Shown here: in pieces, positions 1 through 64,000 of the stretch
Numbering within the stretch: position 1 is the first letter of the stretch
Layout of the letters: each line of letters opens with the position of its first letter
DNA from: Bdellovibrio svalbardensis
Lineage (GTDB): Bacteria; Bdellovibrionota; Bdellovibrionia; Bdellovibrionales; Bdellovibrionaceae
Direction: 5' to 3'
Assembly (NCBI RefSeq): GCF_029531655.1
Contig: NZ_JANRMI010000003.1
Span: 310,001-374,000 of the forward strand
DNA: 64,000 bases
Notes under the pieces: generated by a model
Database searches by the model: none
What the model was told of the DNA's origin: nothing
What the model saw: the letters and a program-made list of their open reading frames with translations, nothing else
Translations under genes and position numbers: made by a program

Positions 1-511
1 CGCTGTCACGTAGGGGCAAAAGGAAACCACCTTTGGCTGTAAGCTGCGTAAAATCGAGCTCCCACTGACGATTATTAGGAACCGGGACAGATTGAATACT
101 GAGACGGTATTCACATTCAGAACAACGCGCCTTCAAGGCATTCATGATTTTTCTTTCAACTTCTTGCTTTGAAATTGGATTCGCCGCAAAGGTCACTTTG
201 ACATTTGATGGAATTTTGAAAGAAGGATTGAGCTTTCTTAAAGTCTCATTATCTTGCATCGCCGCTCTGATCTTCCCCAGAAGTTCATTGGCTTCGAAAT
301 GCTGTGATAAAAGAAGTTCTCTGGCGTCATCACGAATCACCACACCCTGCAGCTGTTCCAGCAATTCTTCGCTGCCATCTTTGACAATGGCAATATCACT
401 CAAGTGAAGTGCAGGTCGCTGAGACACTTCCACCGTTGCCGGAATGGAAACCTCAGGCCTTGCGACCGCTTGAAGACTTATCAATAACAACGCTGCTACG
501 ATTTTCTTCAT
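1..511 (-). CDS. flgA: Flagellar basal-body P-ring formation protein FlgA (N-terminal part, cut by window edge)
   Basis: The reverse strand reads from an ATG at 511 through to base 1 with no stop, so the 3' end lies outside the window. The first 18 or so residues (MKKIVAALLLISLQAVAR) form a signal peptide, as expected for FlgA, the periplasmic chaperone that helps the P ring assemble around the rod. The translated part also contains the Cys pair ARCSEC and a VPVPNNRQWELDF stretch near the visible end, where FlgA proteins lead into the SAF-type domain. It starts 7 bases after the flgG stop, so it is probably the third gene of the flgF-flgG-flgA operon. The call rests on context plus general resemblance; the domain core is outside the window. 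Confidence 0.8.
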   Translation of the reverse strand, partial: MKKIVAALLLISLQAVARPEVSIPATVEVSQRPALHLSDIAIVKDGSEELLEQLQGVVIRDDARELLLSQHFEANELLGKIRAAMQDNETLRKLNPSFKIPSNVKVTFAANPISKQEVERKIMNALKARCSECEYRLSIQSVPVPNNRQWELDFTQLTAKGGFLLPLRDS

Positions 512-518
512 CCAGTTA

Positions 519-1304
519 TTATCTCAAGTTATTAATTGATTGAAGCATCTGATCGGAAGCTTGAATCACTTTAGAGTTTGTTTCATAAGCACGTTGGGCA
601 GTGATCATATTGACCATTTCATCCACGATATTGACGTTACTTGCCTCAAGCTGTCCTTGCGCCAAATATCCTGTGCCGTTCAAACCCGGGCGAGCTTGAA
701 TAGCCTGACCACTGGCTGGAGTTTGTGTGAATAAGTTTTTACCAACCGCTTTAAGACCCGCTGGATTAACGAAATTCACCACATCGATTTGTCCGATTGT
801 TTGCGGCACTGAGTTCACTCCTGCGATCGTGCGAACTTCACCCGTTGGTGCCACTTCCAGACCTGCGACATCTGCAGGAACTGTGATCTCTGGTTGTAAA
901 ACGTTGCCGTTTTTGTCGACGATACGACCACCTGGATCTTTTTTAAATGAACCGTCGCGTGTATATGCCGTTTCACCGTCTGGTGTTAAAACTTGGAAGA
1001 ATCCAGAACCTTCAATTTGCAGATCCAAGGGATTCTTCGTGACCTGAGCGCTTCCACCCGTGAAATCTTTTTGAATAGCTGCTGTGCGTACACCCAAACC
1101 CGTTTGCACTCCGTTCGGAGAATAGGCATTCATCCCCGTCGCCGCACCAGGCTCTTTTTGAGTTTGATACATGAGGTCTTCGAACTCAGCGCGAGATTTT
1201 TTAAAACCTGACGTTGAAACGTTGGCAATATTATTGGCAATAACATCCATATTCGTCTGTTGTGCCGCCATGCCTGTTGCTGCTGTATTCAAACTCTTAA
1301 GCAT
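519..1304 (-). CDS. flgG: Flagellar distal rod protein FlgG
   Basis: FlgG, 261 residues, the normal family length, forms the distal rod of the flagellum. The N-terminus (MLKSLNTAATGMAAQQTNMD, then the ANNIANVSTSGFKK motif) is the axial rod/hook signature. The C-terminus has the matching amphipathic helix motif VNIVDEMVNMITAQRAYETN ending in a heptad-rich tail. The middle has the YTRDGSFKKDPGGRIVDKNG block that is typical of FlgG and FlgF. It lies 79 bases downstream of flgF and 7 bases before flgA, so the three are almost certainly co-transcribed. Axial proteins of this type are exported by the flagellar type III apparatus and have no cleavable signal, which agrees with the sequence. Confidence 0.97.
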   Translation of the reverse strand: MLKSLNTAATGMAAQQTNMDVIANNIANVSTSGFKKSRAEFEDLMYQTQKEPGAATGMNAYSPNGVQTGLGVRTAAIQKDFTGGSAQVTKNPLDLQIEGSGFFQVLTPDGETAYTRDGSFKKDPGGRIVDKNGNVLQPEITVPADVAGLEVAPTGEVRTIAGVNSVPQTIGQIDVVNFVNPAGLKAVGKNLFTQTPASGQAIQARPGLNGTGYLAQGQLEASNVNIVDEMVNMITAQRAYETNSKVIQASDQMLQSINNLR

Positions 1305-1383
1305 CTAGGAATCCTTCCGTATGCATTTCTAAATTCAATTTACTTCAAAACCGTTAGCGAACTTCATCGGAGTGCAAGCCAGC

Positions 1384-2202
1384 CTACGGAGTCGTTTTCC
1401 CGACCACATTAACCATCTTCTCAGCCATTTGGTCGTACGCGCTGATGGCTTTTTGCGTGCTTTCAAATACTCGATTTGTCGAGATCATATCTGTCATCTC
1501 TTGTACGATATTGACGTTCGAAGTTTCCAAGAAGCCCTGCTTCAAACTTGGATTTTTAATTTCAGACACTTCAGCCTGCATATTCGGTTTAAAACCGTAC
1601 AAAGAACTTCCTTGCTTCAATAAGGCATCTGGATTGGCAACATTCACCATTGAAAGCTTACCCAGGTTATTAGTCCCTTGATAAACATCTCCATTGTCAG
1701 CAATCTGCACCGGAGCAGAACTATCAAAACGAATCACACGTGATGCAGGATCGGCTCCCGCCTCACCGGCTTTCAACACAGGAAAGCCTTCCTTTGTCAC
1801 AAGTTGTCCATTGCCATCCAATGTAAAATTACCGGCCCGAGTCAGTTTCACACCACCTGGAGTGGCCACTTCGAAGAAACCCTTGCCATCAATGGCAACA
1901 TCCAGTGTGTTGCCCGTCGGTCTTAAACCGCCTTGAGAAAAGTCAGTGAAGGTTCCTTTTGTGTCGACATAGGATTTGTCGCCACCTTGCATATTATAAA
2001 AGCTTTCGATTGAAGCGACATCACGAGGGATTTGAATCACTTCAGGCGGCTTCTCATTCGCTGTCAGATATTCTTGAAAGAGCTGCTGATCGCGTTTGAA
2101 GGCAGGAGTATTCACGTTCGCCAAATTATTGGCAATCGTATCAAGCTTTGTACTTTGTGCCATGGCTCCGCTCAGTGCTGTGTAGACGCCTTTTATACTC
2201 AT
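1384..2202 (-). CDS. flgF: Flagellar proximal rod protein FlgF
   Basis: FlgF, 272 residues from the ATG at 2202, is a rod protein of the flagellar basal body. It starts MSIKGVYTALSGAMAQSTK, followed by the ANNLANVNTPAFKRD axial signature, and ends with the VNIVQEMTDMISTNRVFEST C-terminal helix motif. The frame stays open upstream to 2355, but I chose 2202 because a good ribosome site (GAGGGAG) sits just before it and a consensus sigma-54 promoter at 2227-2242 would put the transcript start near 2217, inside any longer reading. It heads flgF-flgG-flgA. FlgF and FlgG are paralogues; upstream position and weaker similarity to the FlgG consensus support FlgF here. Confidence 0.93.
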   Translation of the reverse strand: MSIKGVYTALSGAMAQSTKLDTIANNLANVNTPAFKRDQQLFQEYLTANEKPPEVIQIPRDVASIESFYNMQGGDKSYVDTKGTFTDFSQGGLRPTGNTLDVAIDGKGFFEVATPGGVKLTRAGNFTLDGNGQLVTKEGFPVLKAGEAGADPASRVIRFDSSAPVQIADNGDVYQGTNNLGKLSMVNVANPDALLKQGSSLYGFKPNMQAEVSEIKNPSLKQGFLETSNVNIVQEMTDMISTNRVFESTQKAISAYDQMAEKMVNVVGKTTP

Positions 2203-2226
2203 GGATTCTCCCTCACTGTGTTGAGC

Positions 2227-2242
2227 AGCAAGGCGTGTGCCA
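2227..2242 (-). promoter_or_regulatory. Sigma-54 (RpoN) -24/-12 promoter of the flgFGA operon
   Basis: Read on the minus strand the sequence is TGGCAC-ACGCC-TTGCT, a full match to the sigma-54 consensus TGGCACR-N4-TTGCW with the invariant GG and GC ten bases apart. It lies 25-40 bases before the flgF start codon. The predicted transcript start, about 12 bases past the GC, falls near 2217 and leaves a short leader holding only the GAGGGAG ribosome site. RpoN control of rod and hook genes is known from several other flagellated bacteria; its use here is inferred from the sequence. Confidence 0.82.
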
Positions 2243-2432
2243 CCTTTTGACAGGACCGACTTCAGTCTGGGAAAAGGTTTCCGTTCAAGACCTTCATCCA
2301 GAAGAATTTTTATGGACTCAAGTTTTCTGCGATTTGACCGGGGAATGAACTTCAAAAGACCTTCGTCGATGGCGACATGGAATTGTCAGTTCCTTGTCGA
2401 CAGTGTCAAAGAATCGACTTCATAATGATCTA

Positions 2433-3425
2433 ATGAGAACGTTGGCAGCTGCATTGCTTTTTCTATTAATCACGTCAAACGCACACGCGGAAACTAAAGT
2501 GGTCACCACTGTGCCCACGGCAGTGCTTGCGCCGTCTGCGGCTGCGCCGGAAAAAAATCCACATACCCTCAAAGAGAAATTAAAAGCTCTCACCGCGCGA
2601 TCGACCCATGTCCAATCTGATAATTTGATTTTCGATCTGCCTGTCACTTACAACAAAAAAGTCAGTAAGTGGGTCGCCTACTACCAGGGCCGCGGCAACA
2701 AGTGGTTCCGCAATTGGTTGCAACGTTCTTACAAGTATATGCCCTTCATTCAGACAGAGTTAAAAAGATCGGGTCTGCCTTTAGATCTGGCTTATATGGT
2801 CATGATTGAAAGTGGTTTTGCACCGAACGCCATCAGCCATGCTGATGCGGTTGGGCCATGGCAGTTTATCGAGCCGACGGGCACACGCTATGGACTGGAA
2901 AAAAACTGGTGGTTGGATGAACGCCGCGATTTGAAAAAAAGCACGCAGGCAGCAATTAAATATCTTTCTGATCTGCATCGCGAGTTTGGTTCTTGGTATC
3001 TTGTCGCAGCCAGCTACAACATGGGTGAAAACGGTCTTCGCCGTCAGATTAAAAAATATGGTACCAAAGATTACTGGACGCTCATTAAACTTTCCGCACT
3101 TCCCGTGGAAACCCAAGAGTATGTTCCAAAAATTTTGGCTGCGATGTTGATTTCAAAAGCGCCAAATCTCTATGGCTTCAGAGACTTAGAGAAAATGGAC
3201 CCTCTTGAATACGAAGTTGTCCTCGTCCCCGGGGGCACCGAATTGGATCCTCTCGCGGATCAAATTGGCATCACAAGAAAGTCACTAAAAGATTTGAATG
3301 CCGAGCTGTTTTTAGGATACATTCCTCGCCAGGTTGAGAAACACTACATCCGCGTTCCTAAGGGCGCAGGTCGTATTGTCTCGAATTTTGTGTATCAAAA
3401 AAACCAAAAGGTCGCGATTGAATGA
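2433..3425 (+). CDS. MltD-like lytic transglycosylase (SLT domain) with C-terminal LysM-like segment
   Basis: About 330 residues. A signal peptide (MRTLAAALLFLLITSNAHA) starts at the ATG at 2433; the open frame begins at 2394 but the extra 13 residues precede a clean signal sequence. The SLT lysozyme fold follows. YMVMIESGF carries the probable catalytic Glu, then SHADAVGPWQFIEPTGTRYG, AASYNMGENGL and the ETQEYVPKILAAMLI helix, all in the order seen in MltD. The last 60 residues resemble a degraded LysM repeat. The expected role is cleavage of periplasmic peptidoglycan glycan strands to 1,6-anhydro products. The stop overlaps the aspartate kinase start by ATGA, so the two are translationally coupled. 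A place next to rod genes could suit local wall opening, but the strands differ. Confidence 0.88.
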   Translation: MRTLAAALLFLLITSNAHAETKVVTTVPTAVLAPSAAAPEKNPHTLKEKLKALTARSTHVQSDNLIFDLPVTYNKKVSKWVAYYQGRGNKWFRNWLQRSYKYMPFIQTELKRSGLPLDLAYMVMIESGFAPNAISHADAVGPWQFIEPTGTRYGLEKNWWLDERRDLKKSTQAAIKYLSDLHREFGSWYLVAASYNMGENGLRRQIKKYGTKDYWTLIKLSALPVETQEYVPKILAAMLISKAPNLYGFRDLEKMDPLEYEVVLVPGGTELDPLADQIGITRKSLKDLNAELFLGYIPRQVEKHYIRVPKGAGRIVSNFVYQKNQKVAIE

Positions 3426-4609
3426 AACCCTTGATTGTTCAAAAGTACGGTGGAGCTACATTAGCTGATCCTCAAAAGATCAAAGCTGTTTCCTCCCGCA
3501 TCGCGAATCAATCTCAAGAAAATTCTTTGATCGTCGTCGTCAGCGCGATGGGTAAAACCACGAACTCTTTGATTGATCTTGCCAGCCAAGTTTCTTCACA
3601 TCCGCAAAGACGTGAAATGGATATGCTCCTCACTGTCGGGGAACGCATCAGTATGTCTTTGGTAAGTATGGCCTTGAATGATCTGGGTTGCCGCGCAATC
3701 AGCTTCACAGGAAGCCAAGCCGGTATTTTTACTGATGACTCTCACGTCAATGCTTTCATTAAAGACGTCAAAGGCTTCCGTGTTGAAGAAGCCTTAAAAG
3801 ACGACAAAGTGGTTATCTTAGCAGGTTTTCAAGGTGTCTCACCGGTGACAAAGGAGATTACGACTCTGGGGCGCGGTGGATCTGACACTTCTGCAGTGGC
3901 GATGGCGGCAGCCTTCAATGCTGAACGCTGTGAAATCCTGAAGGACGTGCCAGCAGTCTTCACTGCAGATCCCAATGTCGTGAAAAGTGCTCGTCCACTT
4001 CAAGAGTTGAATTACGATCAATTGATGGAGATGACTTTCTGGGGCGCTAAGGTTTTGCACTATCGCTCGGTGGAATTGGCAAAACTTCGCGATGTCACTT
4101 TATACATTGGCCCGGCTTCAAATAAGACTTCGGATGGCACTTTAGTTAAAAAAGGATTGAATATGTTTGAGTCATGCAAAGCCCTGTCACTCAATTCTCA
4201 CGAGACTGTCCTTGAAATTAAGTCTTTGGAAAAAAATACGGCAAAGGCTTTGAAGAGTCTGCAAAGTTTGTTTGAAGAAAAGCAGATCGCATTCCCACAA
4301 CTTCTACACTGCGAGATTTCGCATGACGAGACTGAGATTCTTTTAACAGGACCTCAGGAAATCATGGGAGCTGTGAAGCGTGAACTTCAAGCTCATAAAG
4401 GCTTTGCGTTGAATTCAACAGACTTCTCCACAGTCACTTTGACTTGCACTGGTGCGACATCGCCGGAGATTCCACAAAAAGTTTTGGAAAAAATAGATCA
4501 GGCCCAGATACAGGCGCGCAAGTTGATCATGAGCGCTATGAGTGTGACTGTTGTTGTAAATGCAAATGAAAGAAACAAAGCGATTGAAGCTTTGCACGCC
4601 CTGATCTAA
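3422..4609 (+). CDS. lysC: Aspartate kinase
   Basis: 395 residues, matching single-function aspartokinases. It phosphorylates aspartate, the first step to lysine, threonine, methionine and diaminopimelate. The kinase domain starts with KYGGAT (family consensus KFGGTS), then VVVSAMGKTT, LTVGERIS, SFTGSQAG, TTLGRGGSDTSAVA and KDVPAVFTADPNVVKSAR, ending at AKVLHYRSVELAK where most members read HPR. From about residue 255 there is an ACT-type regulatory region with roughly two repeats. Hence feedback control by an amino acid is likely but which one cannot be told. It overlaps the preceding transglycosylase by 4 bases. The next enzyme of the pathway, asd, lies in this window too but 42 kb away on the other strand. 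Confidence 0.95.
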   Translation: MKPLIVQKYGGATLADPQKIKAVSSRIANQSQENSLIVVVSAMGKTTNSLIDLASQVSSHPQRREMDMLLTVGERISMSLVSMALNDLGCRAISFTGSQAGIFTDDSHVNAFIKDVKGFRVEEALKDDKVVILAGFQGVSPVTKEITTLGRGGSDTSAVAMAAAFNAERCEILKDVPAVFTADPNVVKSARPLQELNYDQLMEMTFWGAKVLHYRSVELAKLRDVTLYIGPASNKTSDGTLVKKGLNMFESCKALSLNSHETVLEIKSLEKNTAKALKSLQSLFEEKQIAFPQLLHCEISHDETEILLTGPQEIMGAVKRELQAHKGFALNSTDFSTVTLTCTGATSPEIPQKVLEKIDQAQIQARKLIMSAMSVTVVVNANERNKAIEALHALI

Positions 4610-4620
4610 TCAGATCAGGG
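4599..4620. terminator. Perfect hairpin across the lysC stop codon
   Basis: CCCTGATCT (4599-4607) and AGATCAGGG (4612-4620) are perfect 9-base arms around a 4-base loop, between two convergent genes. The lysC stop TAA (4607-4609) is inside the stem. Neither side has a clear T run, so it may be a weak bidirectional terminator or an RNA 3'-end stabiliser. Confidence 0.6.
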
Positions 4621-4626
4621 ACTCTA

Positions 4627-6024
4627 TTATGGCATCAGACTTGGTGCCACGACTTGATAACGATTCTGAATTTTCTGCCAGATATTTGAATGAGGACCGG
4701 TGATTCCATCCGGGCCCGAAGCACCTGCAAGACCGCGAGATCTTGGATCGAATTGTCCACCTGGTAAGAACTGTCTTAAATTAGGGCCACCGGGTCCTGC
4801 TTTTCCAGCATAGCCGCCATAACCACCGCGACCATCGCTGCCATCGCCGGAGCCGCCTCCGCCGTAACCACCACCTGAGCCACCGCCGCCGCCGCCATAG
4901 AATCCAGCATTCACGCCAGTCGGATCTTGATTCGCTCCACCTGCGCCGCCTTTTCCACCCGCGCCGCCGCCATCACCACCTGCAGATCCCAGATTTGCTC
5001 CAGCACCTTGCTTGCCGTCAACACCAGCCTCTGCGCCGCTTTTGTTCACAACACCTTGTGGGATTTCTGGAAGACCAAAGTTATCACCGCCACCAAATCC
5101 ATCACCGGCGCTGTTGCCCGTGCGAACTGCTGTTTCAATTCCGTTGATTCCCGTGGAGGCGTGGTTAGATTGACCGGAGACACAAGAAGGATCGTTGGGA
5201 TTTTTACTGCACACGCAGACTTTGTTGGAGGCCATTTCAGGCTTCGAACAATCCACCGGCCCCGAAGCCGTACAACCTGCAAGATTTGGATTGGTCTTAC
5301 ACATTTCTGGTAGTGGCGCGGAAGTACCATCAGATTCTTGTGCACAATTTTGTGCCTGCAAAGTTGTCTGTAAGAAATTATTCACTGCTTGCTGAGCGGT
5401 ATCCGCTTTTTTCTGCAAGCTCGTGCAGGATTTTTGAGTTTCTTTTAATGAAGTCGGTGCGGGAGCTTCACCAGTACGGAATGGACCAACCTGACAACCT
5501 GAATTTTGTTGAAAATACTGAATCGCAGCACTGCACGCAGAGCTGCAGCTCCCCACAGAGCTTTGGCAAGTCATCTGATAAGCCGCTGTTGCAGCATTGG
5601 CTGCTTGTGAGATTTTTCCCATGGAGGAACAGGCAGCCTGAACGCTGCTTGAAACTTGCTGACCCAAAACCACCGCTGCCTGCTGAGCTTGCGCCAGTCC
5701 TGTATTCTGAGATTCATCACAATCATTTCGCGCTGTTGTCGTAGCGTCATTACAAGCTTGAGTCAGCTGTGATAAGCGCTGAGCACAAGCAGCCGCAGGA
5801 TCCACCACAGACTGACTCGGAGTTTCTATACAGGTCTCTATGCAGTTCATCTTTACTGCGCCATCCTCATAGCCTCTGCAGTCACTACAGGCGCGACGAG
5901 GGGGGCGATTCATCAAATCTCTCTCTGCTGCATCAAGCTTCCCGGCAGTATAGTCATCCGCGAAACTAAAGTTCCCCAGCAAAATAAACGATAGAAAAAT
6001 AGCTGCAAGATGAGTCATTCCCAT
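4627..6024 (-). CDS. Secreted Cys-rich / Gly-rich protein, tandem paralogue A
   Basis: 465 residues, function not recognised. A signal peptide (about residues 1-22, ending FSFADD) shows export; an ATG at 6018 is an alternative start. The N-terminal half, to about residue 285, is Cys-rich with helical Ala/Gln-rich stretches, a CSDCRGYEDG motif and CKTNPNLAGC followed by KPEMASNKVCVCSKNPNDPSC. A Gly-rich low-complexity region follows. The C-terminus, RQFLPGGQFDPRSRG then AGASGPDGITGP and IWQKIQNRYQVV, recurs almost unchanged in the next gene upstream. That pattern suggests a processed or surface-retained structural protein with a conserved C-terminal handle, but this is inference. It ends head-on against lysC. 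Confidence 0.85.
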   Translation of the reverse strand: MGMTHLAAIFLSFILLGNFSFADDYTAGKLDAAERDLMNRPPRRACSDCRGYEDGAVKMNCIETCIETPSQSVVDPAAACAQRLSQLTQACNDATTTARNDCDESQNTGLAQAQQAAVVLGQQVSSSVQAACSSMGKISQAANAATAAYQMTCQSSVGSCSSACSAAIQYFQQNSGCQVGPFRTGEAPAPTSLKETQKSCTSLQKKADTAQQAVNNFLQTTLQAQNCAQESDGTSAPLPEMCKTNPNLAGCTASGPVDCSKPEMASNKVCVCSKNPNDPSCVSGQSNHASTGINGIETAVRTGNSAGDGFGGGDNFGLPEIPQGVVNKSGAEAGVDGKQGAGANLGSAGGDGGGAGGKGGAGGANQDPTGVNAGFYGGGGGGSGGGYGGGGSGDGSDGRGGYGGYAGKAGPGGPNLRQFLPGGQFDPRSRGLAGASGPDGITGPHSNIWQKIQNRYQVVAPSLMP

Positions 6025-6095
6025 AAGCCAACTTATCGGAACGTAGGTCTGTGAACTTTATGAAACAAATTTTTTGTCTCAAAACGAAACACCCA

Positions 6096-7442
6096 TTAAG
6101 GAATCAACGTCGGGCTGACAACCTGATAGCGATTCTGGATTTTTTGCCAAATATTTGTATGAGGCCCGGTAATTCCATCCGGGCCTGAAGCCCCAGCAAT
6201 TCCGCGTGCCTTGGGATCTAAAGTCCCCCCCGGTAAAAACTGGCGCAGATCTGTGGCACTTTTTTTAAATGCATCGCCGACCTTATCTAGCATTCCACCA
6301 AAACCAGATCGGGCATCACCTGAAGAAACGGATGAACTACCATATCCTCCACCGCCACCTCCATAGAATCCAGAATTCACCTCCTGCGAATTCTTGTCGG
6401 TCTTACCTTCTGCTTTCCCAGCTTCGACGCCCCCAACACCACTGCCAAAACCATTTTGACTTAAATTCGCGCCAGCGCCTTGCTTTCCTTCGACACTGGC
6501 TTCAGCAAATGAGCCATTGATTTTCCCTTGCTCGATTGTTGGCAATCCATAGTTATCTTCACCATTCACGCCTGAGTCCTCTGGCTTTACTCTGGAAGCA
6601 AATTCAGCGGCTCCAGGAATATTAGTGCCCGCAGCCGACTTCACCCCCATGCAAGAGGCGTCATTGGGATTTTTGCTGCAGATACAGACTTTGTTGGAAG
6701 CCATCTCAGGTTTTGTGCAATCAACGGGTCCCTTCTGAGTACAGCCTTCAAGATTTGGATTGGCCTTACAGATCTCCAAGGCTGCGGTGGAAACGCCTGA
6801 GGATTCATCGGCGCAGTTTTGCGCATTCGCTGCTGTTAAAGCATAGTTCTGCATAGCCTTAGCGGCTTCGTCTGCTTTTGGATTTAAATCCTGACAGATT
6901 TTCAAAAGATCGCGGGCTTCGTCATAGCCCGCGCTGGATGGCGGTGGTGGTGGTGGACCAAACGCTGCATCCTCAATGCATTTGTTGTGAGATTTCCAAT
7001 GTTCGACGGCTTTACTGCAGGCTGATTGGCAACTTGAAATACTGCTCGCGCAGTTCGCCTGATAAGCCGCCACCGCTGCATTCGCCGCTTGAGAAAGAGC
7101 AGCCATCTTCGAACAAGATGCCTGTATGCTTGCTGCCGTCGCCGTTCCCAAAATAGAAGCGGCTTGGCGCATGGTTCCCATAATGCCTGTATCTTGCTTT
7201 TCATCACAGGAATTTGTGGCTGAGGCATTTTCATTTCGACATTCGGCAATCAAAGCATTCATTTGCCGTACACAGGTCGTACTGTTCACAAGCCCCGAGT
7301 AATCACTTTGATTTGATTCACTGGATTCTGATTGGTCATTGGCGGCAATCAAATATAAGGAGTCCTTATCAGCTTTGGCAAAGGCTGACGTGCTATGAAG
7401 GGCAAGGAGTATAGAGATACAGGCCCGTACAAGATTCTCCAT
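6096..7442 (-). CDS. Secreted Cys-rich / Gly-rich protein, tandem paralogue B
   Basis: 448 residues from the ATG at 7442 (MENLVRACISILLALHSTSA, a signal peptide). The open frame extends to 7496 but the added residues are not signal-like. It is a paralogue of the following gene, 71 bases away, with the same order of blocks: Ala/Cys-rich helical half with a CDEKQDTGIMG block, CKANPNLEGCTQKGPVDC, the KPEMASNKVCICSKNPNDASC motif, DNYGLP, a Gly-rich segment with NSGFYGGGGG, and the C-terminal RQFLPGGTLDPKARG / AGASGPDGITGP / IWQKIQNRYQVV signature. Its Gly-rich part is shorter and a PPPPPP run is present. The pair is a local duplication. Function unknown; extracellular or periplasmic by signal peptide. 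Confidence 0.85.
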   Translation of the reverse strand: MENLVRACISILLALHSTSAFAKADKDSLYLIAANDQSESSESNQSDYSGLVNSTTCVRQMNALIAECRNENASATNSCDEKQDTGIMGTMRQAASILGTATAASIQASCSKMAALSQAANAAVAAYQANCASSISSCQSACSKAVEHWKSHNKCIEDAAFGPPPPPPSSAGYDEARDLLKICQDLNPKADEAAKAMQNYALTAANAQNCADESSGVSTAALEICKANPNLEGCTQKGPVDCTKPEMASNKVCICSKNPNDASCMGVKSAAGTNIPGAAEFASRVKPEDSGVNGEDNYGLPTIEQGKINGSFAEASVEGKQGAGANLSQNGFGSGVGGVEAGKAEGKTDKNSQEVNSGFYGGGGGGYGSSSVSSGDARSGFGGMLDKVGDAFKKSATDLRQFLPGGTLDPKARGIAGASGPDGITGPHTNIWQKIQNRYQVVSPTLIP

Positions 7443-7588
7443 ATCGTTTCTTTTCGGCCGTGGCGATCTCACTCTAAACATACAAATGTATTGCAATGAG
7501 AAGGCTTTCAGCTTTTTAATCTTTAGAGCAGGTATTGTGTTAATTTCGAGATGAAACTCAACTAGTCTCAGATCACAGGGGAGATAAA

Positions 7589-8074
7589 ATGGATAAGACG
7601 ATGTATTCCTTCAAAGTGAAAGCTGCGGATGGCTCTGAAATGCCTCTCGATAGTTATCAAGGAAAACCCGTACTCGTCGTCAACGTCGCCAGCAAATGCG
7701 GCTATACTCCGCAATATCAGGGACTTGAAGAACTCTACGAGAAATTCAAAGACCAAGGCTTCACCATTCTGGGATTCCCCTGCAATCAATTTGGCGCTCA
7801 AGAGCCAGGCACCAATTCAGAGATTCAACAATTTTGCAGTCTTAACTACGGCGTGACTTTCCCGGTGCTCAACAAAGTGGATGTTAACGGCAGCAACACA
7901 GATCCTTTCTACAAGTGGCTCAAAGAATCTGCACCCGGTTTTTTAGGGACTGAGATGATTAAATGGAATTTTACAAAATTCTTAATCGGCAAAGACGGAA
8001 AAGTTATAAAACGCTACGCTCCTCAGGTCGAACCAAAGGAAATTTTGGAAGATATTCAGAAGGCTCTCGGCTGA
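7589..8074 (+). CDS. Glutathione peroxidase family, cysteine type
   Basis: 161 residues, full length. It reduces hydroperoxides in the cytoplasm; no signal peptide is present. The peroxidatic residue is Cys37 in VASKCGYTPQ (codon TGC, so not selenocysteine). Gln67 (FPCNQFG) and Trp126-Asn127 (MIKWNFTKFL) complete the tetrad. Cys83 sits where the resolving Cys of 2-Cys, thioredoxin-dependent members lies, so thioredoxin rather than glutathione is the more likely reductant. The start is supported by a GGGGAG ribosome site. It stands alone on the plus strand, with its 3' end 3 bases from that of the convergent fibrinogen-domain gene. Confidence 0.95.
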   Translation: MDKTMYSFKVKAADGSEMPLDSYQGKPVLVVNVASKCGYTPQYQGLEELYEKFKDQGFTILGFPCNQFGAQEPGTNSEIQQFCSLNYGVTFPVLNKVDVNGSNTDPFYKWLKESAPGFLGTEMIKWNFTKFLIGKDGKVIKRYAPQVEPKEILEDIQKALG

Positions 8075-8077
8075 ATT

Positions 8078-9544
8078 TTATTTCACCCAAAGTTCCATAC
8101 GCGGAACACTCACACCACTTCCCATAAGTTCATCTGAAGCGGGAATTCCTGCCGGAGTTCCCCAGGTAGTCTGAGCTCCCACTCCGTAAAACCAGTTTAC
8201 GCTTCCGACAGACCCATCGGCGAGAGAGTTTCCTGGGATTCCATACTCCAGACCTCCCCAGTAGTTACTGGTCGACTGAATCGCAATGCCCACATAGCCC
8301 GCGGCTGCTTGTGACGTGAAATTGCTCGTTTGTGTCCACCAGTTTCTGGCAGTGGTGGAGCCTGGCCAGTCAATTTTTAACTCATATTTTCCACTGCGCA
8401 CGAAAGAAGAAAGTCGACTTAAAATAGAATATCGCGACGCTAAGGGTGCCGTCGTATTGTACGAAAGAGCTTCGGCGTTATTCGCAAACAGACCGCCCAG
8501 TGGATAGTCGTGGTACATCACTCTTGTCCACCCCCCACCATCGGTAGTCATATCACAAACTACAGGAATGGGCGTGCCGATATTGCCGGGATCAATCGTG
8601 TAGATACCTGAACCGATCGATGCGCCACTATCTAAGATATCTTTGCAGGAATTATACGAAACATAGGTGTCGTCTTCCTTGATCCATAGATTCACTTCTG
8701 CAACTCCCCCAGTAGCTATGATTCCCGTATCTGCCGGGATTCCAGCCGGAGTGCTATAAGCTGCCGTACTACCAATGGCATAAAACCAGTTAGTATGCTG
8801 AACAGATCCATCAAGAAGCGAACTATTGGAATTCGTCGGACCATGCGCACCATTACCCAATTCAAGACCTGCCCAATTTGACAATCGCGTGTCTGTATAA
8901 GCGTTCACTGCAATCGGAACGATGCCTGCCGCCGCGACATCTGAAAGTGGATTCGTTGTTTGCAGCCAAATATTTTTTTGACTATATCCAGGCCAAGTCA
9001 GACGAAAGCGATACTTTCCGGCAGTCACAAAATCCGGAATCTTATTCAAAATAGAATAAAGATTCCCTGTGGGCGCTCCCGTGTTTTTACTAATTGCATC
9101 TCCGACAGTGGTAAAATATCCCCCGGCAATATTGTGTCGGAAAATTCGCGTCCAGCCTCCACCATCTGCCGTCATGTCACAGTATGCCTGATAAGAAGTT
9201 CCAGCGCCCGCCCCATCAGAATCGATCGTATAGGTGCCACTCGCTGGACTTCCCATTAAAGTCAGAATTTCCTTACACGATTTCGGATAACACTGAGTGG
9301 CGGCTATGAAGGCCGGTTTACTTGCCGCGATGAACTGCGCCCATTCAGTTGTCGAATGAGTCGGCACAAACAAGTCACTGCTTGCATGGTTATTCTGCAC
9401 GGTATAGCAGGCTCCTTGAGCGCCACCATCTTTCGCATAGATTCTCATCGAACCGCCACCCGCAGGGATACGATAGCCCTCACTCAAGGTGTTGATCCCT
9501 GCAATCCATGGAAAAAGAATAAGCATGACTAAAAACTTCTTCAT
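8078..9544 (-). CDS. Secreted protein with two fibrinogen-like GGGWT domains
   Basis: 488 residues with an N-terminal signal sequence (MKKFLVMLILFPWIAG). Two homologous units of about 190 residues follow a short head. Each opens with a CKEIL/CKDIL block, then the fibrinogen C-terminal signature (YCDMTADGGGWTR at 121-133, VCDMTTDGGGWTR at 329-341), a GKYRFRLTWPG or GKYELKIDWPG strand, a GLELG/GLEYG block, NWFY and a closing LWIK/LWVK. In animals such domains bind acetylated sugars or proteins; in bacteria they are found sporadically. The gene begins 1 base after the stop of the giant fibre gene, so the two are co-translated. I infer a surface or fibre-associated recognition protein. Loss of the usual calcium and sugar-site residues could not be judged. 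Confidence 0.85.
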   Translation of the reverse strand: MKKFLVMLILFPWIAGINTLSEGYRIPAGGGSMRIYAKDGGAQGACYTVQNNHASSDLFVPTHSTTEWAQFIAASKPAFIAATQCYPKSCKEILTLMGSPASGTYTIDSDGAGAGTSYQAYCDMTADGGGWTRIFRHNIAGGYFTTVGDAISKNTGAPTGNLYSILNKIPDFVTAGKYRFRLTWPGYSQKNIWLQTTNPLSDVAAAGIVPIAVNAYTDTRLSNWAGLELGNGAHGPTNSNSSLLDGSVQHTNWFYAIGSTAAYSTPAGIPADTGIIATGGVAEVNLWIKEDDTYVSYNSCKDILDSGASIGSGIYTIDPGNIGTPIPVVCDMTTDGGGWTRVMYHDYPLGGLFANNAEALSYNTTAPLASRYSILSRLSSFVRSGKYELKIDWPGSTTARNWWTQTSNFTSQAAAGYVGIAIQSTSNYWGGLEYGIPGNSLADGSVGSVNWFYGVGAQTTWGTPAGIPASDELMGSGVSVPRMELWVK

Positions 9545-9545
9545 T

Positions 9546-12500
9546 CTATTTTTCGCTTAAGATTTTTTCAAGACGCTCAAGGCGCACTTTCAAATCTTGA
9601 TTTTCTTTCTCAAGTTTATTTAACCGAGTTTGAGAATTATCCTGAACACTTGCCACAGTTCGCTGTACGTTTTGAACTTGCGATTCACAGCGAGTTTCCG
9701 CTTGAAGGCGTTCCTGATGTTCCTGCTTTAACGCTTCCACCAGAATGGCAACGATATTTCCGTACTGAACGGCTTTATATCCTGATTTTCTATCAGTCTT
9801 CACAAGCTCAGGATAAATTTTCTCAACTTCCTGAGCGATGAAGCCCACAGTCTTTTCATCATTACTTTTCCAAACGAAACTCACACCACGAAGCTGCAAC
9901 ACTTTTGCCAAGGCATCTGGCAAAGTGATGATATCTTTTTTCAAGCGCGCATCTGAGGTGTAAAGATAAGAGGCTGCTTTGACATTGCCATTAACTTCCA
10001 GAACCTCACTTGGCGCTGTCGTACCAATGCCAACATTTCCTGATGATAAGATTGTTATTTTAGCAGTATCTAAAGGACCAATCATCAATGAACCCGAAAC
10101 ACCATTCGTAAGACCAAAACCAATAGTTGTCGAATTCGAAGCCGTCACTGTGTTTGAGCGCCCAAAGATACTGGCATTTCCGGCATTATTGCTCACCGTA
10201 TTTGAAGAACCTATGACTGTCAGGTTGTAACCAAAATTCGACAAGCTTGTAGTAAAGCTATTGGAACTACCGACGACATGCATTCCCGAGGCATTGCCTC
10301 CCCCGGAATTCGTGATGCTATTGCTGGATCCTAAAATATAGTTTCCGCCGGCAAACGTAGAGTTACCACCACCGATAATCGCGTCTCCACTTACTTGGAA
10401 TTTAGTCACAGGAGTTGTGGTTCCAATTCCCACGTTACCACCGGCTTGAACAGTCACTCGAGTCGCGTTATTCGTTTTAATATTTAAGTCAAAGTTGTCA
10501 TTGTTGCCCAGGTTTGAAGTGGCCCCAAAACTATTACCGCCATTTACAAACCCAGAATAAATTGAACTCATAGCATAGCAGCCGTAATTTCCAGAAGCAT
10601 CGAAACTCAAAATTTGATTTACAGCGCAGGTTACTGCCTGCTGAACTGTTCCAGTTCCATTTGTTCCAAGCAAACGGTTGGCGGCCAAAGAAGAGGCACC
10701 AGTACCACCATTTGCAATCGGCAAAACTCCAGTTACCGCAGCCGACTGACTCATGTCGATCGCGCCAAAGACGGGGGCGCCGCCCCCAGCAGGAACTCGC
10801 AGTACTTGATTTGCCGTGCCTGCGGCCGTCGACGTCGGACTTGCACCGACTCCTCCACCAAGAACGACTCCGTTAGCGGTAAGAAGTGACGATGAAGCCA
10901 TCGTCGATGACGAAGAAAAATATGGAATTCCACCTGAGGTGCCACTGGTCAAACCAGTTCCACCTTTGCCAACAGTTACTGTATTCAAAGTGGGATTTGG
11001 ATAAGTACCAGATAGATCCCCACCAGCAGCGCCACCAGGCGCAACTCCCGAAATAGTGACGTTCGCTGCCGCAGTTAATCGACCTTGGGCATCCACCGTA
11101 AATGTTGGCACTTGTGTTGCCGATCCATAGGCGGCCGGGGTCACTGCGGTATTTGCCAATGAAATCGTTCCACTCGATGTAATAGGCCCACCTGACAGTC
11201 CAGTCCCCGTCGCAACACTTGTGACTGTCCCATTTGTTGGAGTCACCCACTTCAAACCACCAGACTGTGCGGAGTCCGCTGAAAGAACTTGGCCGTTAGT
11301 ACCAACAGTCAGTGACACATCGTTAGTTCCATCATTCGTAATTAAAGCACCTTTAGTAGAAATAGGAGAGATTGCATTGAACGCAGTAATTGCTGTTGAG
11401 GCACCCGTACCGCCATTGGCAAGTGGCAAGACCCCTGTCACTTCAGATGCTAAATTGACAGAAGCTCCATTCGTGGCGGCCGTGAGTCTACCTTGAGCAT
11501 CGACAGTAATATTGGCTCTGGTATAAGAACCCGCAGTCACAGCAGTATTTGCCAGATTGAGTGTCACTGCTCCCGATGAGCCACCACCAGAGAGTCCCGT
11601 ACCAGCGCTCACACTTGTAATTGTTCCACCTGAACCATTTGCAGAAGCAATAGAGACCCAAGCTCCTGAATTATACTGATAGATAACTTTAGAATCGGTC
11701 GCAAAATAGATTGCGCCCGCAGAAGGAGAAGCAGGCTTACTTGCATCCAAACCTGTTTGAATCGACGGAGCCCCTCCCGCATTAGAAACCAAAGAATCGG
11801 TAATACCATATCCACTTAATGTCGTCGGTTTACCTGTGGTGATTTTAGTCCAATCCAAAGAAGGAATATCTGTCGCAGCCAAAGCCGCGGAAGAAGTTAC
11901 ACGCCCTTTAGCATCATAGGTAATTTTTGTTCCGGTCGATGCCGTCACGATGGCGGCAAGAGTAGGATTTGGATAGGTTCCGGTTAAATCCCCGCCTGCA
12001 GCTCCGGTAGGCGCACGAGAATTTGTAAGGCGCGTATCATTGCCAAGAACGACTTCTGCAGCCACAGCATCACCCGCCGCAGGAAAATTCTTTGTCGCTG
12101 CTGTCCCCAACCCAAGATTAGTTCTGGCCGTCGCCGCCGTCAGCTCACTCAAATTGTTCGCTGGATTTAATGGAGTGAATCCCAAAGCCGTTTGTTTATT
12201 ATTAAAGACCGTCCAATCTGCTGCTGCCAAATATCCATCTACGGCTCCCGTGGCTCTGGCCATAGAAATCAATGGTGTTGTTGCGCCATTGGTAACTGTC
12301 ACCGGTGCGGTGCCTGAAACGTTTGTGACAGTTCCACCCGCGTTGCTATCTGCAGCTGGAGCCCAATGGGTTCCGTTAAATTTTAAAACTTGTCCAATAC
12401 TTGGTGCGACTGTGAAATTCAAAGGATAACCTTTGATTCTATCAACACTGCTCGCACCTTGAGTGCCCGTGACATCTCCTGCTAGATTGCCGCTGAAGTT

Positions 12501-13544
12501 TGTCGCCAAAGAGGCTGACCCCACCGCCAAAGAAGATTGATTGGTACACTGCCAGCCTGTCGCCACATTCCAAGTCAAAATTTGGCCTGACGAACAAACA
12601 ATCGGAGACAAGGTCGACCCGGTGGAGGAATCAGTTCCCACCAAACGGTTCACACCTGGATTTGCAAAAAGTTTCGAAGTTGAAACAGCGGCATCAGCAA
12701 TTTTAGAGTTGGTGACAGAATTATCCGCCAGACTTGGATTCGGATAGGTCCCGTTAAGAACTCCTCCCGCAGCACCCGTCGGAGTGCGCGCATCGCTAAA
12801 ACGAGAATCATTCCCGGCAGCCACAGTGCCCGCAATAGTTCCAACATTCAAAGTCACTACCGGATTCACCGTATCCGCACTAACAGTTAAATAGGGATTG
12901 CTTCCCGCGGAGGCTGTCACGGTTTTCACAGTGCCACCACTTGCGCCACTGACACCCGAACATCCAAACTTTCTGGTACTGGCATCCCAAGTTAGAAAGT
13001 TTCCACTATCACAATTGATATTGTTATTAACTTCAGTCTTTAAAACAAAATCCGTGGCAACATTACTTCCCAGCATCGCTGACGAAGCAGAGAATCCCGC
13101 ATAAGGTACTGTGCGAATCTCATTGTCCGGGGAAATAGTTTTCCACGAATTTCCATCGTGAAACTTCACCCGCAAGAAACGCCCATCCGTCAAACCAGGA
13201 TTATATGGAGAGTTCCCATCGCATGTTTGCGAAAGAGCATTATTAAAGGCATCTAAAATAGTAAAAGTAGGTGCTGCGGGATAACTGTGTGAATTGCCGA
13301 TGGTGGCATCAAACACTCCGCTGGAGTTCGTCATATCTACATGATTCAACTGCTCGCGATATAACACGCAAGTTTTGTTCGGCGCGAGAACTTCGAATTG
13401 AAAGGAAACGCTAGAATATTCTAGAGGAGAGCCATCTGATTTAAGGATGCGCCCTTGATAGGTCAGTGTCGCAGGCGCCGCATTTGCGCGCACTACGCCC
13501 AGCCATAGCAAAAATAAAAAAGGTAACGTACAGGTTTTTCTCAT
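9546..13544 (-). CDS. Giant fibre adhesin with peptidase S74 chaperone end (mosaic adhesive trimer type)
   Basis: 1332 residues. A signal peptide (1-23) is followed by a head domain beginning TLTYQGRILKSDGSPLEY. The long fibre is built of phage-tail-like repeats: GTYPNP[ST]L units near 265, 523 and 847, LP[LI]ANGGTGAS near 706 and 941, and FTVDAQGRLTAA-type units near 680 and 816. Residues 1055-1145 have a GSSN[ST] periodic beta-roll like a YadA head, and NVGIGTT..P motifs occur near 1037 and 1180. The C-terminus is an intramolecular chaperone of endosialidase (peptidase S74): YTSDARLKKDI holds the Ser1197/Lys1202 self-cleavage dyad, then GFIAQEVEKIYPELV and a coiled coil (about 1268-1332). 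Proteins of this design are the mosaic adhesive trimers that Bdellovibrio uses to recognise prey; assignment to that family is by architecture. Confidence 0.92.
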   Translation of the reverse strand: MRKTCTLPFLFLLWLGVVRANAAPATLTYQGRILKSDGSPLEYSSVSFQFEVLAPNKTCVLYREQLNHVDMTNSSGVFDATIGNSHSYPAAPTFTILDAFNNALSQTCDGNSPYNPGLTDGRFLRVKFHDGNSWKTISPDNEIRTVPYAGFSASSAMLGSNVATDFVLKTEVNNNINCDSGNFLTWDASTRKFGCSGVSGASGGTVKTVTASAGSNPYLTVSADTVNPVVTLNVGTIAGTVAAGNDSRFSDARTPTGAAGGVLNGTYPNPSLADNSVTNSKIADAAVSTSKLFANPGVNRLVGTDSSTGSTLSPIVCSSGQILTWNVATGWQCTNQSSLAVGSASLATNFSGNLAGDVTGTQGASSVDRIKGYPLNFTVAPSIGQVLKFNGTHWAPAADSNAGGTVTNVSGTAPVTVTNGATTPLISMARATGAVDGYLAAADWTVFNNKQTALGFTPLNPANNLSELTAATARTNLGLGTAATKNFPAAGDAVAAEVVLGNDTRLTNSRAPTGAAGGDLTGTYPNPTLAAIVTASTGTKITYDAKGRVTSSAALAATDIPSLDWTKITTGKPTTLSGYGITDSLVSNAGGAPSIQTGLDASKPASPSAGAIYFATDSKVIYQYNSGAWVSIASANGSGGTITSVSAGTGLSGGGSSGAVTLNLANTAVTAGSYTRANITVDAQGRLTAATNGASVNLASEVTGVLPLANGGTGASTAITAFNAISPISTKGALITNDGTNDVSLTVGTNGQVLSADSAQSGGLKWVTPTNGTVTSVATGTGLSGGPITSSGTISLANTAVTPAAYGSATQVPTFTVDAQGRLTAAANVTISGVAPGGAAGGDLSGTYPNPTLNTVTVGKGGTGLTSGTSGGIPYFSSSSTMASSSLLTANGVVLGGGVGASPTSTAAGTANQVLRVPAGGGAPVFGAIDMSQSAAVTGVLPIANGGTGASSLAANRLLGTNGTGTVQQAVTCAVNQILSFDASGNYGCYAMSSIYSGFVNGGNSFGATSNLGNNDNFDLNIKTNNATRVTVQAGGNVGIGTTTPVTKFQVSGDAIIGGGNSTFAGGNYILGSSNSITNSGGGNASGMHVVGSSNSFTTSLSNFGYNLTVIGSSNTVSNNAGNASIFGRSNTVTASNSTTIGFGLTNGVSGSLMIGPLDTAKITILSSGNVGIGTTAPSEVLEVNGNVKAASYLYTSDARLKKDIITLPDALAKVLQLRGVSFVWKSNDEKTVGFIAQEVEKIYPELVKTDRKSGYKAVQYGNIVAILVEALKQEHQERLQAETRCESQVQNVQRTVASVQDNSQTRLNKLEKENQDLKVRLERLEKILSEK

Positions 13545-13956
13545 TGCTGTTTAACTAATCGGCCACTCGTCGTAGAATCTTGAATAAGATTCGGACTAAA
13601 ATGAGCCGACTTAATTAAAAACAAGACTTCAAGATAAACTTTCTATATGAGCTAAACTTTAAAGATACCCTGATGTTCCATAAGCTCATATTCATTATTC
13701 ATAACGCAAAAATATTTTCAAATTAATCAACCCACACAAGCTCAGAAGCCATCCGTTTTAACAGCATACGATTCACCCAAAACGTCCCGTTCGTTGGAGA
13801 ACAAAAAACTCCGACATTATTACAAGAAGTCCCGCGGGAGTTTCACCTTACTTATCTGTATAAATGCAGCTGCCCCCCTTGTATTCGCGCAAGCCCTCAA
13901 AACGACCTTCGACTTAGACTCCGATTGTTTGTGAAAATGAAAATGGAGGAAAATCT
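13545..13956. other. 412-base divergent intergenic region
   Basis: This is the only stretch over 300 bases without a gene. It must hold the promoters of the minus-strand fibre operon and of the plus-strand SDR gene. I see an inverted repeat at 13575-13592, a GGAGG ribosome site just before 13957, and a loose AAACTCC...GGAGTTT pair around 13806-13833 enclosing a CCCGCGGG palindrome. I found no convincing -35/-10 pair and no small gene. Confidence 0.6.
13575..13592. promoter_or_regulatory. Inverted repeat 31 bases upstream of the fibre adhesin start
   Basis: GAATCTT (13575-13581) and AAGATTC (13586-13592) form perfect 7-base arms around GAAT. It lies within the 5' leader or promoter of the fibre operon, so it could be an operator or an mRNA hairpin. 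No binding protein can be named. Confidence 0.4.
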
Positions 13957-14700
13957 ATGAATCGCTTCCAAAACAAAACCGCCTTCATCACCGGGGGCAA
14001 CTCTGGCATCGGTAAAGAATCCGCTCTCATCATTGCCAAAGAGGGAGCCAACATAATGATCGCCGACATTAAAGAGAATAAAGATGTCTTGAAGGAACTG
14101 GAATCATTGGGAGTGAAAGCTGCTTTCATTGCTTGTGATGTTTCGGACCCCATGGCGGTCAAAGAAGCGGTCACCGCCACCGTCAAAACTTTTGGTTCTT
14201 TGGATGTGGCGTTCAACAACGCGGGAGTCGGCGACGAGGGTTTTATCCACGAAAAAACTTTTGAACAGTGGAAAAAAGTGATCGATATCAACTTAAGCGG
14301 TGTCTTTTATTGTATGAAATACGAAATCGAACAAATGCTGCAACAAAAAAATGGAGGGAACATTATCAATGTCTCCTCTATCCTAGGTCAGGTTGGCACC
14401 CCTGGAGCTTCTGCTTATGTCGCCGCCAAGCACGGAGTCGTCGGACTTACCCAAACCGCTGCAGCGGAATATGGAGCTAAGAACATTCGTGTGAATGCCA
14501 TCGGACCCGGATATATCGAAACTCCATTGCTGCATTCTATGAGTCGCGAACAAAAGTATGCTTTGGAACAAATGCACCCCATGAAGCGACTTGGTCGACC
14601 TGAAGAAGTTGCGAAAGCCTTTTTATGGTTAGCCTCAGATGACTCCAGCTTCATGACCGGTGACTACATCCCAGTAGATGGTGGATATCTCGCTCAATAA
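13957..14700 (+). CDS. Short-chain dehydrogenase/reductase
   Basis: 247 residues, a classical SDR. The NAD(P)-binding motif TGGNSGIG is at 12-19, the NNAG motif at about 88, and the catalytic residues are Ser141 (NVSSILG), Tyr154 and Lys158 (AYVAAK). The GPGYIETPL segment after them is typical of the FabG-like branch, and the end GDYIPVDGGYLAQ is canonical. Asp36-Ile (IADIKENKD) at the end of the second strand suggests NAD rather than NADP, tentatively. The substrate cannot be told from sequence. The start has a good GGAGG site (13944-13950). It is a single-gene unit. Confidence 0.95.
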   Translation: MNRFQNKTAFITGGNSGIGKESALIIAKEGANIMIADIKENKDVLKELESLGVKAAFIACDVSDPMAVKEAVTATVKTFGSLDVAFNNAGVGDEGFIHEKTFEQWKKVIDINLSGVFYCMKYEIEQMLQQKNGGNIINVSSILGQVGTPGASAYVAAKHGVVGLTQTAAAEYGAKNIRVNAIGPGYIETPLLHSMSREQKYALEQMHPMKRLGRPEEVAKAFLWLASDDSSFMTGDYIPVDGGYLAQ

Positions 14701-14721
14701 TAATTTTTAACAATCAGGCTC

Positions 14722-14747
14722 GTTGATCTCTTATAATTAAGATCAAC
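14722..14747. other. Inverted repeat downstream of the SDR gene
   Basis: GTTGATCT (14722-14729) and AGATCAAC (14740-14747) are perfect arms around an AT-rich 10-base spacer. There is no T run, so it could equally be an operator for the following peptidase gene or a weak terminator. Confidence 0.35.
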
Positions 14748-14913
14748 CAGCTCCGTGCAAACGTCGACTCGACGGGCGGCCTCGATGAATATGTGGACTG
14801 GTTCTAAAAATCCCCCCCCTTTTGCAAGACCTATGACCTAACCGCTGGTTGGCGATCCTCGAGGAATTTGTTACCGTAAAGTTCCTTCGAATTGCCACCA
14901 TCTGCGAGGTCCC

Positions 14914-16863
14914 ATGAACAAAGTTCTTCTGGCTATTTTAACCGCCAGCCTATTTACCGCTTGCTCCCAAAAATCCCTCAAACCTTCGGGTACTGACGCT
15001 TATTCGGGCTTAGGCAAAGAATCCGTTTCCGAAGCGGACCTGCAAAAATATTCTCCCACAAAGTTGCCGCCGCAGATCGAAACAAAAATCCGCGAGATGA
15101 TGGACATCTCTACACCGGGCTTGGGTCTTCTTCATCCAAACAAGAAGCAACTCTTCTTCACGTGGAAGGTCACTGGAGTTCATCAAATTTGGACCGTCGA
15201 GCAAAAGCGCGGCTTCCCCATCCAGATTACTGGCGGCAAGGATTCAACTCGCCTTCATGACATCACTCCCGATGGCCGGTGGCTCGCAGTAAGCCAAGAC
15301 AAGGATGGACAAGAAAATCCAGGCCTGTTCTTGCTCAGTCCCGACGGTTTAAAAAATATTACGGTCTTCTCAAAACCAAAGATGAGAGCCCGCTTAAGCT
15401 ATATCTCTGATGATTCAAAAACTTTGGTCTATTCAGCCAATGACGAAAAACCTGACGTCAATACTTTCTATCGCTACAACATCACAACGGGTGAACGCGA
15501 AAAAATGTTTGCTGAGGAAGGCCAATGGTTTTTGGCGGACTACACTCGCGATGGTCGTTGGTTGATGGCCAAGTCTCTCTCCAATAGCGCCATTGAATAT
15601 TCAGAGTTTGACCTCAAAACTCGCAAGATTCGCCCGGTCCTTGGCCAAGGAGAAATGGAAGACTTCAATGCTTCCTATGCGAGAAATGAAAAAGATCTTT
15701 TAGTAGTTACTTCTAAATTCACAGACTTCCGAAAACTTTATCTTCTTAAAGGTACAGTTTGGAAAGAGCTCTTCTCAGTTCCGGACTCTGATGTCAGCGA
15801 TATTCAGATCGACCACAAAAGAGAAAAGATTTTGATCAGCACAATTGAACATGCCTACGTGAAACTGCATGGTCTTAGCGCGATCACCTACAAGCCCCTG
15901 CAAATTCCTAATTTTCCGAATGCGGAACATGTTTTTTTAGGCGGCACCACTCGTGATGGTGGGACCACCATGCTGGGTTTATCCTCAGCCCAGGCTCCGA
16001 ACACAAATTACTCATTTGACTGGAAAACCAAGAAACTGACTCAGTGGGTGTATCCAAGCGCGCCTGGAATTAATTTAAAGAAATTCATTTCTGCAAAGTT
16101 GGAATATTATCCAGCCAAAGATGGCACGAAGATCCCCATGTTCGTCAGAAGACCTGCCGAATGCTTGAATAAACTTTGTCCCGTCATCGTGAACTTTCAC
16201 GGCGGCCCAGAGGGTCAAAGCATTCCCGGATTCAGTTCTTGGGCACAAATTTTTATTGATGCGGGATTTATTCTGGTCGAACCCAATGTTCGTGGCAGCG
16301 ATGGCTATGGAAAGAAATGGCTGCACTCTGACGACAAGGCCAAACGCTTAGACGTGATCGGAGACATCGAAGACTGCGCTACCTATATCAAAGCGAACTG
16401 GAAAGTAAATGGCCAAACTCCTAAAGTGGGCATTACAGGTGGCAGCTACGGCGGCTACGCAACTTTGCTTGCTATGACCAAGTATGCCGGCGCCTACGAC
16501 GCGGGCGTCGCGGCTGTCGGTATGAGTAATCTGGTGACCTTCCTGCAAAACACCGCACCTTATCGCCGAGCTCTGCGCATGGCTGAATACGGTGATTTAG
16601 AAAAGGATCATGACGCATTGGTGGCGTTGTCTCCTGTAACTTATATCAACCAACTGAAGTCGCCTTTGATGATCATTCAAGGGGCTAATGATCCGCGCGT
16701 ACCGGTTGGTGAAGCTTTGCAAATCCAAAAACTTTTAGAGAGTAAAAAAATCCCGTCTTCTTTGGTCGTATTCGGTGATGAAGGCCACGGAGCGGAAAAG
16801 AAAGACAATCAGGTTTTGCAAATCGGCCACACCCTGGAATTCTTCGAAAAGTATCTAAAATAG
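14914..16863 (+). CDS. Prolyl oligopeptidase family (S9) serine peptidase, lipoprotein
   Basis: 649 residues. The N-terminus MNKVLLAILTASLFTACSQK reads as a lipoprotein signal with the lipid Cys at 17, so the enzyme is likely anchored in the envelope and faces the periplasm. Residues 60-370 form a WD40-like beta propeller (DITPDGRWLAVS, YTRDGRWLMA, YISDDSKTLVYS). The alpha/beta hydrolase domain then carries the triad Ser511 (GGSYGG), Asp593 (GANDPRVP) and His625 (DEGHG), with the FHGGPEGQ oxyanion region before it. The family removes dipeptides or acyl-amino acids from short peptides. Next on the strand, 51 bases on, is a metallopeptidase gene, so an exported peptide-degrading pair is plausible. 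Confidence 0.93.
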   Translation: MNKVLLAILTASLFTACSQKSLKPSGTDAYSGLGKESVSEADLQKYSPTKLPPQIETKIREMMDISTPGLGLLHPNKKQLFFTWKVTGVHQIWTVEQKRGFPIQITGGKDSTRLHDITPDGRWLAVSQDKDGQENPGLFLLSPDGLKNITVFSKPKMRARLSYISDDSKTLVYSANDEKPDVNTFYRYNITTGEREKMFAEEGQWFLADYTRDGRWLMAKSLSNSAIEYSEFDLKTRKIRPVLGQGEMEDFNASYARNEKDLLVVTSKFTDFRKLYLLKGTVWKELFSVPDSDVSDIQIDHKREKILISTIEHAYVKLHGLSAITYKPLQIPNFPNAEHVFLGGTTRDGGTTMLGLSSAQAPNTNYSFDWKTKKLTQWVYPSAPGINLKKFISAKLEYYPAKDGTKIPMFVRRPAECLNKLCPVIVNFHGGPEGQSIPGFSSWAQIFIDAGFILVEPNVRGSDGYGKKWLHSDDKAKRLDVIGDIEDCATYIKANWKVNGQTPKVGITGGSYGGYATLLAMTKYAGAYDAGVAAVGMSNLVTFLQNTAPYRRALRMAEYGDLEKDHDALVALSPVTYINQLKSPLMIIQGANDPRVPVGEALQIQKLLESKKIPSSLVVFGDEGHGAEKKDNQVLQIGHTLEFFEKYLK

Positions 16864-16872
16864 CCTGATTGA

Positions 16873-16913
16873 GTAACCCTGAAAATTTCCGATAAGGAGT
16901 TTTCAGGAGTTAC
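16873..16913 (+). promoter_or_regulatory. Leader hairpin that covers the ribosome site of the metallopeptidase gene
   Basis: GTAAC(C)CTGAAAA (16873-16885) can pair with TTTTCAG(GA)GTTAC (16900-16913), a 12-pair interrupted stem just before the ATG at 16915. The ribosome site AGGAG (16905-16909) is in the right arm. It could reduce translation unless opened, for example by ribosomes finishing the upstream gene at 16863. The structure is seen; the regulation is inferred. Confidence 0.45.
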
Positions 16914-16914
16914 C

Positions 16915-18486
16915 ATGCTGAAGTTCTTAAGTATTCTCGTCGCAGCTTTCGCCTTTTCACTGCCTCTCTATTTTGGATACCAGTCAGAGGCTGGATTAAA
17001 GTCCAGATCCCCGGCGCAAGCTCCGTTTCACTCTGCGACAGAGCAAGAGATGGAAAATCCACGATGTATCAATCAAGATCATGTTCGCCGCAACGATCTT
17101 AAATCCTTTATCAAAAAGTATTCAGACATTTCCAACTTGGAACTGCCGGCAATCTATGAAGTGAGTGGCATTCGTTTCGAAAACGAACACCCCGAGTTGG
17201 TCTATAGATTCATGCAACTGGTGACTCCCCAAGCTGGCCACTACTATGCAAACAAGGATCTAAAGCCTGATACCATTCGCAAAGCTTTTGGTGCGCCCAA
17301 TGGTTGCACCAAAGTGCTGTGCGCAGTGCAAAGAATCTTCGGCCAAGAAGAAGGCCCCCTCATGTTGTTGCTGCTCACAGAGTATGATCTGAATCTGTCC
17401 CATTATGTCTGGTCGAATGCGGATCGCTGGAAGGCTTCAGAAATTCGCGACATCTTGAAATCCATCGAAGCGGTCCCTTCCCATTTGCTTCCTTTGGATC
17501 TCAATCAAAAGCTCTCTCATTTCAAAAGAGGCTATGGCTATTCCGGCGGTGGCGACACGATCGCTAACGCCAGCATTGAACTTTTCGATGTCTGGAATGA
17601 GATGACTCCACCAATTCGTCAATACTCTGTTTATCACGAGTTCTCGCACAACTGGTCTTATCTTCACGCCAATGACATTGATGTTTCGCCAGAGTGGCTC
17701 AAAGTTTCCGGCTGGGAACCACAAGCCAAAAAATCAACTCGCGAGAACTGGCGCATGCATCCGGGAACTCAGCAGGTTTCGATCTATGCGAAAACAAATC
17801 CTTTTGAAGACTTCGCAGAAAGTGTTTCAGCCTATCGCTACGCCCCGGAACGCCTCAAGAAAGTCAGTGCTGCGAAATACAAATTCGTGAAAGACATCGT
17901 CTATGGTGGCCTCGAGTTTACAGGTGCCTGCCCTAAATCCGGTGAGGTGAGCGCAGTGTATGAAAAAGACTTTGCCGCTTTTGACTCCACTGCAGATTCA
18001 AAGTTCGTACAGACAATTTCAACCGAGTGCTTCAAAAAGAATTTGGGTCTATTGAAGAATCCATCTTTGAAATCAGGCTATCTTTCGTGTTTGAGCTTAC
18101 GCTCAGCCACTGAAGTTCTAAACAATAAAGGCCAAACCAATGCTGGCGAGACAAAACCCTTGGGCCTCTTTGATGCTCTCGGTGGCGCACGCATAAGATT
18201 TCAGTCTGTCGAACGTCGTGGAGTCTTGAACCTACAAGATTCAGTGGTCGATGTTTTAAAACCACATTTGAAAGCAATGCAACAGGCCGTCGATCTTTCT
18301 AGTTGTAAAAATGCCTTTGAGCCTTTGCGGACTGAAGAGCAGGCCGTTGCATTAGGTGCTAAGAACTATGAAATCTATTTTGGCATCCAAGAGCTAACTA
18401 CCAGAGTGTGCCAAGACTTTGTTGCCTCAGGAGATCGCAGGGTTTCTGCGGAGACAGTGAAAAATAAGCTGAAACGCTATTTCTAA
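16915..18486 (+). CDS. Exported zincin-like metallopeptidase (HEXXH)
   Basis: 523 residues. Residues 1-20 form a signal sequence or membrane anchor (MLKFLSILVAAFAFSLPLYF). The zinc motif HEFSH is at 241-245 (QYSVYHEFSHNW), and NPFEDFAESVSAY at about 295-307 supplies a likely third ligand in the EDFAE style of several bacterial zincins. The rest has scattered Cys residues, which could form disulfides in the periplasm, and no family that I can name. The start has AGGAG at 16905-16909, which lies in a leader hairpin. It follows the S9 lipoprotein peptidase by 51 bases and is closed by a strong terminator. Confidence 0.8.
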   Translation: MLKFLSILVAAFAFSLPLYFGYQSEAGLKSRSPAQAPFHSATEQEMENPRCINQDHVRRNDLKSFIKKYSDISNLELPAIYEVSGIRFENEHPELVYRFMQLVTPQAGHYYANKDLKPDTIRKAFGAPNGCTKVLCAVQRIFGQEEGPLMLLLLTEYDLNLSHYVWSNADRWKASEIRDILKSIEAVPSHLLPLDLNQKLSHFKRGYGYSGGGDTIANASIELFDVWNEMTPPIRQYSVYHEFSHNWSYLHANDIDVSPEWLKVSGWEPQAKKSTRENWRMHPGTQQVSIYAKTNPFEDFAESVSAYRYAPERLKKVSAAKYKFVKDIVYGGLEFTGACPKSGEVSAVYEKDFAAFDSTADSKFVQTISTECFKKNLGLLKNPSLKSGYLSCLSLRSATEVLNNKGQTNAGETKPLGLFDALGGARIRFQSVERRGVLNLQDSVVDVLKPHLKAMQQAVDLSSCKNAFEPLRTEEQAVALGAKNYEIYFGIQELTTRVCQDFVASGDRRVSAETVKNKLKRYF

Positions 18487-18495
18487 AGGCTCAAA

Positions 18496-18530
18496 AACAA
18501 AAAACCCGCCTCAAGGAGCGGGTTTTTTTA
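18496..18530. terminator. Bidirectional intrinsic terminator
   Basis: ACCCGC (18504-18509) and GCGGGT (18518-18523) pair around an 8-base loop, with an A-rich stretch before and seven T after. It separates the convergent metallopeptidase (plus) and the small secreted protein (minus), and can serve both. Confidence 0.92.
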
Positions 18531-18546
18531 ATATCAACAGTGAAAT

Positions 18547-18801
18547 CTACTTCATCCCAAGAGAAGTTTTGCAACCCGTCGACAAGCTTGCTTTATTTGT
18601 ATTGAAGCACGCCTTTAAAGCTTCCATCTCATTGTACTTTTCGCAGTACTTAACTTTATCTTCTTTACAAGCGGCCGCCACAACTTGAGCTTTCGCCTTC
18701 GCCTGTTCTGCCAATTTGCTACCTTGATTTTGCAAATCGCCCATATCCAAAGCAAATGCAGACTGCCCTACTATCATCATCAATACCAAAACTGATCTCA
18801 T
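18547..18801 (-). CDS. Small secreted four-cysteine protein
   Basis: 84 residues, not recognised. A signal peptide (MRSVLVLMMIVGQSAFA) is followed by an Ala/Lys-rich helix and four Cys (ACKEDKVKYC ... ACFNTNKASLSTGC), a spacing that could make two disulfides as in small Cys-rich repeat proteins. The start is supported by GAAGGG 8-13 bases upstream. Predicted location is the periplasm or outside. Confidence 0.75.
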   Translation of the reverse strand: MRSVLVLMMIVGQSAFALDMGDLQNQGSKLAEQAKAKAQVVAAACKEDKVKYCEKYNEMEALKACFNTNKASLSTGCKTSLGMK

Positions 18802-18903
18802 TAATTTTTCCCTTCAGAAAGACAAACCCTACCAAAACGCTAATGAGTGTAATGAGATCTATTAAATCCGCAATGAGAAAGGTGCGCCAGTATCAAAATT
18901 AGT

Positions 18904-19092
18904 TCAGTACTTACCCTTGTGCTGCTTGTCATATCCACGAGTATCTCGTCCTCCAAACCCAAGATCTTCGCGTTTAAAATTTTCGTTATCTTTATCTTCA
19001 CTTTGTCTCAGACCTTGGCGAAAAGATTGATAGCTTGGCTGTTTATGTTTGGCTTCAGTATCTCTGATATGTTGAGTGCTTTTGTTTTTCAT
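18904..19092 (-). CDS. Small highly charged hypothetical protein
   Basis: 62 residues from the ATG at 19092 (MKNKSTQHIRDTEAKHKQPS). It is very polar, rich in Lys, Gln, Asp and Arg with GFGGRDTRGY near the end, and has no signal or membrane segment; it is probably disordered. The open frame reaches 19134 but the added part overlaps a dispersed palindrome at 19108-19126. Function unknown, and coding status is only moderately sure. Confidence 0.55.
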   Translation of the reverse strand: MKNKSTQHIRDTEAKHKQPSYQSFRQGLRQSEDKDNENFKREDLGFGGRDTRGYDKQHKGKY

Positions 19093-19107
19093 AAAGAACT
19101 CTTTTCT

Positions 19108-19126
19108 ACTCCGAGCAATCCGGAGT
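19108..19126. repeat. Dispersed 19-base palindrome, family ACTCCG-N7-CGGAGT, copy 1
   Basis: ACTCCGAGCAATCCGGAGT. Six-base arms around seven bases. Two more copies of the same total length are at 28945-28963 and 34993-35011. This copy is 16 bases upstream of a small gene start. Confidence 0.6.
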
Positions 19127-19292
19127 CCTATCACTGCTCAGTCCATATGATAGCACGTGCAAATCCTTTGCGATTGAATCTCAAGACCTTGGTGGATAGA
19201 AATTGTGCATCAGCACGAGGACTCATTTTGTAAATGGCCAAAATAATCAACTTGAGAAATGGTTCTTTTTAACTGCGTGTTAATCTGACTTC

Positions 19293-20141
19293 ATGGATAT
19301 CAAGAGTTCTTTCAAAAAAATCTCTAACAAGGGTTTTCAAAAAAAATTGGTGCAAGACGATATCATGGAAATGTCGGCGTCCTTATCTTTCTATAGCGCA
19401 CTTTCCCTGGCTCCTCTTTTGGTACTCCTCTTAACAATTGTCGCTTTTATCAACGACAGTTTACGTGATTCACTTCTAAGCCAGGCACAATCGTGGTTTG
19501 GAGACGAAGCTGGTCAATTGATTCGGGAAATCGCCGTCAACGCCAGTCAAAATTCCCATGCACGTGACAGAGCGGGTATCTTTGGATTTTTGACTTTGTT
19601 ATTTTCAGCGGGCTTGATCTTTGGTCACCTTCGCACTTCGCTCAATAAAATATTTCAAATAAAGAACGCCGACAACGAAACAGAGCAAAAATCGGTCGCT
19701 CGGCATACTTTTGGATTCTTAAAGTCAAAGGTCTTCAATATGGCTATGGTTCTGACTTTTGTGCTGATCTCAATTGTCTCCGTGGCAATTTCATCATTTC
19801 TATCCCTTTACCTAACGGGCACTGAGGCCATAGTCGGGCATATTGCGAACTTTTTAATTTCATTGTTAATATTTGGAGCCATATTTTCGGTTCTTTATTT
19901 CTTCCTGCCACAGACTCATGTGAGCAAGAAGGTCGCTGTGACTTCCGGCCTTTTGACTGCAACATTGTTTTCCATTGGAAAAAGCCTTATTGGAATGTAC
20001 CTGGGAAGAAGTGCCGCTTCTTCCGCTTATGGCGCTGCGGGATCTCTGATTGTGTTGTTGTTGTGGGTCTACTACTCATCGGCAATTATCTTCTTAAGCG
20101 CAGAAATAGCCTATGAAATCAACAAGGACGAGATACAATAG
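19293..20141 (+). CDS. YihY/BrkB family inner-membrane protein
   Basis: 282 residues with about six membrane helices. It opens with the family's cytoplasmic start ending in MSASLSFYSALSLAPLLVLL, matching the consensus [AG]xAyyfllSlfPlll. The later GAAGSLIVLLLWVYYSSAIIFLSAEI is the second hallmark block. The family was first named ribonuclease BN in error; its real function is unknown, with roles suggested in envelope integrity or complement resistance. It is a single-gene unit. Confidence 0.9.
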   Translation: MDIKSSFKKISNKGFQKKLVQDDIMEMSASLSFYSALSLAPLLVLLLTIVAFINDSLRDSLLSQAQSWFGDEAGQLIREIAVNASQNSHARDRAGIFGFLTLLFSAGLIFGHLRTSLNKIFQIKNADNETEQKSVARHTFGFLKSKVFNMAMVLTFVLISIVSVAISSFLSLYLTGTEAIVGHIANFLISLLIFGAIFSVLYFFLPQTHVSKKVAVTSGLLTATLFSIGKSLIGMYLGRSAASSAYGAAGSLIVLLLWVYYSSAIIFLSAEIAYEINKDEIQ

Positions 20142-20271
20142 GCTCCCCACTTAATAAGCACTGTCTAATTCCTGATCAATCCTGAAAATTCTGGATAGTC
20201 TCATTCGTAACTATCTGATTTTCTATTTATGCATTAAACATCGTAAATATTATTTAATTTAGGAGTTTTAA

Positions 20272-20607
20272 ATGAAACATTTGGTGATTTGCTCACTCAT
20301 CCTCTTTTCAAGTTTCGCGCAGGCTTCAAATGTTGAATGCACTCTTTCAATCAGCTCGCAGCCAATAGAGTTGTTTGAACGAAAAGTGGGGGATGTGACC
20401 ATTCTCACAGCCCAAGAAATCGGATATACATTTACTGCTTCTTATTCCTACGAGAAGGACTTGGTGCAAATGACCATTGAAGATCAAGCAGGTCATGCAG
20501 TAACCAGCAGTCAAAAAATCAGTTCCCTGACCAGCCGTGGGATCAAGCAAAATGCAGTTTCAAAATATCGCGATGTTGCTGTATTCAGCTGCATCCTTGC
20601 TCCTTAA
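20272..20607 (+). CDS. Small secreted hypothetical protein
   Basis: 111 residues. A signal peptide (MKHLVICSLILFSSFAQAS) precedes a probably all-beta domain with two Cys (VECTLSIS near the start and VAVFSCILAP at the end) that could pair. A clear TAGGAG ribosome site at 20260-20265 fixes the start. The layout, one Cys in the first strand and one in the last, is shared with the small secreted protein at 41579, though sequence identity looks low. Function unknown. Confidence 0.75.
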   Translation: MKHLVICSLILFSSFAQASNVECTLSISSQPIELFERKVGDVTILTAQEIGYTFTASYSYEKDLVQMTIEDQAGHAVTSSQKISSLTSRGIKQNAVSKYRDVAVFSCILAP

Positions 20608-20630
20608 AGACTCAAAATATTTTTGGCGCC

Positions 20631-21620
20631 TTACAGTTTCGTGAGGCGATCCAAAATTAAATATGAAGACAACGAGCCAATAGCATAGACTGAGATTTCA
20701 TAAGACATTTTTGACCATTTTAGACTCAACTGTCTTAAAACAAGCAAACCACAGAGTACCGCCGCAACGAATACCAACTGCCCCAACTCAATCCCCACAT
20801 TAAAAGTCATCAGAGCCAGCGGAATTTCATGAGATGGCAAACCCACCTCCGCCAAGGCCCCCGCAAAGCCCAGACCGTGAAGAAGTCCAAAAATCGCAGC
20901 AATAAGCGGAGGATTTCGAGCCGCCAATGACGACGGCGGACCTGTCTCGACCCGAACAAGCTCCACCGCCACGACTAGAATACTTAAAGCAATCAGAACC
21001 TCTACGGGTGCCTGAGGTGTGTGAACAAATCCCAAGGCCGCCAACGACAGCGTAATACTGTGCCCCATCGTGAAGGCTGTGATGGTCCAAAGAAGAGTGC
21101 GTCGACTGCGCACCAAAAGCACAAGTCCCAGCACAAACAAAAGATGATCCCAACCCATAAGAATATGCTCTACACCCAAGGCAATATATTCACGAGCAAC
21201 CTGCCCCGGGCCTTGCTCTATCGGCACTCGAAATGAATTTTGATCTTCACGCAAAACCGCACGCGCTGATGTGCCATTTAAAAATTCGATTCTTAGAAGT
21301 ACATCTGTTTTCCAAGTTCGAAGCCCCGTCACTTGAATCACGCCGTCCTTCAAACCATTCACTCCACAATCCAACTGAAAGCGCTGAACCAAAGCGGCAC
21401 TGGAAAACTCCGGCGTCTGCTCAGAATTAACCCGACACGGCTCCGGAAAACGAGGCCTCAATGGCTCCTCGGCGGTTCGGGAGGCAGGGGTTTTCCAAAG
21501 TACAATATACTTGTTGCTCGCCGCTTCCTTCATATCAAGGAGAGCTGGATCCAAGGGATGAGCCCCCACTACACCTGAGATAAGCATCATTATAACAAAC
21601 AGAAACTTACAGACTCGCAT
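20631..21620 (-). CDS. HupE/UreJ family membrane protein
   Basis: 329 residues. A signal peptide (MRVCKFLFVIMMLISGVVGAHP) and an exported domain of about 125 residues precede about seven membrane helices. The HupE/UreJ_2 core is clear: EYIALGVEHILMGWDHLLFV, TAFTMGHSITLSLA, and FGLLHGLGFAGAL followed by FNVGIELGQL, with His residues in or beside helices that suggest metal handling. Classical HupE and UreJ members transport nickel for hydrogenase or urease, but no such enzyme is present here. The start has GAGGAC 6 bases upstream and overlaps the end of the parvulin gene by 14 bases. It is third in the DUF3604-PpiC-HupE operon. Confidence 0.92.
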   Translation of the reverse strand: MRVCKFLFVIMMLISGVVGAHPLDPALLDMKEAASNKYIVLWKTPASRTAEEPLRPRFPEPCRVNSEQTPEFSSAALVQRFQLDCGVNGLKDGVIQVTGLRTWKTDVLLRIEFLNGTSARAVLREDQNSFRVPIEQGPGQVAREYIALGVEHILMGWDHLLFVLGLVLLVRSRRTLLWTITAFTMGHSITLSLAALGFVHTPQAPVEVLIALSILVVAVELVRVETGPPSSLAARNPPLIAAIFGLLHGLGFAGALAEVGLPSHEIPLALMTFNVGIELGQLVFVAAVLCGLLVLRQLSLKWSKMSYEISVYAIGSLSSYLILDRLTKL

Positions 21621-22581
21621 TGTCCGTCCTCTTAAAATTCCAACCGACTTCAGTTAAATAGAGTTTTCGAAGTCGATCCATATTTTCCTCAGTTCGCATC
21701 ACCGCTCGAACTTTGATTAAACTGCGCAAAGCTGCCGGCTTTATATCCTCAAAGGAGGGAGATCGCTTTGAGCTCACCTCCTCCACTCGAACTAAGTGAA
21801 GGCCAAAGGGGGACTCTAAGGGACCGATCCACTGACCAGGATTTCCGGCAAACACCAGTTTGGAAAACTGCTGACCGAAACGTCTTTGCAACAACGATTC
21901 ACTGACTTCCGTCAGACGCAATCCCAAGGGAAAAGGATCAGAAAGAGTTTCAATCAATGCTAGTGAATCTGGCGAAGTTTGAAGCTTCCTTAAAAGACTC
22001 AAAGCCTTCTTATTTGACTGCGAAGCGATAAAGACTTGTGAGAACGTAACTCTAGAAGCGGCTTCATAGGGCTGAGGATTTTGCTCAATAAACTTTTTGA
22101 TGTCATCATCGCTGGGTGCGGGATCGCCATCAGACTGTGCCAGCAAAATCTGCATTTTATGAACAAGATGTCTGCGAATGATGGTATCTTCATCGAGCCT
22201 TAAATCATAGGCCTTCTGTAAAAGCTCCTCCTCTGAGGCGTACTTGGCTCCCTCACCCAGTGCGCGCATCTTACTTATAAGACGAAGCCGCACACTCTCA
22301 TCACCCTTATCCAGCAGCAATCGTCGCGCTTCGCGCACCAGGATTTCTTCATCGACCTTGTCTTGAACAAGAGCCTTCAGTTGTATTTCCGAGGGCTGTT
22401 GTCCCGCTTGTTTTGCATAATCCAAGCGTATTGATTCCACCTGATCAGATGAAATGCGGATCACATCTCGATCTGACTTTTTCAAAAACTGAACGACCGA
22501 GCGGTCCACCGCAAAAATGGCCAGCCCTAAAAAAACAAAATGTACAAGTCGATTACGCGCTACCTTCCTTAATATTTTCAT
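21607..22581 (-). CDS. Membrane-anchored PpiC-type (parvulin) peptidyl-prolyl isomerase
   Basis: 324 residues from the ATG at 22581, which overlaps the DUF3604 stop as ATGA; the frame is open to 22650 but that part is inside the upstream gene. One N-terminal membrane helix (RLVHFVFLGLAIFAVD) anchors the protein in the inner membrane. The middle resembles SurA-type N-domain helices (QVESIRLDYAKQAGQQPSE, VDEEILVREA). The parvulin domain lies at about 190-300, with VTFSQVFIA and the FGLHLVRVEEV end, both typical. The expected role is folding of exported partners, most likely the two neighbours of its own operon. Confidence 0.9.
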   Translation of the reverse strand: MKILRKVARNRLVHFVFLGLAIFAVDRSVVQFLKKSDRDVIRISSDQVESIRLDYAKQAGQQPSEIQLKALVQDKVDEEILVREARRLLLDKGDESVRLRLISKMRALGEGAKYASEEELLQKAYDLRLDEDTIIRRHLVHKMQILLAQSDGDPAPSDDDIKKFIEQNPQPYEAASRVTFSQVFIASQSNKKALSLLRKLQTSPDSLALIETLSDPFPLGLRLTEVSESLLQRRFGQQFSKLVFAGNPGQWIGPLESPFGLHLVRVEEVSSKRSPSFEDIKPAALRSLIKVRAVMRTEENMDRLRKLYLTEVGWNFKRTDNASL

Positions 22582-24887
22582 GGCGCGTACCAAATCGGTG
22601 AAGTCACCGCTCTTTGTTGAACAGTATTGGGAACGATGCCACTGCAACATTGACGATATTCAAAGTCGGTATAACGATTATTTTCTCTCTCTGGGATAGC
22701 TGGTTTCGAACAGTTTATACCACGAGCGTTGCAGTAATACTGGTTCCAACGACAGCTTTCATTTTCTAGGACCCGGGCATAATAGAAGGCGCGCTGTTCG
22801 GAATTAAATTCAGAATCCTCCCAAACAGAACAAAGAGTTTTGTAACCATCGTTCTGGCTCGGTCGACAAGTATTCAGATCGACCACGCCAGAGATCTTCG
22901 GATTGCCCGCAACATCAATTACTTTCTCATGGGTCTGCCCTTCACTATCAACCCAGCCCTTGATGATTTGAATGCGCTGAAGAGGCGTTCCAGGATTATT
23001 CGCCCACCCTGGATCCTTCGAAGCCAACACGGCAAACAATGGGCCTTTTTTCTTTGTTAGATTGGCTTTGCAATCCTCCCCACTTCGTGGAGCCCCTGTA
23101 AGACAGCCTCCCATCGGAACAGCCGTTTGATAACCTTGAGCCGCAAAGTCACCCATCTGACAGATTGTTTTTGGTAAATCAAATCCACCGAAGAAACGCA
23201 CCAGAGGTCGCGTGCCACTGGTCGCATAGGTCTCACGACGTTTGAAGGCTTCAAAAATGGAATCGCGTGAATTCTCTTCAGCCCATGCGACAGTCATCCC
23301 ACCGGGATTGGTTTCCAAACCTAGAAAGTTCGTCTCTGACAGGGCCTCACCTGACACGATAAAACTTTGATCTCCGTGCGCCCCCACTTTCGCATACATA
23401 TAGGATTCACTCGCCCCGGGAGTTCCGTTGTGATTGTCGAGAGCTCCGACAACCCCGAGCTTAAATGGATTGACCCCGTTTTTCTGTTCATAGGCAATTC
23501 CATCTTTCAGGACATTGCGCACATAACTGCTTGGCTGAATATTGATAGCGTTCGGCTCAGAAATGTACTGACTTGCCAAGCGGCCATAGCTCATATTTTC
23601 AAAATCGCAAAGTTCGTCAAAGGTGTTCCAGGCTCCCGGCATGCGCGCAGAGTATCGACACTCGCTTTGCCCTTTGATTTGGAAGAGTTCCACCAAAGGT
23701 TCCATTTCACTGCGCAGTCTTGCCTCTTCTAAATTTTCCGGCATGCCAAACATCGCACCACCACTTAAATTCGGATTGTGGGGAATTGAAAGCACATCGC
23801 AGCCCGGAATCGCAGCGCACTCCAACTTCAACCGACGCAGCATAATCTCCGGAGATCCCAAAGGACCTGGAGTGTTACATGCAGATCCGTTCCCGCATTT
23901 TACCGGAGCTTCAATATTGCTGATAGGACGCTCGAGGACATTGCTATTACGGAAGATAATATTGCGATGCAAATTGTCCCCTCCGCCTGCGGAAAGACAC
24001 ATCTGATTGTCAGAGCAATCAATAGAGGCTCGCGCAACTCCTACACCATCCCAACAAGCCTTGCCGTCATTTTGACATGTGCCTGCAGCAGGCATGGCCG
24101 TGTATTCATAACCGATGAAGCTGGTGAATTTGCATTCGTCTGTTTGATCATAGGCATCTTGCGCGTCGTTGATGATTTGCTGCCAGACATTTTTGGCTTG
24201 GAATAGACAGTTCTCTCCGGCAATTCCGCAGAAGGGAAGACGTGTTGGATTTTGCGCAACAAAGTAAGCTCCCGCAAAGATCGTCGCCCCAAGACCTCCT
24301 CTTAACTTCGCCACTTCTTCCCTGACAAGAACACAGCTGGGACTTTGGTATCCTTTCGGAACACAACGACCTTGATAGCACTGCTGCCCTTGTGCGGTGC
24401 AGGCGCTGGAATCACTGCAGGGAACTTTTTCTTCCCACAAGCAGATGTTGGTCTCCCCTAGTTGCTCGGAGTGATCCGTGATCGCCGCAAAATCCAAACC
24501 GCGACCATCAGGAAGTTGAATCGTGCGAGTTGCCATAAACTGACAACGCTCCCCTGGTAAACAGTAAGGATGCGAAGAGACCGGCCCCACGGGAGTGTTC
24601 GTAGGAGGCACCTCACCGATCAAGGTGTTTATAAAGGGTGGCAGGCCAACCTTCTCCCCTTTTGCAAAACGATAGGCATCTGCCGGCGTGTTACGGGTAT
24701 CCAAGGTCGCAGCATCCACCGAGTACTGCGTATGAAGATGAAGTTCGCCAAAGAAGGGCTGACGGACGCGCGAGTAGTTGCTGCAGCGAGGACGTTTCTC
24801 GGTAATTTTAAAGGGGACTTCTGAAGCTCCCAAGGATGTCGTTGAGACGCCTAAAACCAGCAATCCAATGCACGCAAATAAACGCAT
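22578..24887 (-). CDS. Exported DUF3604 protein with PHP-like metal motif
   Basis: 769 residues from the ATG at 24887, chosen because AGGAGG sits 7 bases before it (an in-frame ATG at 24893 lies within that site). A signal peptide runs to about residue 22. The core opens with PFFGELHLHTQYSVDA, the H-x-H-T-x-x-S-x-D pattern of PHP-type metallohydrolases, and continues with DFAAITDHSEQLG, SIPHNPNLS and GALDNHNGTPG, which supply more His/Asp/Asn metal-ligand candidates. Several Cys-rich loops (EEKVPCSDSSACTAQGQQC) suggest disulfides in the periplasm. The family is large and poorly characterised; a phosphoester or related substrate is a guess. First gene of a three-gene overlapping operon. Confidence 0.92.
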   Translation of the reverse strand: MRLFACIGLLVLGVSTTSLGASEVPFKITEKRPRCSNYSRVRQPFFGELHLHTQYSVDAATLDTRNTPADAYRFAKGEKVGLPPFINTLIGEVPPTNTPVGPVSSHPYCLPGERCQFMATRTIQLPDGRGLDFAAITDHSEQLGETNICLWEEKVPCSDSSACTAQGQQCYQGRCVPKGYQSPSCVLVREEVAKLRGGLGATIFAGAYFVAQNPTRLPFCGIAGENCLFQAKNVWQQIINDAQDAYDQTDECKFTSFIGYEYTAMPAAGTCQNDGKACWDGVGVARASIDCSDNQMCLSAGGGDNLHRNIIFRNSNVLERPISNIEAPVKCGNGSACNTPGPLGSPEIMLRRLKLECAAIPGCDVLSIPHNPNLSGGAMFGMPENLEEARLRSEMEPLVELFQIKGQSECRYSARMPGAWNTFDELCDFENMSYGRLASQYISEPNAINIQPSSYVRNVLKDGIAYEQKNGVNPFKLGVVGALDNHNGTPGASESYMYAKVGAHGDQSFIVSGEALSETNFLGLETNPGGMTVAWAEENSRDSIFEAFKRRETYATSGTRPLVRFFGGFDLPKTICQMGDFAAQGYQTAVPMGGCLTGAPRSGEDCKANLTKKKGPLFAVLASKDPGWANNPGTPLQRIQIIKGWVDSEGQTHEKVIDVAGNPKISGVVDLNTCRPSQNDGYKTLCSVWEDSEFNSEQRAFYYARVLENESCRWNQYYCNARGINCSKPAIPERENNRYTDFEYRQCCSGIVPNTVQQRAVTSPIWYAP

Positions 24888-25154
24888 GGCCATTCCTCCT
24901 GAAATTGAATCTCAAAGGAAAGGATGGCGGCGGCATTCTTTGATAGACAGATAAACTTTTAGCCTCTGTCGAAAACCACATTCGCAATATTTGATCTCTG
25001 TCGAGTTTAGGGTCCGAGCAGGATTCTGTTTTTGAATAACATGACCGAAAACAAGGTAACTTTTTACAAGGGAGAACAAAACTGTGGGCTTTTAGGGTGG
25101 TCTTTTCTATATTTCAACAAAGCAAATCCCAACAAAAACCCTAGGAGTCCTTCA

Positions 25155-25481
25155 ATGAAAAAGACCTTCGCTTTCTTGTTCATTCTTGCCGCTGCCTCCC
25201 TTTCTCAAATCAATTCAGCTTTTGCCATTTGTGAAGCCCAAATTGACAGCATTGTTGCTGATTCTGGCAACCGCAGCGACTACCCGGCTTCTCCAGTTCT
25301 TAATGGAACTTTGTTCGCTGGTCAGGTTTACAAAGGCGCTCAGGGGCAGGTTGGTCCATTCTCTGAAGACACTTATCTTTATATTAACTCAGGCTCTCAC
25401 CACAGTGGCTGGTTCCAGGAAGCATTTGCTTTGGATATGGACTGTCGATTGAAAAAGTACGTTTTGCTTTACGCTGAATAA
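25155..25481 (+). CDS. Small secreted hypothetical protein
   Basis: 108 residues from the ATG at 25155, preceded by AGGAG at 25144-25148; the frame is open from 25032 but that segment lacks coding character. A signal peptide (MKKTFAFLFILAAASLSQINSAFA) is followed by a small, probably beta-rich domain with two Cys (ICEAQID, MDCRLKK). Function not recognised. The stop is 17 bases before a strong hairpin. Confidence 0.78.
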   Translation: MKKTFAFLFILAAASLSQINSAFAICEAQIDSIVADSGNRSDYPASPVLNGTLFAGQVYKGAQGQVGPFSEDTYLYINSGSHHSGWFQEAFALDMDCRLKKYVLLYAE

Positions 25482-25497
25482 TCCAGAAAAAAGACAT

Positions 25498-25536
25498 CAG
25501 CTCTCTTAGAAAGTAAAAAGCTTTGTAAGAGAGCTG
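25498..25536. terminator. Hairpin between convergent genes
   Basis: CAGCTCTCTTA (25498-25508) and TAAGAGAGCTG (25526-25536) are perfect 11-base arms; the loop can add AAAG/CTTT. On the minus strand it is followed within 5 bases by six T, so it best serves the ParA-partner gene, and may also stop the plus-strand gene. Confidence 0.8.
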
Positions 25537-25558
25537 AAAAAGCATTGAGCACGAAACC

Positions 25559-26038
25559 CTAAAACATATCCTCGAACAAAGACTTTATCTGATTCAAGAT
25601 GTGCGGTTCACAAAGTGATTTTCCCGCAGTCTTTTTAATCTCAGGAGGAGCCCCCGTGCGACGCGGTGGGCGCTTGTCTTTCTTCACTTTCTCGACCGGA
25701 TTTGCACAAGGCTCCCATTTTTCGGAAATCACATGGCCCGCCAAGGTCTCTTTAGAGGCCGAGGTCATGCGCTCCACACCCTCTGAAACCACAGAAAAAC
25801 GATATTGAATCTGATGTTGATATTTCAACCAGACCTCAGCGCTATAGCGAATAGACCTCTTCGTTTCAATCTTCTGCATGATGAATCTTTGGACAACGCC
25901 ATAATGATCGCTGACTTCGAAGAAAACGGAGTCACCATCGATCAGGGTTAAGCCCAATAGCTCCACGTTGGTGACGACTTTGTCGCCAACGGGTTTAGTT
26001 GAATCTAGGAATAGCGGATTGATATGGCTCAAGCCCAC
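25559..26038 (-). CDS. Hypothetical protein coupled to ParA
   Basis: About 159 residues, not recognised. It overlaps the parA end by 10 bases and appears to start at a GTG (26038; an in-frame TTG follows at 26032), so its translation is coupled to parA. The N-terminal two thirds look beta-rich (VVTNVELLGLTLIDGDSVFFEVSD type strands), followed by a basic linker (VKKDKRPPRRTGAPPEIKK) and an acidic amphipathic tail ending SLFEDMF. It shows no ParB motif and no membrane segment. A cargo adaptor for the ParA is the natural inference from context alone. Confidence 0.7.
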   Translation of the reverse strand: MGLSHINPLFLDSTKPVGDKVVTNVELLGLTLIDGDSVFFEVSDHYGVVQRFIMQKIETKRSIRYSAEVWLKYQHQIQYRFSVVSEGVERMTSASKETLAGHVISEKWEPCANPVEKVKKDKRPPRRTGAPPEIKKTAGKSLCEPHILNQIKSLFEDMF

Positions 26039-26778
26039 ATTTCCATTGCAAGATTTGCCAAGGCCAATCCCGCCGGATTTTTCGGCGAATACTCTAGCAT
26101 CGGCAAATGTCTGTGATGGGCTTCTTCAACCACAACGGATTCAGGAATATAATTGTTGAATACCGGAATCGTGTATTTCGTTTTCAGATCGTTAATAACC
26201 TGCTCGATAATACGGCGGTTGCGGTATTTGGAAATAATAATTCCGCGAACTTCCACTTTGTGACCAAGGCCCACGTGGATGTGTTTCAAAGTCTCAAGGA
26301 TAAGATCGATACCTTTCAGCGAGAAATATTCCGGGCAGATTGGAATTACGATATCTTTGGAAGCGATCAAGGCATTTACTGTCAACAGACCCAACGATGG
26401 CGAGCAGTCGATCACAACGATATCATATTGATCTTTAACTTCTGCCAGACAACGCTTCAAAATGCTTTCGCGTCCGAATTTGGAAGCCAGAATAATTTCG
26501 ATACCGCTCAACATAATTTCAGAGGGAATCACGTCAATGCCAAAAGTTTCAGAGCTAACAATCGCCTGAGAGGCTTCAATTTCCGAAGTTAAAACATCGT
26601 AAATCGTATCCTCAAATTCCATATCACCGAAAATCGCGCGAGTAGCCGAAGACTGCGGATCCAGATCGATAAGAAGAATCTTCTTACCTTCTTTCGCCCA
26701 CTGAGCTGCTACGTTAATTGCCGTCGTCGTCTTAGCAACTCCGCCCTTTTGATTGATGAAAGAAACTACATTTCCCAT
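26029..26778 (-). CDS. ParA-family partition/positioning ATPase (no ParB nearby)
   Basis: 249 residues from the ATG at 26778, which has GAGGTAA 6 bases upstream; the frame opens at 26802. The deviant Walker A motif is INQKGGVAKTTTAIN at the N-terminus, with LLIDLDPQSSAT and DIVVIDCSPSLGLLTVNAL (Walker B) following, so this is a Soj/ParA-type dimerising ATPase. Such proteins move DNA or protein cargo using the nucleoid surface. The only co-transcribed gene is a hypothetical protein without ParB features, and chromosome parA normally sits beside parB and gid genes. So a cargo-positioning role rather than chromosome segregation is likely. Confidence 0.93.
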   Translation of the reverse strand: MGNVVSFINQKGGVAKTTTAINVAAQWAKEGKKILLIDLDPQSSATRAIFGDMEFEDTIYDVLTSEIEASQAIVSSETFGIDVIPSEIMLSGIEIILASKFGRESILKRCLAEVKDQYDIVVIDCSPSLGLLTVNALIASKDIVIPICPEYFSLKGIDLILETLKHIHVGLGHKVEVRGIIISKYRNRRIIEQVINDLKTKYTIPVFNNYIPESVVVEEAHHRHLPMLEYSPKNPAGLALANLAMEMWA

Positions 26779-26901
26779 GGTGCTTACCTCAAGTTGAGTC
26801 ATTGAATACCCAATACCTTAGTCTAGCTCTTTGCAGAGGTGAAGCGTCTTTTTTAATCCAACCAAACCAACCCAAACTAAGGTCTAGGTCGATCAGCAAC
26901 C

Positions 26902-27426
26902 TTATGTTTCAGAAGTTGGCTTTTTGTTCTGGTTCAGCACTCCCAGCAAAAATTTGTTCTCACGCTTCTTATCACCTTTCGTGATCTTGCCGGCTTTCTT
27001 TTTTGCTTTTGCAGTGGTGGATTTTTTTGCAAGCGGCTCTTTGATTTTCATCGGAATTCCCAACAGCGGATTCCTTTTGGAAATTTCACGCATCATGAGG
27101 CGGACTTCCTGTTCAAAATTTTCGGACTCTGCAGGAATATAAAGCCAATCTTTATTAGCTGGATGATTTTCCAAAAAAGAGTACTTCAGAAAAAATGCAC
27201 TTTGCTTTTTGTACTCGATGGGGAAAATGCAGCCGTTCCACAACTTAAAGGGATAGGTCACACCTTTATGCTCATAGGTGCTTTCAGGCTTCTCCACCAA
27301 GATCAGCACAAGATTCATATCCAGATAATAGGCAATCCCGCCATGCTTTGGTAACGATTGAATATCGTGAGGAAGCAATTCTTCGATCCAATAAAGATTA
27401 TTCAACTCGGTCATATTATTTTGCAT
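26902..27426 (-). CDS. Hypothetical protein with basic tail
   Basis: About 174 residues; ATGs at 27426 and 27414 and a GTG at 27447 are all possible starts, none with a clear ribosome site. The first 120 residues are a mixed globular domain (GGIAYYLDMNLVLILVE, FKLWNGCIFPIEY) that I do not recognise. The last 45 residues are Lys/Ala-rich (KKSTTAKAKKKAGKITKGDKK), like nucleic-acid-binding tails. No signal or membrane segment is seen. It sits between parA and a lipoprotein gene on the same strand, with gaps of about 120 bases each side. Confidence 0.7.
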   Translation of the reverse strand: MQNNMTELNNLYWIEELLPHDIQSLPKHGGIAYYLDMNLVLILVEKPESTYEHKGVTYPFKLWNGCIFPIEYKKQSAFFLKYSFLENHPANKDWLYIPAESENFEQEVRLMMREISKRNPLLGIPMKIKEPLAKKSTTAKAKKKAGKITKGDKKRENKFLLGVLNQNKKPTSET

Positions 27427-27540
27427 AGGGTGTGATGAATTTAGCACTAAATGCTGAGGTTTTAGAAATTACTTTTACGTTCTCGCTGACCCCAGTTAAG
27501 TGACATACGAGCTGCCTGCGACAGAGTCCTGGAAGACACA

Positions 27541-28779
27541 TTAGTATCTTTGAATAAACTGAACCGATGTTTTTGATTTCGGTGCTGCAAACTTCAAATA
27601 GGTCACAAAATCGGCGGTCTTCTGATTTGAAAAGGAAATCCAATTCGGCAAAAATCGCACGAAACGGTAGGTCTTCATGTTTTCAAAACTTTGTTTTTCC
27701 GATTCGTCAGCGCTTCGGCTCATATCGGAAGATAATGATTTTCCATAATCCCACATCGACTTGCCGACAAAAAAGCCCGCAGCCCATACCAATCCCAAGG
27801 CATCACCGATCCCAGAAGCCCCAGAAGAGGCCAGCAAATAGGTTCCTCCTCCGGCGATCGCTGTTCCCACGAATAAGCCTGCCGTCATAATGGATCCGCC
27901 CGCGGTATAACCTATGGTTTTCTCTGCGCCCTTGTTCAGCTTTGTTCCGTAGTACTGCGCCATATAGTTAGATTTCATAACAACATCGCGAATGGTTGAG
28001 TTGCGCAATTGATGACGTTCATACCAAGGGGCTGAACTGAAATGGATGGGCAGCAATGGAGCCGCAGTGCTATTATCAAATTTAGGAAAGGCATTTCCTT
28101 CCGTCCACTGCAAATCAGGAGAAACTCCATAGAAGCCAATGCTCAAATCAGACGGAGGCCTTTGCACCTCCAAGAATGGCAAAATATTTTTATCATGACT
28201 TAGCTCGTAGGCCTTGCGCAGATCCACTTGCGCCTCTGGCCACTCACCCAATGCAGACCAAATTCCGGCAAGCCAAACTCTTAAAGCCGGATCATCGAAG
28301 TGAGGTTGATCTGGCTTAAAGAAAGTTTGCAAAAAGTATCCGGCCAAGCGCGCTTCCACTTTCGCCTCTTCCCATTGTTGGTTCTGCATGAAGTACATCG
28401 CACTGATGAGATGCAAACAGATGATCTCATGCTCGCCGGGAATATATCCCTCTTCGGTTTCACTAAAAAAGAAATACTGTGCCTCACGAGAAACACTAAT
28501 GTACTTTCGATTCTCCAGGGACTTCACCTGATCCAGCAAGCCACTTTGATCTTTACTTCCGTCCCACAGAGAAATCCATGAGCGTTCGACAGTCGTGATG
28601 AAACCGCCCTTTTCCAATTTGGGAAAGTCCTTCAACGCCGCGGCAGGTTCACCCATGCGCATCGCCGCTACTGAATATTTATAATCGATATCGCGAATAA
28701 CTTCTCGATTGGCACAAGCTGCAAGATAAGGAAAAAGACATAAAAGAATCGAAGCTTTTATTTTTGTAAGACTAATCAT
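27541..28779 (-). CDS. Putative lipoprotein with TPR-like helices
   Basis: 412 residues. The N-terminus ILLCLFPYLAACANRE has a good lipobox (LAAC, Cys22). Residues 30-215 look helical and repeat-like (MRMGEPAAALKDFPKL; LHLISAMYFMQNQQWEEAKVEARLAGYFL; ALGEWPEAQVDLRKAYELS), in the manner of the COG3014-type lipoproteins. Near 290-330 there is a Gly/Ala-rich hydrophobic stretch (GYTAGGSIMTAGLFVGTAIAGGGTYLLAS) that could insert in a membrane. Function unknown; an envelope assembly or scaffold role is only a guess. Confidence 0.78.
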   Translation of the reverse strand: MISLTKIKASILLCLFPYLAACANREVIRDIDYKYSVAAMRMGEPAAALKDFPKLEKGGFITTVERSWISLWDGSKDQSGLLDQVKSLENRKYISVSREAQYFFFSETEEGYIPGEHEIICLHLISAMYFMQNQQWEEAKVEARLAGYFLQTFFKPDQPHFDDPALRVWLAGIWSALGEWPEAQVDLRKAYELSHDKNILPFLEVQRPPSDLSIGFYGVSPDLQWTEGNAFPKFDNSTAAPLLPIHFSSAPWYERHQLRNSTIRDVVMKSNYMAQYYGTKLNKGAEKTIGYTAGGSIMTAGLFVGTAIAGGGTYLLASSGASGIGDALGLVWAAGFFVGKSMWDYGKSLSSDMSRSADESEKQSFENMKTYRFVRFLPNWISFSNQKTADFVTYLKFAAPKSKTSVQFIQRY

Positions 28780-28881
28780 CTACAGACGAAGATAAAGAGG
28801 CCTCGGGCTAAAGTCATGACTCTGCGCTGTGGCCGGCGCTCAGAGTTATAGGGTTAAAATTGATGTCATCTTGAATATAAA

Positions 28882-28908
28882 AAAACCCGCTCTTGCGGAG
28901 CGGGTTTT
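28882..28908 (-). terminator. Intrinsic terminator of recA
   Basis: AAAACCCGCTC (28882-28892) and GAGCGGGTTTT (28898-28908) form an 11-pair stem with a 5-base loop. On the minus strand seven T follow, giving a strong terminator 76 bases past the recA stop. Confidence 0.9.
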
Positions 28909-28944
28909 AAAATAATTAACTTAAAAAAGTAAGTAGACTTTACT

Positions 28945-28963
28945 ACTCCGACGAAGCCGGAGT
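28945..28963. repeat. Dispersed 19-base palindrome, copy 2
   Basis: ACTCCGACGAAGCCGGAGT, one mismatch in 8-base arms around GAA. It lies in the recA 3' untranslated region, between the stop codon and the terminator. Confidence 0.7.
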
Positions 28964-28983
28964 GTAAATCAGATCAGACAAGC

Positions 28984-30111
28984 CTAGTGCTTAGCCTTTT
29001 TACCTTTTTTCGGAGCGTCTTCAGCTTCGATAGTAGGTTCAACGCCTTCATGGTCTTCGCCGTTGTTGCCTTCAGCATCGATCAGAAGTTTGCCGATACC
29101 GTTCGCAGCCAAGATCTTAGTGCGAAGTTGTTCCATGTATTCAGGGTGATCCTTCAAGAAAGTCTTAGCAGCATCACGACCTTGTCCCATGCGCTCTCCG
29201 TTGATAGAGAACCATGCACCTGATTTTTCAACCATGTTTGCAGTCACAGCCAAATCCAAGATATCACCTTCTGCAGAGATACCTTCACCGTACATCAAGT
29301 CGAATTCAACTTTAGTGAACGGAGGAGCCATTTTATTTTTCACAACTTTCACCGCAGTACGGTTACCAGTCACATCCTCACCATTTTTGATCGCGCCAAC
29401 ACGGCGAACATCCAAACGGATTGAAGAGTAGAATTTCAACGCGTTACCACCAGTAGTTGTCTCTGGGTTACCGAACATCACACCGATCTTCATACGAAGC
29501 TGATTGATGAAGATAACAAGAGTGTTTGAACGGTTGATAGCTGCAGTCAATTTACGAAGAGCTTGAGACATCAAGCGAGCTTGAAGACCTACGTGTGAAT
29601 CTCCCATGTCGCCTTCGATCTCTGCGCGTGGAACCAGAGCCGCTACGGAGTCGACAACCAATACGTCGATTGCGCCAGAGCGAACTAGAGTTTCTACGAT
29701 TTCAAGAGCTTGCTCACCAGTGTCTGGTTGAGAGATCAAAAGATCTTCAGTGTTTACACCCAATTTACGAGCGTAGTTGATATCCAATGCATGCTCAGCA
29801 TCTACGAAAGCAACAACGCCGCCTTTTTTCTGAGCTTGTGCGATTGTTGAAAGAGCGATTGTCGTTTTACCAGAAGACTCTGGTCCGTAAACTTCTACGA
29901 TACGACCTTTAGGAAGACCACCGATACCCAAAGCAATGTCCAAGCTCAATGCACCAGTGCTGATGGACTCAACATCTTTTACAAGAGTTTCGTTTGCGCC
30001 CAAACGCATGATTGAACCTTTACCGAATTGCTTTTCGATAGTCGAAACTGCCAATTCAAGTGCTTTTGCTTTTTCGTTATTTGCTTTGCTGTCTACAGTT
30101 GGATTCGCCAT
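28984..30111 (-). CDS. recA: DNA recombinase RecA
   Basis: 375 residues. It forms the ATP-dependent filament on single-stranded DNA that drives recombination and LexA cleavage. The start [21 protein letters not shown] leads to [12 protein letters not shown], the Walker [19 protein letters not shown], the L1 loop near [16 protein letters not shown] and the L2 region [22 protein letters not shown]. The C-terminus is acidic then basic ([24 protein letters not shown]), as in other RecA. It follows pgpA and cinA on the same strand; the 81-base gap before it holds a perfect inverted repeat. Confidence 0.99.
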
Positions 30112-30131
30112 CTGTGATTCCCTCTCTTATA

Positions 30132-30151
30132 AATACGACACTCGTCGTATT
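30132..30151. promoter_or_regulatory. Perfect inverted repeat upstream of recA
   Basis: AATACGAC (30132-30139), spacer ACTC, GTCGTATT (30144-30151). The centre is 30 bases before the recA start, in the cinA-recA gap. It is a candidate operator or leader hairpin for recA. It does not fit TTAC-N3-GTAA, the LexA motif that I recall being reported for B. bacteriovorus. Confidence 0.6.
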
Positions 30152-30192
30152 GCTTTTTATTGTTAATGTTTTGCAGCCGGGGGCTACGTTTA

Positions 30193-30681
30193 CTAATTTC
30201 CTTCGAGAACTTCACACAGCCACTGAACTGAATAGTCGACGGTTGCCTGCTGGATGGCTTTGCGGTCCCCAGAAAAGAGTTCTTTTCTAGAGTCTTCAAA
30301 GTTCGGCCCAACAAGAGCAATGCACACAGTACCTACCGGCTTCGTGGGTGTTCCACCACTCGGACCAGCAATACCTGTGATTGCCACAGACCAATCAGTT
30401 TTAAGCTGTCGACGCACTCCGTGCGCCATTTGACGAGCGACGACTTCGCTCACCGCACCCTCTTGCATGAGAGTGTCTCGACGGACCCCCAGAAGATCCA
30501 CCTTCGCCTCGTTAGAGTAAGAAACCACAGAGCCTAGATAAATGTCGGAAACGCCTGCTTGCTCTGTTAGAAAACTAGAAAGTGCACCTCCAGTACAACT
30601 TTCCGCAAAACTCACAGTGAGTTTTTGGTCGCGAAGGGATCGAATTAATTCTTGGAGTTTCTCATCTCTCTTTTCAGCCAT
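30193..30681 (-). CDS. pncC: CinA C-terminal-type nicotinamide-nucleotide amidase
   Basis: 162 residues, the stand-alone CinA/PncC amidase domain. It converts nicotinamide mononucleotide to nicotinate mononucleotide in pyridine nucleotide salvage. The signatures are TVSFAESCTGGALSSFLTEQAGVSDIYLG (with the catalytic Ser), VVSYSNEAKVDLLGV, AVSEVVARQMA and VAITGIAGPSGGTPTKPVGTVCI. Its ATG follows the pgpA stop with no gap, and recA is next; cinA-recA linkage is common in bacteria and often means co-transcription. Confidence 0.96.
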   Translation of the reverse strand: MAEKRDEKLQELIRSLRDQKLTVSFAESCTGGALSSFLTEQAGVSDIYLGSVVSYSNEAKVDLLGVRRDTLMQEGAVSEVVARQMAHGVRRQLKTDWSVAITGIAGPSGGTPTKPVGTVCIALVGPNFEDSRKELFSGDRKAIQQATVDYSVQWLCEVLEGN

Positions 30682-31161
30682 TTAACCGACCAAAATTTGA
30701 GAACCCAACCAATTGGTGTGGGTAAAGAGCAATTGCATGATCACACTAGCAACCATTCCGGCTGCGACGTCATCGACCATGACTCCAAGACCTCCTTGGA
30801 TCTTCTTATCTAAATATCCTACGAACAAAGGCTTCGTAATGTCTAGTAATCTAAACAGCACAAATCCGATTAAAATAGCCTGCCATGTCAAAGGCAGCCA
30901 AACCATTGTAATCAGGAAGCCAACAACCTCATCGATCACGATTTCCTGCGAATCATGACTCCCCTTGTCTTGCTCATAGATCTCTGCGGCCAAGATTCCG
31001 ACAGGGAGCAGCAAGAAAGTCACGATCATATAAGGAATCGGTCCTGCCCAATTCAAAAGGAAAACAAGCGGAATCGTTGCAACTGTCGCCACAGTTCCCG
31101 GCGCCTTGGGACTCAGTCCCACACCAAATAAAGTAGCCAATTTCTTGAGGAAGTTTCTCAT
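30682..31161 (-). CDS. pgpA: Phosphatidylglycerophosphatase A
   Basis: 159 residues from the ATG at 31161 (the frame extends to a TTG at 31167). PgpA removes the phosphate of phosphatidylglycerol phosphate in the inner membrane to yield phosphatidylglycerol. The family blocks are LFGVGLSPKAPGTVATVATIP near the start, SHDSQEIVIDEVVGFLITM (metal-ligand acids) and IQGGLGVMVDDVAAGMVASVIMQ near the end, with three or four membrane helices. It is first in pgpA-cinA-recA; the stop abuts the cinA ATG. Confidence 0.95.
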   Translation of the reverse strand: MRNFLKKLATLFGVGLSPKAPGTVATVATIPLVFLLNWAGPIPYMIVTFLLLPVGILAAEIYEQDKGSHDSQEIVIDEVVGFLITMVWLPLTWQAILIGFVLFRLLDITKPLFVGYLDKKIQGGLGVMVDDVAAGMVASVIMQLLFTHTNWLGSQILVG

Positions 31162-31335
31162 GCCCAAGAGGTACGCCGTACCTTTTTGCCATGCAATGCA
31201 AAATGATAAGCGTCATTGCGCGCCGACCAAGGCAGCCTGCCAGTGCGAGTTAATCTTATGGAAACCATCAAAATTAGCGATTCGACTTCACGCCGGAAAT
31301 CCCCCAATACTGGGCGAACTCGCGGAGGACCTACG

Positions 31336-31581
31336 ATGACGATGATTCGTTGGATTGTTTTTCTCTTTTTTCTGGGCGCATTCACAGACCAACTGGCTTT
31401 TGGAAATGAGATTCAAATAACCCCATTCATCAAGGACGATCCTATCGTTCGCCAAGAGTTCGATCAGAGTATGTTCGATTTTGTCACGAAGACTTTGGGA
31501 TCGGCGAAGCTCTCTCCTCATATGAAGTGCACATTGAAGACTCGCACTTCGAGGGAGCTTCGCAAATTCTCTGACAGTTAA
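31336..31581 (+). CDS. Small secreted hypothetical protein
   Basis: 81 residues from the ATG at 31336, which is preceded by GGAGGAC at 31324-31330; the frame opens further up at 31216 without support. A signal peptide (MTMIRWIVFLFFLGAFTDQLAFG) leaves a mature part of under 60 residues with one Cys, charged and partly helical. Function unknown. It ends 12 bases before the convergent KH gene. Confidence 0.65.
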   Translation: MTMIRWIVFLFFLGAFTDQLAFGNEIQITPFIKDDPIVRQEFDQSMFDFVTKTLGSAKLSPHMKCTLKTRTSRELRKFSDS

Positions 31582-31593
31582 AATCGCAGAGAT

Positions 31594-31941
31594 CTAAGCT
31601 TCGCTTGGTTCAATATAGGGAATTTCTACGATCGCACGGATGCCCTTGCGAGCCATCATGGCAGAAATCACCGCGCGAATGCCGCTGATGTTCTTACCCT
31701 TTGCTCCAATGAGCTGTCCCAAACTTTTCGGATGACAGTCCACTTTGTAAATCGTGGTTCTATCACCCACAGTGTAGGTCACGGCGATGTCTTCAGGTCG
31801 ATCCATCATTTCGCAAAGAATGCCGTACAAAAAACTACGACCTTTTTCACGAGCGGCTTCATTTTCTTTTTCATCGGCTTTCAGGGAAGGCTCAGGATTG
31901 CGCGATACTCTAATAACTTTAATTTCCTTATCCCCTGGCAT
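31594..31941 (-). CDS. KhpA-like KH-domain RNA-binding protein
   Basis: 115 residues from the ATG at 31941 (a GTG directly before it is also open). AAAGG lies 8 bases upstream. The C-terminal half is one KH domain with the GxxG loop in QLIGAKGKNISGIRAVISAMMARKG, the arrangement of KhpA/YlqC proteins. The first 40 residues are charged and unlike typical 75-80-residue KhpA, so this is a longer variant. KhpA proteins bind RNA broadly in the cytoplasm and often sit beside rpsP and rimM; that context is absent here. Confidence 0.85.
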   Translation of the reverse strand: MPGDKEIKVIRVSRNPEPSLKADEKENEAAREKGRSFLYGILCEMMDRPEDIAVTYTVGDRTTIYKVDCHPKSLGQLIGAKGKNISGIRAVISAMMARKGIRAIVEIPYIEPSEA

Positions 31942-32068
31942 CACAACGACCTTTCGAAACTGTAATCTTCACAGTAATGAATTGATCGGACAGGCCTTGT
32001 CTGAACTAAAGCGCTTTTCCCTATAAAAAAATCTAAAAATAAGACTCGCGAGTATTCTTATAATTCCC

Positions 32069-33739
32069 CTATGGCAAATCCTGCGCCCATGTCTCAGGAA
32101 GAGTTGCCCGTGCATCTTCCTCCCAAAATTCATAGAGTGATTTATCATTTGTTTGACGCTTTTCTTGTTCTTTTTTTATCAGCTCCATTCTGAGAATGGT
32201 GCCATCAGAACCCTTTAAAAGATCATGAAATTCCACTCTGCGCACACGTTTAAATGGAGCCAATCGGCTTCTCGTATAATTCATAATATCTATCGCAATT
32301 TCCTTAGTCGGCTCAAATCCCTTCGCCAGAACCACGATCGCCTTGGGAACCGCATAACGTATGGGATCCGGACTTGGAATGACCGCGACTTCACGAACTG
32401 CGGGATTCTCAAGAAGCACTGATTCAATTTCAAAAGGACTGATACGATAGTCAGAGCACTTGAAGAGCGCATCGTTACGCCCCACATACGAGTAATTTCC
32501 GGCCTTATCTATTCGCGCGACATCGCCAGAATGATAAGGGTGTGTTTTCAAAACTGCCGCCTCAACACAGATCTCGCCCTCTTTGACTTCTTTTCCCGCT
32601 TCATCCAACAAACGAATACTATATCCTGGCAAAGGTTTTCCCAAGCTGCCGGGAACCGCTCTTTGACCTGGAGCCACACCGATCAACATGCTGGTTTCGG
32701 TCTGACTAAAACCATCGCGAATTTGCAAACCCCACGCTTGGTGAACTTTTTCGACAATGTCTTCGGTCAATGGCTCACCGGTACTTAAAGCTTCGCGCAG
32801 CGGAATTTGAAACTGAGTGAGATCCTCTTGCAGAAGTTTTCTCCAAACAGACGGAGGCGCACAGAATGTGGTGATTCTATAATGCTCCATTGTATCGAGA
32901 AGAATTTTTGCATCAAAGCGTCCATGAAGGCGACTGAGGTGATCAACAAAAATAGTAGCCTCCGCATTCCACGGAGCAATAAAGCTATTCCAATCATGCA
33001 TCGACCATCCCGGAGAGCTGATGCCTAAATGGATATCACCAGGGCGAAGTCCCATCCAAAACATTGAGGAGAGATGACCTACCGTAAAACTAAGATAAGA
33101 ATGCTCAACCATTTTCGGCTTCGCAGCCATTGAAGAGGTAAAATACATCAACACCGCATCTGTCGCTTTGGTTTTCTCAGAGGCCTCATAGCTGGCGCTC
33201 TCGCGGGTGGCGTCCGCATAGTCATGCCAACCCGACATACTTCCGTCGACCAACAAAGGAATCAAACTTGATGAATCAAAGCGGAAACGATCTGCATGAT
33301 CTTTCGTGGTCACCACAAGGCGCACGCGACCTCGCAACAATCGATCTTCCAACTCCGCCTCTGAAAGATAAGGACTTGCAGGAACCACCACCGCCCCCAA
33401 CTTCATGGCTGCCAGCATGATCTCCCAGTAAGCTGTGTCGTTTCCGACCATCAGCAAAATGGAATCGCCTTTATGAACTCCCAATTTTCTCAAGTAATTG
33501 GCAACCTGCCCCGAACGCGCCGAAAGATCCGCAAAACTATATTTTTCTTCTTTGCCATCTTCATTAATGATCCATAAAGCAGTGTTATTATTTCCTTCGG
33601 CCATCGAATCAAAATAATCCAAAGCCCAATTGAAATTTTCCAACTGAGGCCACTTGAATTGATTGAAGGCATAGTCATAGTCTGCTCGATGCAAAATCAA
33701 AAAATCACGCGCCTGTTCAAATTCGCCTCTGATCGCCAT
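32069..33739 (-). CDS. Acyl-CoA synthetase / AMP-dependent ligase with degenerate ATP motif
   Basis: 556 residues, ANL superfamily, closest in style to medium-chain (ACSM-type) acyl-CoA synthetases. The PGWSMHDWNSFIAPWNAEATIF block, TFCAPPSVWRKLLQ, REALSTGEPL, IRDGFSQTETSM and YHSGDVARIDKAGNYSYVGRNDALFKCSDYRISPFEIE are all in order. The phosphate loop, usually YFTSG[TS]SGxPKM, reads YFTSSMAAKPKMVEH, losing its Gly residues but keeping the Lys. The last 60 residues (MELIKKEQEKRQTNDKSLY) replace the usual short end. Activity may be altered. The start has AGGGGG upstream. It is a single-gene unit divergent from a metallophosphoesterase. Confidence 0.92.
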   Translation of the reverse strand: MAIRGEFEQARDFLILHRADYDYAFNQFKWPQLENFNWALDYFDSMAEGNNNTALWIINEDGKEEKYSFADLSARSGQVANYLRKLGVHKGDSILLMVGNDTAYWEIMLAAMKLGAVVVPASPYLSEAELEDRLLRGRVRLVVTTKDHADRFRFDSSSLIPLLVDGSMSGWHDYADATRESASYEASEKTKATDAVLMYFTSSMAAKPKMVEHSYLSFTVGHLSSMFWMGLRPGDIHLGISSPGWSMHDWNSFIAPWNAEATIFVDHLSRLHGRFDAKILLDTMEHYRITTFCAPPSVWRKLLQEDLTQFQIPLREALSTGEPLTEDIVEKVHQAWGLQIRDGFSQTETSMLIGVAPGQRAVPGSLGKPLPGYSIRLLDEAGKEVKEGEICVEAAVLKTHPYHSGDVARIDKAGNYSYVGRNDALFKCSDYRISPFEIESVLLENPAVREVAVIPSPDPIRYAVPKAIVVLAKGFEPTKEIAIDIMNYTRSRLAPFKRVRRVEFHDLLKGSDGTILRMELIKKEQEKRQTNDKSLYEFWEEDARATLPETWAQDLP

Positions 33740-33826
33740 GGGACCCCCTGAATTTAAAGACTATCATTGCACCGTATGATCGAGGATTTGTGTTTTTGCA
33801 GAAATCTGTGCAAACGCAGGACGGTC

Positions 33827-35023
33827 ATGTTAGAAATGGCCATGGGTTTTTTCAGAGTCGTTTTAGTCAGTCTTTTCGTAGTTGTGTTTTTCTATCTCAG
33901 CCATCAACTCACAAGATTTGCCGATCTTTCGCTCGGGATGGTTTCCATCGTCAATCTTGGATTGATTTCGATCTTAGGGATTGTTTTAGCTCAGCCACTC
34001 TATTTCTGGTCGGATCGCCGCTTGGAACATCGACCTTGGCATGACAGCTTCTCTCGAGTCGCGCACCTTTGCATGGCGTACATCAATTTTTTGATCAGCT
34101 TTGTCATTCTTCGCGATGTGGCCGCTTTCGCTTTGGAATATTTGGCGCCGGCCTACAGCACTGAGTTTGCTTTTGGCAAAGAAGCCCTGGGCATCATGCT
34201 GACTCTGCCGTTGTTCTTGATTCTGCTGGGTACACTGGTGGTTCGCGTGGGCCCTCGGGTGACTCATGTGGCCCTGGGTTTTAAAAATCTTCCCAAGGGT
34301 CTCGAGAATTTGCGAATTCTGCACATCACTGACTTGCATATCAGCTCCAGTCTTCCTGTCCATTTTGTTGAAAAGCTCGTCCAGCGGGTTAATAAACTTA
34401 AGCCAGATCTCGTCGTTTACACCGGAGACATTTTAGATAGCCAAGCCATCCGCCACCTTGCTGAATTTGATTCTTTAAAGAAAATGGAAAGCAGACTGGG
34501 ACACTACTACGTTCCTGGAAATCACGAGTATTACTGGGACGTCGACCAGGGCTTGGCAGCCTTTCGGTCTGTGGACTTCAACGTCCTCATCAACGAAACC
34601 GCCAACCTCACCATCAACAACAGCTTGTTACAGATTTCCGGCATTCCGGATCCTGCGGCCCGAATGTTCAGAAAAGAAGAGCCTGATTTTGAGAAGGTCG
34701 CTGCACAGCTTAAGCCCGAAGGCTTTAAGCTCCTTCTATCGCACCAACCCTCTTTGGCAAAGCAAGCCTGCAAGAAGGGCTTTGACCTGCAGCTGTCAGG
34801 GCACACCCATGGTGGACAATTCTTCCCCTGGAATCTGCTCATTGGCTTCTTTGAAAGATACTCGAAAGGCCTTTACCGTATTCAGGGCATGCAGCTCTAT
34901 GTCAATCAGGGTACTGGCTACTGGGGACCGAGCTTGCGACTCGGAACCTACTGTGAACTCACGGTGATTACGCTCACCTCTAATGTCTCCATACTCCGAC
35001 GAGGTCGGAGTGCAAAGAGGTAA
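33827..35023 (+). CDS. Membrane metallophosphoesterase
   Basis: 398 residues from the ATG at 33827 with AGGACGG just upstream (the frame opens at 33767). About four N-terminal membrane helices (to residue 150) precede a calcineurin-type phosphoesterase domain in the cytoplasm or periplasm. The metal and catalytic motifs are complete: ITDLHIS, VVYTGDILD, VPGNHEYYWD, LLLSHQPS and LSGHTHGGQFFP. YaeI/YkuE-type members act on phospholipid-linked or nucleotide substrates. The last dozen codons run through a dispersed palindrome (34993-35011), so the tail RRGRSAKR looks like a repeat-derived extension. Confidence 0.92.
   Translation: MLEMAMGFFRVVLVSLFVVVFFYLSHQLTRFADLSLGMVSIVNLGLISILGIVLAQPLYFWSDRRLEHRPWHDSFSRVAHLCMAYINFLISFVILRDVAAFALEYLAPAYSTEFAFGKEALGIMLTLPLFLILLGTLVVRVGPRVTHVALGFKNLPKGLENLRILHITDLHISSSLPVHFVEKLVQRVNKLKPDLVVYTGDILDSQAIRHLAEFDSLKKMESRLGHYYVPGNHEYYWDVDQGLAAFRSVDFNVLINETANLTINNSLLQISGIPDPAARMFRKEEPDFEKVAAQLKPEGFKLLLSHQPSLAKQACKKGFDLQLSGHTHGGQFFPWNLLIGFFERYSKGLYRIQGMQLYVNQGTGYWGPSLRLGTYCELTVITLTSNVSILRRGRSAKR
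34993..35011. repeat. Dispersed 19-base palindrome, copy 3, inside a gene end
   Basis: ACTCCGAC-GAG-GTCGGAGT, perfect 8-base arms with a 3-base spacer, the best copy of the family. It is read in frame as part of the C-terminus of the metallophosphoesterase. Confidence 0.8.
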
Positions 35024-35073
35024 CTTGAAAAAAGCATGACTCCCCGATCTAAAGCGGGTAAATTTTTTCTCGC

Positions 35074-35538
35074 ATGTCTGACGAGAAAAATCCTCTAAAA
35101 ACCAAGCAAGCCGCGAAAAGAAAGGTCATGGACCTTATCGCTCGCCGCGATCACTCTGAAAAAGAGCTCCGCAAAAAACTGCGCGAGAAATTTTCAGATG
35201 AAGAGGATGGAATGGAAGCCGTTGAGGAGGCCATTGCCTATGCCAAAGACAACAATTGGCTGGGCGATCCAGTCAACCTCGCCCATCGTCTGGCCGACAT
35301 GCTCCATCGCCGCAACAAAGGCATTTACTACATCAACAACTACCTCAAGGAAAAAGGGTTGCCAGCTGTTGAGACAGACCGTGCTTTGGAGCTTGAAAAG
35401 GCTCTGGCGATTGTCAAAAATAAGTATGACGAAGATTATGACTTCACTCGTGAAGACAAGGCTCGCGTAGGACGCCTGCTTGCTTCCCGAGGTTTTGATT
35501 CTGAGACCGTAAGAAAGGTTCTTTATGAAAAGCTCTGA
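35074..35538 (+). CDS. recX: Regulatory protein RecX
   Basis: 154 residues. RecX binds RecA filaments and limits their activity. It has the three-helix repeats of the family: AKRKVMDLIARRDHSEKELRKKL near the start, AIAYAKDNNWLGDPVNLAHRLADM, RRNKGIYYINNYLKEKGLP, and a last repeat GRLLASRGFDSETVRKVLYEKL. RecX usually lies next to recA; here recA is 5 kb upstream on the other strand. Its end overlaps the alaS start by 14 bases, keeping the recX-alaS order common in bacteria. Confidence 0.95.
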   Translation: MSDEKNPLKTKQAAKRKVMDLIARRDHSEKELRKKLREKFSDEEDGMEAVEEAIAYAKDNNWLGDPVNLAHRLADMLHRRNKGIYYINNYLKEKGLPAVETDRALELEKALAIVKNKYDEDYDFTREDKARVGRLLASRGFDSETVRKVLYEKL

Positions 35539-38278
35539 GATTAGAAATGCCTTTATTGAATACTTCAAGCGCAATGGACATACCCATGTTGCGTCTTCGT
35601 CGCTGATTCCGGAAAACGATCCGACATTGCTTTTTGCAAACGCCGGCATGAATCAGTTTAAAAATACTTTCTTGGGTCTTGAAAAACGCGACTACACTCG
35701 CGCTGTCACTTCGCAAAAGTGTGTGCGCGCCGGTGGTAAACACAACGACTTGGAAAACGTTGGCTTCACGGCCCGCCATCACACTTTCTTTGAAATGCTT
35801 GGCAACTTTTCTTTTGGTGATTACTTCAAGAAAGACGCCATTCACTTTGCATGGGAATTCCTCACAAAAGAATTGAAGATTCCAAAAGAGAAACTTTACG
35901 TCACAGTTCATATCTCTGACGATGAAGCAGCCGACATCTGGCACAACCAGGAAGGTATCCCTCGCGATCGCATCTTCCGTTTCGATAAAGACAATTTCTG
36001 GAAAATGGGTGACACCGGTCCTTGCGGTCCTTGTACTGAAATCTTCTACGACCACGGCCCTAAAGCGGGAACTATTTCAGATCCTTTCAAAGGCATCGAA
36101 GCCGGTGAAGATCGTTTCGTTGAAATCTGGAATCTGGTCTTCATGCAGTACTTCGAGAATCCTCCGGGAACTTTGACTCCACTGCCGAAACCTTCCGTCG
36201 ATACGGGCGGAGGCTTGGAGCGCATGACTGCGGCTATGCAAGGCCACTTCAACAACTACGATACAGATCTGTTCCAACCGATGATCAACTTGGCTTGTAA
36301 AATCGGCGGCATCAAATACATCACCGACAAAGAAGTTCTTGCAAAAGATCCCGCTGCTGCCGAAACAACATCAGCTTTGCGCGTCCTTGCGGACCACTGC
36401 CGCTCCACTTCTTTCCTGATCGCCGATGGGGCCCTTCCTTCGAATGAAGGCCGTGGCTATGTTCTTCGCCGTATCATGCGTCGTGCGATTCGCTACGGTC
36501 GCAAGCTTTCTGCAAATCAGTCATTCCTACCAGGTATGGCGGAAGCATTAATCGAAACGATGGGTGCATTTTACCCTGAGCTGATTGAACGCCGTGATCA
36601 TATCTTGAATACGATCCGCGATGAAGAAGACAGATTCCTTGCCACTCTGGATAAGGGAACTGAAATTTTGATGACAGAGCTTGCGAAAACCAAAGCTAAA
36701 AATATCAAAGAACTTTCTGGCGAAGTTGTTTTCAAAATGTACGACACTTACGGCTTCCCTGCGGATCTCACTCGCGTGATCGCAAATGAAAATGGCATCG
36801 AAGTGAACGAAGCGGCCTTTGAAAAAGAAATGGAAGCCAACCGTGCGAAATCAAAAGCTTCATGGAAAGGAAAATCCATGGGAGCCGATGAGCAGCACTT
36901 GATCAAATTCGCCAAAGACTATGCAACAGGCGGCAAGACTGTGAAGTTCTTGGGCTATGATGGCACAATTGGCGACGGTAAAGTGATGGCTCTTTCCAAT
37001 GGCCAGGCAGAAGTCAGTGAACTTAAAACGGGCGATACCGGCTTGATGATTTTGGACAACACGACCTTCTACGGAGAAGGTGGCGGACAGGCTGGCGACG
37101 TTGGATACATCATGCAGGACACCAATCGTGCTCGCGTTTTGAATACAACTAAGATCGACGATATCTTCCTGCACCACGTAGAAGTCGAGCATGGCGGATT
37201 TAAAGTTGGAAATGCTGTTGTTACTGGCGTTGACTCTGTTGAAAGAAGAAATACAGCCAGCAATCACTCGGCGACTCACTTGCTACACACGGCCCTTCGC
37301 AAAGTATTGGGTGTGCATGTCACACAAGCCGGTTCTTTGGTGGATTCTCAAAAGACTCGCTTCGACTTCACTCACAACAAACCGTTGAGCTCTGAAGAAA
37401 TCAAGAAGATCGAAGATCTTGTGAACGAACAAATCGCCCGCAGCCTTGAGGTTAAAACTGAAACTATGCCTCATAAGCTCGCCATCGAAAAAGGTGCCAT
37501 GGCTTTATTCGGCGAAAAGTATGCTAATGATGTTCGTGTCCTCACTATGGGTGACTTCTCATGCGAACTTTGCGGTGGTACTCACGTGAAGAACACTTCT
37601 TCAATTCGCTTGTTTAAGATCACTTCTGAAAGTGGTGTCAGCTCAGGCGTGCGCCGCGTGGAAGCAATCACTGGCGACTTGGCCGTTAAGTTTGCAATGA
37701 ACTCAATTGAACATTTGGACGACGCTCTTGCTGCGGCAGGGTTGCAAAAATCAGCACATTACTTGAAAAACTTGGAAGCAAATCTTGAGTCCGTGGCAGC
37801 GGATTCAGAGGCGTACAAGAAAAGCACTTTGGCTGGCAAAATCGAGCAGTTGAAAGATCAAGCTAAGAATCTTGAAAAGGAAATCAAGAAGCTTCAAGGC
37901 GGTCAGATCAACGTTGACGAACTGGCAGGCAAAGCATTGGCCTTCAAATCTAAATCAGGTGCCGCTGGTAAGTTAATCCTTGCTGACGTTGCCGTCGATG
38001 ACCGCGAAGTTCTTGCCAAGGTCACTGATGATCTTAAGAACAAGATCCAAAGCGGTATCGTTGTTGTCGTGGGTGTGGGTGACGGATCCAATCCAATCAT
38101 CGTCAGCGTCTCTAAAGACATGGCTGGGGACCACAAGGCCGGAGACGTCCTTAAGGAAGTCGCAGCCCTTATGGGAGGCAAAGGCGGCGGTCGCCCTGAC
38201 TTCGCTCAAGGTGCTGCTCCTGACAGAAGCAAGATCAACGACGCCTTCGCAAAGGTTAAATCACTTCTAGGCGTATAG
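35525..38278 (+). CDS. alaS: Alanyl-tRNA synthetase
   Basis: 917 residues, slightly longer than the usual 870-890. It charges tRNA-Ala. The start MKSSEIRNAFIEYFKRNGHT, PLLFANAGMNQFKNTFLG, RHHTFFEMLGNFSFGDYFK and GGGLERM belong to the class II core. The editing domain has NHSATHLLH (HxxxH) and CELCGGTHVKNT, the zinc ligands. The C-terminal coiled coil (LKDQAKNLEKEIKKLQ) and the DHHA1 domain ending FAQGAAPDRSK are complete. Its start, inside recX, has AAGG 6-9 bases upstream. The stop codon is part of the first unit of a GTACC-type repeat (38276-38299). Confidence 0.98.
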   Translation: MKSSEIRNAFIEYFKRNGHTHVASSSLIPENDPTLLFANAGMNQFKNTFLGLEKRDYTRAVTSQKCVRAGGKHNDLENVGFTARHHTFFEMLGNFSFGDYFKKDAIHFAWEFLTKELKIPKEKLYVTVHISDDEAADIWHNQEGIPRDRIFRFDKDNFWKMGDTGPCGPCTEIFYDHGPKAGTISDPFKGIEAGEDRFVEIWNLVFMQYFENPPGTLTPLPKPSVDTGGGLERMTAAMQGHFNNYDTDLFQPMINLACKIGGIKYITDKEVLAKDPAAAETTSALRVLADHCRSTSFLIADGALPSNEGRGYVLRRIMRRAIRYGRKLSANQSFLPGMAEALIETMGAFYPELIERRDHILNTIRDEEDRFLATLDKGTEILMTELAKTKAKNIKELSGEVVFKMYDTYGFPADLTRVIANENGIEVNEAAFEKEMEANRAKSKASWKGKSMGADEQHLIKFAKDYATGGKTVKFLGYDGTIGDGKVMALSNGQAEVSELKTGDTGLMILDNTTFYGEGGGQAGDVGYIMQDTNRARVLNTTKIDDIFLHHVEVEHGGFKVGNAVVTGVDSVERRNTASNHSATHLLHTALRKVLGVHVTQAGSLVDSQKTRFDFTHNKPLSSEEIKKIEDLVNEQIARSLEVKTETMPHKLAIEKGAMALFGEKYANDVRVLTMGDFSCELCGGTHVKNTSSIRLFKITSESGVSSGVRRVEAITGDLAVKFAMNSIEHLDDALAAAGLQKSAHYLKNLEANLESVAADSEAYKKSTLAGKIEQLKDQAKNLEKEIKKLQGGQINVDELAGKALAFKSKSGAAGKLILADVAVDDREVLAKVTDDLKNKIQSGIVVVVGVGDGSNPIIVSVSKDMAGDHKAGDVLKEVAALMGGKGGGRPDFAQGAAPDRSKINDAFAKVKSLLGV

Positions 38279-38288
38279 GTACCCGCAT

Positions 38289-38410
38289 AGGTACCTGCTT
38301 CCTTCTTATTTGATTTGGTACAAATTTGAGAAACAAAAAAGGAGATCGTAAAGCGATCTCCTTTTTTGTTTTTGAATGCACCTATTCGCATCAAAAGGAA
38401 GCAGGTACCT
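38289..38410. repeat. Large inverted repeat GTACCTGCTTC family around the alaS terminator
   Basis: AGGTACCTGCTTCCTT (38289-38304) is repeated exactly inverted at 38395-38410, enclosing 90 bases with a terminator in the middle. ATAGGTACC also occurs twice in tandem at 38276-38296. The same core recurs at 43882-43940. The right end is 2 bases from the next gene's stop. Confidence 0.85.
38332..38370. terminator. Bidirectional intrinsic terminator after alaS
   Basis: AACAAAAAAGGAGATCG (38332-38348) pairs with CGATCTCCTTTTTTGTT (38354-38370) around TAAAG: a 17-pair stem with A and T runs on both sides. It can end alaS (plus) and the putative lipoprotein gene (minus). Confidence 0.93.
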
Positions 38411-38411
38411 T

Positions 38412-38960
38412 CTATTGGCATTTCATTGAAGAAAAATTCTTAACGATATAACTGACCAGTCCGCGGAATGACTCCGCTTGGGTTCCACAGAAGTCCTTCA
38501 AACCCTTACCACAACCATCGAAGGACTCACCCAAATTGAGTTTCTGGCCATCGACAATAAGGCTTGCGTATCCGGGAGTGTAAGTTTGAGTGCAGAAGTC
38601 AGCAGCTCGGGTGTTGCTACAAAGATTGTAAGCCTTCGTATAAGACTGCAGTTCCGAAAGATCGGCGGCGCTAAGACAAGCTTGTTCGATAACCTGATTC
38701 TGTCCTTGTTGATCGATCAAGGTGATCTTGCCGCTGTCTACTTGAACGGTCAAAGGACCGTTGGATGTTGGAATCTCCACTGCTGTCACTGGCGATGTGG
38801 AGCTCTCGTCAGTTGAGCCATCCCCATTGATGGCATCTCCCGCCACCACAGGACTGATGTCACTTGAACTATTATATTCCGGTGCAAAACCGTTGCGACC
38901 GCAATTCTGGAATCCCAAAATGAGACAGCCAATAATAATTAAAGACCAGTTTTTCAACAT
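38412..38960 (-). CDS. Putative lipoprotein, FQNC-type signal
   Basis: 182 residues from the ATG at 38960. The N-terminus MLKNWSLIIIGCLILGFQNC ends in an unusual lipobox-like site (GFQNC) at Cys20; a similar FQNC occurs in the Gly/Ser-rich protein at 49856. After a Ser/Asp-rich linker there is a Cys-rich domain (eight or so Cys: QACLSAADL, NLCSNTRAADFCTQTY, DGCGKGLKDFCGTQ, SMKCQ), probably disulfide-bonded. Function not recognised. Confidence 0.75.
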   Translation of the reverse strand: MLKNWSLIIIGCLILGFQNCGRNGFAPEYNSSSDISPVVAGDAINGDGSTDESSTSPVTAVEIPTSNGPLTVQVDSGKITLIDQQGQNQVIEQACLSAADLSELQSYTKAYNLCSNTRAADFCTQTYTPGYASLIVDGQKLNLGESFDGCGKGLKDFCGTQAESFRGLVSYIVKNFSSMKCQ

Positions 38961-39048
38961 CACCACTCCGATATTTCAGTATCGGCAATTCAATTGGGAA
39001 CTTGACCAAGGTAGATAGGTTTCTCGCGATTTTTTAAAACTTTGCCGT

Positions 39049-41382
39049 CTAAATCGGGGTGTAAACAGGTTCGTCACTGCAATATTTGGATATAAGTTCG
39101 ACGATCGTGCGCTTGCGAATAGGTTTTCCACAGTGTTCATCGGCCCCGACTGCCAAACTCTTCTCACGATCCTCTGTAAAATTATTAGCCGACACCACTA
39201 CCACAGGAACCCTGGGAAGTCCTTGCTGGGACTCCATTTCACGCAACTTACGAATCGTGTCCAAACCCGAAATCTTCGGCATTTGCACATCCATGAAGAT
39301 TAAATCGTACTGTTTCTCTGCGCACTTCTCGAGGCACTCTAAACCGTTATAGGCAGAATCAATTTCTAAATTCTCAACGGTTTTCATATAAGCTTTTAGC
39401 AGCTGATGATTCTCATCCATATCATCAACCAACAAAACTTTTTTGGTCTTTTTCGTTCCCTGAGGATATTCCTCAGACAACATCGGAAGAACTTGATACT
39501 CTTCCGTTCCTGGGACCCAAACTCCCGCGCCCCGAACCGGCAGATCGACATAAAATGAAAAGCTAGAGCCAATAAATTGAGTACTCTGACAAACCAGCTT
39601 GCCCCCCATAAGTTCAATAATTTTTTTGGAGATGCTCAAGCCTAATCCCGTTCCGCCAAAGCGCCGTGTGACCGATGAATCCTCCTGGCTAAACTCATCA
39701 AAAATTTGTTCCAGATTTTCACGGGCTATACCAATTCCGGTATCTTTAACTTCAAAACGAATGCGTCGTTTTCCCGGATCAGGAAGCTCTTCCAAGGATA
39801 TAAGAAGATCCACGCGGCCGTGATCGGTGAACTTGACTGAGTTCCCCAATAGATTCAGAAGAACCTGCTTCAGACGCAAAGGATCGCCAGAGACATCAAA
39901 ATCTATCTTTGGATAATGCACATGGAACTGCAAACCTTTGCGATAAATTGAAGGCATCACCAGCAGCTCTGTTTCGCGAACCAAATCACTCAACAAGAAG
40001 TCTTTCGACTCTAGCGACATCTTGCCCGCTTCAATTTTTGAGAAATCCAGAATGTGATTCAAAACCGTCAAAAGCGATTCGCCGGCACTCATCAATGAAT
40101 TTACATACTCTTGTTGTTCAGAACTCAAGGCCGTCTCAATCAATAGATCCGCGGATCCCAGCATCGAATTCAATGGAGTTCGAATTTCATGGCTCATCGT
40201 CGATAAGAAAACGGACTTGGCTTTGGTTGCAGCTTCCGCCACATCCCGTGATCTTCGCAATTCTTCAAAGGCCGCTCTTTCTTTTTGAATCACATAGCGA
40301 CCTGTAAAATAAAGCATCAAGGAACCAACGATATAGGTCACAAAAACCAAAACTAAGAGCACCAACAGACGACGATACAATCCAGCGTAAGCCTCGGACT
40401 TCTTCTGGTAAATGACAAGATTCCAAGCATGCCCTTTAATCTTCACCGGTTTTGCAAGAGTGATATAAGTTTCTCCGTCGCTTCCAGTAAAATCCTGAAT
40501 ACGATCTGCCATCACACTCATCGCTTTACTTGAAAGAAGCGGCATAGTTTTGAACTGATCCATGGTTGTTGGTTTCTCAAAGCGATAACCCAACATAGGC
40601 AAGTCACCATTCAACAGTGGCAAGACCGGACGACCAAACTCATCCACCACGATCAACCCGCCGGTACTTCCTAACTTAAAAGCTCCCAGGCGTCTGGCAA
40701 TCTCTCCGGTCAGGGTATCAATACCAACTACGGCTTCAGTCTTTCCGTCGATGTAAATTCCCATAGTGGAACTAAACATCACTTTTTCCATATAGCCTTT
40801 ATCAAAATAGAAGTCGGAATAGTTCATTCCTGGGCTGGAGTTATTAATGGCCCACCATTGCGCAGCTGGGTCCTTGTCATAGCCTAGAGTGTGAAATACC
40901 TCAGAGATAAAAGAAGAAGCCTCAAGATATTTGGGACTTCCCACCACCGCAGCATTACGATGAATCGTTAATATGTATGATTCGCGACCAAAATACTTTT
41001 GAGCCAACTGGGGACCTAATGCGACAAAAGCATTGAACTGAATCGGATGTGGCGCCAAAGACTCACTCGCAAATTTTTTAAAATTCTTCGCCCGTGCACC
41101 GTCTGGCATATATTGAAACATCTCAACAACGCTTTTCAACTTTTGCACGTTGCTTTCGATTGCTTGGAAATCACTTTGTAGTCGCTCTGTTTCCCTGACT
41201 AGTTGGGGATCAATACGCTCTTTTACTGCCCTCTGTTCAAAGTTAACCAAATAGGTTCCATAAGCTCCGATCACCCCGAGGACAATCAGTGTCAGAACAA
41301 AATGATTTAGCAAAAACAGATGAAGAAACGTGATCTTTCGCTGCATAAACCCCTGGTGTATGTCCTTCGACATTTCCATCAT
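39049..41382 (-). CDS. Hybrid sensor histidine kinase with receiver domain
   Basis: 777 residues. Two membrane helices (about 20-46 and 337-360) bracket a periplasmic sensor of roughly 290 residues resembling a Cache domain (GIYIDGKTEAVVGIDTLTGEIA; TYITLAKPVKIKGHAWNLVIYQ). The cytoplasmic part has a HisKA domain with phospho-acceptor His398 (FLSTMSHEIRTPLN), an HATPase with N (NLLGNSVKFTD), G1 (VKDTGIGI) and G2 (RRFGGTGLGLSI) boxes, and a receiver domain with Asp698 (LIFMDVQMPKISG), Ser731 and Lys753. No HPt or output domain and no partner regulator is adjacent, so phosphate must go to an unlinked HPt protein. It likely senses a small ligand outside the cell. Confidence 0.95.
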   Translation of the reverse strand: MMEMSKDIHQGFMQRKITFLHLFLLNHFVLTLIVLGVIGAYGTYLVNFEQRAVKERIDPQLVRETERLQSDFQAIESNVQKLKSVVEMFQYMPDGARAKNFKKFASESLAPHPIQFNAFVALGPQLAQKYFGRESYILTIHRNAAVVGSPKYLEASSFISEVFHTLGYDKDPAAQWWAINNSSPGMNYSDFYFDKGYMEKVMFSSTMGIYIDGKTEAVVGIDTLTGEIARRLGAFKLGSTGGLIVVDEFGRPVLPLLNGDLPMLGYRFEKPTTMDQFKTMPLLSSKAMSVMADRIQDFTGSDGETYITLAKPVKIKGHAWNLVIYQKKSEAYAGLYRRLLVLLVLVFVTYIVGSLMLYFTGRYVIQKERAAFEELRRSRDVAEAATKAKSVFLSTMSHEIRTPLNSMLGSADLLIETALSSEQQEYVNSLMSAGESLLTVLNHILDFSKIEAGKMSLESKDFLLSDLVRETELLVMPSIYRKGLQFHVHYPKIDFDVSGDPLRLKQVLLNLLGNSVKFTDHGRVDLLISLEELPDPGKRRIRFEVKDTGIGIARENLEQIFDEFSQEDSSVTRRFGGTGLGLSISKKIIELMGGKLVCQSTQFIGSSFSFYVDLPVRGAGVWVPGTEEYQVLPMLSEEYPQGTKKTKKVLLVDDMDENHQLLKAYMKTVENLEIDSAYNGLECLEKCAEKQYDLIFMDVQMPKISGLDTIRKLREMESQQGLPRVPVVVVSANNFTEDREKSLAVGADEHCGKPIRKRTIVELISKYCSDEPVYTPI

Positions 41383-41578
41383 AAACTAAAATTCAGCTAT
41401 AGTTGCATTACAAGGGGCTGTTTTCAGACTAACCTCCGGAAGCCGAAGGGGTGTGCTGTTTTGTCCCCGCAGCTCCGTCCTCCGAATATCGCGTTGCATT
41501 TGCATTGCTTACCTAGACCACTCTGCAATAGCCTTTCTGCATCGAAATGGTCCAGCAACTTTATTTAGGAGATTCAAA

Positions 41579-41968
41579 ATGAAAAAGCTTATCTTGGCTT
41601 CATTGCTTATCGGTTCTTCAGCTTTCGCTGACACAACTCTTTTCAACTGCGTAGTTCCATCACAATCAAACTCTGTTAAAGCAACTTTGGTAATGGCTGA
41701 TGATCAATCTGCTGATTTCATCACAGTGAACCTTGTAGAGAAAAAAGGAACAACTCAGTTCTACACTCAAGGCGACAAAGGTACTTTGACTGCGCAAATC
41801 GAACAAGGTTTCTTGCAATTCATGGCGATGACTGAACAAACAGGTCAAACAGCTGAAGGCGTAATCGTAAACACTGGCTTCCTTGCATTGAGCAAAGACG
41901 ACACTGGCGCGTTCTCTGGTTTCTTGACTGCAAAAGGCAACATCTACCCATTGTCTTGCACTAAGTAA
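41579..41968 (+). CDS. Small secreted hypothetical protein
   Basis: 129 residues from the ATG at 41579, preceded by TAGGAG at 41566-41571; the frame opens at 41453. A signal peptide (MKKLILASLLIGSSAFADT) leads to an all-beta-looking domain with one Cys near each end (LFNCVVPS and YPLSCTK), likely a disulfide. Codon use is strongly regular (many AAA, GTA, CTT), which can mark high expression. Function unknown. Confidence 0.8.
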   Translation: MKKLILASLLIGSSAFADTTLFNCVVPSQSNSVKATLVMADDQSADFITVNLVEKKGTTQFYTQGDKGTLTAQIEQGFLQFMAMTEQTGQTAEGVIVNTGFLALSKDDTGAFSGFLTAKGNIYPLSCTK

Positions 41969-41992
41969 TCAGCCTCTGATCAAAAATAAAAA

Positions 41993-42018
41993 GGAGACCC
42001 ACAAGGTCTCCTTTTTTT
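41993..42018 (+). terminator. Intrinsic terminator of the small secreted protein gene
   Basis: GGAGACC (41993-41999), a 5-base loop, GGTCTCC (42005-42011), then seven T. A-rich flank upstream extends the stem. Confidence 0.92.
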
Positions 42019-42030
42019 ATGCCCAAAATC

Positions 42031-42060
42031 CAAAAAAAAAGGGAGCTCGAAAGCTCCCTT
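42031..42060 (-). terminator. Intrinsic terminator of rpsI
   Basis: GGGAGCT (42041-42047) and AGCTCCC (42052-42058) around CGAA; on the minus strand nine T follow (42040-42032). It is 26 bases past the rpsI stop. Confidence 0.92.
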
Positions 42061-42085
42061 TTCTTTTTCCAGGAAAACCCAAATC

Positions 42086-42484
42086 TTAACGTTTTGAGTA
42101 TTGGAATCTGCGACGCGCACCAGATTTACCGTATTTTTTACGTTCAACCATACGTGGGTCACGAGTGATGTAGCCAGCTTTTTTAAGCGTAGCTTTGAAT
42201 TCATTGTTGAAGGCGATCAACGCACGAGTGATACCCAAACGGATAGCACCAGCTTGTCCAGACTCACCGCCACCAGCAACAGTGATTTTCGCATCAAACT
42301 TACCGATTTGGTTTAGCAAATCCAAAGGTTGAACGATAACCATGCGTGATTGCATACGAGTCAAATAATCATCAGCTTTTTTGCCGTTGATTGTGATGTT
42401 GCCTTTTCCAGGTTTCAAGAAAACACGTGCAGATGACGTTTTTCTTCTTCCAGTAGCATAAAAGAATTTTTCAGTTGCAGCCAT
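42086..42484 (-). CDS. rpsI: 30S ribosomal protein S9
   Basis: 132 residues. It binds 16S rRNA near the P site, with its C-terminal tail reaching tRNA. Starts [22 protein letters not shown], the S9 signature, has [19 protein letters not shown] in the middle and ends with the universal [12 protein letters not shown]. It lies 15 bases after rplM, the standard order, and ends at a strong terminator. Confidence 0.98.
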
Positions 42485-42499
42485 TATCTACCTCTCCAA

Positions 42500-42940
42500 T
42501 TACTTTTTAGTTGGGAGTGTGAAAAGTTCAGGCTTTTGAGCAGCATGAGGATGCTCAGCACCAGGGTATGTTTTCAATTTCATGATAACATGACGAGAAA
42601 GCTTATTTGTAGGAAGCATTCCGCGCACAGCTTCGTGAATGATGAAAGTTGAATCTTTCTCTTTCGCTTGAGCTGCTGTCATTTCTTTCAATGAACCGAA
42701 GAAACGGGTGTGACTAAAATATTTTTTGTCAGTCCATTTAGTTCCTGAAAGTTCCATCTTGTCCGTGTTGATAACGATAACGAAATCGCCAGTATCAACG
42801 TTCGGAGTGTAGATAGCTTTGTTTTTACCACGAAGGATCGTCGCAATATGAGTTGCTACACGACCAACTTTTTGGTCAGCGGCATCAACGATCCACCATT
42901 TTCTTTCAACTTCTTCTGCTTTTGCATTGAAAGTTTTCAT
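42500..42940 (-). CDS. rplM: 50S ribosomal protein L13
   Basis: 146 residues, an early assembly protein of the large subunit. The marks are ERKWWIVDAADQKVGRVATHIA, LRGKNKAIYTPNVDTGDFVIVINTDK, AVRGMLPTNKLSRHVIMKLKTYPGAEHPHAAQ. GGAGACTC before the ATG is a good ribosome site. truA-rplM-rpsI is a widely conserved order. Confidence 0.98.
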   Translation of the reverse strand: MKTFNAKAEEVERKWWIVDAADQKVGRVATHIATILRGKNKAIYTPNVDTGDFVIVINTDKMELSGTKWTDKKYFSHTRFFGSLKEMTAAQAKEKDSTFIIHEAVRGMLPTNKLSRHVIMKLKTYPGAEHPHAAQKPELFTLPTKK

Positions 42941-43050
42941 CGAGAGTCTCCAGTTTCATATTTGAACACACAGGTTTACCGTCCGTGCATTCGGCAAAAT
43001 TAGGTTGAGTCTTACAACGGGCTCTTACACATTTTGCGGGAAGAGTTGTT

Positions 43051-43845
43051 TTAAAGTTCTAGGCACCTATTGTCAAGGTCCTGAGGATAATAAACCCTCA
43101 TCAGGTACAGCCCCTGTGCCGGAGCCGGCGGCCCCGCTTGCTTGCGGTCCTGCGCCAAAATGATCTCCTGCATTTTAGAGGGGTCTAAGCCCTTTCGCTC
43201 CAACATCATGGAGGTGCCCACGATATTGCGGACCATCTGCTTAAGAAACCCACTCCCCGTCACTGTGAACTGCAAAACCCCAGGTTTACGCCACTTCCAT
43301 TCGGCTTTATAGATCTCACGAATGGTGTCTTTGACTGGAGTTCCGACTGACTGAAAGCTCTTAAAGTCTTGATTTCCCAAGAGAAATTTAGAACTTTCCT
43401 GCAAATGTTCAATATTGATCGGCAGGCGCTGCCAGTCCGCATAGCGGCTTAAGTGAGCACTTGGGCGGGATTGATTCAAAATTAGATATCTATATGTCTT
43501 ATGTGTAGCCGACAACGTCGCGTGGAAGTCATCAGGCGCCAGCCATGCCTTTTTTACAACGATCGAAGGGGGCAAGTAGGCATTGAGAGCCCAACACAGG
43601 TCCCACTTCTTCGTAGGATCAATCTTGCGCTGCGTAGTAAAGTGGCAAACTTGATTAAGAGCATGAACTCCAGCATCTGTTCTGCCTGAAGCAAACAACG
43701 AGATTTTCTCGTTAAAAACTTTCTCTAAGACACCCTCAATGACCTGCGCCACAGAAACCTGATCCTCAGGCTTCTGTTTCTGCCAGCCACAATACCCAGT
43801 GCCATCATAAGAAACAATAAATCGAACGCGCGTCCCCGTTTGCAT
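43051..43845 (-). CDS. truA: tRNA pseudouridine(38-40) synthase TruA
   Basis: 264 residues from the ATG at 43845; the frame continues to a GTG at 43872. It makes pseudouridine in the anticodon stem-loop of many tRNAs. RVRFIVSYDGTGYCGWQKQ opens the protein, the catalytic Asp57 is in FASGRTDAGVHAL, and GSGFLKQMVRNIVGTSM is the second hallmark. The C-terminus (GLYLMRVYYPQDL) is complete. It sits 110 bases upstream of rplM. Just before the gene lies a cluster of GTACCTGCTTC repeats. Confidence 0.97.
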   Translation of the reverse strand: MQTGTRVRFIVSYDGTGYCGWQKQKPEDQVSVAQVIEGVLEKVFNEKISLFASGRTDAGVHALNQVCHFTTQRKIDPTKKWDLCWALNAYLPPSIVVKKAWLAPDDFHATLSATHKTYRYLILNQSRPSAHLSRYADWQRLPINIEHLQESSKFLLGNQDFKSFQSVGTPVKDTIREIYKAEWKWRKPGVLQFTVTGSGFLKQMVRNIVGTSMMLERKGLDPSKMQEIILAQDRKQAGPPAPAQGLYLMRVYYPQDLDNRCLEL

Positions 43846-43881
43846 CCGCCCTGTGTAACACAAAGAACCCACGCCGAAAAG

Positions 43882-43940
43882 GTACCTGCTTCTTTTTCGG
43901 AAAAAGTACCTGCTTCTTTCTCCGAAAAAGAAGCAGGCAC
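43882..43940. repeat. GTACCTGCTTCTTT repeat cluster (two direct, one inverted)
   Basis: GTACCTGCTTCTTT occurs at 43882-43895 and 43906-43919, 24 bases apart, and inverted with one change at 43927-43940 (AAAGAAGCAGGCAC). TTTTTCGG/CCGAAAAA stretches between them can pair as well. The core matches the repeat around the alaS terminator. It fills the gap between truA and the preceding barrel-like gene. Confidence 0.85.
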
Positions 43941-43947
43941 TCCTGGC

Positions 43948-45048
43948 TTAGTAGTCGACGCCGATTCCTAGGGTGATGATATTTGAGGTAAAGTCTAGAT
44001 CCTCGTTAAAGGTCTTTAGGTAGCGGTACTCGGCGGTCAGCCAGAGATTCGAGATGCCATATTCGTTGCGAAGCGTGAAGGCTGTGTTGCGATCGAAAGC
44101 GGAGACGTTGAACATCATGCCTCCGGCGCCGTAAACACCCGGGGTTCCGACAGCTTTTGGAGCGGTATTATCGTCACGAACTTCGGCGACAGGGATGTAA
44201 GTGCCTCCGCCTGAGATATACGGAGCAAGCCATTGATGGCTGGTCCACTCCAAACGATAAATTCCACCCAAATTAAGAGGGACAGCGATAAAAGTGTATT
44301 TCTCCTTCGACTCTGTGCCATTCAAGGTCCCACAGTTGTCGCAGGCAAAGCGTCCTCTTCCTTGCTCAATCAAGAAACCCACACCAGCCTGAACTCCCAA
44401 GCGACCGAAAGAAGTGAACGGCTGCCACTCAAAATCAAACATAAAAATTGGAACCGGCGAGCCATGATACATAGTCACGAAGTTTGTTGTTCCATCTTTA
44501 GAAACAATAGTGGGAGCATCCATTGTTCCAATGCGGAAGGTTCCGGTTTTATTATAAGCGCCACTGTCTTTGGTTTTATAGACGTAGGTTCCATCTTTCT
44601 CGATGACGAGAAGACCTTTGGCGGCTTGTGGGTGATGAATGTATTCAACGCCTCCCTTAGGAGACTGCCGAACAACTTCACCATATTGGATTTTTTTAGC
44701 AGGCTTCACTTCCACCACAGGACTGACTGGAATCACCGACGGCTCTTCTTCAGCCGTGAGGTTTTTCCCGCCCGCCTCCGGAACTTTTTCGTTCAGATTG
44801 ACCGTGCTTTCCTCTTTTTTGGGCTCAGCAACTTGAACTGGAGCCGTAGGATTCGGTTCCGCACTTTTGATTTCATCTTCAATACTGAGCATTTCATCGG
44901 TCGTACCAGACTCTGCCGGAGTATCGAACTCGTTTTCATCCTGAGTGTAAGGTGGCTCTTGAGGTGCAGACTCTTTCGGCTGGGCGTGCGCCGTTTGCAA
45001 GGATGCCAATGTCATCATTGCTGCCAAAGAAAGCTTTAGAGATCTCAC
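43948..45048 (-). CDS. Probable outer-membrane barrel protein with long disordered linker
   Basis: 366 residues from a GTG at 45048 with a strong GAGGTGAG ribosome site; the GTGA overlap with the upstream stop shows coupling. A signal peptide (to AHA, residue 22) is followed by about 100 acidic, Pro/Glu-rich disordered residues, then a small domain (VVRQSPKGGVEYIHHPQAAKGLLVIEKDGTYVYKT). The last 190 residues alternate polar and hydrophobic positions with aromatic ends (PIFMFDFEWQPFTSFGRLGVQAGVGFLI; WLTAEYRYLKTFNEDLDFTSNIITLGIGVDY), the pattern of an 8-10-strand barrel ending in Tyr. It likely works with the CFI-box protein encoded just before it. Confidence 0.75.
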   Translation of the reverse strand: MRSLKLSLAAMMTLASLQTAHAQPKESAPQEPPYTQDENEFDTPAESGTTDEMLSIEDEIKSAEPNPTAPVQVAEPKKEESTVNLNEKVPEAGGKNLTAEEEPSVIPVSPVVEVKPAKKIQYGEVVRQSPKGGVEYIHHPQAAKGLLVIEKDGTYVYKTKDSGAYNKTGTFRIGTMDAPTIVSKDGTTNFVTMYHGSPVPIFMFDFEWQPFTSFGRLGVQAGVGFLIEQGRGRFACDNCGTLNGTESKEKYTFIAVPLNLGGIYRLEWTSHQWLAPYISGGGTYIPVAEVRDDNTAPKAVGTPGVYGAGGMMFNVSAFDRNTAFTLRNEYGISNLWLTAEYRYLKTFNEDLDFTSNIITLGIGVDY

Positions 45049-46460
45049 AACTCACCTCGGACGTTTCTTCCCAAAATCAATCGACGGTACAATTCGAAAA
45101 CAGTCACGAAAGCAGCCATCATAATCAACAGACTTATCCAGAATCCAAAGGCCACACTCATGCGTGCAAATAAGAGTAGCGGCCACAAAGCGGTGCGCAC
45201 AACGATCTTGGCCGTTTCATTGCCAGCAATCAGTTCTGCATACTTAGGGCTGTACTTGTAATAAGTCTTTACAAACTTTTGCCCCCACGAAAAAGGCAGC
45301 AAATATTTATTTCTGAAATCACGGAAAGACTGAACTTCCGGAGCCATATCACTGCCGAAAGCGGCTGTCGCAATAAAGCAGTGCTTATCATCCAACAATC
45401 CCACCACAGGCTCTGGCGTGGTACACAAAGTCGAGGCATCAACAGCCGTCGCCGGTGCGACTGCATTCGTCGCAGTCGGAGTATAAAAAGCGATCAGACC
45501 CGTCTGGTCCTTACTTGCCATAACCATGCAATACCGAGATCCATTGGTCAGGCCATCGATGCGATTGTCCGCCAGAGGATCTCCACCAAGTGTACTGACG
45601 GGCAAGCGAACGCTTGGAGAAGCATTCGTGATTCGCGCCACAGTTGCCGCATCATCAGCATCTGAAGAGTTTTGAATTTCGTAGAAGAACACAGCGCTTT
45701 GGTAAGTCGATCCAGAGTTCGGTGTTGCAGGGAAACTTGTTGAGACGGCCAAGGCATCCGCGTAGATCTTTTTATCCCCTGGGAACACCGTGAAATGACA
45801 GAAGCCGACGTTGATTGTATTTGGATCAGGATCCGTAGGACAGTCGACATAGTTCCACGATGTATCCGCCGCCGTTGCTTTTGCATAGCGAGTGACAATT
45901 TTCACCAACATTGAATCCGTTGTCGTCGTACCGCTGCCAACATTTTCAAATGCAATATACAAATCATGATTCAAATCTTTAGAGCAATCTGTCGTTGGAT
46001 TTGAGGGAATGTTATTGCAAAGATCTTTCCATGAAACCGTCACCGTGAAGCTGGTCGCGCCAGCTCTCCAGCTTGTAGTTCCAACAGAAGTTCCCGTCGA
46101 ACCACCCATTTTAACAGTTGGACCGGTGGTGTTCGAAGGATTCGTAATTGTCGCGTTATCGATATTGACGACAAGCTGTAAAATAGTGTCTGGAGAAATA
46201 TTATTTTCATTACAAGGGATCAGACCCGTTCCGCTGACCAAGTTCCCATTGCAGCTATTGCAAGTACTCGAAGTCGTGTCAGCGGTGCAGGTACCAGCAA
46301 AGCCCCCATAGATGATGGGCTTCTTGGTATCTGTAATATCGATTGCAGAAGCTCCCGAAGACTGACTGTACGTAAGCGTGGCAAAGGCATTTGCCGAGAA
46401 CAGCAAAACCAATGACGCAATTACCGAAGAGGATAGCTTCTTTTTCGACAAACCTAACAT
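45045..46460 (-). CDS. Exported protein with CFI-box and C-terminal membrane helix
   Basis: 471 residues from the ATG at 46460 (the frame opens at a TTG, 46496). A signal peptide (VIASLVLLFSANAFA) is followed by a large beta-rich, Thr/Ser-rich extracellular-type region with Cys pairs (GTCTADTTSSTCNSC). Near residue 372 is HCFIATAAFGS with PEVQSFRDFRNKYLLPF after it, the CFI-box C-terminal motif. A membrane helix (SVAFGFWISLLIMMAAFVTVFEL) and a basic tail end the protein, so it is anchored in the inner membrane. The box is thought to mark surface proteins, function unknown. The stop overlaps the next start by 4 bases. Confidence 0.85.
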   Translation of the reverse strand: MLGLSKKKLSSSVIASLVLLFSANAFATLTYSQSSGASAIDITDTKKPIIYGGFAGTCTADTTSSTCNSCNGNLVSGTGLIPCNENNISPDTILQLVVNIDNATITNPSNTTGPTVKMGGSTGTSVGTTSWRAGATSFTVTVSWKDLCNNIPSNPTTDCSKDLNHDLYIAFENVGSGTTTTDSMLVKIVTRYAKATAADTSWNYVDCPTDPDPNTINVGFCHFTVFPGDKKIYADALAVSTSFPATPNSGSTYQSAVFFYEIQNSSDADDAATVARITNASPSVRLPVSTLGGDPLADNRIDGLTNGSRYCMVMASKDQTGLIAFYTPTATNAVAPATAVDASTLCTTPEPVVGLLDDKHCFIATAAFGSDMAPEVQSFRDFRNKYLLPFSWGQKFVKTYYKYSPKYAELIAGNETAKIVVRTALWPLLLFARMSVAFGFWISLLIMMAAFVTVFELYRRLILGRNVRGEL

Positions 46461-46494
46461 ATCCAATATCGGACCATTAGTCGGGGCCGTTGTC

Positions 46495-46533
46495 AAAAAA
46501 ACCCACGAAGGTGGGGCATCGCCAGACCTTCGT
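46495..46533 (-). terminator. Terminator after asd with an alternative hairpin
   Basis: On the minus strand CCCAC-CTTC-GTGGG (46515-46502) is followed by seven T, a standard terminator. A second, overlapping pairing joins ACGAAGGT (46533-46526) to ACCTTCGT (46512-46505). Both cannot form at once. Confidence 0.88.
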
Positions 46534-46546
46534 AGAGCCTCTTTAG

Positions 46547-47566
46547 TTAGCTATGAAAGATCTTTTCGGCGATTTGAATTCCATTAAGTGCGGCCCCTTT
46601 GCGGATGTTATCTGAAACAACCCACATCAACCACATCTTTGGATCTTCGGGATCACGATGAATACGGCCCACATAGACAGGATCTTCACCTGAAACTTTA
46701 TGCGCCAAAGGGTAAACACTCTTCTTAGGATCGTCTTGAACAACAATACCTTCGAAGTTATGGAGTGCTTGCAGGACCTGTTCACGGTTCGCTTCGTTTT
46801 TCAGTGTGACCCAAACAGATTCGCTGTGTGCGTTCAATGCGGGGATGCGCACCGTGAAAGCTGACACTTTCAACTGAGATTGACCCAAGATCTTGCGCGT
46901 TTCCTTCATGATCTTCACTTCTTCACTGCAGAAGCCATCATCATTGAACGAACCGATTTGAGGGATGCAATTGAACAAAATCTGATGAGGGAAAGTTTTT
47001 GGCGTATGAGAAGCCGCCGGGTTCGACGTTTGATTCATCAACTCATCGTGACCGTCTTTGCCCGCACCGCTCACCGCTTGATATGTGCTAACGCGCACTT
47101 CTTCCAGACCAAACTTATCCAAAAGCGGTTTCAAAGCGACAACCAGTTGGATTGTCGAACAATTGGGATTGGCGATAATTTGCGGTTTGGAATCTTTATT
47201 GACCAAGTCCCCATTCACTTCGGGAACGATCAAGACTGTATTGGGATCCATACGGAAGGCCGCGGAATTATCAATGGCAAAAGCCCCTGCTGCCACCGCT
47301 TTGGGAGCCCATTCTTTAGAAATGTCATCTCCAGAAGAGAAAAACACCAGGTCCAAGCCATCAAAACAGCCTTCCTTAAGAACTTGGCAGGGCCAAGCAG
47401 TGCCTTGCAATTCAATTTTTTTACCAAGGGAGTTTTCAGAAGCGAAAGGGCGAAGCTCCGCAATTGGGAACTCGCGCTGAGCAAGGATTTCCATGAAGGT
47501 TTGGCCGACCATTCCGGTCGCGCCAACCACACCGACTTTAAGTTTGTCTTTAGGACTTCTTTTCAT
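46547..47566 (-). CDS. asd: Aspartate-semialdehyde dehydrogenase
   Basis: 339 residues. It reduces aspartyl phosphate to aspartate semialdehyde, the branch point to lysine/diaminopimelate and threonine/methionine. The NADP site VGVVGATGMVGQTFMEIL starts at residue 11; the active Cys136 is in ANPNCSTIQ; VSTYQAVSGAGKDG, a later RIPALNAHSESVWV and MWVVSDNIRKGAALN complete the family pattern. Its start overlaps the pssA end by 17 bases. It is last in an operon with a lipid kinase-like gene and pssA; lysC is elsewhere in the window. Confidence 0.97.
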   Translation of the reverse strand: MKRSPKDKLKVGVVGATGMVGQTFMEILAQREFPIAELRPFASENSLGKKIELQGTAWPCQVLKEGCFDGLDLVFFSSGDDISKEWAPKAVAAGAFAIDNSAAFRMDPNTVLIVPEVNGDLVNKDSKPQIIANPNCSTIQLVVALKPLLDKFGLEEVRVSTYQAVSGAGKDGHDELMNQTSNPAASHTPKTFPHQILFNCIPQIGSFNDDGFCSEEVKIMKETRKILGQSQLKVSAFTVRIPALNAHSESVWVTLKNEANREQVLQALHNFEGIVVQDDPKKSVYPLAHKVSGEDPVYVGRIHRDPEDPKMWLMWVVSDNIRKGAALNGIQIAEKIFHS

Positions 47567-48422
47567 CTTTCTTGATCTCTTCTTCTTCCTCTTCCTCGAG
47601 GACTAGATCGCTCTCGTGAACTGCTGCTGGAGCATAGACACTTGGTTTGATCTTGCGAATATTTTTACCAAGCTTGAAGACACCGAATACGGCACCCAAA
47701 GCCGCGTAACTCATAAACAAGACAAACAGCATAACTTCGGGACGAAGAGCTACGACAACCAAAACACCGACACCGAGGATCAGGTAACGGAATGGAAGAC
47801 GCTCTTTCAAATCCAAGTCTTTGAAGCTGCGGAACCGGAAGTTGCTGACCATCACGATGGCCAACAAAATTGTCATGATCAAAAGACCGTAATTTCCCAT
47901 TGGCTCTAGTTCCAAATCCTGGAATGCCAATACGGAAGAGGCCACAATACCCGCCGCCATTGGAATTGGCAGACCTTGGAAATAGTTTTTTTCAACAACG
48001 TTTGCTTGCACGTTAAAACGCGCCAAACGCAAACCACCGCAGGCTACGAAAAGGAAGCACGCCACCCAGCCCAAACGACCAAAAGGCTGCAGCGCCCACA
48101 AGAAAAGCAAAACGCCTGGAGCCATACCGAAGCTGACAAGGTCGCAAAGAGAATCGTATTCCGCACCAAACTTACTAGTTGAGCGAGTCAAACGCGCCAA
48201 ACGACCATCGAGTTGGTCAAATACGGCAGCAACTACGATCGCGTAGGCAGCCCAAAGATAATTACCTTTGATTGATTGAATAACCGCAAAGAAACCGCAA
48301 AAAAGATTTCCTGTCGTCATCAAGTTAGGAAGAATGTAAATGTACATTGCCAAGCGCTGAGCGCGAGCATCTTCAGTTTCTAATTGTGCCTGTGTATGAG
48401 AATGTGTGTGTTCTGTAGCCAT
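47550..48422 (-). CDS. pssA: CDP-diacylglycerol-serine O-phosphatidyltransferase
   Basis: 290 residues with about seven membrane helices. It makes phosphatidylserine, the precursor of phosphatidylethanolamine. The CDP-alcohol phosphotransferase motif D-G-x2-A-R-x8-G-x3-D-x3-D is complete in LDGRLARLTRSTSKFGAEYDSLCDLVSFGMAP. The N-terminus (YILPNLMTTGNLFCGFFAV) and the PMAAGIVASS block are typical of the PssA type over PgsA. The C-terminus has an acidic run then a basic end (EEEEEEEIKKDEKKS). It lies 9 bases after the kinase-like gene. Confidence 0.95.
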   Translation of the reverse strand: MATEHTHSHTQAQLETEDARAQRLAMYIYILPNLMTTGNLFCGFFAVIQSIKGNYLWAAYAIVVAAVFDQLDGRLARLTRSTSKFGAEYDSLCDLVSFGMAPGVLLFLWALQPFGRLGWVACFLFVACGGLRLARFNVQANVVEKNYFQGLPIPMAAGIVASSVLAFQDLELEPMGNYGLLIMTILLAIVMVSNFRFRSFKDLDLKERLPFRYLILGVGVLVVVALRPEVMLFVLFMSYAALGAVFGVFKLGKNIRKIKPSVYAPAAVHESDLVLEEEEEEEIKKDEKKS

Positions 48423-48431
48423 GTCGGAAAT

Positions 48432-49097
48432 CTATCCGACAATGGCAAAAAATCCAAAGAAATAAAACAAGATAGATATACCAACGGCGCTCATCAGAGG
48501 AAGGGTCAAATTATCGTCAAGTTTACCAATAGGAATCAACTCTGCGAAAGCTCCCACCAAACCAGCAAGAAGACTTACAACGATAAGACGATCCGTTAAA
48601 TAGTTGTGAGCTAACAAGTAAATCAGCGTCAAAGCGGTGCAGACAAAGAATGCTGCCATGAAGCCTTGAATCGACTTGTGGCCAAAGATTTTATCTTTGC
48701 CATACAAGATTCCAAAATAACTGGCGATGGGATCTGCAAAAGCCAAGAACAATAATGTCAAAGCCACCACAGGGCGTGGGAAGAGAATATCCACTAGCAA
48801 GACACCTGAAAGAAGATAGGTTGTACCCGCTAAGTTTCTAGCCTCGCTCTGGCGCATAATAGGTTTGAACGCATGTAGAACCCAATCGTTCAAAGCTGGA
48901 TATTTTTGACGCAAAAAATCGAATGGAACAAAAAGACACCAAGAAATTGCAAGAATCGTCATCGACACTGCGGGCGGAAGGTACACGTAGGCCAAAAACA
49001 TGCTGAAGACTCCAGACATGTGCCAAATTTTCCGAGCATAATGAATGTCAGAGCGCTTCTTAAGATCCACGATATGAGTTAGTCCTTCTAATATCAT
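48432..49097 (-). CDS. Diacylglycerol/polyprenol kinase family membrane protein
   Basis: 221 residues, five to seven membrane helices. It matches the SEC59/DGK1/VTE5 family of CTP-dependent lipid kinases: RKIWHMSGVF near the start, LAFADPIASYFGILYGKDKIFGHKSIQGFMAAFF in the middle, and AELIPIGKLDDNLTLPLMSAV near the end. Members phosphorylate dolichol, phytol or diacylglycerol; which lipid is used here is unknown. Being 9 bases from pssA suggests phosphatidate supply for phospholipid synthesis. First gene of the operon with pssA and asd. Confidence 0.88.
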   Translation of the reverse strand: MILEGLTHIVDLKKRSDIHYARKIWHMSGVFSMFLAYVYLPPAVSMTILAISWCLFVPFDFLRQKYPALNDWVLHAFKPIMRQSEARNLAGTTYLLSGVLLVDILFPRPVVALTLLFLAFADPIASYFGILYGKDKIFGHKSIQGFMAAFFVCTALTLIYLLAHNYLTDRLIVVSLLAGLVGAFAELIPIGKLDDNLTLPLMSAVGISILFYFFGFFAIVG

Positions 49098-49185
49098 CCG
49101 GCGCTAACTTAAAGGCTGGATGCGCGAGAATCAATTTAATTGATCCTACTCTAACCGATCGCATTAAGAATGTGATATTATTAAA

Positions 49186-49707
49186 TTAAATCTTTGTCGA
49201 ATGAACGCGGACAATCTCTTCAACTGATTTTCCCGAGCGTTCACGATAACGAATCGCAATTTCGTTCTCTCCGCTCTGCAGTTGAATAAGGTCTGTTTGA
49301 TATTTATCAGCGCCGCGCGAAAAAATAGATGCGGTGTAGCCATTACTTTTATTAATGATCTCCACGTCACCTTCTTGCAAACCCTTTACGCAGTTTTTCC
49401 CTTGAAATTGAACAAAGGCACCGCGAATCGAAACGGTTTGAGCAGCTTTTTTTGAACAGTTCAAATCAACCTGTGTGAATTGTTCCAACGCAGAACCCAC
49501 TTTGTGGGTTGTCACAGGAACACTCGCAGGCACGCGCGAAGACGATGATGCCAACGTGGACGCCGAGGCCACTGCAGACTCCGCCGGAAGCATTTCTTCT
49601 TCCGTCAGGCTTAAAAAAGTACGTGCTCCCAAAAGGAGAACCAGCACCAATGTAACTGCAATAAATTGAATGTCTGAAGCTTGGCGTTTGAACATGATGT
49701 TCTTCAT
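49186..49707 (-). CDS. Single-pass membrane protein with periplasmic beta domain
   Basis: About 173 residues from the ATG at 49707; ATGs at 49740 and 49695 are also possible, and none has a strong ribosome site. One membrane helix (IQFIAVTLVLVLLLGARTFLSL) is followed by an Ala/Ser-rich linker and a 90-residue C-terminal domain with two Cys (VDLNCSKK, GKNCVKG) and Ig-like alternation (VEIINKSNGYTASIF; GENEIAIRYRERSG). Function not recognised. It may bind an extracellular ligand or structural partner. Confidence 0.7.
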   Translation of the reverse strand: MKNIMFKRQASDIQFIAVTLVLVLLLGARTFLSLTEEEMLPAESAVASASTLASSSSRVPASVPVTTHKVGSALEQFTQVDLNCSKKAAQTVSIRGAFVQFQGKNCVKGLQEGDVEIINKSNGYTASIFSRGADKYQTDLIQLQSGENEIAIRYRERSGKSVEEIVRVHSTKI

Positions 49708-49855
49708 CGGATATTCATTGCAGGACTTTAGCTGTGTCATTCTGAGAATTGTCGACCAATTTCTAAACACCGTCTTAAGTATAGCTAATCAAATACCGAT
49801 AATTGGTCTAGAGCCGGCACAGCCGTTGCTCTACTAGTTCTCGGGGGATGAACTT

Positions 49856-50887
49856 ATGTCAGCACGTTTTCTCAAAAGGAATCGCAAACTTGGAGCTATG
49901 GCAGCGACTATCGCCGCTATGACTGTCACGATTGTGAGCTTTCAGAACTGCGCACCTCCTGCGAATTGCGGAAGCAGCTCCAGCGGCTGCTCTACAGATA
50001 GCTCCTCGACTTCAGGCTCGGGCAGCACCGGATCCAGCGCGAAATCTCCTTATCAAAATAACAGCAATCTGGTCATTGGTGGTGGCGGTTCTGGCGGAAC
50101 TAGCACCAGTGGAAGCGGCAGCAGCGGCACGATTGTCGTTGGTGGCGGTGGCTCATCTGGAAGTGGCTCATCAACTGGCGGAAGCACCTCTTCTGGTGGA
50201 GGCACCGGCACTATCGTTGTTGGCGGCGGTGGGGCAACCAGTGGCAACGCTCTAAGCATCGCAAAGCAACCGCAAAGTCTTTCCGTGTATGAAAAAGCGG
50301 ACTTCAATTTTGAAGTGTCTGTTACTGGCGGGAAATATCCTTACACTTATCAATGGTATAAAGACGGCTCTCCGGTGACCAGCGGCCTCGGAACTTACGC
50401 ATTCTATATGGACAATGCAGATCGATGGGCGAAAGAGGGTGTTTACTCTGTGACCGTCAAAGATGCGACGGGATCTGCGGTGACCAGTCAGTCTGTGCGC
50501 TTGGGAATTATCGAACCAACGACGGGTTGTGCCGCGGGTTCTTATTTCACTTATACTAACGGCAACTACGACCAGGCCTATGGATACTTCCCTCAATACT
50601 TCGATGGTCCTCGAGGTAAGTTTATCATTCACTCAAGTTACGATACGATGAACCTGTTGTATCAATTTGCCGGTTATGCCGGATTGAAATCCTGGAGTTT
50701 CCCGGCGCTGGCACATTTGGGAAAAGCCACGCTGTCTTGTGAAGAAACGATTCCAAGAATTCAATCGCCCACAAATTGTTATGCTTATACAGGCATCGTG
50801 ACCTTCGAATGCCACAATAATAAGTTAAAGATGATTTCTAATACTTGTGTTCGTGGGGCTTATGAATGCGGGGGCGGCGGCCGCTAG
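49856..50887 (+). CDS. Gly/Ser-rich exported protein with Ig-like domain
   Basis: 343 residues. The N-terminus ends VTIVSFQNCAPPANC, a lipobox-like FQNC at Cys32 after a hydrophobic stretch. Residues 38-130 are low-complexity Gly/Ser with the unit [VI]VGGGGS seen about three times (VIGGGG, IVVGGGG twice). An Ig-like domain follows at about 137-220 (QPQSLSVYEKADFNFEV, YTYQWYKDGSPV, GVYSVTVKDATGS), then a Cys-rich C-terminal domain (six or so Cys, ending CVRGAYECGGGGR). This is a cell-surface stalk-and-head design; the ligand is unknown. Confidence 0.8.
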   Translation: MSARFLKRNRKLGAMAATIAAMTVTIVSFQNCAPPANCGSSSSGCSTDSSSTSGSGSTGSSAKSPYQNNSNLVIGGGGSGGTSTSGSGSSGTIVVGGGGSSGSGSSTGGSTSSGGGTGTIVVGGGGATSGNALSIAKQPQSLSVYEKADFNFEVSVTGGKYPYTYQWYKDGSPVTSGLGTYAFYMDNADRWAKEGVYSVTVKDATGSAVTSQSVRLGIIEPTTGCAAGSYFTYTNGNYDQAYGYFPQYFDGPRGKFIIHSSYDTMNLLYQFAGYAGLKSWSFPALAHLGKATLSCEETIPRIQSPTNCYAYTGIVTFECHNNKLKMISNTCVRGAYECGGGGR

Positions 50888-50895
50888 AGCTTGCG

Positions 50896-50928
50896 AATCT
50901 GACTGCCGGATCTTCCGACAGTCAGATT
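50896..50928. terminator. Long hairpin between convergent genes
   Basis: AATCTGACTG (50896-50905) pairs with CAGTCAGATT (50919-50928); inside, CGGA and TCCG pair around TCT with one mismatch between. T-rich DNA follows on the plus side. It separates the surface protein gene (plus) and exbD (minus). Confidence 0.85.
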
Positions 50929-50935
50929 GCTTGAT

Positions 50936-51340
50936 TTACTTTTTATCAATGCTGATAGCGAACTTCTTCACACCAGCACTTTTCACGATATCCAAAAGAC
51001 CGACAACCTTCCCGTGCGGAACGTCTTTATCCGCAGAAATGATCGCCTGAACTTCTGTATTCTTTGCCACTTCTTCCAAAGCTTTAGCTTTCACAGCCTC
51101 TTCAGATACAAAAGTGCCATTTAAATTAATACGTCCATCCGCAGTTAATGCGATATTGAGCTTGCTTGGAGCGGTTTGATCGCCGCTTGCAGCTTTTGGC
51201 AGATTCACGTTGATCGTTGGCTTGATAAACATCGGAGCCGTCACCATGAAAATGATGAGGACCACCAGGATGATATCGACCAACGGGACAACGTTAATGT
51301 CCGCTATGGCGTCGTTATCTTGTCCCGATTTCATTGCCAT
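50936..51340 (-). CDS. Biopolymer transport protein ExbD/TolR family
   Basis: 134 residues. One membrane helix (INVVPLVDIILVVLIIFMV) contains the conserved Asp that carries protons, and a periplasmic domain follows with the family end (VVGLLDIVKSAGVKKFAIS). It works with the ExbB/TolQ protein, whose gene ends 2 bases upstream, to turn proton flow into motion. A MAMKSG start is used, with a second in-frame ATG two codons on. No tonB, tolA or tolB is near, so the powered partner is not in this window. Confidence 0.95.
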   Translation of the reverse strand: MAMKSGQDNDAIADINVVPLVDIILVVLIIFMVTAPMFIKPTINVNLPKAASGDQTAPSKLNIALTADGRINLNGTFVSEEAVKAKALEEVAKNTEVQAIISADKDVPHGKVVGLLDIVKSAGVKKFAISIDKK

Positions 51341-51342
51341 GA

Positions 51343-51972
51343 TTAAACACCTTTTTTCTTAGCATAAGCGAGGCAAAGCTCTTTTACGCTATCAAGACTT
51401 TGGAAGATGCTGCGCACTTGTTTGCTATAATAGTTGTAGAAAATAACTGCAGGGATCGCCACGAAAAGACCTGCTGCGGTTGCAACAAGGGCCATTGAGA
51501 TGCCCGCCATAACTGTTTGCTGACCCGCCTCTGGAGATTGGGCCAAGTCATTAAAGGCTTTCATGATCCCCAAAACTGTACCAAACAAACCTACGTAAGG
51601 CGCATTGGAACCCACGGTCGCCAAGAAGTTCAAATACTTCTCAAGCTCAGGACGCTCCGTCAGAGCAAATGTATTAAACACTTCCTCAAGGCCTTTACTT
51701 CCAGAATCTCTCATGTGTTTCATCGCGTAACCAGCCGCACGCCCCTCTAAAGAATTTGGATCTTTAGAAAGATCTTCAACGTCTTCCAAACTATTGCTTT
51801 GCAACGCCAGCTTGATGCGGGCACGGACTCTTTGAGACTCTGCAGATACTTTTTTAAGAGCAAAATATCTTTCTAGAATCATCCCAATGCTCAAAACGCT
51901 GAGAAGAAGCAAAAGCCACAAGACCACTTGGTCCGCCAGATGAGCCACTGAGAATATTTTTTCCGCAAGCAT
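51343..51972 (-). CDS. MotA/TolQ/ExbB proton channel protein
   Basis: 209 residues from the ATG at 51972 with GGAGG ten bases upstream (the frame opens at 52047). Three membrane helices: one at the start (VVLWLLLLLSVLSIGMIL), and two after the cytoplasmic loop in the family block FLATVGSNAPYVGLFGTVLGIMKAFND and MAGISMALVATAAGLFVAIPAVIFYNYY. It pairs with ExbD. The cytoplasmic loop is Leu/Glu-rich. The gene is 78 bases from the divergent sulfatase-like gene. Confidence 0.95.
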   Translation of the reverse strand: MLAEKIFSVAHLADQVVLWLLLLLSVLSIGMILERYFALKKVSAESQRVRARIKLALQSNSLEDVEDLSKDPNSLEGRAAGYAMKHMRDSGSKGLEEVFNTFALTERPELEKYLNFLATVGSNAPYVGLFGTVLGIMKAFNDLAQSPEAGQQTVMAGISMALVATAAGLFVAIPAVIFYNYYSKQVRSIFQSLDSVKELCLAYAKKKGV

Positions 51973-52050
51973 GATGTGAAATCCTCCAAATCTTTGACCT
52001 AATATAACTATTGAGCCATTATCTCTAGATCGTTCACACATGGTCAAGGT

Positions 52051-53874
52051 ATGCAGAGAATCATTTTAACGTTCACCCTTATTCTACTGAGCTTAGTCCA
52101 GCTTTCTTGTCAGACAAATGACAAGACGTCGATCCTATTGATTGCCGTTGACGAGCTTTCAGTGGCGGACGTCAATTGCAACCAAGAGCAAGGGGCGGGC
52201 TCTCGCAGCGGCTTCCATTTACTTTGCAAAGAATCTGTCCGCTTCACCCATGCTTACACTCCATCGACTTTGAGTGTACCCACTTTGTCATCTGTGCTGA
52301 CTGGACTATATCCTTTCCAACACAAAGTTCGCCACAACGGAGGTCCAGGACTGGCAGCAGAAGCGGACTTGTCATCTGAATTGGCTGTGCGAAATGGCTA
52401 CCGCACGAGCTTCTTTTCCGGGGGCGCACCAGTTTTTCGCAAATCTGGATTAAATCAAGGCTTCGAGCTTTTTGACGACAATATCGTCCCCAATTTCAAT
52501 AGTTTTTTCCGCCCTCTCAAAAAAACGTCCGCGCAGTTCCTTCAGTGGCTCAAACATGATGCCGGAAGCAGTCCATTTTTTAGCATTTTGTATGCGCCTG
52601 ATTTGGCTTACACCACAACAGTAACAACCACGGATCTGGGCGAAACACGCAACCTGAGCTTTGAAAGTCAGGTGGATGAGTTCGACGAAAGCCTTTATGA
52701 CCTGTTGAAACAACTGAAAGAGCAAGGACGCTGGGATAAAACAACGGTCATTCTTGTGGGTCTGAGTGGTCACAATGTCGAAGAGCGATCCGGCGAGTTG
52801 TCCACGACAAACCTGCACAGTGAGAACACCCAAGTTGCTTTGCTTATTAAACCTGCCCAAAGCAAAAAGCGTGATGAAGCCATTTACTGGAAGATCGATC
52901 AAAATGTCAGTCTGGTTGATTTAGGCAGAACGCTTTATGATCTCCTCGGCGAAACCAACTTGGATGGAGATAATTCGGATTTTCCAAGTCACTCACTCTT
53001 TGGTGTCTTAAAAAGTCCCGTGGCTCATTGGCCCGAAGATCGCACTATTTTGGTGGAATCCGGTTGGGCCGCATGGCGCAACGCTGGCCCTATGAAAACG
53101 GCTGCCATCTCAAACCATGTTCTTTATATCAACGATGAAAAGCCAAAACTTTACAACACCCTGCTGGACCGTTTCGAAGTAAACCCTCTGCCGCTGCTGC
53201 AAGAGAGCATTCTTCCGACAACCACCAAACTGCAAGGTCTTCTTCGTAAGTATCAGTTTCCCGCTTACATCGATCCCAATTCTGAATGGATGACCAAAAT
53301 GAGTCTGCCCTTCTCGCGTTGGATGAGAGCGGATCAAGAGGCCCTTTTACTCCGAGACCTCAAGCGCCTTAGCAACAATCAGCCTCGCAGTTTGGACCTC
53401 TTGAATTGGACCGCCCAAATTGCATTGAATCAAAAAGACTGGGATACACTCAAGAACCTGGGTACTAAAAATAAGATCACGGTCTGGCAGTACGTTGGCG
53501 AGAAAAATTTAAATATCAAAAACGCAAAAACCTCTGATGCCTGTCTGACACTTCTGACTATGAAGGAACTGGAGTCTTCTTACCTCAAGGAGTGTGGCGA
53601 TCCTTTGTTCTTGGAATTGATTGATTGGTTGCGTGCAGATGTGCGTGGACTTTCGAAAGAAACACAAAGAAAGAAATTTGAAAGATCATTTAAAAACTAC
53701 ATGCTCGATCAGGAAATCCAAAGAGCTAATATTGCGATGGGTCTGACCTGGGATACTTCACGAGATAACACCTTTGCCCCTTCTCGTGTCGAACTCGCTT
53801 TGCATTTGCCTGAACTCGCAAAAGTCCGAGCCCAGGCTTACAAAGCCTTAGCTACAATTGACGAAGAAGATTAG
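52051..53874 (+). CDS. Sulfatase-fold protein, probable pseudoenzyme, exported
   Basis: 607 residues. An N-terminal signal ends LVQLSC (Cys20, an irregular lipobox). The alkaline phosphatase/sulfatase fold follows: LLIAVDELSVAD matches the first metal loop (consensus D-x-L-R-x-D), and YTPSTLSVPTLSSVLTGLYPFQHKVRHN matches the nucleophile helix, where C-x-P-S-R is replaced by S-V-P-T-L. The second metal loop, normally T-S-D-H-G, reads L-S-G-H-N (238-242), losing the Asp. The C-terminal 220 residues are helical and not recognised. With key ligands changed it probably binds rather than cleaves. It ends 4 bases over the convergent PP2C-like gene. Confidence 0.82.
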   Translation: MQRIILTFTLILLSLVQLSCQTNDKTSILLIAVDELSVADVNCNQEQGAGSRSGFHLLCKESVRFTHAYTPSTLSVPTLSSVLTGLYPFQHKVRHNGGPGLAAEADLSSELAVRNGYRTSFFSGGAPVFRKSGLNQGFELFDDNIVPNFNSFFRPLKKTSAQFLQWLKHDAGSSPFFSILYAPDLAYTTTVTTTDLGETRNLSFESQVDEFDESLYDLLKQLKEQGRWDKTTVILVGLSGHNVEERSGELSTTNLHSENTQVALLIKPAQSKKRDEAIYWKIDQNVSLVDLGRTLYDLLGETNLDGDNSDFPSHSLFGVLKSPVAHWPEDRTILVESGWAAWRNAGPMKTAAISNHVLYINDEKPKLYNTLLDRFEVNPLPLLQESILPTTTKLQGLLRKYQFPAYIDPNSEWMTKMSLPFSRWMRADQEALLLRDLKRLSNNQPRSLDLLNWTAQIALNQKDWDTLKNLGTKNKITVWQYVGEKNLNIKNAKTSDACLTLLTMKELESSYLKECGDPLFLELIDWLRADVRGLSKETQRKKFERSFKNYMLDQEIQRANIAMGLTWDTSRDNTFAPSRVELALHLPELAKVRAQAYKALATIDEED

Positions 53875-54551
53875 ACCGCTACCAGGCCTAGCCAGAATGG
53901 CGTGTTGGGTGATTCTTGAATCATGCGATTGGTGATATCACCCAGATCTGCTTGATAAGCATCACGAGTCCACAAAGAAGTCGCGACCGAAGGACAAGCT
54001 AGCAAAACAAGCTGATCCCCTTCCCGCACGTAAGTATGACCACATTGTATACTGCAAGTTGGATCCAACCCTAATAGTTGTCCTGGCAATGGCGGCAAGG
54101 ACCCCACAGTCTCCGTCAACTCACTGGAGAGATCCACACCCATAGAAAGAGGCTGTAGCTTTTGACGATTGCGCTGAAGAAGTAAGCTTGGACAGCCAAC
54201 TTGCGCGTAAGCCACTTGTGGGCCTCTTTTAAAAAGCGCCAGGATTTCCACACCGGAAAAATACTGCGTGCGATTTTCACTGCGGTAAAGCATGTCGTTC
54301 GCAATCAGGACAGCTGTTCTGACGTAATTCACTTCATCCGTCAAACAGGTTAAGAACTCAAATGGAGAGGTCACCTCAACATCGGCTTTCGCGGCATTAA
54401 CATACTTCACAACTTCATCCAGAGCGCGTTGTGCATGCTCGGGCTGCCCCCAAGAGGTGGCAATCACAATCAGTGATCCATCATCCTCTGAGTGAATCAG
54501 TGGTTTGGGACGAAGAACTTTTGTGCTGTAAGATCGTTCTTGCAACTTCAT
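53871..54551 (-). CDS. PP2C-like protein lacking phosphatase metal ligands
   Basis: 226 residues, cytoplasmic. The layout recalls a PPM/PP2C phosphatase: DDGSLIVIATSWGQ where active enzymes have DGMGG, YFSGVEILALFKRGPQVAYAQVGCPSLLLQ in place of GTTLV..A..GDSR.Y, and REGDQLVLLACPSVA in place of pGD.lLLcSDG. The metal-binding Asp positions are lost, so it is either a pseudophosphatase or a different fold; the match is by eye. It is the last gene of the tadC-DUF192-FHA operon, 2 bases after FHA gene 3's end. A regulator reading threonine phosphorylation would fit. Confidence 0.65.
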   Translation of the reverse strand: MKLQERSYSTKVLRPKPLIHSEDDGSLIVIATSWGQPEHAQRALDEVVKYVNAAKADVEVTSPFEFLTCLTDEVNYVRTAVLIANDMLYRSENRTQYFSGVEILALFKRGPQVAYAQVGCPSLLLQRNRQKLQPLSMGVDLSSELTETVGSLPPLPGQLLGLDPTCSIQCGHTYVREGDQLVLLACPSVATSLWTRDAYQADLGDITNRMIQESPNTPFWLGLVAV

Positions 54552-54553
54552 AA

Positions 54554-56617
54554 TTACAAAGCCCCGTATTTCTTCAACTTGATGTATGCCTTTTTGTAGT
54601 ACTCACCATCTGGAATATCGAGATCCAAAATTTTCTTCCACTTATCCTTCGCACCCGCTTTGGCTTCGCCACCTTCGACGTTACCAAAACTTTCCTCCAA
54701 GATACCTTCTTGGTAGATGGTCATCATCTGCTTGCGCAGTTCAGAAGTATAACGCTCCATCTTCGGGATCAATTCATCGTTGGTCGGATCGACCTGGCGT
54801 GCTTTGCGCAATGCCAAGATCGCACCTTTTAAATTCTGCGACTGATACAATTTGTCAGCTTCAGCTTGATAGCTGGCTGTCTTGGTGTTCATCATCTGGC
54901 GTATCGCTGCAATATTTCGTTGCGACTGACCTTTCAGACCACCTGGATCTGGAAGTTTCGAGCCGACAACCTTTTCATAGCTGGCGATCACGTCCAGCGG
55001 GTTCTTCGCTGTCTTATGAACGGATTGAGCTTTTTCATAGATCGACTTCAACTTGGCAACTTGCCCCTGATAAACAGCCCGCTCTGCCGCTTTGGCATCA
55101 CGCTGTACAACAATGGCCTGTACTTGCATTTTCAAGTCGTTGATCTTCGGATGATCAGGGTTGAACTGCATCACAGAGCTTAAGCACTCATCCATCTCTC
55201 CTTCAGTAATAGAAGGATTGATCTTCTTTTGGCATTCAGCCACCTGCTTAACAATTTTTTCTTCTGCCTCTGCTTTTGACTTTTCAATTTCTTCCTGACG
55301 ACGCTGCTGTTCTTGAATGAACATCGCCTCTTTTGAAAGACGTTCGATCTCTTTCAAGTCTTCATAGTCTGCAATCATCTCACGAATCTTTACGATTTCG
55401 TCTTGAGCCAACTGATACTTACCCGCCATATACAGATTCTTCGCGTCTTTATAACGTTGACGAACCAAGGCCTGTTGCTCGGGCTTCAACTTCGCAAAAG
55501 CTTCTTGAGGTGATCCCGGAGCGGCAGGACCAGCCGTCGGCGTGGCCGGCTTTGGAGCTCCATCATTTTTGTTTCCGCTAAAGAGCCAAGCAAGCAAAAC
55601 AACGGCCACCGCACCAATCAGAATTTTCGGACGATGCTTTTGAAAGTCAAATTTGCCTGAAGCTGCAGCGGGTATCCCCATCTGCGGATGTGGCATGCCT
55701 TGCTGATAATTCGGCTGATATGGCATCGGCGCCATGCCACCCTGATAAGGCATCAACTCATGCGAGCCCTGCTGTTGGTACTCCATCGGCAGGATATCTT
55801 GTGATACCGGAAGCAATGGACTTGGGGGAGCGATATTCACCATTTCCAAACGACTTTGGAAATTGGAATCATGCAACTCAAAGTAAAGATAATTCTCCAA
55901 GACGGTGATCGCATCACCACTTTTAATGGCTGTGGGATCTGAGGAAGAAATCGGGCTGCCATTGACCAACGTGCCGTTTACACTGCCCAAGTCAATAATA
56001 TGAAAATTAGATCCTGCTCTGCGAATTTCAAATTGGCGCCGGCTGACGCGCTGATCGCGAATTTGGATATGACAGGAAGGTTCACGCCCGGCAATCCATG
56101 ACTCCCCGGCATCCAAGCGAATCATTTCTTTTACTTCATTGCCGCTATCGACAATTTTTATGTAAGCGGCCGTCGGGGCAACTCCAATGACAGTTTTTTC
56201 CTCGCCGCCAAAGTCATCACCACCATAATCACCGGCAGAGGTCACCGCTGGCGGATAAGCCAAGTCACCACCAGCTTCCATGCCAACACCCGCCATCGGG
56301 GCATCGGCGATAGGGCCTACATCGGCCGTCATTAAGAAATCAAATTCATAGGGAGGAACGGTAAAGGCAGACCCGTGATCCAAAGAGAACTGCTGAACCT
56401 TCTCGCCATTTTTGATTACCTCACCATAACGAGAAATCACTTCCACGGTCCAAGAACCATTTATCTTCGACAACTTGAAGTGTTCACGTGAAATTCCCTT
56501 TTCAGGTTGCAAAACGATATCACAATCTTCCTTGCGACCAGCTACATAAGCACGATCGTCAGCAAGAGCGATATCATAAACTGTTTTGCCACGAAGGCGG
56601 ACTTTCAGGCGTGCCAT
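54554..56617 (-). CDS. FHA-domain membrane protein with two FHA domains and TPR-like region
   Basis: 687 residues from the ATG at 56617, which overlaps the upstream stop as TAATG and has GGGAG before it. FHA 1 (about 1-97) keeps GRKEDCD, SREH and NG. FHA 2 (about 150-252) keeps GREPSCH and SVNGTLVNG but has SRRQ instead of S-R-x-H. A Met/Gln/Pro-rich linker leads to one membrane helix (330-347). The 340 residues beyond it are helical and charged, with TPR-like units (LYMAGKYQLAQDEIVKI; LYQSQNLKGAILALRKARQVDPTNDEL). If FHA is cytoplasmic, the TPR part is periplasmic. Third FHA gene in the operon. Confidence 0.93.
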   Translation of the reverse strand: MARLKVRLRGKTVYDIALADDRAYVAGRKEDCDIVLQPEKGISREHFKLSKINGSWTVEVISRYGEVIKNGEKVQQFSLDHGSAFTVPPYEFDFLMTADVGPIADAPMAGVGMEAGGDLAYPPAVTSAGDYGGDDFGGEEKTVIGVAPTAAYIKIVDSGNEVKEMIRLDAGESWIAGREPSCHIQIRDQRVSRRQFEIRRAGSNFHIIDLGSVNGTLVNGSPISSSDPTAIKSGDAITVLENYLYFELHDSNFQSRLEMVNIAPPSPLLPVSQDILPMEYQQQGSHELMPYQGGMAPMPYQPNYQQGMPHPQMGIPAAASGKFDFQKHRPKILIGAVAVVLLAWLFSGNKNDGAPKPATPTAGPAAPGSPQEAFAKLKPEQQALVRQRYKDAKNLYMAGKYQLAQDEIVKIREMIADYEDLKEIERLSKEAMFIQEQQRRQEEIEKSKAEAEEKIVKQVAECQKKINPSITEGEMDECLSSVMQFNPDHPKINDLKMQVQAIVVQRDAKAAERAVYQGQVAKLKSIYEKAQSVHKTAKNPLDVIASYEKVVGSKLPDPGGLKGQSQRNIAAIRQMMNTKTASYQAEADKLYQSQNLKGAILALRKARQVDPTNDELIPKMERYTSELRKQMMTIYQEGILEESFGNVEGGEAKAGAKDKWKKILDLDIPDGEYYKKAYIKLKKYGAL

Positions 56618-57798
56618 TAGAATCTCCCAGCCTCTACGTTCAAACTGCATTCTTCGTAGTACTGTTTAGCTTCTTTAAAGCTTGGATCATCTTTACGATT
56701 CTGAAGCATTGTCATAACGTTTGAATAATTCGACTGACACATACGCCAGTTTCTTTTTTCTCTATAGCGATTACCCTGGATCATATTAAATTTCACTAAC
56801 TCATCGAACTTAATTTTAGATAAATGGAAATACCGTTTCGCCAACTCATTGTCCGGATCAAGATTCAGAACCACCTGGAAAGCTTCGCGAGCACGCGCAT
56901 ACTGCCCTTGTTGGAAGTCCCTAAAGCCGCGAACAAAGTTTTCTTGAGCGCGACGATATTGAACAGAGTCGTACTTGTCTTTTTTAAGTGTCGCCAATTC
57001 CTGCGTACGCTTCTCTGCTTCCGCCACGTCTTGCAGTGAAATGGCAGAGGTACGAATGGCGTTAGGATCTTTTGCATTTTTATTTTTTGATCCTGACAAA
57101 AAGAACCATCCAACCAGGCCCACGATTGCAATAATACCGTAGAAGCGCACCTTTGGATTCTGTAACAGGCCACCACCAGAGCCCACCGCGCCACCCATTG
57201 CTGGACCCGCGTGAGGAGCTTGATAGCCACCATAGTTCATACCGCCATTATTGTGCGGCATTCCCGGCAATCCACCCGCTTGAGGCATAGATGGCGGCAT
57301 CGACTGCTGAAAGGCCGGGATATGAACTCCCTGCGCCTGCGGCGTCGAAGGCATCTGCGGCTTGGGTGTAAAGACCGGAGCTGGAGTCACTGGCGTAAAT
57401 GGACTGGAAGGTCTTGCTGCCGGAGTCAAAGGCGAAGGCGCAGGAGCAACCGGCGTCGAAACAACCTCTGGCAAATCGGCAATGAAGCGAATCTCTGTGT
57501 CACCAATTTGAATCACAGAGTCTTTTCTTAAAACCTCTGATTGAACACTTTCCCCATCCAAAAGGATGAAGTTCTTGCCACTTAAATTCACAACTAAGAA
57601 ATCCGAACCACGCTGTTTGATTTCAGCATGCTGACGACTCACACGTGGATCGCTGGAAAGAACAATGTCGTTCTCTGGACCGCGCCCAATCGTGGCACTG
57701 CCCTTTGTGAAGCTCAGACGCAGACCAATATGCGGCCCTTTCGTCACTTCAATTTCAAATTTCAATCCATCCTTCACGTTCGGAGCCGCACTCATCAT
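56617..57798 (-). CDS. FHA-domain membrane protein with TPR-like region
   Basis: 393 residues. One FHA domain (about 25-105) with IGRGPENDIVL and SRQHAEI, but the usual NGT loop reads GKNFILLDG, so phosphothreonine binding may be altered. A Pro-rich linker (110-205), one membrane helix (about 217-236) and a helical tail with a TPR-like unit (YARAREAFQVVLNLDPDNELAKRYF) follow. The tail resembles that of the next gene. It starts at an ATGATGA overlap with the upstream stop and ends in a TAATG overlap. Second FHA gene in the operon. Confidence 0.93.
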   Translation of the reverse strand: MMSAAPNVKDGLKFEIEVTKGPHIGLRLSFTKGSATIGRGPENDIVLSSDPRVSRQHAEIKQRGSDFLVVNLSGKNFILLDGESVQSEVLRKDSVIQIGDTEIRFIADLPEVVSTPVAPAPSPLTPAARPSSPFTPVTPAPVFTPKPQMPSTPQAQGVHIPAFQQSMPPSMPQAGGLPGMPHNNGGMNYGGYQAPHAGPAMGGAVGSGGGLLQNPKVRFYGIIAIVGLVGWFFLSGSKNKNAKDPNAIRTSAISLQDVAEAEKRTQELATLKKDKYDSVQYRRAQENFVRGFRDFQQGQYARAREAFQVVLNLDPDNELAKRYFHLSKIKFDELVKFNMIQGNRYREKRNWRMCQSNYSNVMTMLQNRKDDPSFKEAKQYYEECSLNVEAGRF

Positions 57799-59447
57799 GA
57801 GCCTCCGTCAGTTGGTGAAACCGTAATCAGATAATAATCGACATCAGATGGTGATGAACTCATTGCCTGACAACTGAGAATGCATAAATGACCACTGAAT
57901 TCGAGCTGATCTGTATGAATCACTCGAGAGTTCTCACGACTTTTTCCAACCAAATGCTCAATGTTCTGTTGAAGAGCGGCATCAGGAATGGCCGTGTACA
58001 TCTGTCCCAGAAGAGCAGACAACTCCGAGTGTGCGACTTGAGCAAATGAAGGACTGCAGGCAATAAGTCGCCCGTCTTTAGCGATCGCAACCGCCGGGAA
58101 TCCTATCATTTGCACCAGGTTTTCGGCTTCGGCATCTTTATTTACAAAGTTGCCACCAGCCCCACCCTCATCACGGGCACCGTTCACATAACGAGTCAGA
58201 AGACTGTTGATATTGCCAATCAAAGCCTGCAACGGAGGGAACATAAAGTCCACTTCGGTGCTGTCTTTCTTCTCTCTCATGGCTACGTCCAACTGCGAGT
58301 TCAAACTGGCAATAGGATATTCAATAAGCTTGTACATAAAGAAGAACACCAAAAGTCCTACGAGAGTGGCGATCACCAATGTCTGCATAAACAAACTGAT
58401 CGCGCGGCCGTCATCAAAGGCCAAACTTCCGATATCATAAAGTACAATCGCATGAGCTTTAACCGACTGCTCACCCGTATTTGGATCGAACAAACCAATC
58501 GGGAAGCTGGCACCTATCGTAGATGAATCCACTTCCACGGATTGAGGGCGCATTTCACGACGAGCCACATGCACGAATGGCAAATCCGGAGTCGTTCCCG
58601 CGCGAGTCGCCGGAGCCAGGATCATACCGTCAGCCTGCTGCACGATGAGAACTTGTTTCACACCGTCTTCGGACTCTGCCTGATTCGTCGTCAAAGTAGA
58701 AAAACTATTTTGCAATAAAGCCGATTGATTCATCGTCGCCACAGTCCGTGCTATCGAAGCCGCGCGACGTTTACTTTCATTGATGATGCTCGCTCTGGAA
58801 ATAGCCACCATCGGAATCATCGACAACAAAGTCGTCATGAAAATGAATAGAACGACAAAGCCCAAAAGGACCATTTTAAATTCAATATACGTTGGAAGCT
58901 TGTAGACTCCCGGCAAGGCCACTTTGTCGATATAGTCCATGACTTTATCGACGACCGCCTTCATTCCGCCAGGATGGTACGCTGGTGCTGGAGCAGGTCC
59001 TGCACCAGCAGCCGCGCCGGGCATTCCCGCCATGGGCTGAGGCATACCTTGAGTGTACTGTTGCTGTTGATACATTTGCGGAGGCATCTGCGGAGCCGCT
59101 CCCCCACCATAATAAGGGGTTGGCGCTTTTTGTTGACGAGGTGCCTGAGCTCTCGCATCCGGAGCCGGAATCACGTCTGCCAATACATCATGAATGCCCA
59201 GCTTGTCGCCAAGTCTCATGATTCCCGTTTGCATGCGGATTCCGTTCAAGAATGTACCGTTGCTTGATTTCAAATCCGTGATAACAATTTTTTCTTTATA
59301 AACCGTCACTTCGGTATGCTCTTTAGACACACCTGCACTGGTGATTTTAATATCACAAGTCGGAGCGCGACCGATCACATTGCGCCCCATCTTCAATTCC
59401 AAAATTTGACCGGCTTGAGGGCCGGTTAAAACCCTAAGTGCCCACAT
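57795..59447 (-). CDS. FHA-domain sensor with two membrane helices and PAS-like domain
   Basis: 550 residues. A canonical FHA domain (about 1-95; IGRAPTCDIKI, SKEHTEV, SSNGTFLNG) is followed by a Gln/Pro/Gly/Met-rich linker, a first membrane helix (about 192-214), a 135-residue extracytoplasmic sensor, a second helix (about 350-372), a HAMP-like stretch and a PAS-like domain (about 440-545; LVQMIGFPAVAIAKDGRLIACSPSFAQV). This is the layout of a receptor without a kinase or cyclase, so it must signal through its FHA or PAS parts. It overlaps DUF192 by 14 bases. First FHA gene in the operon. Confidence 0.92.
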   Translation of the reverse strand: MWALRVLTGPQAGQILELKMGRNVIGRAPTCDIKITSAGVSKEHTEVTVYKEKIVITDLKSSNGTFLNGIRMQTGIMRLGDKLGIHDVLADVIPAPDARAQAPRQQKAPTPYYGGGAAPQMPPQMYQQQQYTQGMPQPMAGMPGAAAGAGPAPAPAYHPGGMKAVVDKVMDYIDKVALPGVYKLPTYIEFKMVLLGFVVLFIFMTTLLSMIPMVAISRASIINESKRRAASIARTVATMNQSALLQNSFSTLTTNQAESEDGVKQVLIVQQADGMILAPATRAGTTPDLPFVHVARREMRPQSVEVDSSTIGASFPIGLFDPNTGEQSVKAHAIVLYDIGSLAFDDGRAISLFMQTLVIATLVGLLVFFFMYKLIEYPIASLNSQLDVAMREKKDSTEVDFMFPPLQALIGNINSLLTRYVNGARDEGGAGGNFVNKDAEAENLVQMIGFPAVAIAKDGRLIACSPSFAQVAHSELSALLGQMYTAIPDAALQQNIEHLVGKSRENSRVIHTDQLEFSGHLCILSCQAMSSSPSDVDYYLITVSPTDGGS

Positions 59448-59784
59448 AGAGTTGATCTCCCACGCTGATCTTCAACTTGCTGCTGGTTCCAGAGGCCATC
59501 TCAATAACTGAACTTGCACCCCACACCGGAGGTACCAAGCGCCAAGGTTTAACATCTTGATAAATGGCTTTCACTTTCAAACTCTTATCTACAAATACGC
59601 AATCAATAGAGAACTGCATAAAACAGGTATGGATGCTGTTGCAGCGATGGATCCACATAGCCTGGTCTTGAGCAAGCGACTTTCTGCCCAAAAGACCTTT
59701 GCCACGAGTCCAGAAAGTTTTTGCAACCTCCAGATTCCCGATCAGCGTGCTGTTTGTAGATTTATTTCCTAACACTGCCATCAT
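59434..59784 (-). CDS. DUF192 domain protein
   Basis: 116 residues, the whole length being a DUF192 domain: KTFWTRGKGLLGRKSLAQDQAMWI, the CNSIHTCFMQFSIDCVFVD core and VIEMASGTSSKLKISVGDQL. The family is a small beta fold of unknown role, usually exported; this one has no signal peptide. Its start overlaps the tadC stop (TAATG) and its end overlaps the FHA sensor gene by 14 bases. DUF192 genes are sometimes found near pilus/secretion genes. Confidence 0.9.
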   Translation of the reverse strand: MMAVLGNKSTNSTLIGNLEVAKTFWTRGKGLLGRKSLAQDQAMWIHRCNSIHTCFMQFSIDCVFVDKSLKVKAIYQDVKPWRLVPPVWGASSVIEMASGTSSKLKISVGDQLYVGT

Positions 59785-60695
59785 TATTTTCCGCCACCAT
59801 ACATAAATGAAACTGCCACCGGACCAAACACCATGATGAAAACCGCTGGCAAAATAAATATCATCAACGGGATCAAGATGGCTTGCGAAGCTCGCGCTCC
59901 GGCCTTCTCTGCTCTCACGAAGCGTTCAAGTCTCATTTGTTCTGACTGATCCTTTAAAACCTGGGAAATACTTGCTCCTGTCGATTCAGCATCGACCAAA
60001 ACAGCCACGAAGCTCGTGATCTCGTTCATATCCAAACGCTCAGCCATCTCTTTCAAGGCCTGAGTTTTAGAAGAACCGATCTTGATATCTTTCAAAACAA
60101 TGCTGAATTCATCTGCCAGGACGCTGTCAGAGTTCGCCGCCTTATCCACGATTTTTTGAATCGCCGAGAAGAAATCTAAACCTGCTTCCACTGACAAGGC
60201 CAAAAGATCGATAAAGAACGGCAAATCCGCGCGCACTGAAAGCTCACGCTTTTTCTTTTCGCCCTTGGAGTGAATTTGCGGCAAATAGAAACCAATGAGA
60301 CCCAACCCCAGACACATGAAAGGCGAAAGCCCCAATTGCAACGAGAAGTTCATGATCAGCAAGAAGATCGGGAACATGATGCCCCAAAGAAGTTGCAATC
60401 CAATGAACTCATCCTCATTCAGTTCCGCAGAAAGGCCCGACGTCTTGATAAACTTACGAACTTTTTTGCGATACTTCTCACTACGCACTCTTAAGGCATG
60501 TTGCAAAGTGAATTGATGCACCAACGGACGAGAGAAATTGATAATAGGGTTTTTAGATTTAACAGGCTCATCGTTATTCGCCCACGACAGTTGCGCTTTG
60601 TCTTTATTGCTGGCAAAGATCGAGCTGACAAATAGGAAGACCGCCACTCCTGCGAGCAGCAATCCTAGAATGAGCATTAACTCTGCACTTCCCAT
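59784..60695 (-). CDS. TadC-like type II secretion system F protein
   Basis: 303 residues from the ATG at 60695 with GAGGCG upstream (the frame opens at 60845, inside maf). A membrane helix at the start (MLILGLLLAGVAVFLFVSS), two in the middle and one at the end (LIPLMIFILPAVFIMVFGPV) flank the T2SSF domain (FIDLLALSVEAGLDFFSAIQKI; LAEMAERLDMNEITSFVAVLVDAESTGASISQVL region). TadC with TadB forms the inner-membrane platform of Flp pili. No tadA, tadB, flp or secretin gene is here; it is instead first in an operon of FHA proteins. maf is divergent, 28 bases away. Confidence 0.9.
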   Translation of the reverse strand: MGSAELMLILGLLLAGVAVFLFVSSIFASNKDKAQLSWANNDEPVKSKNPIINFSRPLVHQFTLQHALRVRSEKYRKKVRKFIKTSGLSAELNEDEFIGLQLLWGIMFPIFLLIMNFSLQLGLSPFMCLGLGLIGFYLPQIHSKGEKKKRELSVRADLPFFIDLLALSVEAGLDFFSAIQKIVDKAANSDSVLADEFSIVLKDIKIGSSKTQALKEMAERLDMNEITSFVAVLVDAESTGASISQVLKDQSEQMRLERFVRAEKAGARASQAILIPLMIFILPAVFIMVFGPVAVSFMYGGGK

Positions 60696-60723
60696 TTTCG
60701 CCTCTTTGTGTTCAAGTGAACTC

Positions 60724-61311
60724 ATGATGCCGATCAACCAAAAATTAATTCTTGCATCCGAGTCACCACGCAGAAGACAACTTCTTGCCGAAGCTGGTTT
60801 TTCATTCGACGTGGTTTCAGTTAAAGTATCGGAAATTCCTGACAAAAACCTGAATGTAAACGATCAGATTTTAGATATCGCCAGACGTAAAGCGAGGCAG
60901 TCTTATGCAGATCTAAAGGCCAGTCGAAGCGATGAGTTTATCGTCCTATCCGCCGACACCGAGGTCATTTGGGAGGGGGCTCCCCTGGGTAAGCCTCAAG
61001 ATCGCAACGATGCCTATAGGATTTTAAAACTTTTGTCTGGAAATGTTCATGAGGTGCTGACCGCAGTATGTATGATCAGCTCACCTTCAGGTCGAGAGCT
61101 GTCTCAGGTTGAGACGACAAAAATATTCTTCAAAAATCTGACTGACAATGAAATCTGGACCTATATTGATACAAAAGAACCCATGGATAAGGCCGGAGCC
61201 TATGGAATTCAAGGTCTTGGGGGCAAGTTTGTGGAAAAGTATGAAGGCCCTTTCGATAATGTGGTGGGTCTTCCGATAAGTGTAGTACGGGATCTCTTGG
61301 CGAAATTTTAG
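60724..61311 (+). CDS. maf: Maf family nucleotide pyrophosphatase
   Basis: 195 residues from the ATG at 60724 (a second ATG follows directly; the frame opens at 60538). Maf hydrolyses non-canonical or damaged nucleoside triphosphates, and affects septum formation when overproduced. The family marks are ILASESPRRRQLL, LSADTEVIWEGAPLGKP (consensus DTVV changed to DTEV), LSGNVHEVLTAV and KAGAYGIQGLGGKFVEKYEGPFDNVVGLP. It shares a 28-base promoter gap with tadC on the other strand. Followed 24 bases later by a TPR-like gene. Confidence 0.95.
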   Translation: MMPINQKLILASESPRRRQLLAEAGFSFDVVSVKVSEIPDKNLNVNDQILDIARRKARQSYADLKASRSDEFIVLSADTEVIWEGAPLGKPQDRNDAYRILKLLSGNVHEVLTAVCMISSPSGRELSQVETTKIFFKNLTDNEIWTYIDTKEPMDKAGAYGIQGLGGKFVEKYEGPFDNVVGLPISVVRDLLAKF

Positions 61312-61335
61312 TCCCCCACAGAGAGGGTTCTAAAA

Positions 61336-61881
61336 ATGAAAGAGTACGATTTAAATTTTTATTTCGACGACAACCTCCAAGAAGTCGCCACCAACCCTGG
61401 CGATATGGAACGTTATGTCCACGAACAGAAAATCGCTCTTTCCACCGCGCAAAATCCCCTCGACCGAGTGAAAATTCTGGGTGAGATCGGCGTTTATTTA
61501 AGAATCCTGCGCCAACTTTCAGAGGCTCAAGACTATTTGCTCAAATCTTTGGAAATCATTGCTCGCCATCAAATGGAACTTCATCTGAAAGTGGGCCAAC
61601 AAATACGCTTGGCTCATGTGTACCAGTGGCAGGGGCAGTTCGAATTGAGTAATTCGATGTTCGAGGAATTATTGAGACTATCCAAGACGACCGATCTTGG
61701 ATATTTGCATGATTTCATCTGGCAACATGCCGGAAAAAACCACTTTGATCAGCTGAACTGGAAAAAAGCCCACGACTGCTTTCAAAAAGCACTCAAACTT
61801 CGCGAACTCCGCAAGGCTCCTGCAGAGCAAATTGAATCCTCCCTTCAGTCGATTCGCGCTACTTTGCAAAGAATGAATTAA
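61336..61881 (+). CDS. TPR-like helical protein
   Basis: 181 residues, cytoplasmic, not named. Helical repeats of TPR type cover about residues 40-175 (AQNPLDRVKILGEIGVYLRILRQLSEAQDYLLKSLEI; VGQQIRLAHVYQWQGQFELSNSMFEELLRL; NHFDQLNWKKAHDCFQKALKLRELR). It probably mediates protein contacts. It lies 24 bases after maf on the same strand and so may be co-transcribed, and ends 3 bases before the convergent DUF748-like gene. Confidence 0.78.
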   Translation: MKEYDLNFYFDDNLQEVATNPGDMERYVHEQKIALSTAQNPLDRVKILGEIGVYLRILRQLSEAQDYLLKSLEIIARHQMELHLKVGQQIRLAHVYQWQGQFELSNSMFEELLRLSKTTDLGYLHDFIWQHAGKNHFDQLNWKKAHDCFQKALKLRELRKAPAEQIESSLQSIRATLQRMN

Positions 61882-61884
61882 ATT

Positions 61885-62976
61885 CTAACGAAGAGTCGTC
61901 ACAGGTTCTTTTCCTTTTTCAGCAATAACACCTTTTTTCTTTCGCAAAGCCATAGGTCGTTTTGGAGTTGGCTTTGCGAAACCATTCCGAATCGAGGACC
62001 AAAATGACGACCACGGCTCTTGGCCCGAGATCATTTGCCCCGAAAATGTGTAGCGCCGACCATGAGCCTTTTTCGAGGATGAATTCAAAACCAAATCACC
62101 CAAGCTTTGGACACTTTCGCTGAGATAGCTTTTCGATATGCGGTTGTTCCACTCAATCTTGACGGCCTCCACATTTTTAAAAAAGGGCGTCAGATAACCA
62201 CGCAAATTTCCATCCTTCATGAAAACCTGCGAGTACATATTCAATTCGCCATTCAAAAAGTAATACGGCCCATACAGAATAAATGCATTGTTAAGTTTCG
62301 AGAGATGCAGGGAGGTCAACTCAACTTTGGCATTCAAAGAGGGAAGTTCTTTGGAAATATCAAACTGAGCACTTCCCCTCACCCAGCCATCGCGCTGAAC
62401 TCGTCCCGAGAAGAGCAACTGGCTGGGAAATCGCCTTTGAACATTTTCAGTATTGTGAATGTTAATAGCCGATATAAAGATATTATCGACAGAGATCTGC
62501 ACTGGTTTTTTATAGTCACGATTGACAAATAAAAGATTGCTGTCAGTAATCTTGACACTTTCCAGATCCCACGGCACCAGCTTGGCAAAAGATTGGCGCC
62601 AATCATAGTCCTCGCCGAACTGCTGATTTCCCTTCAACACACTGTCGATAAGATTGATCTTTGCACGAGACACCTCCAACGAGCCCATGATTTTCTTTTG
62701 CTGCAACAGAAGGTGCGACAAGAGAGACACTTCCATCTTATCCACCGATAGCAAAGGATCATAATCAGCGCGATCTTTTTTCCAGACTCGGAGGCCTTCA
62801 ATATGAAAGGACCCTTTATAAAGAGAGAGACCAAAGCCCTCAATGTTTCCTGTATAACTTTTCATGTCCTGTTCAAGGTGCTTGTTGATGGAATAACGAA
62901 TTCCCAACGGCAAAAGCAGTCTGAAGAGAATAATAAGCGCGCCTGCAAGAATAATAATTTTGTAGCGAAGCTTCAT
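61885..62976 (-). CDS. AsmA/DUF748-like membrane-anchored protein
   Basis: About 363 residues from the ATG at 62976; the frame is open to 63063 with another ATG at 63003. One membrane helix at the start (IIILAGALIILFRLLLPLGI) then a long beta-rich periplasmic part with the AsmA/DUF748 pattern: NIEGFGLSLYKGSFHIEGLRVWK, MEVSLLSHLLLQQKKIMGSLEVSRAKI, VKITDSNLLFVN and SVDNIFISAINIHN. Members bridge membranes and handle phospholipids. A short basic tail (KKKGVIAEKGKEP) ends it. The exact family is uncertain. Confidence 0.75.
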   Translation of the reverse strand: MKLRYKIIILAGALIILFRLLLPLGIRYSINKHLEQDMKSYTGNIEGFGLSLYKGSFHIEGLRVWKKDRADYDPLLSVDKMEVSLLSHLLLQQKKIMGSLEVSRAKINLIDSVLKGNQQFGEDYDWRQSFAKLVPWDLESVKITDSNLLFVNRDYKKPVQISVDNIFISAINIHNTENVQRRFPSQLLFSGRVQRDGWVRGSAQFDISKELPSLNAKVELTSLHLSKLNNAFILYGPYYFLNGELNMYSQVFMKDGNLRGYLTPFFKNVEAVKIEWNNRISKSYLSESVQSLGDLVLNSSSKKAHGRRYTFSGQMISGQEPWSSFWSSIRNGFAKPTPKRPMALRKKKGVIAEKGKEPVTTLR

Positions 62977-63198
62977 CACATTTAGGTTTTGCTGAGCGCA
63001 CATTTTTTTCAACCGAGAGTTCGCTGGCACACAACAAGAATCGTTGATTCTAGACCGTCTCAAAATGAAATTCCTATCTCCGCGAGGTCTTTTTTTGTCA
63101 CTTCACGAAGAGATCGACAATGTTACTTGGCTGAAATGAAACTGTAGGCCGTTCTGAGTGGCACTGTCAGTGAATTACTTCTAAGCCAAGAGGTCCCT

Positions 63199-63930
63199 AT
63201 GAAGTACTTAGCGTCACTGATTTTCTTTGCTTCAATTCATTTTATTGCCCACAGCGCGCTTGCTGCGAAGACTCTCAGCGAAGCGAGCAATTGCGTGGAA
63301 TGCTCATTTGCACCAGCGACTTTAAGTAAGGATGCCCTCAACGCCCGATCCATTCGAAATGCTGTCTCCAATGGCACAGAACCACAAAGTGTTGCCGACA
63401 TCGGCGAACGCATGAACTGGGCCGCCACTTGTAGTAAATTTGCCAAAGGAAATTCTTATGGCCCGTGGGGTTTGGCCGTTATTAGCGAACTTGAGACAAA
63501 TAAATACGACGAGTTGATTCGCGGATCCTCTGACTTGTATCGAATTTGCCCTGGCTACCAACAAATGGACCGCGACGGAAAAAATGGAATGTGGGTTGCG
63601 ATTATCGCGGCCATGGCCAATCACGAAAGCTCTTGCCGCGAAAATCCTCCTCTTCACGGAGGACCCAATGGAACTTTGGTGGGCCTTATGCAACTTCATA
63701 AGGGTCGCGAAAATGCCTATTCGCCAGATGGCTGCAAACGCGGCGATGGCTCCACAGCCAAGGGCAGCATTCGTTGCTCTCTATCAATGATCAACGACCA
63801 GCTAGGCCGCGGCCTGCCTCTTTTTGCAAAATCTGGAGAGACTTACTGGGAAGTTTTGCAGAGAACTTCAAGAAAGAAGATCTACGCCGAAATACAAGAA
63901 GCCATCCAAGACTACGCTCTTTGCCGTTAA
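63199..63930 (+). CDS. Secreted lysozyme-like (SLT-fold) protein
   Basis: 243 residues. A signal peptide (MKYLASLIFFASIHFIAHSALA) is followed by a Cys-containing head (NCVECSF) and a lysozyme-like core: AIIAAMANHESSCREN has the Glu of the SLT signature (E-S-S), and GLMQLHKGRE matches G-L-M-Q. Several Cys (DGCKRGDG, IRCSLSM, YALCR) are likely disulfide-bonded. It may cut peptidoglycan in the periplasm or in prey. The lytic role is inferred; B. bacteriovorus has other exported lysozymes, but I cannot say whether this is one of those described. Confidence 0.72.
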   Translation: MKYLASLIFFASIHFIAHSALAAKTLSEASNCVECSFAPATLSKDALNARSIRNAVSNGTEPQSVADIGERMNWAATCSKFAKGNSYGPWGLAVISELETNKYDELIRGSSDLYRICPGYQQMDRDGKNGMWVAIIAAMANHESSCRENPPLHGGPNGTLVGLMQLHKGRENAYSPDGCKRGDGSTAKGSIRCSLSMINDQLGRGLPLFAKSGETYWEVLQRTSRKKIYAEIQEAIQDYALCR

Positions 63931-63970
63931 CACGCGTGACTCTTAAAATATCGGGTGCTAGGTTTCCTAT

Positions 63971-64000
63971 ATGGCTCTAAAGAAAGTTCTCGCAGAATTG
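63971..64000 (+). CDS. Possible start of a gene cut by the window edge
   Basis: An ATG at 63971 opens 10 codons (MALKKVLAEL) to the end of the window, 40 bases after the lysozyme-like stop. A weak AGG lies 11-13 bases before. Too little is visible to name it. Confidence 0.3.
   Translation, partial: MALKKVLAEL

Follow-up and report, generated by a model that had tools for sequence, protein, structure and literature searches.

Neighbouring genes of Bdellovibrio svalbardensis probably encode a two-piece adhesive fibre with a fibrinogen-like head

Two adjacent genes of Bdellovibrio svalbardensis probably encode a single adhesive fibre in two pieces: a fibre of the mosaic adhesive trimer (MAT) family that ends in an S74 domain, and a head of fibrinogen-like domains (FReDs) which, through an N-terminal domain (NT), would be docked on the tip left by S74 cleavage. 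Both genes lie on the minus strand of the window, the stretch of 64,000 nucleotides that was analysed (NZ_JANRMI010000003.1, positions 310,001 to 374,000), and comprise the following features.

9546–13544, minus strand: gene of the S74-terminating MAT fibre, 1332 residues with a signal peptide (open reading frame, Bdello_MAT_N and Peptidase_S74)
13035–13508, minus strand: MAT N-terminal domain, residues 13–170 (NCBIfam NF053851)
9957–10046, minus strand: putative mature fibre tip, residues 1167–1196, SSGNVGIGTTAPSEVLEVNGNVKAASYLYT (conserved tip motif)
9549–9956, minus strand: S74 autoprotease/chaperone and coiled-coil tail, residues 1197–1332, with SDARLK (Pfam S74, alignment with S16 gp37)
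9545, minus strand: single base between the fibre stop TAG and the start ATG of the FReD gene (TAG-a-ATG)
8078–9544, minus strand: gene of the double-FReD protein, 488 residues with a signal peptide, a putative detachable tip or head (open reading frame, Pfam, NCBIfam)
9305–9499, minus strand: NT domain, residues 16–80 (about 65 residues), putative fibre-tip adaptor (alignment)
8678–9289, minus strand: FReD 1, residues 86–289 (Fibrinogen_C/GGGWT_bact and our own profile)
8081–8671, minus strand: FReD 2, residues 292–488, the candidate C-terminal head (AF2 model, VIA matches)

The fibre is a member of the S74 subgroup of the MAT family. It matches NCBIfam Bdello_MAT_N (NF053851) with 215 bits over residues 13–170 (cut-off 60) and Pfam Peptidase_S74 (PF13884) with 63.8 bits over residues 1197–1249 (cut-off 22), and its beta-rich shaft matches the solved MAT structures 8OML and 8OND. 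The same N-terminal domain, signal peptide, beta-rich shaft and S74 end with SDxxxK are found in the MATs of Bdellovibrio bacteriovorus (PMC10769870); by inference from that work (Caulton 2024), the N-terminal domain is expected to anchor the fibre on the predator surface. Autocleavage (e.g. of Bd3182), trimer formation and surface display are reported for other MATs in the same paper. The SDARLK sequence at residue 1197 is the S74 SDxxxK motif, and the fibre aligns at the cut site with gp37 of phage S16 (6F45_A, E 0.0027); from the behaviour of the family, self-cleavage of the S74 part is expected ahead of S1197. Profile searches of the same genome gave 22 MAT_N and 16 S74 matches. The original prediction described the fibre as "giant"; however, its 1332 residues are unremarkable for the family, the MATs of this genome ranging from 678 to 4026 residues.

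The 488-residue protein scores 56.6 bits against Pfam Fibrinogen_C (cut-off 22) and 118 bits, in two stretches, against NCBIfam GGGWT_bact. AF2 gave a weak model of the full length (pLDDT 58, with the distal halves below 50), and FReD 2 was therefore predicted separately with 89 relatives, yielding a pLDDT of 96.4 and a pTM of 0.92. VIA comparison of this model with Angptl3, tenascin, ficolin and tachylectin gave Z-scores of 13–14.7 (14.7 over 177 residues, about 14 over 180–186 residues of solved FReDs), so that in the model FReD 2 is a complete FReD fold which matches animal FReDs over the whole domain. With ficolins, tachylectin 5A, FIBCD1 and GGGWT_bact it shares the YCDMTxDGGGWT core and, along the entire domain, the fold (Z about 14). 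Unlike in the animal FReD lectins, however, the motif of the ficolin calcium/acetyl site, comprising the calcium loop and disulfide (DxDND..NC..WY..C), is absent from both FReDs of the window, as it is from every two-FReD Bdellovibrio protein examined. One FReD of most five-FReD relatives keeps the motif, as do two other proteins (L094 and L089); relatives that carry it include L095 and L154. The suggestion that these domains bind acetylated sugars as in animals is thus not borne out, and the sequences argue that the analogy with animal lectins should not extend to this protein. In the alignment of relatives the C-terminal FReD is the most variable part, with the distal half replaced in one subgroup, as would be expected of a recognition head. 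Searches of phage and plasmid collections returned no full-length relatives of the FReD protein.

Elsewhere in the window, two adjacent paralogous secreted proteins (4627–6024 and 6096–7496, minus strand) have glycine-rich C-terminal halves and a common ending, PGG..DP..RG.AGASGPDGITGPHxNIWQKIQNRYQVV, and belong to no Pfam family.

The two open reading frames are indeed separated by one base, as originally predicted. No clear ribosome-binding site is seen before the ATG of the FReD gene, and translational coupling of the two genes is therefore likely. By itself such a gap says little, as in a sample of the same genome about 18% of adjacent open reading frame pairs are equally close; what exceeds chance is the conservation of the pairing. 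Promoter and terminator scans gave no signal above the shuffled background. At partnered loci, overlaps of stop and start recur (e.g. ATGA, TAATG), and together with the conserved gene order they lend good comparative support to the idea that the two proteins are made together, presumably from a common transcript.

The survey of the pairing covered 197 near genomes, searched for FReD relatives, and 369 from the phylum, searched with the GGGWT profile. Among 32 clusters with genes of at least two FReDs, the immediate upstream gene is an S74 fibre in 26, a count that ignores common descent and comes from loci partly chosen for holding FReD, NT or S74. The spacing in these 26 loci is −38 to +11 bp and the FReD genes carry two to five FReDs; nine of the loci are in Bdellovibrio and 17 in a distant family of Bacteriovoracaceae type (Bacteriovoracaceae, Halobacteriovoraceae), whose fibres have a MAT_N domain that is at most barely detectable. 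Chance adjacency is rejected as a full explanation, the pairing recurring in 26 loci of two families. None of the approximately 22 stand-alone single-FReD genes (MAT_N fibres set aside) lies directly behind an S74 fibre. In one genome (G006, at 2.492–2.499 Mb) two FReD genes accompany the fibre. The order is reversed at one locus (L107, genome G013), where an NT-FReD gene is found 283 bp upstream of a tip-bearing fibre. At another (L081:7806–8510, genome G016) two FReD genes have lost their upstream fibre, of which the coiled-coil C-terminal end alone remains, fused behind an unrelated open reading frame.

In none of the loci read are FReD and S74 combined in a single polypeptide, and three MAT_N fibres that have no S74, one of them in the same genome, bear a C-terminal FReD. 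This distribution would follow from autocleavage, which would remove any part encoded beyond S74 in the same gene: behind S74 fibres the head would need a gene of its own, while in MATs without S74 it can be fused. The fused MAT of this genome (L034:8363–12433; C1:810362–814432, minus strand), which has a C-terminal fibrinogen-like tip, sits between two S74 MATs in a tandem cluster of three MATs.

The residues just before the S74 cut also go with the partner gene. The commonest form of the tip is LEVxGNVKAxxYLYT/SD (the stroke marks the cut). Among 150 distinct S74 fibres, the tip is common to all 26 FReD-partnered fibres by eye and to 24 of them by regular expression; the expression is found in none of the other 124. 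When partnered fibres of the distant family are compared with the window fibre, identity is 70% over the last 30 residues but falls to 28% over the 50 residues before them; the N-terminal domain and the tail reach 29% and 30%, respectively. Conservation in that family is confined to the last 30 residues and S74 and does not extend to the shaft. For unpartnered fibres of the same genome, tip identity to the window fibre averages 41%. YLYT/SD occurs in 10 of 24 genomes of the genus, once in each, always in a fibre adjoining an NT-FReD gene. That the tip follows the partner, and that fused versions exist in other MATs, speaks well for the earlier suggestion that the second protein could be a tip or co-receptor of the fibre.

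The NT domain is not confined to FReD proteins. A profile of it finds further proteins that have no FReDs, several of them adjoining S74 fibres. In the same genome (C2:447.55–448.64 kb) a glycine-rich NT protein is encoded 96 bp behind a MAT with the tip TVGATAFYYT; other cases are a glycine-rich protein 13 bp from an S74 fibre (G020), a TIG-type protein (G103), a thrombospondin-1 protein in convergent orientation (G242), and four further NT proteins beside S74 fibres that have no known head. A relaxed tip, [YF]x[YHT][TSA]/SD, defined after these additional cases had been seen, is present in 34 of the 36 S74 fibres beside an NT gene and in 2 of the 119 that are not (Fisher 2e-29, kinship ignored). 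The exceptions are two fibres with the relaxed tip and no NT neighbour, and two with an NT neighbour and no such tip.

These observations bear on the possibility that the FReD protein is a lectin in its own right, secreted or present at the surface, which is co-expressed with the fibre to serve the same stage of predation but is not attached to it. The protein has its own signal peptide, close neighbours on the same strand are common anyway (18%), and there are NT-FReD genes with no adjacent S74 fibre: in G007, a tandem pair in G013, a second copy in G018, two copies in G020, and, with an eroded fibre, in G016. Orphan genes of this kind (L086, L087, L088, L089 and L080) encode two or three FReDs; their products could dock in trans. 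An unattached lectin, which we regard as unlikely, does not account, however, for the fact that it is the last 30 residues ahead of the cut that go with the partner and the shaft does not, or for the pairing of similar tips with NT proteins that have other heads.

It is also conceivable that folding or cleavage of S74, and not docking, is what keeps the tip conserved, in which case the shared tip would reflect a need of a few S74 lineages and the FReD gene would merely hitch-hike in the cassette. Tip and S74 are contiguous, and the S74 domains of partnered Bdellovibrio fibres form one clade. Against this, the same SDxxxK site is preceded by quite unlike residues in many other S74 fibres. In a tree of S74 domains from which the tip was left out, partnered fibres are spread over several clades, the distant family being represented in separate ones, and one of the partnered clades stands beside two unpartnered fibres that lack the tip, although the deep forks of this tree are weak. 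The S74-lineage explanation appears improbable to us, more so than the unattached lectin.

In the two-piece fibre that we favour, the C-terminal S74 chaperone would aid trimerisation of the MAT fibre and then, as in its family, cut itself off between T1196 and S1197, leaving a mature tip that ends in LEVNGNVKAASYLYT. The FReD protein would be translated from the message of the fibre, with a signal peptide of its own for export, and its NT domain would dock on the newly exposed tip strand, with the tip as the socket and NT as the plug, and the two FReDs would become a distal, receptor-contacting head, displayed at the surface and presumably taking part in prey recognition. On other S74 fibres of these predators, NT may act as a general adaptor that carries different heads.

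A comparable arrangement is known from phages. The S74-type chaperone of S16 gp37 autocleaves and exposes a surface where gp38 docks by its N-terminal part (PMC7917993), and module exchange between related phages cuts through the strand before the chaperone (PMC6851490). The window pair resembles gp37–gp38 of T2 and S16 in having, by analogy, a trimeric beta-helical fibre and a chaperone of S74 type whose autocleavage at (S)SD exposes a docking strand; like gp38, the FReD protein is encoded by a separate gene and has a conserved N-terminal attachment part and a variable distal part (PMC7917993, PMC6851490). The gp38-type layout is thus found here, with a gene directly behind that of an S74-chaperone fibre whose product is conserved at the N-terminus and variable at the C-terminus. 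The Pfam, NCBIfam and PHROGs matches of the FReD/NT protein include none to gp38. The heads also differ, being fibrinogen-like here and a polyglycine sandwich in gp38, and gp37–gp38 is part of a virion, whereas the window encodes a cellular surface fibre with signal peptides. The best explanation, drawn from this analogy, is that the window pair works like gp37–gp38, yet the FReD protein is not a gp38. Slightly less probable even than the S74-lineage explanation is that the FReD protein is mainly a helper in fibre folding or assembly, like gp38 of phage T4, and is later released: its gene lies directly behind the fibre gene, as T4 gene 38 does, and T2-type gp38 is first a chaperone that afterwards stays as an adhesin (PMC7917993), but S74 already supplies a chaperone, two to five domains of ligand-binding type with a conserved start and variable end suit an adhesin, and the other partners are of propeller, glycine-rich or TSP1 type.

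Another phage parallel is gp35 of Vibrio phage KVP40 and its relatives (phrog_16097), which have FReD-like sequence and a gene 8 bp behind a large tail-fibre gene. Unlike in the window, the upstream fibre there has no S74 match and the gp35-like proteins have no GGGWT_bact match. Tail-fibre hinge proteins of this gp35-like kind, with a FReD-like region, are encoded in the KVP40-like Vibrio phages D484 (L354:6977–9649) and V09 (L355:6977–9661).

MAT fibres and phage gp37/gp38 were already known. The known MAT tips that are described in the main text of the MAT paper (TNF-like, C-type lectin and beta-sandwich) are part of the fibre chain (PMC10769870), whereas the head proposed here is the product of a second gene; that main text mentions neither fibrinogen domains nor operons. 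Among the papers searched, none combines Bdellovibrio with fibrinogen-like proteins.

The original prediction also raised the presence of domain proteins next to other MAT genes, and these do occur: an LVIVD propeller, the glycine-rich protein described above and, at a MAT that has no S74, an RCC1 propeller. The LVIVD propeller belongs to a second cassette, in which the tip DIQ[FY]TGxxTD[VI]/SD is accompanied by a secreted LVIVD propeller in four of four loci from both families (the same genome, G005, G020 and, in the distant family, G197), the propeller gene lying 2–11 bp off or overlapping. The propellers of these loci (L039, L265, L266 and L243) have 1384–1397 residues, and the partner gene is incomplete at L243. 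The RCC1-type propeller is a secreted protein of 892 residues, encoded 5 bp behind a MAT of 3364 residues in the same genome (L045:2249–15027, C2). At five loci (L219, L233, L269, L271 and L273), a lipoprotein-like open reading frame of about 104 residues (GCSMEASLEQ...FQDPAKTTGLVSGSTQTGTA) comes after an S74 fibre whose tip resembles GNLTTAGTVNGA; this is possibly a third cassette.

We lean slightly towards a broader reading for the Bdellovibrionota, in which prey recognition would be of a plug-in type: autocleavage of S74 would lay bare a docking strand that acts as a code, and a shared adaptor domain would allow heads to be exchanged, these being FReD arrays and glycine-rich, TIG and thrombospondin-type proteins, possibly also supplied in trans from orphan genes, while a second, unrelated code, the DIQxTGxxTDV tip, would take LVIVD propellers. 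How Bdellovibrio recognises multiple prey is a long-open question to which the MAT fibres gave a first answer, but no separate adhesive head was evident for the MATs that end in S74. Should neighbouring genes encode these heads, the recognition repertoire would be larger than the list of MATs, and it would be readable from genomes by matching fibre tip to partner. The cassette is probably present in B. bacteriovorus HD100 and should thus be testable in the model strain. If true, the finding would carry the gp37–gp38 principle from phage tail fibres over to fibres that a cell bears on its own surface, where the head is a fibrinogen-type domain.

What the first reader, a model, noticed from the sequence alone, without database searches (positions are those of the whole stretch)
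20631..24887. Overlapping operon DUF3604 - parvulin - HupE/UreJ without hydrogenase or urease
The genes overlap by 4 and 14 bases. The first has PHP-like metal motifs, the second is a membrane-anchored folding factor and the third resembles nickel permeases with His-rich helices. I recall the same trio in other proteobacteria, so it may be a metal-loaded exported hydrolase with its own metal supplier and folding factor.
Basis: partly seen in the sequence, partly recalled or inferred. Interest (0 to 1): 0.6.

Follow-up and report, generated by a model that had tools for sequence, protein, structure and literature searches.

The report
Recurrent metal-linked hydrolase–foldase–permease operon
Three overlapping genes in this bacterium encode an exported metal-dependent hydrolase of unknown job, a folding helper and a probable metal permease; the same set recurs, often on plasmids, across distant bacteria, so it is very likely a real working unit whose purpose has not been tested.

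Summary
In detail: DUF3604 (22578-24887), parvulin (21607-22581) and HupE_UreJ_2 (20631-21620), all on the minus strand, overlap by 4 and 14 bases. The genome has no NiFe-hydrogenase or urease. In three samples this HupE subtype was found in 74 of 777 genomes; 72 of these also carry DUF3604, one only as a broken remnant. DUF3604 folds like a PHP metallo-phosphoesterase (Z 16.9), with all candidate ligands conserved. The permease carries an exported domain with a ZrgA/PA4063-like fold and, in the window, a mature N-terminal histidine, like the copper/nickel-binding 'anglerase' HupE proteins (PMC12537917). Two corrections: the parvulin follows the permease more faithfully than the hydrolase (46 of 50 against 28 of 50), and HupE permeases are thought to import metal, which does not obviously supply an exported enzyme. 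I prefer a hydrolase working together with a metal-capturing permease. Substrate, metal and direction are untested.

The parts
22578..24887 (-). DUF3604 protein: signal peptide, PHP-like metallohydrolase fold, C-terminal FnIII-like beta domain; candidate metal ligands H52 H54 D140 H141 E263 H309 H372 E402 D486 H488 (numbering from the ATG at 24893)
   Evidence: Pfam 445.5 bits; AlphaFold pTM 0.88; PHP structure 3e38 Z 16.9; ligands in 132-134 of 134 sequences
21607..22581 (-). membrane-anchored SurA/PrsA-type parvulin (PPIC-type prolyl isomerase)
   Evidence: Rotamase_2 53.6 bits; profile matches SurA, PrsA, HP_0175 structures; hydrophobic N-terminal segment (sequence)
20631..21620 (-). HupE_UreJ_2 permease: signal peptide ending AH, about 110-residue exported beta domain, six transmembrane helices
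   Evidence: PF13795 157.6 bits; AlphaFold pLDDT 90; beta domain like ZrgA/PA4063 Z 10.4
22578..22581 (-). 4-base stop/start overlap between DUF3604 and parvulin
21607..21620 (-). 14-base overlap between parvulin and HupE
24895..24900 (-). AGGAGG ribosome-binding site 7 bases before the DUF3604 start at 24887

Best explanation
The three genes form a conserved, horizontally moving cell-envelope unit. SHOWN: co-location and co-occurrence; PHP fold and intact ligand set of DUF3604; parvulin family; permease with an exported ZrgA-like domain, a mature N-terminal His (in the window) and invariant His/Asp/Glu in its helices. INFERRED: DUF3604 is exported to the periplasm and hydrolyses an ester-type substrate there; the action frees or presents a transition metal (Cu, Ni, Co or Zn); the permease's N-terminal domain captures the metal and feeds it to the six-helix permease, which carries it inward; the parvulin folds the exported parts of the permease, and perhaps the hydrolase. 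The permease-parvulin pair is the accessory half: it almost never occurs in a genome without DUF3604, while DUF3604 often occurs without it.
For: Genome-level nesting. Pseudomonadota: 17 of 17 genomes with this HupE subtype have DUF3604, against 1 of the other 282. Myxococcota: 53 of 55 against 18 of 133. Bdellovibrionota: 2 of 2, against 0 of the other 288 with a strong match. Physical linkage: 19 of 20 HupE genes within 2 kb of DUF3604; 43 of 44 plasmid records listed in both searches within 3 kb. Parvulin beside the permease in 46 of 50, and beside none of 13 other-subtype HupE genes. Gene orders vary (DUF-PPI-HUP, PPI-HUP-DUF, divergent or convergent), and association is scattered over the DUF3604 tree with at least 25 changes. 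Folds. Closest studied relatives bind Cu and Ni through His1 and are proposed uptake devices (PMC12537917, section 8 read). In Rhizobium sp. N324 the trio is followed by two short genes annotated HupE/UreJ, one tested as PF04955 at 181.5 bits.
Against: No metal-regulator box is enriched upstream of 43 trio loci, and there is no riboswitch near the window operon. The mature N-terminal His is Asp in 11 of 105 subtype members, all beside a parvulin, so the His brace is not essential to the unit. One divergent locus has a TM-less exported domain in the permease's place (L017), which fits hand-over to the enzyme as well as uptake. Permease-parvulin pairs without DUF3604 nearby are common (17 of 50). 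In Myxococcota only 12 of 30 subtype loci fetched show a parvulin and 10 of 30 a DUF3604 in the 1.5 kb flank. No substrate, metal or transport was measured.
Confidence: 0.4

Rival explanations
1. One reading: the permease (or its exported domain) supplies metal to the exported DUF3604 and the parvulin folds DUF3604.
For: Nesting of the pair within DUF3604 genomes; PHP metal site; a soluble TM-less His1 domain replaces the permease in L017; DUF3604-parvulin without adjacent HupE at L045, L050, L077.
Against: HupE-type permeases are regarded as importers (PMC2667541, PMC12537917); DUF3604 with identical ligands often lacks the pair (36 of 67); parvulin follows the permease better than the hydrolase.
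Confidence: 0.25
2. The permease carries the hydrolysis product or another non-metal solute; the conserved His/Asp/Glu serve protons or structure.
For: No metal regulator signal upstream; some members lack the N-terminal His; DUF3604 lies beside sulfatases in a few Halieaceae-type loci.
Against: ZrgA-like fold of the exported domain; known relatives bind Cu/Ni (PMC12537917); helix residues invariant in 106 of 106.
Confidence: 0.15
3. Permease and parvulin form a membrane device for export, folding or quality control of DUF3604, not chiefly for metal.
For: Translational overlap, nesting and single-locus linkage; parvulin relatives are SurA and PrsA.
Against: Solitary DUF3604 genes are common, and pairs stand far from any DUF3604.
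Confidence: 0.12
4. No functional coupling: three genes travel together as plasmid or island cargo.
For: Plasmid and patchy distribution.
Against: Linkage persists with several gene orders and across three phyla; the pair is nearly absent from genomes without DUF3604.
Confidence: 0.08

Closest known systems
Anglerase Ang-1-HupE/UreJ-2 (RbAng-1a, PDB 9GCE, PMC12537917)
   Same: Signal peptide, mature N-terminal His, beta-sandwich domain whose nearest solved fold is ZrgA (8F1B), then HupE_UreJ_2 membrane domain
   Different: The window domain is shorter (about 110 residues), has no three helices between strands 2 and 3, is not found by a profile made here from the N-domains of other HupE_UreJ_2 proteins, sits with parvulin and DUF3604 (not named in section 8, read in full), and 11 of 105 relatives have Asp in place of His
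HupE/UreJ nickel permeases (PF04955; Rhizobium HupE)
   Same: Six helices, HX5DH motif (H152...D158H159; motif recalled), GHS, HG, E residues
   Different: Extra exported domain; PF13795 subtype; no hydrogenase or urease in the genome
PHP metallo-phosphoesterases (BVU_3505, PDB 3e38)
   Same: Fold (Z 16.9, 231 residues, rmsd 3.5) and HxH...DH...E...H...H...DxH ligand pattern
   Different: No sequence match to any PHP solved structure; large insertions and a C-terminal FnIII-like domain
SurA/PrsA periplasmic parvulins
   Same: N-terminal anchor or signal, chaperone-like region, one parvulin domain
   Different: Gene bound to a HupE permease; client unknown
ZrgA / PA4063 periplasmic zinc proteins
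   Same: Fold of the permease's exported domain (Z 10.4-9.3)
   Different: No His-rich loops; 8-16% identity

Membership tests
DUF3604 (PF12228) | Profile score over the curated cut-off | tested here: met
   445.5 bits against 20.4
PHP superfamily | PHP fold | tested here: met
   3e38 Z 16.9 over 231 residues, next row Z 8.1; Foldseek E 1e-4
PHP superfamily | Conserved His/Asp/Glu metal-ligand set (motif pattern recalled) | tested here: met
   H52, H54, D140, H141, E263, H309, H372, D486, H488 in 132-134 of 134
PHP superfamily | Bound metals and phosphoesterase activity | not testable with these tools
   needs purified protein
CehA/McbA metallohydrolases (NF038032) | NCBIfam cut-off | tested here: not met
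   11.2 bits against 80
HupE_UreJ_2 (PF13795) | Profile cut-off and HX5DH motif (motif recalled) | tested here: met
   157.6 bits; H152, D158, H159 in 106 of 106 subtype members
HupE_UreJ_2 (PF13795) | Nickel or cobalt transport | not testable with these tools
   needs transport assay
Anglerase Ang-1 | Mature N-terminal His after the signal peptide | tested here: met
   A20-H21 in the window; cleavage inferred from the sequence; His in 94 and Asp in 11 of 105 with a residue there
Anglerase Ang-1 | ZrgA-like beta-sandwich domain | tested here: met
   8f1b Z 10.4, rmsd 2.4, 100 aligned
Anglerase Ang-1 | Three helices between strands 2 and 3 (PMC12537917) | tested here: not met
   No helix between E26-34, E37-45 and E55-57 in the model
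Anglerase Ang-1 | Sequence kinship of the N-domain | tested here: inconclusive
   No hit with a profile of other HupE_UreJ_2 N-domains; Ang-1 sequence itself not at hand
Anglerase Ang-1 | Cu/Ni binding | not testable with these tools
   needs purified domain
Parvulin PPIase | PPIC-type domain over cut-off | tested here: met
   PF13145 53.6 against 27; PF00639 22.5 against 21.7
Parvulin PPIase | Isomerase activity | not testable with these tools
   needs purified protein

The most novel reading that the evidence does not exclude
A previously undescribed class of mobile metal-foraging unit: an exported PHP hydrolase releases transition metal from an organic complex in the envelope, and a dedicated anglerase-like HupE permease with its own foldase takes it up; rhizobia carry it on conjugative plasmids.
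Probability: 0.25. Interest if true: 0.75.

Novelty: new variant of a known kind. Interest (0 to 1): 0.5.

Why it matters
It gives DUF3604, a widespread family for which I found no tested function in print, a fold class, a complete ligand set and two fixed partners, and gives one subtype of HupE permeases a physiological context that is not hydrogenase or urease. Because the unit is compact and found on plasmids of genetically tractable Sinorhizobium and Rhizobium, single deletions plus metal assays can decide between metal uptake and enzyme metallation.

Tried and rejected
Rejected: chance neighbours. Rejected: the pair exists to metallate every DUF3604 (solitary DUF3604 with identical ligands). 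Tried: does another exported metalloenzyme replace DUF3604 in pairs without it? In G733 the neighbour is a metallo-beta-lactamase-fold protein without a signal peptide in the plausible frame, in G263 a lipoprotein-like beta-propeller, in G707 a doubtful ORF: no pattern. Other neighbours of lone pairs (nitroreductase, enoyl-CoA hydratase, flotillin and others) gave no shared theme. Tried: metal-regulator boxes (no enrichment) and riboswitches (none). Tried: base composition for recent transfer (trio GC3 0.45-0.48 against 0.47 +/- 0.04 for 35 ORFs over 250 aa in the window, some of which may be spurious); uninformative. Foldseek gave no significant PDB match for the whole permease; the membrane half matched TOC-TIC chain 7vcf_A at Z 9.9, which for helices may mean nothing. 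Sulfatase neighbours of DUF3604: only 4 of 80 loci. An early iterated profile search was contaminated by shadow ORFs and replaced; the DUF profile was kept. The first tree script failed when saving its result and was rerun; the first residue count failed on an index and was rerun. Papers: PMC12537917 passages and section 8 read in full; PMC8561739, PMC9973294, PMC4771312, PMC2667541, PMC11925237 passages only; others search listings. DUF3604 occurs in one paper of the library, in a transposon-mutant table; PF12228 and PF13795 in none; 'HupE' with 'peptidylprolyl isomerase' gave 11 papers, of which the 10 listed are unrelated by title. Preprints and most subscription journals were not searched.
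Full report
WHAT IS THERE. The window lies in a 3.9 Mb genome (G000; contig C3, 310001-374000; 99.94% complete). Three minus-strand genes overlap: DUF3604 22578-24887, parvulin 21607-22581, HupE_UreJ_2 20631-21620. The DUF3604 protein begins with a signal peptide, the parvulin with a hydrophobic anchor, and the HupE protein with a signal peptide ending ...VGA|HPL (sequence; cleavage inferred). The genome holds no NiFe-hydrogenase or urease, so the classical reason for a HupE is absent.

RARE IN ITS OWN LINEAGE. A DUF3604 search of 290 genomes of the phylum gave 6 with any match: two strong (G000 and G263) and four weak. Of the genus members shown there, only G000 has the gene; G061 has a weak stretch with three stops (not followed up). 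The HupE subtype likewise appears in G000 alone within the genus. G263, in another family, has several DUF3604 genes: one full trio (L016, with the DUF3604 frame split in two), one DUF3604-parvulin-small exported protein (L017), one solitary DUF3604 (L015) and one parvulin-HupE pair apart (L284). This patchiness fits horizontal transfer or many losses. Composition does not help.

RECURRENCE. The genome-contig scan gave 80 loci (the best 80 of 459 relatives, so biased to close ones); 18 of 80 hold parvulin and HupE near DUF3604, and 23 of 80 hold the parvulin (several contigs end early). Plasmids: 78 records match DUF3604 and 78 match this HupE; of 60 listed rows each, 44 records are in both lists and in 43 the two lie within 3 kb. 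The records are mostly Rhizobium and Sinorhizobium, and 27 of 78 are typed conjugative. Annotated examples. Counter-examples: two tandem DUF3604 genes with no partner and parvulin-HupE without annotated DUF3604 nearby. One record had no annotation.

LESS BIASED TEST. Evenly drawn genomes were searched with PF12228 and with a profile of the HupE subtype (A7; 26 rows, 6 of them from pairs with no adjacent DUF3604). Pseudomonadota (299): the HupE subtype at 290 bits or more gives 20 genes in 17 genomes, the next score being 214; all 17 have DUF3604 (in G498 only a remnant with a stop), against 1 of the other 282 when the weak matches in G367, G466 and G579 are left out. Of the 20 genes, 19 lie within 2 kb of DUF3604; the exception (G598) is 42 kb away. 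All 17 HupE loci fetched have the parvulin beside them; 13 loci of other HupE_UreJ_2 genes (160-208 bits) have none. Myxococcota (188): HupE at E 1e-60 or better in 55; 53 of these have a strong DUF3604 (E 1e-100 or better), against 18 of 133 others; 30 genomes with weak DUF3604 matches were counted as lacking it; the two exceptions are G707 and G733. Bdellovibrionota (290): HupE subtype in G000 and G263 only, both with DUF3604. Together 72 of 74. Fisher tests give p near 1e-26 and 1e-28, but genomes are not independent, and the centres of the two outside samples (G294, G298) were themselves reached through DUF3604 loci. Physical linkage is looser in Myxococcota: 12 of 30 fetched HupE loci show a parvulin and 10 of 30 a DUF3604 in the 1.5 kb flank.

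WHO GOES WITH WHOM. So the stable core is parvulin plus permease, and DUF3604 is the partner it almost always needs in the genome but not always next door. On a FastTree of 134 DUF3604 proteins the presence of a partner changes at least 25 times (12 rows with unknown state left out), and partners are found on both sides of the deepest split; the link is old or re-made often. Several gene orders occur.

WHAT THE PROTEINS ARE. DUF3604: the AlphaFold model (pLDDT 80, pTM 0.88) matches the PHP-like phosphoesterase BVU_3505 (3e38) at Z 16.9 over 231 residues; the next row, Z 8.1, matches only the C-terminal beta domain. By sequence alone no solved PHP relative is found. H52, H54, D60, D134, D140, H141, E263, H309, H372, E402, D486 and H488 are conserved in 132-134 of 134, with or without partners. 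HupE: the model (pLDDT 90) has a beta domain at 26-131 and six membrane helices. The beta domain's best matches are the zinc proteins ZrgA and PA4063 (Z 10.4-9.3; unrelated rows for this domain start at 7.1). Helix residues H152, D158, H159, H187, E207, H248, E278 and Q281 are invariant in 106 of 106. The residue after the signal peptide is His in 94 and Asp in 11 of 105 with a residue there. Parvulin: profile hits to SurA, PrsA and HP_0175.

COMPARISON WITH WHAT IS KNOWN. PMC12537917 (Nat Commun 2025; section 8 read) describes Ang-1 and Ang-2 'anglerases': His1 domains fused to HupE/UreJ-2 that bind Cu2+ (Kd 74 and 62 nM) and, for Ang-1, Ni2+ (220 nM), with ZrgA as the nearest fold of Ang-1, proposed to fish for metals and feed the permease. 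The window HupE works like these in outline, but its domain is shorter, lacks the helices reported for Ang-1, is not found with a profile of other HupE_UreJ_2 N-domains, and belongs to a subtype tied to parvulin and DUF3604. The neighbourhoods listed in that section name DUF4198, indigoidine-A-like proteins and PfkB, not DUF3604 or a parvulin. I therefore call it an anglerase-like variant, not a proven Ang-1.

MECHANISM. The import direction of HupE-type permeases makes a simple 'metal supplier for an exported enzyme' awkward. A hydrolase that frees metal (or a metal-bound ligand) in the envelope, with a capturing permease and its own foldase, fits the nesting: a metal-catching permease of this subtype is useful only where DUF3604 works. 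The alternative, hand-over of metal from the exported domain to DUF3604, is kept at 0.25 and gains from L017, where the third gene is a TM-less exported protein beginning His after its likely signal peptide and weakly matching anglerase-type N-domains (21 bits as a single target; phmmer E 0.003). Neither is demonstrated. No metal-responsive operator was found in 43 upstream regions.

VERDICT. Components belong to known families; the union was not found in the papers searched.

Noticed in passing
L017:1677-2210 (G263): Third gene after DUF3604 and parvulin is a 177-aa exported protein without membrane helices, starting His after its likely signal peptide and weakly matching anglerase-type domains.
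   Followed up: partly
L304:10226-11436 (Rhizobium sp. N324 plasmid): The trio is followed by two short overlapping genes annotated HupE/UreJ; the first is PF04955 at 181.5 bits, a five-gene version.
   Followed up: partly
L145, L149, L216, L217, L221-L225, L277, L295: Eleven subtype HupE proteins have Asp instead of His at the mature N-terminus, all beside a parvulin.
   Followed up: partly
L146, L147, L148: Subtype HupE genes without parvulin stand beside a Na/Ca exchanger (L146, L148) and/or a glyoxalase-fold gene (L147, L148).
   Followed up: no
L046:7972-9774, L069:8173-9951, L072:4032-5777: A conserved sulfatase gene adjoins DUF3604 in Halieaceae-type genomes; in L046 and L069 it lies between two DUF3604 genes of different subfamilies.
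   Followed up: partly
L216 (G498:C12:454141-456335): Parvulin and HupE intact beside a decayed DUF3604 remnant with a stop.
   Followed up: no
window 24964-24972 and 24996-25004: Two direct copies of CTCTGTCGA 32 bases apart upstream of the operon.
   Followed up: no
L028: Record titled Klebsiella pneumoniae MAG carries a trio close to deltaproteobacterial ones; probably a mislabelled bin.
   Followed up: no
L295:1-8918 (Rhodobacteraceae M382 plasmid): A parvulin-HupE pair lies near a GTP-binding protein, DUF1826 and an ABC system annotated partly as nickel transporter, a metal-flavoured neighbourhood.
   Followed up: no
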